From the NCBI GenBank assembly GCA_016783985.1, contig JADHVM010000017.1, forward strand, positions 1 through 16,498: a stretch of DNA of 16,498 bases, in the 5' to 3' direction. The notes below the pieces were generated by a model. It did not search any database, was not told where the DNA came from, and saw only the letters and a program-made list of their open reading frames with translations. How positions within the stretch are numbered: position 1 is the first letter of the stretch; each line of letters starts with the position of its first letter. This document shows positions 1-16,498 of the stretch, in pieces. The position numbers and the translations under genes were made by a program. The stretch comes from Actinomycetota bacterium (GTDB lineage Bacteria; Actinomycetota; Humimicrobiia; Humimicrobiales; Humimicrobiaceae).

Positions 1-1646
1 GTTTTTATAGTACTCCCCTCAAATCCAGGCAGAGTTGTTACCCAGTAATAATCAGTAATAATTTTGCCATTTATATCATTATTATCTTTATAATCATAAA
101 GCAAATTATTAATTTGAGAGTTACCTGAGAGTTTTTGAATCTCAATTTGCTTTGCAGTTATATTATCATTATAAAAATACAAAGCAGCCATAATTAAAAC
201 TGAAATAATTAAACCTGCAAAAATAATATAACTTCCACTTAGATTAAACTCTATAAAACTCTTTGGTCTCTTATGCAATAACCTTTTTTCTAACTTTAAT
301 TTCTCTGAAATCTTATCGCAGAAAAATTTATAAATTCTGGCTAAAAATTTTTCATATATAAATTCAATACCAAACGCTGCAGAATATGCCATAAAAGGAA
401 GGGCTGGTATTATATTCCTATCATCATAGCTAAAGAAAAATCCCCATACTAGTACAAGGGGTAATGTAATACCTATTGAAAACCACCTTGACTTCCTGAC
501 AAAAATACTAACAAGGACAAGAAATATTAAAACTAAAAAAAATGCTGCTGAACCTCTCAGTATTAATAAGCCATTCATAAATCTTTGAATATAAGTAGCA
601 TCATGATGTATGCCTTTTACAAGAAAAGATATAGTACTGAAGTCTAGTCCCCTATTAATTTCAATTATCTTAACAAGATACCATGGGAGAGTAATTGCTA
701 TTATCAACACCATCACTAATATTTTTTTGAATATATCTTTACCGGTTATTATTTTCCTATTTTTTACTATTAAAAAAATTATAAATATCACTGAAAAAAT
801 TAGTATATATCCACCAGTTTGTTTTGTTAGAGCAGCTGCAGTTGAAAACAGCATTACCAGCATAATTTTTTCTGTACTTACACCATTACTTTCTATATCC
901 AATATTGAATGGAACGCTAGAAAAGAAAAAAACCCAACTGCAATATCAACATATCCGCTTCTAATATAAACTGAGCTGTAACTTATAATAATAACTGCAT
1001 AAAATATCAATGAGGCAAGATATACCATATCTCTCTTTTTTAGATAGAGATTTATATACAATGCTAAAGTAAAAATTGTGAAAAGCGGCATTATAGATTT
1101 TGCAAATAAATGAATATAATGATTCTGCATCATTGTATAAGTTATAGACCAATTAGCTGGTATTAACTGTGGATACAGGTATGTTCTATATGGCATCTTG
1201 CCTAAATACCAATCTATAGCCCATCTATTCCATGAAAATACAGCGTCCCAGTTATTAAAGACTTTCCCTATATTTGAAATAAAAAAATATGAAAATGCAG
1301 CTGCTACAAGAAAAGATAATATTATAAATATTTTTTTTGCCAGTGAATCTGATTGTGTAAAAACACTTAACTCAATATTAACACGCAAATTATCTCTTTT
1401 TCTTCGTACTGCTATATAAATTAAATAAAACAGTTCAATGGCAAATATAGAATAAATTACATAAAGATTATAAGTCTTTATTAAAGTAAGATAATAAACT
1501 AGCAGATAATTAATTAGTAAACTAAGTGAGAAGCTGTAAATAATGGTTTGTAATTTATTGGCTTTTTTAAATTTAAAAATACGTAGGAAAATATATCCAG
1601 GAATAAATACTATTTGGAAAAACGATAATAATCCTAAAAAGACCAT
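1..1646 (-). CDS. GT-C type glycosyltransferase-like polytopic membrane protein, C-terminus cut off by window edge
   Basis: One uninterrupted reading frame runs from an ATG at 1646 to the left edge, giving 548 residues with no stop; the C-terminus lies outside the window. An in-frame TAA 9 bases upstream of the ATG makes this the first possible ATG start, although no clear ribosome-binding site is visible. The protein is very hydrophobic, with roughly ten or more membrane segments (for example near residues 2-22, 35-55, 62-80, 106-123, 185-201, 208-227, 262-293, 307-325, 366-383, 472-490). After the early segments comes an outside loop with NNWDAVFSWN (131-140) and YPQLIPANW (158-166), then RSGYVDIAVGFFSFLAF (229-245) and ALTKQTGGY (272-280). 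These resemble the GWDA...YP.LLP, GYAD and TKNEG patterns of bacterial dolichyl-phosphate-mannose transferase-like (GT-C/family 39-like) proteins. In that family the loop Asp (here D134) is usually catalytic and the sugar donor is a polyprenyl-phosphate sugar. The acceptor is unknown. It lies 54 bp downstream of the nitroreductase gene on the same strand. Confidence 0.75.
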   Translation of the reverse strand, partial: MVFLGLLSFFQIVFIPGYIFLRIFKFKKANKLQTIIYSFSLSLLINYLLVYYLTLIKTYNLYVIYSIFAIELFYLIYIAVRRKRDNLRVNIELSVFTQSDSLAKKIFIILSFLVAAAFSYFFISNIGKVFNNWDAVFSWNRWAIDWYLGKMPYRTYLYPQLIPANWSITYTMMQNHYIHLFAKSIMPLFTIFTLALYINLYLKKRDMVYLASLIFYAVIIISYSSVYIRSGYVDIAVGFFSFLAFHSILDIESNGVSTEKIMLVMLFSTAAALTKQTGGYILIFSVIFIIFLIVKNRKIITGKDIFKKILVMVLIIAITLPWYLVKIIEINRGLDFSTISFLVKGIHHDATYIQRFMNGLLILRGSAAFFLVLIFLVLVSIFVRKSRWFSIGITLPLVLVWGFFFSYDDRNIIPALPFMAYSAAFGIEFIYEKFLARIYKFFCDKISEKLKLEKRLLHKRPKSFIEFNLSGSYIIFAGLIISVLIMAALYFYNDNITAKQIEIQKLSGNSQINNLLYDYKDNNDINGKIITDYYWVTTLPGFEGSTIK

Positions 1647-1700
1647 AATTTTTTAACTATTAAAATCAGGATTTATTTAAGATGAAATAATATTTTTAAC

Positions 1701-2234
1701 CTAACCTATATATCTTTCGTAGCAAACAACTTCTGATAGTGATTTCCTGCCTCTCTTTGGTTTTTCTTCTGCAGGATAACCAACAGGAGTTAGGGCAACA
1801 ACTCTAACATTTTCTGGAATTTTAAGTAAATCCTTAACTAATTTTTCCTTAAAAGCCCCAATCCAGCATGTGCCAAGACCTTTCTCGGTAGCAGCTAATA
1901 TTAAATGTTCCATAGCTATTGCTATATCAATTGGATAACTATTCATATATCCACCCATAACTCCATATGCTTCATCTTCTTTTGCACATGCAACTATAAT
2001 TACCGGGGCTTCTGATATAAATGTTTGATTATTGCAAGCTATCGCTAAATCACCTATTTTTTTCTTATTCTTTACTACAACCAGCTTCCATGGCTGAAGA
2101 TTTTTAGCTGAAGGAGCTTTCCTAAAAGCCTGCAATATATATTCTAACTTATCCTCTTCTATCTTTTTTAGTTTGTAAGATCTAATACTCCTTCTAAATC
2201 TAATAATTTCCATCAGATTCTTAAATTTTCTCAT
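1701..2234 (-). CDS. Nitroreductase family FMN-dependent oxidoreductase
   Basis: This 177-residue protein has the compact nitroreductase fold signature. FRRSIRSY (13-20) fits the FMN-phosphate binding start, APSAKNLQPWKLVVV (40-54) is the second flavin-contact motif, and AATEKGLGTCWIGAF with a following PENVRVVALTPVGYP stretch is the typical C-terminal half. Proteins of this size bind FMN as cytosolic homodimers and reduce nitro, quinone or other electrophilic substrates with NAD(P)H; the physiological substrate cannot be read from sequence. The ATG at 2234 is preceded by AGGGG about 10 bases upstream. The internal Met8, where many family members begin, has no ribosome-binding site, so the longer start is preferred. 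It is co-directional with the membrane glycosyltransferase gene downstream and with pabC upstream (179-bp gap), but no functional link is evident. Confidence 0.88.
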   Translation of the reverse strand: MRKFKNLMEIIRFRRSIRSYKLKKIEEDKLEYILQAFRKAPSAKNLQPWKLVVVKNKKKIGDLAIACNNQTFISEAPVIIVACAKEDEAYGVMGGYMNSYPIDIAIAMEHLILAATEKGLGTCWIGAFKEKLVKDLLKIPENVRVVALTPVGYPAEEKPKRGRKSLSEVVCYERYIG

Positions 2235-2262
2235 TAATTCTTAACCCCTGTGCTCTTTATAA

Positions 2263-2284
2263 AAAAATAATTATAATTATTTTT
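2263..2284. repeat. 22-bp perfect AT-only palindrome between nitroreductase and pabC
   Basis: The segment is exactly equal to its own reverse complement over 22 bases: five A, a self-complementary TAATTATAATTA core, then five T. It lies 29 bp upstream of the nitroreductase start. It could extrude or bind a regulator. Because it contains no G or C, it would make a weak RNA hairpin, so a terminator role is doubtful. The rest of 2285-2413 holds no gene I can support. Confidence 0.5.
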
Positions 2285-2413
2285 CTAATTAATCCTTTTC
2301 TAACTCTTGCATAATAGACTTACTGGCAACTGATTTAATTTCATATTAACACTATGATAAATTTTAGTAAAACCTATTTTATATAAAGATTTAAGCTATA
2401 GAATTGCTATGAT

Positions 2414-3301
2414 TTAAGGCTTATGTTCCATTTCCATAAGACAATTAACTTTTTCTTTGTATAGATTCATAATTTTTTTTGTAATATTGCCAGGAACTTT
2501 ATCTATAACTCTATATTTATCAATTTGGCAAACTGGTATAATCTCCATTATGGAATTAGTTAAAAAAATTTCATCAGACTCTTTAATATCAAAATAATGA
2601 ATTCTTCTCTGTCTCAGTTTTATTTTATTTTCCTTACATAATTCTATTACTTGTGCCCGTGTTATTCCAGGTAAAATATTTTGAGTAAGTGGTGTTGTGT
2701 AAACAGTACTATCTTTTACAAAAAAGATATTAGATGTTGCTCCCTCCAGAATAATATGATCTTTTGTTAAAAAAATTGCTTCTTTTGCACTGTTTCGTAA
2801 AGCCTCGTTTTTTGCAAAAATATTTTCAAAATAATTTATGAGTTTATACATATAAAGGTTATTTCCCAAAGCATCTCTTTTTAAAGATGAAGTTATAATC
2901 TTTATACCATTCCTATAATCTTTCTCAGGGTAACTAATAAGCTTGTGTGCAATTATTATTAAATTAGGCTTAAATGAGCTGTCAATATTAAATCTTTCCC
3001 TGTAAGGACCCCTGGTTACTATTATTTTAATATAAGCTTCCCTACTTTTTAAATTATTGCCACTTATTACTTTATCTATGGAATATTTGACATAGGATTT
3101 GTCAAAGTCAAACTTATATCTTAAAATTTTTAGTGTATGGAACATTCGCTGCAGGTGAGCTTCCAGCATAAAAACATAACCATTATAACTCCTCAAAGTC
3201 TCAAATATTCCATCACCATACAGGAACCCAGCATCATTTATGGATACAGCTGCACTCTTTTCTCGGACTAATTTATTATTTATAAAAATATAACTATCCA
3301 T
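2414..3301 (-). CDS. pabC: Fold-type IV PLP enzyme, probable 4-amino-4-deoxychorismate lyase
   Basis: The 295-residue protein has the BCAT/D-amino-acid transaminase/ADC lyase fold: INDAGFLYGDGIFETLR (21-37), the probable PLP Schiff-base lysine K153 in YKLINYFEN, the LEGATSNIFF segment (185-194) and ILPGITRAQVIEL (209-221). The family holds branched-chain aminotransferase (IlvE), D-alanine aminotransferase and aminodeoxychorismate lyase (PabC), which share these motifs. I choose PabC because the gene follows pabA and pabB on the same strand. That would complete p-aminobenzoate synthesis by releasing pyruvate from aminodeoxychorismate. An IlvE-type activity is the main alternative. A 143-bp gap separates it from pabB and contains a plausible promoter of its own. 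The start is the ATG at 3301; only a distant, weak GG-containing ribosome-binding site is visible. Confidence 0.8.
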   Translation of the reverse strand: MDSYIFINNKLVREKSAAVSINDAGFLYGDGIFETLRSYNGYVFMLEAHLQRMFHTLKILRYKFDFDKSYVKYSIDKVISGNNLKSREAYIKIIVTRGPYRERFNIDSSFKPNLIIIAHKLISYPEKDYRNGIKIITSSLKRDALGNNLYMYKLINYFENIFAKNEALRNSAKEAIFLTKDHIILEGATSNIFFVKDSTVYTTPLTQNILPGITRAQVIELCKENKIKLRQRRIHYFDIKESDEIFLTNSIMEIIPVCQIDKYRVIDKVPGNITKKIMNLYKEKVNCLMEMEHKP

Positions 3302-3373
3302 AAATTTTTACTTAAAACCTACAATTTCTCATTTATATATTAATACTAATTTCTAATATAAATTTTTATATAT

Positions 3374-3403
3374 ATTATTACCACTTACTATTATACTAGT
3401 CAA
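3374..3403 (-). promoter_or_regulatory. Candidate sigma-70 type promoter for pabC
   Basis: On the minus strand TTGACT (3403-3398) is followed after 18 bp by AATAAT (3379-3374). Transcription would start near 3367, giving a leader of about 65 bases before the pabC ATG. The -35 box is close to consensus and the -10 box is acceptable. In such AT-rich DNA chance matches are common, so this is moderate evidence only. Confidence 0.4.
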
Positions 3404-3444
3404 GAAATTCATTCAAGCTAATCTTAAGATTTCTAGCATACCCC

Positions 3445-5151
3445 TTACAGAAGCTTCTTTAAATTCCTACTTTCAAAAAATCTTAAAGTCTCCTGCAGGG
3501 CAAGACCCTTATCCAATGTTTCCTGGAATTCTTCTTCAGGAACAGAGTCCTCAACTATCCCACCGCCAACATTATAATAAAAATTATCCTCTTTTATGAT
3601 AAAAGTTCTTATAACAATATTTATATCCATTGTATTATCAATTCCAATATAACCTATAGAACCTGTGTAGACAGTTCTTGCAGTTGACTCAAGCTCATCA
3701 ATTATCTGCATTGCTCTTATCTTTGGAGCACCAGTTATAGAGCCTCCAGGGAAAGTTGCCTTTAATATATCTGCAATATCAAACTTTTTCCTAACCTTAC
3801 CAACTACTGTAGATACTGAATGAAAAACTTTAGCATACTTTTCTATTACTGCATGCTCACTAACTTCAACACTCCCATAATTACAAAATTTTCCTAAATC
3901 ATTTCTTTCTAGATCAACAATCATATTTAGTTCTGCCCTATCTTTAATACTATTTTTTAACTCAACTATATATTTTTCATCCTCAAGTTCATTTTTCCCC
4001 CTGGGTCTTGTTCCCTTTATAGGTCTTGTTTCAATAATATCTCCTTTTAGAAATAGAAACCTTTCAGGTGAAGAACTGCCAATCTTCACCTCTGGAAAAT
4101 TTAAGAAAGCTGAAAATGGAGCAGCATTCTTCTCCCTTAAAATATAATATAAATCAATAGGTTCAACAGGCAGCTTGCAATGAAATCTTTGAGTCATACT
4201 CATCTGATAAATATCACCATTATGAATATATTCCTTTGCCTTACTAACAGCCTTTAGGTAATTCTTTTTTGTAAAATTTGAACGAAGCCTGATAGAAGCC
4301 ACTTCTTTTTTACTATATTTTTTTATTATATGCTGCTTTACTTTATCCCCATTTTTTTTAGAAGATAATTTATTTTTAAATTTAAAAAATCTCCTATTAT
4401 ATTTCTCCAGTAACATTTTATTTATTTTTTCCCATTCAAGATTAACTCTTTCTAAAAGATTTTCTTCGCTTACATTGTTATCCACATAATCATCTTCTGA
4501 AAAATTAATATCATAACCTTCAGCCTCAAAATAATCACTATCAGCATTTATAGAATTGTAATTTTTATAAAAACTTCTATCAGATCTCCCCTTTGTTTTA
4601 ATCAAATAATTCCTGATAAAATACCATTTACTTTTATTATGGTCATAAGAAAACAACCTGTCATAAAAAGCCAGGTAAAATAATGGGATATTAATATCAT
4701 CAAAAACTGTCTGGGGAAGAATCTCGATAAAATTTTTTAAATCATAAGAAAAATATCCAACAAATCCGCCTTTAAAATCCGGTAATTTATCTTTAGATTT
4801 TTTAGAAATAATTCTTAACTTATCTCTGTTAATGTAAATAACCTTTAAATCTTCACTTCGCCTGTTACCGATTTTACCTGTATAATTTCCTACATGCTGC
4901 TTTAAAAATGATAAAGGATGCTGATAAGAAAAATATTTTATATTTCTGGATATATTAATAAACTCATTTTCATACCCAAAGCTCTTTAATACGAACTTCG
5001 GATTCCAACTTATATATGAAAATTGAGAATACTTATTAGGACAAAGACTACTGTCTAAGTAACAAAGATAATCACAATCCCCCTGAATATAAGCAACTTC
5101 CTGAGGAGACAAATCTAAATTTATAGTTGTAACTGTAGAAATTACTTTCAT
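3445..5151 (-). CDS. pabB: Aminodeoxychorismate synthase component I (chorismate-binding enzyme)
   Basis: The protein makes 4-amino-4-deoxychorismate from chorismate using ammonia from the PabA glutaminase. The N-terminal domain has the DSSLCPNKYSQFSYISW and FKGGFVGYFSYDL patterns. The catalytic half (about 290-560) contains NGDIYQMSMTQRF, GSSSPERFL, TRPIKGTRPRG, DLERNDLGK and FPGGSITGAPKIRAM. PIKGT at 377-381 carries the lysine (K379) used by aminodeoxychorismate synthases; anthranilate synthases normally have PIAGT, so PabB is favoured over TrpE. At 568 residues it is about 100 longer than typical PabB. The excess is a charged, Asn/Lys/Asp-rich stretch at about 185-290 between the two halves. 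Its ATG overlaps the pabA stop as ATGA, implying translational coupling. Confidence 0.93.
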   Translation of the reverse strand: MKVISTVTTINLDLSPQEVAYIQGDCDYLCYLDSSLCPNKYSQFSYISWNPKFVLKSFGYENEFINISRNIKYFSYQHPLSFLKQHVGNYTGKIGNRRSEDLKVIYINRDKLRIISKKSKDKLPDFKGGFVGYFSYDLKNFIEILPQTVFDDINIPLFYLAFYDRLFSYDHNKSKWYFIRNYLIKTKGRSDRSFYKNYNSINADSDYFEAEGYDINFSEDDYVDNNVSEENLLERVNLEWEKINKMLLEKYNRRFFKFKNKLSSKKNGDKVKQHIIKKYSKKEVASIRLRSNFTKKNYLKAVSKAKEYIHNGDIYQMSMTQRFHCKLPVEPIDLYYILREKNAAPFSAFLNFPEVKIGSSSPERFLFLKGDIIETRPIKGTRPRGKNELEDEKYIVELKNSIKDRAELNMIVDLERNDLGKFCNYGSVEVSEHAVIEKYAKVFHSVSTVVGKVRKKFDIADILKATFPGGSITGAPKIRAMQIIDELESTARTVYTGSIGYIGIDNTMDINIVIRTFIIKEDNFYYNVGGGIVEDSVPEEEFQETLDKGLALQETLRFFESRNLKKLL

Positions 5152-5702
5152 AATTCAATAAAATTTTTAAGTATTTCCTTCCCATACGAAGTAAGAAAAG
5201 ACTCAGGGTGAAATTGTATCCCTTCCAGTTTATATCTTTTATGTCTTATTCCCATTACAATTTTATCTTTAGTATAAGCAGAAATTTCAAACTCCTGCGG
5301 AATAGTATCTTTTTTTAATATTAGGGAATGATACCGGGCAGCTTCAAATGGACTTTCGATACCAGAGAATATTGTATGCTTGTCATGATAAATTAGAGAG
5401 GTCTTGCCATGAAATACAATCCCAGAGTTTATAACTTCTGCACCAAAAACTTCTCCTATGCACTGGTGTCCCAAACAGACACCCAGTATAGGAATTAACC
5501 TGTAAAAATGCTTGATTAAATCTTTTGATATTCCTGCATCTTTGGGTCTTCCTGGTCCAGGAGATATAACAATTTTTAAAGGAGCCATTTTCTCTATTTC
5601 ACGTATACTTATTTTATCATTTCTTCTGACTTTTATGTTCTCTCCCAATACCCCTAAATACTGTACTAAATTAAAAGTAAATGAGTCATAATTATCTATC
5701 AT
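5148..5702 (-). CDS. pabA: Aminodeoxychorismate/anthranilate synthase glutaminase component (class I GATase), start uncertain
   Basis: Class I glutamine amidotransferase that supplies ammonia to PabB. IDNYDSFTFNLVQYLG opens the protein, SPGPGRPKDAG forms the oxyanion-side loop, GVCLGHQ holds the nucleophile C76, and FHPES holds H165 and E167; the triad is complete. Only gene position separates PabA from TrpG; pabB overlap makes PabA the better call. The first ATG (5702) gives 184 residues, but this cuts into the first beta strand: family members usually begin with two or three hydrophobic residues before IDNYDSF, and the codons just upstream (KKIDIL) supply them in frame. There is no ribosome-binding site near 5702. 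A strong one sits 8 bases before an in-frame ATT at 5741, which would give 197 residues. I list the ATG form but consider the ATT start more likely. Confidence 0.9.
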   Translation of the reverse strand: MIDNYDSFTFNLVQYLGVLGENIKVRRNDKISIREIEKMAPLKIVISPGPGRPKDAGISKDLIKHFYRLIPILGVCLGHQCIGEVFGAEVINSGIVFHGKTSLIYHDKHTIFSGIESPFEAARYHSLILKKDTIPQEFEISAYTKDKIVMGIRHKRYKLEGIQFHPESFLTSYGKEILKNFIEL

Positions 5703-5738
5703 CAGAATATCTATTTTCTTACTTTTAGTTGCAGTATT

Positions 5739-5758
5739 AATTTCTAGTTCTCCTCACC
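5739..5758 (-). promoter_or_regulatory. Strong ribosome-binding site plus ATT codon, probable true pabA start
   Basis: On the minus strand GGTGAGGAG (5758-5750) is the strongest Shine-Dalgarno sequence in the region. Eight bases later comes ATT (5741-5739), in frame with pabA and 13 codons upstream of the first ATG. No ATG, GTG or TTG lies at a suitable distance in any frame that stays open. The predicted transcription start is only a few bases upstream. AUU is a rare but documented bacterial start codon (infC is the classic case). Confidence 0.5.
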
Positions 5759-5770
5759 TTTTTATTGACT

Positions 5771-5798
5771 ATTATATACATTATATTAATTTGCTCAA
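5771..5798 (-). promoter_or_regulatory. Promoter for pabA-pabB, -35 shared with the divergent promoter
   Basis: TTGAGC (5798-5793) and a perfect TATAAT (5776-5771) are separated by 16 bp on the minus strand. Transcription would begin around 5764, leaving about 23 bases before the ATT codon and placing the ribosome-binding site close to the 5' end. The -35 hexamer overlaps that of the plus-strand promoter. Confidence 0.55.
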
Positions 5799-5819
5799 AA
5801 TAAAAAAAACAATTAAAAT
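5791..5819 (+). promoter_or_regulatory. Promoter for the ABC exporter operon, likely producing a leaderless mRNA
   Basis: TTGCTC (5791-5796), a 17-bp spacer and TAAAAT (5814-5819) lie directly before the ABC ATPase ATG at 5828. Only 8 bases separate the -10 box from the start codon, so transcription would begin at or next to the ATG. The lack of any ribosome-binding site upstream of this ATG fits a leaderless transcript. Confidence 0.45.
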
Positions 5820-5827
5820 ACATTCCT

Positions 5828-6742
5828 ATGATAAAAGTAGAAAATTTAACTAAAATATTTGGAGATGTTACCGCCCTTGATAATATTTCCTTTCAGATTA
5901 AGGAAAGTGAAATATTTGGTTTTTTAGGCCCAAACGGAGCTGGCAAGACTACCACAATTAGAATACTCTCTACGCTTATCTCTCCTACTTCTGGTAAATT
6001 CACCATTAACGGAAAAGACCCAAAGGAAGACAGTTCCCATATAAGATCAATAATAGGGCTGCTTACTGAAACACCTGGAATGTATGAGAAAATATCTGCT
6101 TATGATAACCTTAAATATTTCTCTAATTTCTATGATATTTCAGAAAAGAAAAGAAAAAATAATATCGAAAAATACTTAAAAATGTTTGATCTCTGGAAAA
6201 GAAAAGATGCACTTGTAGCAACATATTCAAAAGGCATGAAGCAAAAACTAGCACTTTCCAGAGCATTAATCCATGAACCTAAAATATTATTTTTAGATGA
6301 GCCAACAGCAGCACTTGACCCTGAGAGCGCTCATATGGTTAGGAATTTTATTGAAAGCTTAAAGAAAGAAAAAACTACTGTTTTCCTATGTACTCATAAT
6401 CTTGAAGAAGCTTCAAATCTATCTGACAGAGTTTGTATAATCAAAAAGAAAATAATAAAAATTGCATCACTTACTGAGTTGCAGACTAATAAAAAATATA
6501 AAAATGTGGAGATTGTATTCAAAGATGATTCAAAAAAATTTATAGATATAATAAAACCAATAAAAGAAATAATCAGTATTTCAGCAGAACAAAATAAGAT
6601 TAATCTGTCACTAGAAAAACCGCAAATTACCAATCCTATTATTATAAAGAAACTGATAGAGAATGGGGTAGAAATTCTTTATTTTAATGAAATAACAGAA
6701 AGCCTTGAAGAAATTTATCTGGATTTAATAAAAGAAGCCTAA
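5828..6742 (+). CDS. ABC transporter ATP-binding protein (ABC-2 exporter type)
   Basis: The 304-residue protein is a single nucleotide-binding domain of the drug/Na+/polysaccharide ABC-2 exporter class. Walker A is GPNGAGKTT (34-42), the signature loop YSKGMKQKLALSRAL (133-147), Walker B ILFLDEP with catalytic E158, the D-loop AALDP, and the switch His H190 in CTHN. About 85 residues after the core form a C-terminal extension common in this class. It would bind the membrane protein encoded 14 bp downstream and power export; the cargo cannot be inferred. The ATG at 5828 has no ribosome-binding site and sits 8 bases after a -10 box. Confidence 0.92.
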   Translation: MIKVENLTKIFGDVTALDNISFQIKESEIFGFLGPNGAGKTTTIRILSTLISPTSGKFTINGKDPKEDSSHIRSIIGLLTETPGMYEKISAYDNLKYFSNFYDISEKKRKNNIEKYLKMFDLWKRKDALVATYSKGMKQKLALSRALIHEPKILFLDEPTAALDPESAHMVRNFIESLKKEKTTVFLCTHNLEEASNLSDRVCIIKKKIIKIASLTELQTNKKYKNVEIVFKDDSKKFIDIIKPIKEIISISAEQNKINLSLEKPQITNPIIIKKLIENGVEILYFNEITESLEEIYLDLIKEA

Positions 6743-6756
6743 AAAAGTTTAAATAA

Positions 6757-7545
6757 ATGAAAATTGCAGTAAAGATTTTTAAAAAAGAAATTAAGGAAGT
6801 TATAAAGAATAGGAGTATATGGTTGCCTGTTCTTATTATTACTGTAATTTTTTCTTTAGCATTTCCTACTATATTAACACTTTCAGTTGATAAATTTTTA
6901 GAAGACCCTGATGCTTTAGAATTTATAGGAAAAATTTTCCCAGGTCAAGGTAATCCACAGGAGCTTTTTATTTCATTTGCGATAAAACAATTAATTATCT
7001 TCCTGCTCCTAATACCAGCTATGCTCCCGAGTCTTATCGCTCCTGCATCAATAATTATGGAAAAGGATAGCAAAACCTTAGAACCTCTTTTGGCTACACC
7101 TATAAAAACCCATGAACTGCTGCTTGGAAAAACACTTACAAGTATAATACCTTCTTTTATAATCTCTACAATAAGCTTTTTAATACTTGTCCTAACTATT
7201 GATATTACTGCTTATATAAAACTAGGAATTATCCCCCTGCCAACTGTTGAATGGATAATTGTAGCTTTTATTGTAAGCCCAACAATATCTTTTATAATAA
7301 CAATGCTTTCTGTAATAATCTCTTCCAGGTCAACAGACATAAGATCTGCCCAGGGGATAGGTTCAGTAGTAATATTTCCCATTTATGCAATAATTGGTTT
7401 CCAGATTGGTGGGTTTTTCCTATTAAATAAAACATATCTTCTTATAGGTTGTCTGGTTTTAATAATTATATGCCCGTTGCTGCTTAAACTAGGAATAAAG
7501 ATATTTGATAGGGAAAATATACTTACTAAATGGAAAATGAAATAA
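6757..7545 (+). CDS. ABC-2 type transporter permease
   Basis: This 262-residue membrane protein has about six hydrophobic segments (near 22-42, 75-98, 127-150, 165-190, 200-222 and 227-248), the layout of an ABC-2 permease. The cytosolic EKDSKTLEPLLATPIKTHELLLGK (written here as the pattern E-K-x3-TLE-x-LLATP, residues 102-125) is the characteristic coupling segment of this family, similar to NatB- and YhaP-like subunits. It pairs with the ATPase encoded immediately upstream (14-bp gap) as a homodimeric permease. Substrate is unknown. The ATG has no obvious ribosome-binding site, so translation may be coupled to the upstream gene. The 223 bp after it contain no convincing terminator. Confidence 0.87.
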   Translation: MKIAVKIFKKEIKEVIKNRSIWLPVLIITVIFSLAFPTILTLSVDKFLEDPDALEFIGKIFPGQGNPQELFISFAIKQLIIFLLLIPAMLPSLIAPASIIMEKDSKTLEPLLATPIKTHELLLGKTLTSIIPSFIISTISFLILVLTIDITAYIKLGIIPLPTVEWIIVAFIVSPTISFIITMLSVIISSRSTDIRSAQGIGSVVIFPIYAIIGFQIGGFFLLNKTYLLIGCLVLIIICPLLLKLGIKIFDRENILTKWKMK

Positions 7546-7682
7546 GAAAATATTTTTAAAAATAAGTCTCTATCTAATTATGAAGTTATAAAACTTACAT
7601 TTGGTGGACTAATATTAATGTTGTAATTTTAATAATAATAATTTAAAATTCAAATAACTTTATATAATTTATTTTCTATATT

Positions 7683-7710
7683 TTAACAAAGCCATTATTA
7701 TTAGTATATT
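7683..7710 (+). promoter_or_regulatory. Candidate promoter for the PAS/GGDEF/HD-GYP gene
   Basis: TTAACA (7683-7688), a 16-bp spacer and TATATT (7705-7710) lie about 58 bp before the ATG at 7769. Predicted initiation is near 7717. No ribosome-binding site is evident before the ATG. The rest of 7546-7768 shows only AT-rich sequence. Confidence 0.35.
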
Positions 7711-7768
7711 AACCAACATAAATGCTTAACCCTTACGAAGAATTAATTATTATTTCTTGTAAATTGAG

Positions 7769-10700
7769 ATGGAAGACAAGAATAAAAATATCGATTACAG
7801 TGAGAAAAGATATAGCAGTCTTATAAAAGCAGCTCCTGATGGCATAATTACAGTAAACACAAAAGGAATAATAACCACAATAAATCCAGCTTTTATAAGA
7901 TTAACGGGATCCACTAAAAAAGAAATTATTGGAAAACACTTATCAATGCTTCCTGCAATACAGAAAACTGATGCTTTAAAATATGTAAAAATATTCCAAT
8001 CTATTTTAAGAGATAAACAACCTCTAAAAACTGAGTTTTATTTTAAAAAAACAGATGGTGATACCAGTCTAGTCGAGGTTAGGGCTGGATTAATTAAAAA
8101 AAATGGTAAGGTTTTAGAAATACAGGGAATATTCCGAGATATTACAGAGCAAAGGAATACTGAAAATTTTATTAAACTACAATGTGATCTCGCTAATAAA
8201 CTAAGCAGCATTTCTAATTTGAGTAAAGCACTTAAAGTATGTGTCGATACAGCTATTGAAACTACAGGAATGGATTGCGGTGGAGTCTATCTTGTTGATA
8301 GTAAAACACAAGAAATAAATCTTTCCTATTCAAAAGGACTGCCTAATAGTTTTATAAAGAGTGCATCAAAATACAGTAAAGATTCGCCAAGTGCCAAACT
8401 AGTTATGGCTGGAAAACCCATATATTCACAACACCATAAACTCGGTATTCCACTGGATAAAATTAGCTACAAAGAAATGCTTCTTGCTATTGCTGTTATT
8501 CCCATAAAGCATGAAGGCAGTGTAATTGCCTGCCTTAATATTGCATCACATACATTAAGTGAAATACCAGTTAATACTCGCAATATACTTGAGAGTACAG
8601 CAAACCTAGTGGGTGGTACTATTGCAAGATTAATTGCTAAAGAAACCCTGGAAAAAAGTGAAGAAAAATACAGGTCAATATTTGAAAATCCTATTGTTGG
8701 TACTTATAAAAGTACTTTAGATGGAAAATATATAGATGCAAATTCAGCACTTGTAAAAATGCTTGGATATTCCAGTAAAAAAGAACTTCTTTCAGTAGAT
8801 ATAAAAAAAGATCTATACTGCTCTGAAAAAGATAGACCATCCCATAATAATAGAAAAAAACCATTCAAAGTTTGCTTAAAGAAAAAAGATGATTCTAAAA
8901 TATGGGTAGAAGTAAGTTCAAAGGTTATATATGACAATGGGAAACCTACTAGTTATGAAGGAATAGTTAGGGATATAACAGAACAAAAGGAAGCAGAGGA
9001 AGCTTTAAAAGCAAGTGAAGAAAAATATAGAATATTGGTTCAGACATTGCCTACAAGAATATGGCTAAAAGATTTAGATTCAATTTTTCTATCCTGTAAT
9101 AGAGCCCTTGCTAAAGATTTAGGAATAAGACCTTCTGATATTGTTGGTAAAACTGATTATGATTTCTTTCCAAAAAAAATGGCTTCCAAATACATAAAGG
9201 ATGATAAAAAAGTTTTAAAATCTGGAAAAACTGCTGATATAGAAGAAACACAGATCCAAAACGGAAAGGAAATATATATACATACAATAAAAACCCCTGT
9301 TAGAGACAAAGATGGTAATATTTATGGAATAATGGGTGCTTTTTGGGATATAACAGAAAGAAAAAAAGCCGAAAAAGCTCTTAAGGAAAGTGAGAAAAAG
9401 TTTCGTTCATTATATATGACAATGAGAGAAGGTGCTTGCCTCCATGAAATTATTTATATCAATTCAGGCAAAGCTACGGATTACAGAATTATAGATGCTA
9501 ATAAATCCTATGAATCAATTTTCGGATTAAAAAGAAGAAGCGTTATCGGTAAAAAAGCTTCAAAAGTTTATAAAACAGGGAATCCTCCATATCTTGACAT
9601 CTATACGAAAGTTGCTGAATCAGGGAAACCTACCTACTTTGAAACCTACTTTGCACCTATGGAGAAGCACTTAAGTATTTCTGTATCTTCTCCTGAAAAA
9701 GGAAAGTTTGCAACAGTATTTTCAGATATTACAGACCGTATAAAGGCAGAAAACCAACTAAAATATCAATCTTTCCACGACGGCCTAACAGGCTTATACA
9801 ATAGAACCTATTTTGAAGAAGAGCTTACCAGACTTGATACAGCCAGGCAGCTTCCCTTGAGTATAATTATCGGTGATGTTAATGGATTAAAACTTATAAA
9901 TGATGCATTTGGCCACGCACAAGGCGACAAGCTCCTCTGCAAATGTGCAGAAGTACTTGAAAAATGCTTAAGAAAAGAAGACATTATCGCCAGATGGGGA
10001 GGCGATGAATTCTCAATCCTTCTTCCCAAAACTAAAAATGATACAGCACTTAAACTAATAAATAGGATAAGATTAAGGTGTGCAGAGGAAAGTAGTAAAA
10101 GAATGCCGCTAAGTATTTCTCTGGGCCTGTCAACTAAAGAAAAATCTTCACAAAATATAGAAGAGATTGCAAGAGAAGCAGAAGGTAATATGTATAAGGA
10201 CAAATTACTTGATAGAAAAAGTATTACTGGATCAATTATATCATCACTTGAATTAGCTTTATTTGAAAAAGAATATGAAACAAGAGAGCATATAGAAAGA
10301 ATTAAAAAATTATCTATAAAATTAGGCAAAGCAGTTAATTTATCAATAAGTGAACTTAACAAACTCACATTAATTTCTACGCTTCATGATATTGGCAAGA
10401 TAGCAATACCATATGAAATCCTTTTTAAAAAAGATAAACTCCTAAAAAAAGAATGGGATATCATAAAAAAACATTCTGAGATAGGAAATAATATTTGTAA
10501 ATCTTCTCCTATGCTTTCTCATATAGCTGAAGACATACTCTACCACCATGAATGGTGGGATGGCTCAGGTTATCCTAAAAGACTTAAAGGCAAGGATATC
10601 CCAATTACTACTCGTATCATATCAATAGTTGATGCTTACGATGTTATGAGGTATGGAAGACCATACAGGAAAGCAATAAATAAAAAAGAGGCTATAAAAG

Positions 10701-10774
10701 AACTAAAGAGATGTGCTGGTACTCAGTTCAGCCCATCTTTAGTTAAAAAATTCATTAAGACTATAAAAAAATAA
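7769..10774 (+). CDS. PAS-GAF-PAS-PAS-PAS-GGDEF-HD-GYP cyclic-di-GMP signalling protein
   Basis: A 1001-residue sensor with both synthesis and hydrolysis modules. Order: PAS (about 12-127, ending in FRDITEQR), GAF (about 135-290), PAS (298-408), PAS (418-532), a more diverged PAS (543-658), GGDEF (about 665-820) and HD-GYP (about 828-1000). The cyclase domain has DGLTGLYNR (671-679), DVNGLKLINDAFGHAQGD and an intact GGDEF (744-748). RKED at 735-738 matches the RxxD inhibitory site for product feedback, five residues before GGDEF. The phosphodiesterase domain has HDIGK (873-877), HSEIG, HHEWWDGSGYP (926-936) and DAYDVMRYGRPYRK. No signal peptide or membrane segment is visible, so it should be cytosolic and sense small ligands, redox state or gases through PAS/GAF; no cofactor residue is assignable. 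It stands alone on the plus strand between the exporter and the convergent synthase operon. Confidence 0.93.
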   Translation: MEDKNKNIDYSEKRYSSLIKAAPDGIITVNTKGIITTINPAFIRLTGSTKKEIIGKHLSMLPAIQKTDALKYVKIFQSILRDKQPLKTEFYFKKTDGDTSLVEVRAGLIKKNGKVLEIQGIFRDITEQRNTENFIKLQCDLANKLSSISNLSKALKVCVDTAIETTGMDCGGVYLVDSKTQEINLSYSKGLPNSFIKSASKYSKDSPSAKLVMAGKPIYSQHHKLGIPLDKISYKEMLLAIAVIPIKHEGSVIACLNIASHTLSEIPVNTRNILESTANLVGGTIARLIAKETLEKSEEKYRSIFENPIVGTYKSTLDGKYIDANSALVKMLGYSSKKELLSVDIKKDLYCSEKDRPSHNNRKKPFKVCLKKKDDSKIWVEVSSKVIYDNGKPTSYEGIVRDITEQKEAEEALKASEEKYRILVQTLPTRIWLKDLDSIFLSCNRALAKDLGIRPSDIVGKTDYDFFPKKMASKYIKDDKKVLKSGKTADIEETQIQNGKEIYIHTIKTPVRDKDGNIYGIMGAFWDITERKKAEKALKESEKKFRSLYMTMREGACLHEIIYINSGKATDYRIIDANKSYESIFGLKRRSVIGKKASKVYKTGNPPYLDIYTKVAESGKPTYFETYFAPMEKHLSISVSSPEKGKFATVFSDITDRIKAENQLKYQSFHDGLTGLYNRTYFEEELTRLDTARQLPLSIIIGDVNGLKLINDAFGHAQGDKLLCKCAEVLEKCLRKEDIIARWGGDEFSILLPKTKNDTALKLINRIRLRCAEESSKRMPLSISLGLSTKEKSSQNIEEIAREAEGNMYKDKLLDRKSITGSIISSLELALFEKEYETREHIERIKKLSIKLGKAVNLSISELNKLTLISTLHDIGKIAIPYEILFKKDKLLKKEWDIIKKHSEIGNNICKSSPMLSHIAEDILYHHEWWDGSGYPKRLKGKDIPITTRIISIVDAYDVMRYGRPYRKAINKKEAIKELKRCAGTQFSPSLVKKFIKTIKK

Positions 10775-10797
10775 CTTCTTCTAAAACATTTTTATAT

Positions 10798-10815
10798 ATT
10801 GGCCTCTTCACCAAT
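10798..10815. other. Weak hairpin in the convergent intergenic region
   Basis: ATTGG and CCAAT flank an 8-base loop in the 88 bp between the stop of the signalling gene and the stop of the dehydrogenase gene. A 5-bp stem without a following T-run on either strand is too weak to call an intrinsic terminator; position is the only argument for a termination role. Confidence 0.25.
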
Positions 10816-10862
10816 CACTACTTATAAATTTTAAATATTTTCTGTATAATTTTTTTGCTCTA

Positions 10863-11951
10863 TTATTTAAGACGATTAATTTTTTTAACTATTGCATCTG
10901 CTACTTCTTTTGTGCCTACAGCAGTAGGGTCATCTCTTGTAGGTTTCATATCATAAGTTACATATTTTCCTTCGCTAATATTTTGAGCAATTGCAGTTTC
11001 CAGGTAATCTGCACAACTACTCTCACCAATATAATTTAACATTAGTACAGCAGAAAACATCATCGCAGTAGGATTTACTTTATTTAAACCTTTGTATTTA
11101 GGTGCACTTCCATGCGTGGGTTCAAATAATGCTATATCATTTCCAATATTTCCTCCTGGAGCAACTCCCAATCCTCCAACAAGTCCTGCAGCAAGATCAG
11201 ATATTATATCACCATATAAATTAGGAAGCACAAGAACATCATACAGCTCGGGCTTTTGAATAAGTTGCATACACATATTATCGACTATTCTATCTTCAGA
11301 CTCAATATCATTATATTCAGAAGCAATCTTTTTAAATACATTCAAAAATATCCCATCAGAATATTTCATTATATTTGCCTTATGTATCCCTGTTACTTTT
11401 TTTCTATTATTCTTTCGGGCATACTCAAAAGCAAACCTTATTATATTCTCAGAACCAGTTACAGATATAGGCTTTAAACTTATACCACTATCTTTCCTTA
11501 TGAGAAAATCTTTTTTTTCTTTAACAAAATTAATAAGATCTTTAGTTTCATCTTTATTAAGCTCAAATTCTATTCCAGCATATAAGTCTTCTGTATTTTC
11601 TCTTATAACAACCAAATCTATGTCACTGTATTTACTTTTTACCCCTTTATAACTTTTACAAGGCCTAACACATGCATATAAGTTAAATAATTTCCTCATA
11701 GCTACATTTACACTTCTAAAACCAATCCCAACAGGAGTAGTTATAGGACCTTTTATACCAACCTTATTTGCTTTTAAAGAGTCTATCACTTTTTGGGGAA
11801 GGACATTCCCTTCTTTTTCATAAACTTCTGCTCCAGCCTGAACTATATCCCATTCTATATCTACACCCGTTGCTTCAATTACCTTTACTGTAGCATCAGT
11901 TATTTCCGGTCCTATACCATCTCCAGGAATTAATGTTATAGTATGCTTCAT
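10863..11951 (-). CDS. icd: Isocitrate/isopropylmalate dehydrogenase family, isocitrate dehydrogenase-like
   Basis: The 362-residue beta-decarboxylating dehydrogenase has GDGIGPEI (10-17), RENTEDLYAGIE (117-128), HKANIM (190-195), GDIISDLAAGLVGGLG (247-262) and HGSAPKYKG (280-288). Catalytic Y124 and K191 and metal-binding Asp residues (D224, D248, D252) are present. The substrate helix reads S80-V-N82-V-A-M-R86, the SxNxxxR arrangement used by isocitrate dehydrogenases. Isopropylmalate dehydrogenases and Thermus-type homoisocitrate dehydrogenase do not carry it. The KY pair (285-286) after HGSAP aligns with the K344-Y345 NADP pair of E. coli Icd, while the downstream TYDMKPTRDDPTAVGT loop differs from Icd, so cofactor choice is open. 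Expected reaction: isocitrate to 2-oxoglutarate and CO2. The ATG overlaps the leuD stop (ATGA), with AAGGGG 8 bases upstream. Confidence 0.85.
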   Translation of the reverse strand: MKHTITLIPGDGIGPEITDATVKVIEATGVDIEWDIVQAGAEVYEKEGNVLPQKVIDSLKANKVGIKGPITTPVGIGFRSVNVAMRKLFNLYACVRPCKSYKGVKSKYSDIDLVVIRENTEDLYAGIEFELNKDETKDLINFVKEKKDFLIRKDSGISLKPISVTGSENIIRFAFEYARKNNRKKVTGIHKANIMKYSDGIFLNVFKKIASEYNDIESEDRIVDNMCMQLIQKPELYDVLVLPNLYGDIISDLAAGLVGGLGVAPGGNIGNDIALFEPTHGSAPKYKGLNKVNPTAMMFSAVLMLNYIGESSCADYLETAIAQNISEGKYVTYDMKPTRDDPTAVGTKEVADAIVKKINRLK

Positions 11952-12466
11952 AAATTAAACCCCTTGTTCTTTTTTATATGTTCAGTAAGACCACCATCGT
12001 ATAAAATTTTTATCATAACTTCAGGTAATGGATTAAAATTAATATTTAAAGATTTTGATATATTTCTTACAAGTCCATTTCTTAAATCTATTTCGAGCAA
12101 ATCTCTATCACCAATTTTATCTGTATCACAAATAATAACTGGAAGGCCAATATTTATACAGTTTCTAAAAAAAATACGGGCAAATGATTTTGCTAAAACT
12201 GCTCCAACACCAGCAATCTTAATTATAGCTGGAGCATGCTCCCTGCTGGAACCAAGCCCAAAGTTCCTGCCTCCAACTATAAAATCACCCTTACTTACCT
12301 TTCCTGCAAAATCAGGGTCAGCATCTTCCAAAACATGTTTTGCCAGTTCAGGCATATTTGACCTTAAGTGAAAATATCTTCCAGGAGCAATCAAATCAGT
12401 TGAAATATCATCCCCGAATTTATGACTTTTACCTTTTAAAATTTTCTCATCCTTTCCTAAAACCAT
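11948..12466 (-). CDS. leuD: LeuD-type hydro-lyase small subunit (aconitase/homoaconitase/isopropylmalate isomerase swivel domain)
   Basis: The 172-residue protein is the separate swivel subunit of a two-part aconitase-family isomerase. FGDDISTDLIAPGRYF (17-32), GGRNFGLGSSREHAP (65-79, with the catalytic-side GSSREH) and LAKSFARIFFRNCINIGLP are diagnostic. The specificity loop after GRY reads FHLRS (32-36). Archaeal homoaconitase subunits have YLRT and isopropylmalate isomerases a YLVx-type sequence at this place, as I recall, so the arginine (R35) suits a substrate with an extra carboxylate such as citrate or homocitrate better than isopropylmalate. The subunit pairs with the product of the gene 6 bp upstream. 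GGGAGGTG lies 12 bases before the ATG, a rather long spacing. Confidence 0.88.
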   Translation of the reverse strand: MVLGKDEKILKGKSHKFGDDISTDLIAPGRYFHLRSNMPELAKHVLEDADPDFAGKVSKGDFIVGGRNFGLGSSREHAPAIIKIAGVGAVLAKSFARIFFRNCINIGLPVIICDTDKIGDRDLLEIDLRNGLVRNISKSLNINFNPLPEVMIKILYDGGLTEHIKKNKGFNL

Positions 12467-12472
12467 TTTACT

Positions 12473-13726
12473 CTAGAGCACCTCCCTTGGATCTGATATG
12501 TATCCTCTAACAGCACTCCATGCAGCTGTAGCTGGTGATGACAGGTATATAAATGAATCTGGATTGCCCATTCTACCTTTAAAATTCCTATTCTGAGTTG
12601 AAAGACAAACCTCACCACTACCCAGTATTCCCTGGTGCACACCAACACATGGCCCACACCCAGGAGATATAACTACAGCTCCACTCTTAATTAAAGTTTT
12701 AATAATCCCACATTCCAGAGCATCCAGATATATTCTTCTTGATGCAGGTGCCACTATTAATCTTACATTTTTAGCAATTTTTTTATCCTTTAATATTTCT
12801 TCAGCTACCTTTAAATCAGCTAACCTTCCATTCGTACATGTTCCAATATACACCTGGTCTATTTTTATATTATCTAATTTACTAACAGGCTTAATATTAT
12901 CTACAGTATGCGGCATTGATACCATTGGCTCTATATCTGTGCAGTCAATATCTAAAACCACCTCATATTCTGCTCCAGCATCTGCTTTTACTTCCATGTA
13001 ACAATCTTCTCTGTCCTGCCCTTTTAAATACTTCAATGTAGTACTATCAGAGGAGAAAATACCTGTTTTTGCTCCTGCTTCTACTGCCATATTAGATATT
13101 GTAAATCTATCATCTATACTTAAATCTTTACTAACTTCTCCGCTAAATTCCAATGCCTTATATGTTGCCCCATCTGATGTGATTTTACCAATAAGATAAA
13201 TAATTAAATCCTTTGCATATACACCTTTTTTAACCTTGCCATTAAAATTTACCTTTATTGTTTGTGGGACCATAAGCCATGTTTTGCCAAGAGCAAAACC
13301 AACAGCAATATCAGTAGACCCCATACCTGTAGCAAATGCACCCAGTGCCCCTGAAGTGCAGGTGTGGGAATCTGCTCCAATAACTATATCACCAGGACAG
13401 ACATATGATTCCACAAGTATTTGATGACAGACACCTTCACCTATATCACTAAGCTTTGCACCTGTTTTAATAGCAAAATCTCTAAGCACCTTATGGGAAT
13501 CAGATAATTCCTTACGCGGGCTTGGCGCAGCATGGTCAATAAAAAAAATTGATTTTGATGGATTTTTCACACTGTCAAATCCCATTTTCTTTATTTGACT
13601 AACTGACAAAGGTCCGGTTCCATCCTGTGCCATTACAACATCAATGTCTACGACTACAATATCGCCAGCCTTTACATCCCTGCCAGCATGGCTGCTTATT
13701 ATTTTCTCAGCAATTGTTTTTCCCAA
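12473..13726 (-). CDS. leuC: LeuC-type hydro-lyase large subunit (4Fe-4S aconitase family)
   Basis: The 417-residue subunit carries the iron-sulfur catalytic core. ADSHTCTSGALGAFATGMGSTD (118-139 region) is the hallmark, and cluster cysteines are C297 in GTCTNGR plus C357 and C360 in PGCGPC. Together with the LeuD-type subunit it moves the hydroxyl group of a 2-hydroxy tri- or dicarboxylic acid through a dehydrated intermediate. The family includes isopropylmalate isomerase, homoaconitase, dimethylmalate hydratase and aconitase-like members, and the large subunit alone does not decide among them. The start is a TTG at 13726, with AGGAAGG 7 bases upstream and the preceding gene's stop only 14 bp away. 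The operon context suggests isomerisation of citrate or homocitrate. Confidence 0.9.
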   Translation of the reverse strand: MGKTIAEKIISSHAGRDVKAGDIVVVDIDVVMAQDGTGPLSVSQIKKMGFDSVKNPSKSIFFIDHAAPSPRKELSDSHKVLRDFAIKTGAKLSDIGEGVCHQILVESYVCPGDIVIGADSHTCTSGALGAFATGMGSTDIAVGFALGKTWLMVPQTIKVNFNGKVKKGVYAKDLIIYLIGKITSDGATYKALEFSGEVSKDLSIDDRFTISNMAVEAGAKTGIFSSDSTTLKYLKGQDREDCYMEVKADAGAEYEVVLDIDCTDIEPMVSMPHTVDNIKPVSKLDNIKIDQVYIGTCTNGRLADLKVAEEILKDKKIAKNVRLIVAPASRRIYLDALECGIIKTLIKSGAVVISPGCGPCVGVHQGILGSGEVCLSTQNRNFKGRMGNPDSFIYLSSPATAAWSAVRGYISDPREVL

Positions 13727-13740
13727 TTACAATCCTTCCT

Positions 13741-14895
13741 CTAAAGCTCTTTTTTCTTTTTACTCTTATAATCTTTATAAACATACATTAGCTCTTTATC
13801 AAAAAGAGATCTTTTTAAATCTACTGCCATGGCTCGGGCTAAAGTAAGTATTTCATTTGATTCCTTATCAGTAAGCTCTATATCAAATTCTTTAAACTTG
13901 TGAAGTATTGTATGAGAGCCTGAATGCTTGCCTACAACAAGTTGTCTTGTGAGCCCTACTTCTCCTGGCCGGAACACTTCATAATTTTTTGGATTTTTAA
14001 GTACCCCATCTGTATGGATTCCTGATTCATGAGCAAACACATTTGTTCCAACTATAGCCTTCCATACAGGAATTGCTCTTGCCGAAGCTTTAGCTACATA
14101 CTCTGATATTTCTCTAAATTTAGAAGTGGTTATTCCTAGTTCTAAATTTTCAATATATCTTAATGCCATTACAATTTCTTCAAGAGCTGCATTTCCTGTC
14201 CCTTCTCCCAGACCATTTACAGTCACTACAAGACTTGAAGCCCCTCCTCGTATTGCTGCCATACCATTGGCTGTAGCCATGCCAAAATCATTATGATTAT
14301 AGACTTCAAGCGGAAAATTAGTTGCACTGGATATTGTATTAATATAAAGAAAGGTTCTAAAAGGATCAAATTTACTAACTGTGTCACATATCCTGAACCT
14401 GAGTGCTCCTTTTTTCTTAGCAATATGTAATATTTTAAGTAAAAATTCAAGGTCTGTCCTTGTTGCATCTTCAGCACTTATAACAAAATTTAAATTTTTA
14501 CTTTTGGCAGCTCTAATTGTTGCTCTTAAAGTATTTATTACCCAGGTCCTATTCTTATTATATTTCTTCTCTATATGCAAGTCTGAAGTAGAAATATTAA
14601 TAATTACATTCTTTACCCCGCATTCAGCCACGTATTCTATATTTTCAGGTTTTGCTTCACAATAAGCAAACAATTTACAGTTAGGCTTCGTCTGCACGAT
14701 TTCTTTAACTATTTCCCTTTCCACTAACCCAAGTGAAGGTGTGCCTATTTCGACTTCAGGAATACCTATTTCATCTAATAATCCTACAATTCTAAGTTTT
14801 TCATGTTTTGAAAACACAACCCCTGCAGTTTGCTCTCCATTCCTTAAAGTTGTATCTATAATATTTATATATCTCTTATCCTTTATTATAGCCAT
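13741..14895 (-). CDS. Homocitrate synthase/NifV-family protein with degraded metal site and intact C-terminal motif (partner subunit)
   Basis: A 384-residue DRE-TIM family condensing-enzyme homologue: barrel (about 8-270), then the C-terminal lid/linker region. The usual DTTLRDGEQ is DTTLRNGEQ (N19 replacing the metal-binding Asp), HTHND is YNHND (Y199 replacing a metal His), the CDTxG loop has Ser174 for Gly, the NRA segment is CEA (78-80), and GLGERAGN is GLGEGTGN. Metal-dependent acyl transfer at this barrel is therefore doubtful. By contrast VFAHESGIHTDG (286-297) and VVGKHSG (320-326) are canonical. In this family that region covers the active site of the partner subunit. The gene starts 2 bp after the stop of its paralog, with AAGGGGGG 9 bases before the ATG. 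I infer a lid-donating subunit of a heteromeric citrate or homocitrate synthase; independent activity on another substrate is possible. Confidence 0.85.
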   Translation of the reverse strand: MAIIKDKRYINIIDTTLRNGEQTAGVVFSKHEKLRIVGLLDEIGIPEVEIGTPSLGLVEREIVKEIVQTKPNCKLFAYCEAKPENIEYVAECGVKNVIINISTSDLHIEKKYNKNRTWVINTLRATIRAAKSKNLNFVISAEDATRTDLEFLLKILHIAKKKGALRFRICDTVSKFDPFRTFLYINTISSATNFPLEVYNHNDFGMATANGMAAIRGGASSLVVTVNGLGEGTGNAALEEIVMALRYIENLELGITTSKFREISEYVAKASARAIPVWKAIVGTNVFAHESGIHTDGVLKNPKNYEVFRPGEVGLTRQLVVGKHSGSHTILHKFKEFDIELTDKESNEILTLARAMAVDLKRSLFDKELMYVYKDYKSKKKKEL

Positions 14896-14897
14896 GA

Positions 14898-16148
14898 TTA
14901 TTTTCCCCCCTTAGCCTTTGCAGCGCTTACCCTTTTACCTGATTTATTTTTATTTAATTTCTTTTTACTGGATTCACCCTTATATGATTTATAAACATCT
15001 ATGATTTCACTATCATAAAGAGACCTTTTTAGTGCTACTGATTTGTTTCTAGTTATTTCAGAAATTTCTTTTGCCTCTTCATTTTTAATTTTATAACCCA
15101 GGGAATTCAACTTTGACTTTAAAGCACTAATACCAGAATATTTTCCTATTATTATTTTTCTTTCCAATCCAACATCTTCAGGTTTAAATAATTCATATGT
15201 ACTGGGATCCACAGTAATAGCATGTGCTCTATTTTCACTCTCATAAACAAATAAATTCGCACCAACTATCGGTTTCCATGTAGGTATAAATCTTGCTGAA
15301 GCATTTGCAACATATTCTGATAACTCTCTAAATAGCTTAGTATTAAAGCCCATATCAATTTCTTCAATATATTTTAATGCCATTACTAATTCTTCAAAAG
15401 AAGCATTACCTGCTCTCTCACCTAAACCATTTACTGTAGTATTTACATAAGCAGCACCAGCTTTAATTCCAGCTATGGCGTTAGCAATTGCCATCCCAAA
15501 ATCATTATGGGTATGCATTTCAATATCAATTCTAACAATATCAATGATAGTTTTAACTCTCATAAAAGTTTCAAATGGGTCAAGAATTCCCAGCGTATCA
15601 CAATACCTGAGTCTATCCGCTCCAGCTTCTTTTGCAGTTCTTGCAAACTGCAGCAGAAACTCCATATCGGATCTTGAAGCATCTTCTGCATTTACAGATA
15701 CATATAAATTATACTTTTTAGCATAATTTACAGTAGAACTCATACTTTCAAGTACCCATTCCCTACTTTTCATTAATTTATGTTCTATGTGAATGTCTGA
15801 AGAAGATATTGATATAGCTACAGCATCCACTCCACATTCAAGCGATGCATCAACATCTGACTTAACCGCTCTGTTCCATCCTAAAATACTGCAGCTAAGA
15901 CCTAGTGATGCAATTTTTTTAATAGCTTCCTTCTCATCACCACCCATAGTTGGTATTCCAGCTTCAATTTGATGTACTCCTATTTTATCAAGCATTTTAG
16001 CTATATGAATTTTCTCATCATTAGCAAAAACTACTCCAGCAGTCTGTTCACCATCTCTCAACGTTGTATCATCAATTTTTATATTTTTAGGTTCTATTTT
16101 TGTCCCTGCTTTTCTTGTAAACTCCGTAAGTAAATTTATTTCTTGCAT
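14898..16148 (-). CDS. Homocitrate synthase/NifV-family (possible Re-citrate synthase), metal site intact, lid motif lost (catalytic barrel subunit)
   Basis: A 416-residue DRE-TIM condensing-enzyme homologue. The barrel looks active: DDTTLRDGEQTAGV (26-39, R31 and D32), IEAGIPTMGGDEKE (61-73), WNRAVKSD (91-98), NAEDASR (153-159), RYCDTLG (181-187), HTHNDFG (212-218) and NGLGERAGN (240-248). The barrel closely resembles firmicute-type homocitrate synthases; Re-citrate synthase, which condenses oxaloacetate with acetyl-CoA, belongs to the same group. The C-terminal HESGIH motif is replaced, without indel, by YESENR (302-307), and GKHSG by GKYSG. The start is taken at 16148 because AAGGTGG lies 5 bases upstream; an in-frame ATG at 16202 would add 18 residues and lacks a site. 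A Lys/Ser-rich tail of about 26 residues (391-416) follows the last conserved segment. First gene of the operon. Confidence 0.87.
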   Translation of the reverse strand: MQEINLLTEFTRKAGTKIEPKNIKIDDTTLRDGEQTAGVVFANDEKIHIAKMLDKIGVHQIEAGIPTMGGDEKEAIKKIASLGLSCSILGWNRAVKSDVDASLECGVDAVAISISSSDIHIEHKLMKSREWVLESMSSTVNYAKKYNLYVSVNAEDASRSDMEFLLQFARTAKEAGADRLRYCDTLGILDPFETFMRVKTIIDIVRIDIEMHTHNDFGMAIANAIAGIKAGAAYVNTTVNGLGERAGNASFEELVMALKYIEEIDMGFNTKLFRELSEYVANASARFIPTWKPIVGANLFVYESENRAHAITVDPSTYELFKPEDVGLERKIIIGKYSGISALKSKLNSLGYKIKNEEAKEISEITRNKSVALKRSLYDSEIIDVYKSYKGESSKKKLNKNKSGKRVSAAKAKGGK

Positions 16149-16236
16149 ATATGCCACCTTTTTTAAAATATTAAAAAAATAGTTAAAAATTTGAAAAAAC
16201 AATAGTATTTACAAAATTTTTTAATTTTCAATTCAA

Positions 16237-16245
16237 ATTATAACA
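16237..16245 (-). promoter_or_regulatory. Extended -10 promoter for the synthase/leuCD/icd operon
   Basis: On the minus strand TG-T-TATAAT (16245-16237) is a perfect extended -10 element; no good -35 box is seen, which extended -10 promoters tolerate. Initiation near 16230 would give a leader of about 82 bases before the ATG at 16148. That leader is almost entirely A and T and shows no recognisable riboswitch or leader peptide. Confidence 0.45.
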
Positions 16246-16498
16246 TTTTTTTAAAATTTTTACTATTTTTACTAATAATTTTTATTTTTATTAATTTTAT
16301 TGGAAAAAATAAGAAAAATTGGAAATTACTTATAAATTTATAGGAAATTAAATTTAGATTTAGTCTATAAGCCGAGTTGAACTAAACCGCTAGCGCGGTA
16401 GTTTTTAGCAAATCCTACCTAAAAGTTTAAATATTTACCCATAAATTTATTCCAATGAACAAACCTCTGATATCATCATAATCCTATTTAGGGTCATT
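16246..16498. other. Gene-free region upstream of the synthase operon
   Basis: Apart from the hairpin pair at 16359-16406 I find no open frame of useful length, tRNA or rRNA segment here on either strand. The flanks are long A/T tracts with isolated TTTAGA/TTTAGT direct repeats (16354-16364). The region probably extends beyond the right edge to a neighbouring gene that is not visible. Confidence 0.5.
16359..16406. other. GC-rich hairpin pair upstream of the synthase operon
   Basis: Within very AT-rich DNA, ACCGC (16386-16390) and GCGGT (16395-16399) form a perfect 5-bp stem around TAGC. AACT (16380-16383) and AGTT (16400-16403) extend it after a two-base bulge, and T residues continue to 16406. 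A second possible stem, TTTAGT (16359-16364) with ACTAAA (16381-16386), uses part of the same left arm, so the two are mutually exclusive in RNA. Read on the plus strand this resembles a weak attenuator; as DNA it could be an operator. Confidence 0.4.

Follow-up and report, generated by a model that had tools for sequence, protein, structure and literature searches.

Two adjacent synthase paralogues with complementary losses: a probable obligate heteromer with one composite active site

At the head of a run of minus-strand genes, two adjacent relatives of homocitrate synthase raise the question of what a bacterium does with two full-length synthases, each of which has lost catalytic residues that the other retains. 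They lie in a stretch of 16,498 nucleotides from an actinomycetote of the Humimicrobiaceae, the whole of which we call the window, with 2 bases separating the stop of synthase 1 from the start of synthase 2. They are followed by an aconitase-like pair and an isocitrate-dehydrogenase-like gene (Table 1), neighbours that accompany the synthases in genomes of the same family as well. Judging from sequence, we consider it probable that the two proteins form an obligate heteromer with a single composite active site, most likely that of a Re-type citrate synthase.

Table 1. The synthase pair, its neighbours and the residues discussed, in window coordinates.
Feature	Positions	Strand	Remarks
Synthase 1 (416 aa): metal-binding barrel intact, lid lost	14898..16148	-	ATG at 16148, stop ends 14898
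D32 (LRDGEQ), synthase 1, metal-ligand position	16053..16055	-	aligns with SpHCS E44; 120/120 homologues
H212-T-H214 (HTHND), synthase 1, metal-binding histidine positions	15507..15515	-	align with SpHCS H224/H226; each 120/120
YESENR (302-307) replacing HESGIH, synthase 1, lost lid	15228..15245	-	motif comparison
Synthase 2 (384 aa): lid intact, barrel metal site lost	13741..14895	-	ATG at 14895, stop ends 13741
N19 (LRNGEQ) replacing metal-binding Asp, synthase 2	14839..14841	-	N in 118/121 homologues
Y199-N-H201 (YNHND) replacing HTH, synthase 2	14293..14301	-	Y199 in 120/121
HESGIH (289-294), intact lid of synthase 2, proposed catalytic base H294	14014..14031	-	H294 aligns with SpHCS H321; 27/27
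H324 (GKHSG), synthase 2	13924..13926	-	27/27
LeuC/HacA-type large subunit, probable aconitase	12473..13726	-	NCBIfam TIGR01343 and NF001614 over cut-off; aconitase role inferred
LeuD/HacB-type small subunit	11948..12466	-	NCBIfam TIGR02087 over cut-off
Isocitrate-dehydrogenase-like protein (362 aa)	10863..11951	-	top NCBIfam and PDB matches are isocitrate dehydrogenases; every NCBIfam model below cut-off

The motifs are those that a preliminary description of the window had reported, each at the place given there. Synthase 1 has D32 in LRDGEQ and H212 and H214 in HTHND, and its lid reads YESENR, with GKYSG where synthase 2 has GKHSG. Synthase 2 has H289 and H294 in AHESGIH and H324 in GKHSG, together with N19 in LRNGEQ and Y199 in YNHND; the further losses claimed at its NRA, CDTxG and GLGER positions are indeed present, with YCEA replacing WNRA, CDTVS replacing CDTxG and GLGEG replacing GLGER. 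In DRE-TIM Claisen-type synthases the lid histidine, at the position of H321 in the S. pombe homocitrate synthase (SpHCS), acts as catalytic base. R307 of synthase 1 occupies the position of this proposed base (H294 in synthase 2), which is lysine in 17/27 and arginine in 10/27 synthase 1 sequences and histidine in none. Residue frequencies were taken over 120 synthase-1-like and 121 synthase-2-like proteins, each set comprising the window's own protein and the best-ranked database matches. Y302 is found in 120/120 of the former and H289 in 121/121 of the latter, and at least one metal ligand is missing in all 121. The consistency of the motifs in both sets shows that the differences did not arise by chance; the preliminary description had excluded frameshifts, since no indels accompany the replacements. 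With per-domain median dN/dS of 0.03 to 0.20 (usable dS in 16 to 39 of 351 genome pairs), neither gene looks like a pseudogene.

The complementary loss in two adjacent paralogues is also real and conserved well beyond the window. Among 364 homologues, a tally of the top-ranked matches only, 220 have an intact barrel and a lost lid, 121 an intact lid and a lost barrel, 23 are intact and none has lost both. As a reference we used the 135 columns that are invariant in 48 single-gene relatives, excluding one partner row (L194) from the comparison. Over these columns synthase 1 of the family has lost 1 in the barrel and 8 in the lid, and synthase 2 has lost 22 and 0 (Fisher p = 1.1e-6), with synthase 1 retaining 99/100 invariant barrel columns and synthase 2 retaining 35/35 invariant lid columns. 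Outside the family the corresponding losses are 0 and 9 for synthase 1 and 12 and 0 for synthase 2. Identity to the single-gene relatives is 0.68 in the barrel and 0.42 in the lid for synthase 1, and 0.47 and 0.64 for synthase 2, compared to 0.70 and 0.67 among those relatives themselves. Median dN within the family is 0.108 for barrel 1, 0.309 for lid 1, 0.215 for barrel 2 and 0.085 for lid 2, so that the strictest conservation falls on the two halves proposed to meet. The single-gene relatives hold one intact synthase, with the lid residues retained in 33/35 rows and the remaining two unreadable there. Loci flagged by the motif rule were set aside as non-exceptions: L062 and L206 are one genome's same stretch, with a broken frame, and L209, with a Glu metal ligand and an HKSGVH lid, belongs to a different subfamily. 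Since per-locus counts include repeated loci, per-genome counts were recomputed.

The two genes also keep company. Within the family the pair is adjacent in 30/35 genomes and interrupted by contig ends in 3, and 2 show neither gene. A synthase-1-type gene occurs in 42 genomes (31 in the family and 11 outside it), and in 40/42 a same-strand synthase-2-type gene lies directly downstream; in the other two, G019 and G775, the contig ends there. Barrel-lost synthase 2 is seen without synthase 1 at contig ends only (G016, G031 and G019). These counts cover genomes with contigs, sequences present only in protein databases carrying no genomic context, and over that range neither type is widespread without its partner, as the heteromer proposed in the preliminary description would have it. 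No third close copy is present in the family, where the best matches after the pair and its fragments have E of about 1e-65. The 11 outside genomes belong to Chloroflexota and to an actinobacterial class, and a class-wide search of 29 genomes gave no further Chloroflexota pairs beyond G521. LeuC/LeuD neighbours are mostly absent from these outside pairs, and the flanking stretches fetched contained no LeuC/LeuD matches beside the pair. Omnitrophota was rejected as a host of the pair, since the contig concerned (L074) is probably misplaced: its genes are 79-82% like those of the window, and a Si-citrate synthase is present in the same MAG.

How could two damaged synthases make one enzyme? According to the available text of PMC8276798, the homocitrate synthases of S. 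pombe and T. thermophilus place each monomer's C-terminal subdomain at its partner's active centre, and Arg43 of SpHCS bonds with Ala324 of the opposite subunit. Ala324 lies three residues past H321, the residue with which H294 of synthase 2 aligns. If the lid acts in trans here as in these other members of the enzyme family, synthase 1 would supply the working metal-binding TIM barrel and synthase 2 the working lid (HESGIH and GKHSG), reaching over the barrel of synthase 1. The simplest heteromer would contain the two proteins 1:1, as a dimer or a multiple of that dimer. Because the lid would cross to the partner barrel, a single site in each heterodimer would be complete; the other, formed by the barrel of synthase 2 and the lid of synthase 1, would be dead. 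That the pair assembles in this way and is active we infer from sequence comparison; this division of labour, already put forward in the preliminary description, is supported indirectly by the co-occurrence of the partners and by the geometry of the related synthases in that text. We think it possible, if rather doubtful, that the dead site serves as a metal-free metabolite-sensing pocket controlling the working site of the citrate synthase. Hints in this direction are Tyr302 together with Arg or Lys at 307 in all 220 lid-lost proteins, and the barrel residues R18 and E142 in all 121 barrel-lost ones. Against it, dN is higher in lid 1 than in any of the other three domains, and synthase 2 lost its metal site in various ways, which looks like relaxation.

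What would such a heteromer produce? The substrate is more likely oxaloacetate, leading to citrate, than 2-oxoglutarate. As a Re-type citrate synthase the pair would condense acetyl-CoA and oxaloacetate, after which its aconitase-like and isocitrate-dehydrogenase-like neighbours would convert citrate to 2-oxoglutarate. A search for Si-citrate synthase (PF00285) found it in 0/35 family genomes (control 13/14), and Re-citrate synthases, as the available text of PMC12016533 describes them, are homocitrate synthase relatives that replace Si-citrate synthase in anaerobes. The same heteromer, with the same composite site, might instead make homocitrate or another 2-alkylmalate, which we consider unlikely. 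In favour of such a product, TIGR02660 (NifV homocitrate synthase) is the best NCBIfam model for both proteins (475.9 bits for synthase 1 and 445.6 for synthase 2, with a curated cut-off of 462.9) and the matches of the dehydratase subunits are to families of homoaconitase type. Moreover, PF00285 is present in 6/11 pair genomes outside the family (one a partial match), so that there the pair is not the sole citrate synthase and may act otherwise. However, the fifth gene matches isocitrate dehydrogenase ahead of homoisocitrate dehydrogenase, the family has no Si-citrate synthase in the search above, nitrogenase-type PF00148 is over cut-off in only 3/35 family genomes, and Re-citrate synthases often carry the wrong name of homocitrate synthase (PMC12016533, available text). 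With so few nitrogenase-type genes a NifV role cannot be general, and a general role in nitrogen fixation was rejected on the same count. The name of TIGR02660 is no guide as to whether citrate or homocitrate is made, and homoaconitase is among the members of the dehydratase subunits' families. All LeuA (2-isopropylmalate synthase) models listed are below cut-off; those models are near 500 residues long, compared to 384 and 416 for our proteins.

Could the pair work without a shared site at all? Synthase 1, with its metal ligands and nearly complete set of invariant barrel columns, might be the sole catalyst and dispense with the canonical lid base, synthase 2, which has no intact metal site in the family, being a regulatory pseudoenzyme that modulates it. 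We regard this as improbable, since catalytic lid residues would be superfluous for a mere regulator, and yet synthase 2 is most conserved in its lid, where the proposed base lies (all 35 columns, lowest dN); synthase 1 has lost exactly those residues, which the readable single-gene relatives keep. Still less probable are two independent functions, with tandem duplication as the only cause of adjacency. Each protein is full-length and evolves under purifying selection, but each is without residues that the single-gene relatives retain, the losses split cleanly by domain, and the genes stay adjacent and match in descent all the way from Chloroflexota to Actinomycetota. As for assembly error or decaying pseudogenes, frames are broken in two assemblies (synthase 1 of G018 and synthase 2 of G022), but hundreds of sequences, drawn from many different assemblies, share the motifs, with dN/dS well below 1, and this possibility, to which we give next to no weight, is already refuted by conservation.

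As for its origin, the pair probably descends from intact self-pairing ancestors resembling the surviving single-gene relatives. A quick tree was built with the motif columns removed, on 102 of the 124 rows in the alignment. Near-duplicates, long branches, the two L194 rows and some others were omitted from it, and repeated, partial or broken loci had been left out before alignment. The tree gives SH-aLRT support of 99 for the lid-lost clade and 100 for the partner clade. In it synthase 1 has Bacillota singles as its neighbours and synthase 2 has singles of the Chloroflexota group, both with weak support; the tree is compatible with a single tandem duplication as well as with separate origins of the two clades. 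A duplication confined to the window's family was rejected because both clades reach Chloroflexota and another actinobacterial class. Distances within synthase 1 and within synthase 2 are correlated (r = 0.89 over 16 pairs, with 0/2000 permutations as high), a correlation that shared descent alone also yields. Outside the family the lid is lost from synthase 1 in 10/10 readable genomes, and the Asp, His and His ligands are kept by synthase 2 in 10/10; there only synthase 1 clearly needs its partner, and the losses thus look stepwise. From these living intermediates we would place first the loss of the lid in synthase 1, leading to dependence on the partner. The barrel of synthase 2 would thereby have been freed and its metal site then lost in the window's family, where this happened through several different substitutions.

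How does the pair compare to known systems? Like the Re-citrate synthases of Clostridium kluyveri, Syntrophus, Dehalococcoides and Heliomicrobium (HM1_2993), it has homocitrate synthase kinship and, in the window's family, appears to stand in for Si-citrate synthase; those are described as single genes, the available text mentioning neither a partner paralogue nor complementary loss, and the distinction is one of descriptions, not of sequences. The tree contained no characterised Re-citrate synthase. Neighbours of the aconitase and isocitrate dehydrogenase kinds accompany some Re-citrate synthases but are not obligatory; an intact single-gene relative in Thermoanaerobacterium saccharolyticum also adjoins an aconitase-like gene. 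The S. pombe enzyme (PDB 3IVS) shares the TIM barrel and the C-terminal subdomains that reach the other subunit's site (PMC8276798, available text) but is a homodimer with two equal sites. NifV homocitrate synthase, the best model for both proteins, is a single protein, unlike the two half-sites in two genes found here. In Clostridium pasteurianum a NifV-type synthase is encoded by two genes, NifV-omega and NifV-alpha, as one protein cut into two pieces; our literature search found no paper on that split. The preliminary description had set the present pair apart from it, rightly: both proteins here span model positions 2-364 of 365, and opposite halves were lost by substitution.

If our proposal holds, central metabolism would have an entry enzyme that functions solely when two complementary half-enzymes pair; one bacterial family conserves this arrangement, and genomes of two phyla have it in an intermediate form. 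Since single-gene relatives, intermediates and end state all survive, it would be a testable case of a duplicated self-pairing enzyme locked into an obligate heteromer. Annotation tends to name both genes homocitrate synthase, which can mask both their likely role in citrate formation and the reliance of one protein on its partner. Searches of the open literature on domain swapping, a catalytic base supplied by the partner monomer and pseudoenzyme heteromers found no enzyme of this paired half-site type. In NAD-isocitrate dehydrogenase and trypanosome deoxyhypusine synthase, duplicated homomers have become heteromers with unequal sites; their folds and chemistry are unrelated to those of our pair, in which each of the two losses affects a different domain of a single swapped active site. 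Names of isocitrate dehydrogenase subunits also appeared among the matches of the isocitrate-dehydrogenase-like gene.

Our analysis of homologues shows that the complementary losses proposed in the preliminary description, a lid lost from synthase 1 and a metal-binding barrel lost from synthase 2, are real and conserved, with a near-exceptionless split between 120 synthase-1-like and 121 synthase-2-like proteins; all the residues it named were found in both window proteins. We classified 364 proteins, namely the window pair, the matches listed in three homologue searches and the proteins from two further loci (L075, L082), and found 220 lid-lost with the barrel intact, 121 barrel-lost with the lid intact, 23 with both kept and none with both lost, proportions that are not natural ones because the sets are the best 120 matches of each search. 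By source, and among the matches listed, the synthase-1 group was lid-lost in 120/120, the synthase-2 group barrel-lost in 121/121, and the nearest homologues of a Chloroflexi synthase 1 (proteins P0246-P0364) lid-lost in 98 and intact in 21 of 119. These 98, most with YESEGR and some named Anaerolineae or Chloroflexi, are known as protein records alone. Within the family of 35 closely related genomes, the synthase 1 lid is lost in 29/29 readable cases (G018 and G019 being unreadable), with Tyr or Phe at position 302 in 28 and HEIESK at 302-307 in G023, and synthase 2 has lost one or more of its metal ligands in 33/33.

Actinobacterial genomes outside the family carry one synthase of this type each, and serve as a control for the losses in the pair. 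The order synthase, LeuC, LeuD, isocitrate dehydrogenase on one strand occurs at 25 of 33 single-gene loci; five are cut by contig ends and three deviate, the dehydrogenase being missing from its place in L049 and L053 and L054 having no LeuC/LeuD matches. LRDGEQ, HTH, GLGERAGN and HESGIH stand in 33 of 35 aligned rows and GKH in 31, the other two rows having gaps or broken-gene pieces at the motifs. A wider check, in which some loci were repeated between searches, gave 70 intact of 72, one unreadable and one with a broken frame. Across 48 singles, of which 43 came from loci and 5 were database proteins, 135 columns are invariant; of these, family synthase 1 has lost 1 in the barrel and 8 in the lid and synthase 2 has lost 22 and 0 (Fisher p = 1.1e-6). 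For pairs outside the family the losses are 0 and 9, and 12 and 0 (p = 3.4e-6); since columns within one protein are not independent events, these p values gauge the pattern and not its history. Domain identities and dN give a mirror image matching the column losses.

Could the two conserved halves work together? It had been claimed that the C-terminal region acts over the partner's barrel, and PMC8276798 states this for homocitrate synthases: in those of S. pombe and T. thermophilus, and in an S. cerevisiae model, one monomer's C-terminal part is positioned at its partner's active centre, and S. pombe Arg43 is bonded to Ala324 of the opposite subunit. By alignment, Arg43, Glu44 and His224/226 of the S. 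pombe enzyme correspond to R31, D32 and H212/H214 of synthase 1, and His321, three residues ahead of Ala324, to H294 of synthase 2. In this enzyme family Glu44 and His224/226, with their synthase 1 counterparts, are the metal-binding positions, and His321 is the proposed catalytic base. Given a lid in trans in these relatives and the aligned positions, the synthase 1 barrel would come together with the synthase 2 lid, and it is just these two halves that are conserved. We read this to mean that the pair would share one composite active site. Searches of the open PMC literature listed no paper on a Re-citrate or homocitrate synthase that is built as a heteromer from subunits with complementary losses.

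The adjacency of the two genes in the window holds across the family, where the pair lies side by side on one strand in 30 of 35 genomes; contig ends cut G016, G019 and G031, and neither gene was seen in G001 and G026 (completeness 73% and 88%). Assembly frames are broken in synthase 1 of G018 and synthase 2 of G022. Outside the family, 11 genomes have a synthase-1-type gene, with the partner directly downstream in 10 (in G835 only its start, at a contig end) and the locus cut in G775. In a quick tree of 102 rows with the motif columns removed, the lid-lost clade (SH-aLRT 99) and the partner clade (SH-aLRT 100) have concordant inner orders where resolved, and pairwise distances in the two synthases correlate with r = 0.89 over 16 pairs, in one of which (L194) the partner's reading frame is broken. 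A family-type pair also lies on contig JAKLQT010000170.1 (L074) of a MAG titled Omnitrophota; this contig is probably misbinned, since that MAG has a Si-citrate synthase.

How could such a division arise? By a ratchet, synthase 1 would first have turned dependent on its partner, after which the freed synthase 2 barrel would have decayed. Pairs outside the family look intermediate (L075, L082, L193-L205), synthase 1 being lid-lost and synthase 2 keeping its metal ligands: HESGIH is absent from synthase 1 in 10/10 readable genomes (G521 alone retains GKHSG), while the synthase 2 barrel retains Asp, His, His in 10/10, with WNRA replaced by FCRA, YCRA, FCHA or FCRP. Family members lost the synthase 2 metal site through varied substitutions: most read LRNGEQ/YNHND, genera g10 and g13 (L020-L026, L220, L221) read LRSGEQ/HTKN[NS], and G008 reads LRDGEQ/HARND. 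These intermediates and varied losses fit the ratchet. Deeper branches of the tree are weakly supported, so that one tandem duplication and an involvement of transfer are both possible origins of the two clades.

The second site, made of the two eroded halves, may be simply relaxed, a reading favoured by the synthase 1 lid, which has the highest dN among the four domains. Tyr at 302 with Arg or Lys at 307 is nevertheless present in 220/220 lid-lost proteins, and R18 and E142 are kept in 121/121 barrel-lost ones, more order than simple decay would predict, which leaves room for a regulatory pocket; that the site is a sensor we consider rather unlikely.

The pair heads a tightly packed five-gene run. 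The best model for both synthases is NifV-type homocitrate synthase (476 bits for synthase 1 and 446 for synthase 2, cut-off 463), aligned over positions 2-364 of 365 in both, and the homocitrate synthase 6KTQ is the best PDB match of both.

Genes of the minus-strand run in the window
Feature	Position	Strand	Place in run
Synthase 1	16148-14898	minus	first
Synthase 2	14895-13741	minus	second
LeuC/HacA-type large subunit	13726-12473	minus	third
LeuD/HacB-type small subunit	12466-11948	minus	fourth
Isocitrate-dehydrogenase-like gene	11951-10863	minus	fifth

Si-citrate synthase (PF00285), matched in 13 of 14 control genomes, was looked for in the 35 family genomes and found in 0/35. Re-citrate synthases, according to PMC12016533, are known from several anaerobic phyla and are often misannotated as homocitrate synthase. 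The best structural relatives of the fifth gene are isocitrate dehydrogenases, followed by homoisocitrate and isopropylmalate dehydrogenases, and no NCBIfam model scored up to its cut-off for it. A role in nitrogen fixation would suit no more than 3 of the 35 family genomes. The family's genomes also hold weaker, longer matches elsewhere which, by identity and length, look like LeuA and CimA, so that the pair is not needed to account for the synthesis of leucine and isoleucine. Against a citrate-making role, 6 of 11 pair genomes outside the family have Si-citrate synthase, making the pair's role there less certain.

Elsewhere in the window, recognised by eye, consecutive aminotransferase-class-IV-like, chorismate-binding-like and glutamine-amidotransferase-like proteins (2414-5702, minus) resemble a set of genes for p-aminobenzoate (folate), and a 1001-aa protein (7769-10774, plus) reads like several PAS-type sensor repeats with GGDEF and HD-type regions.
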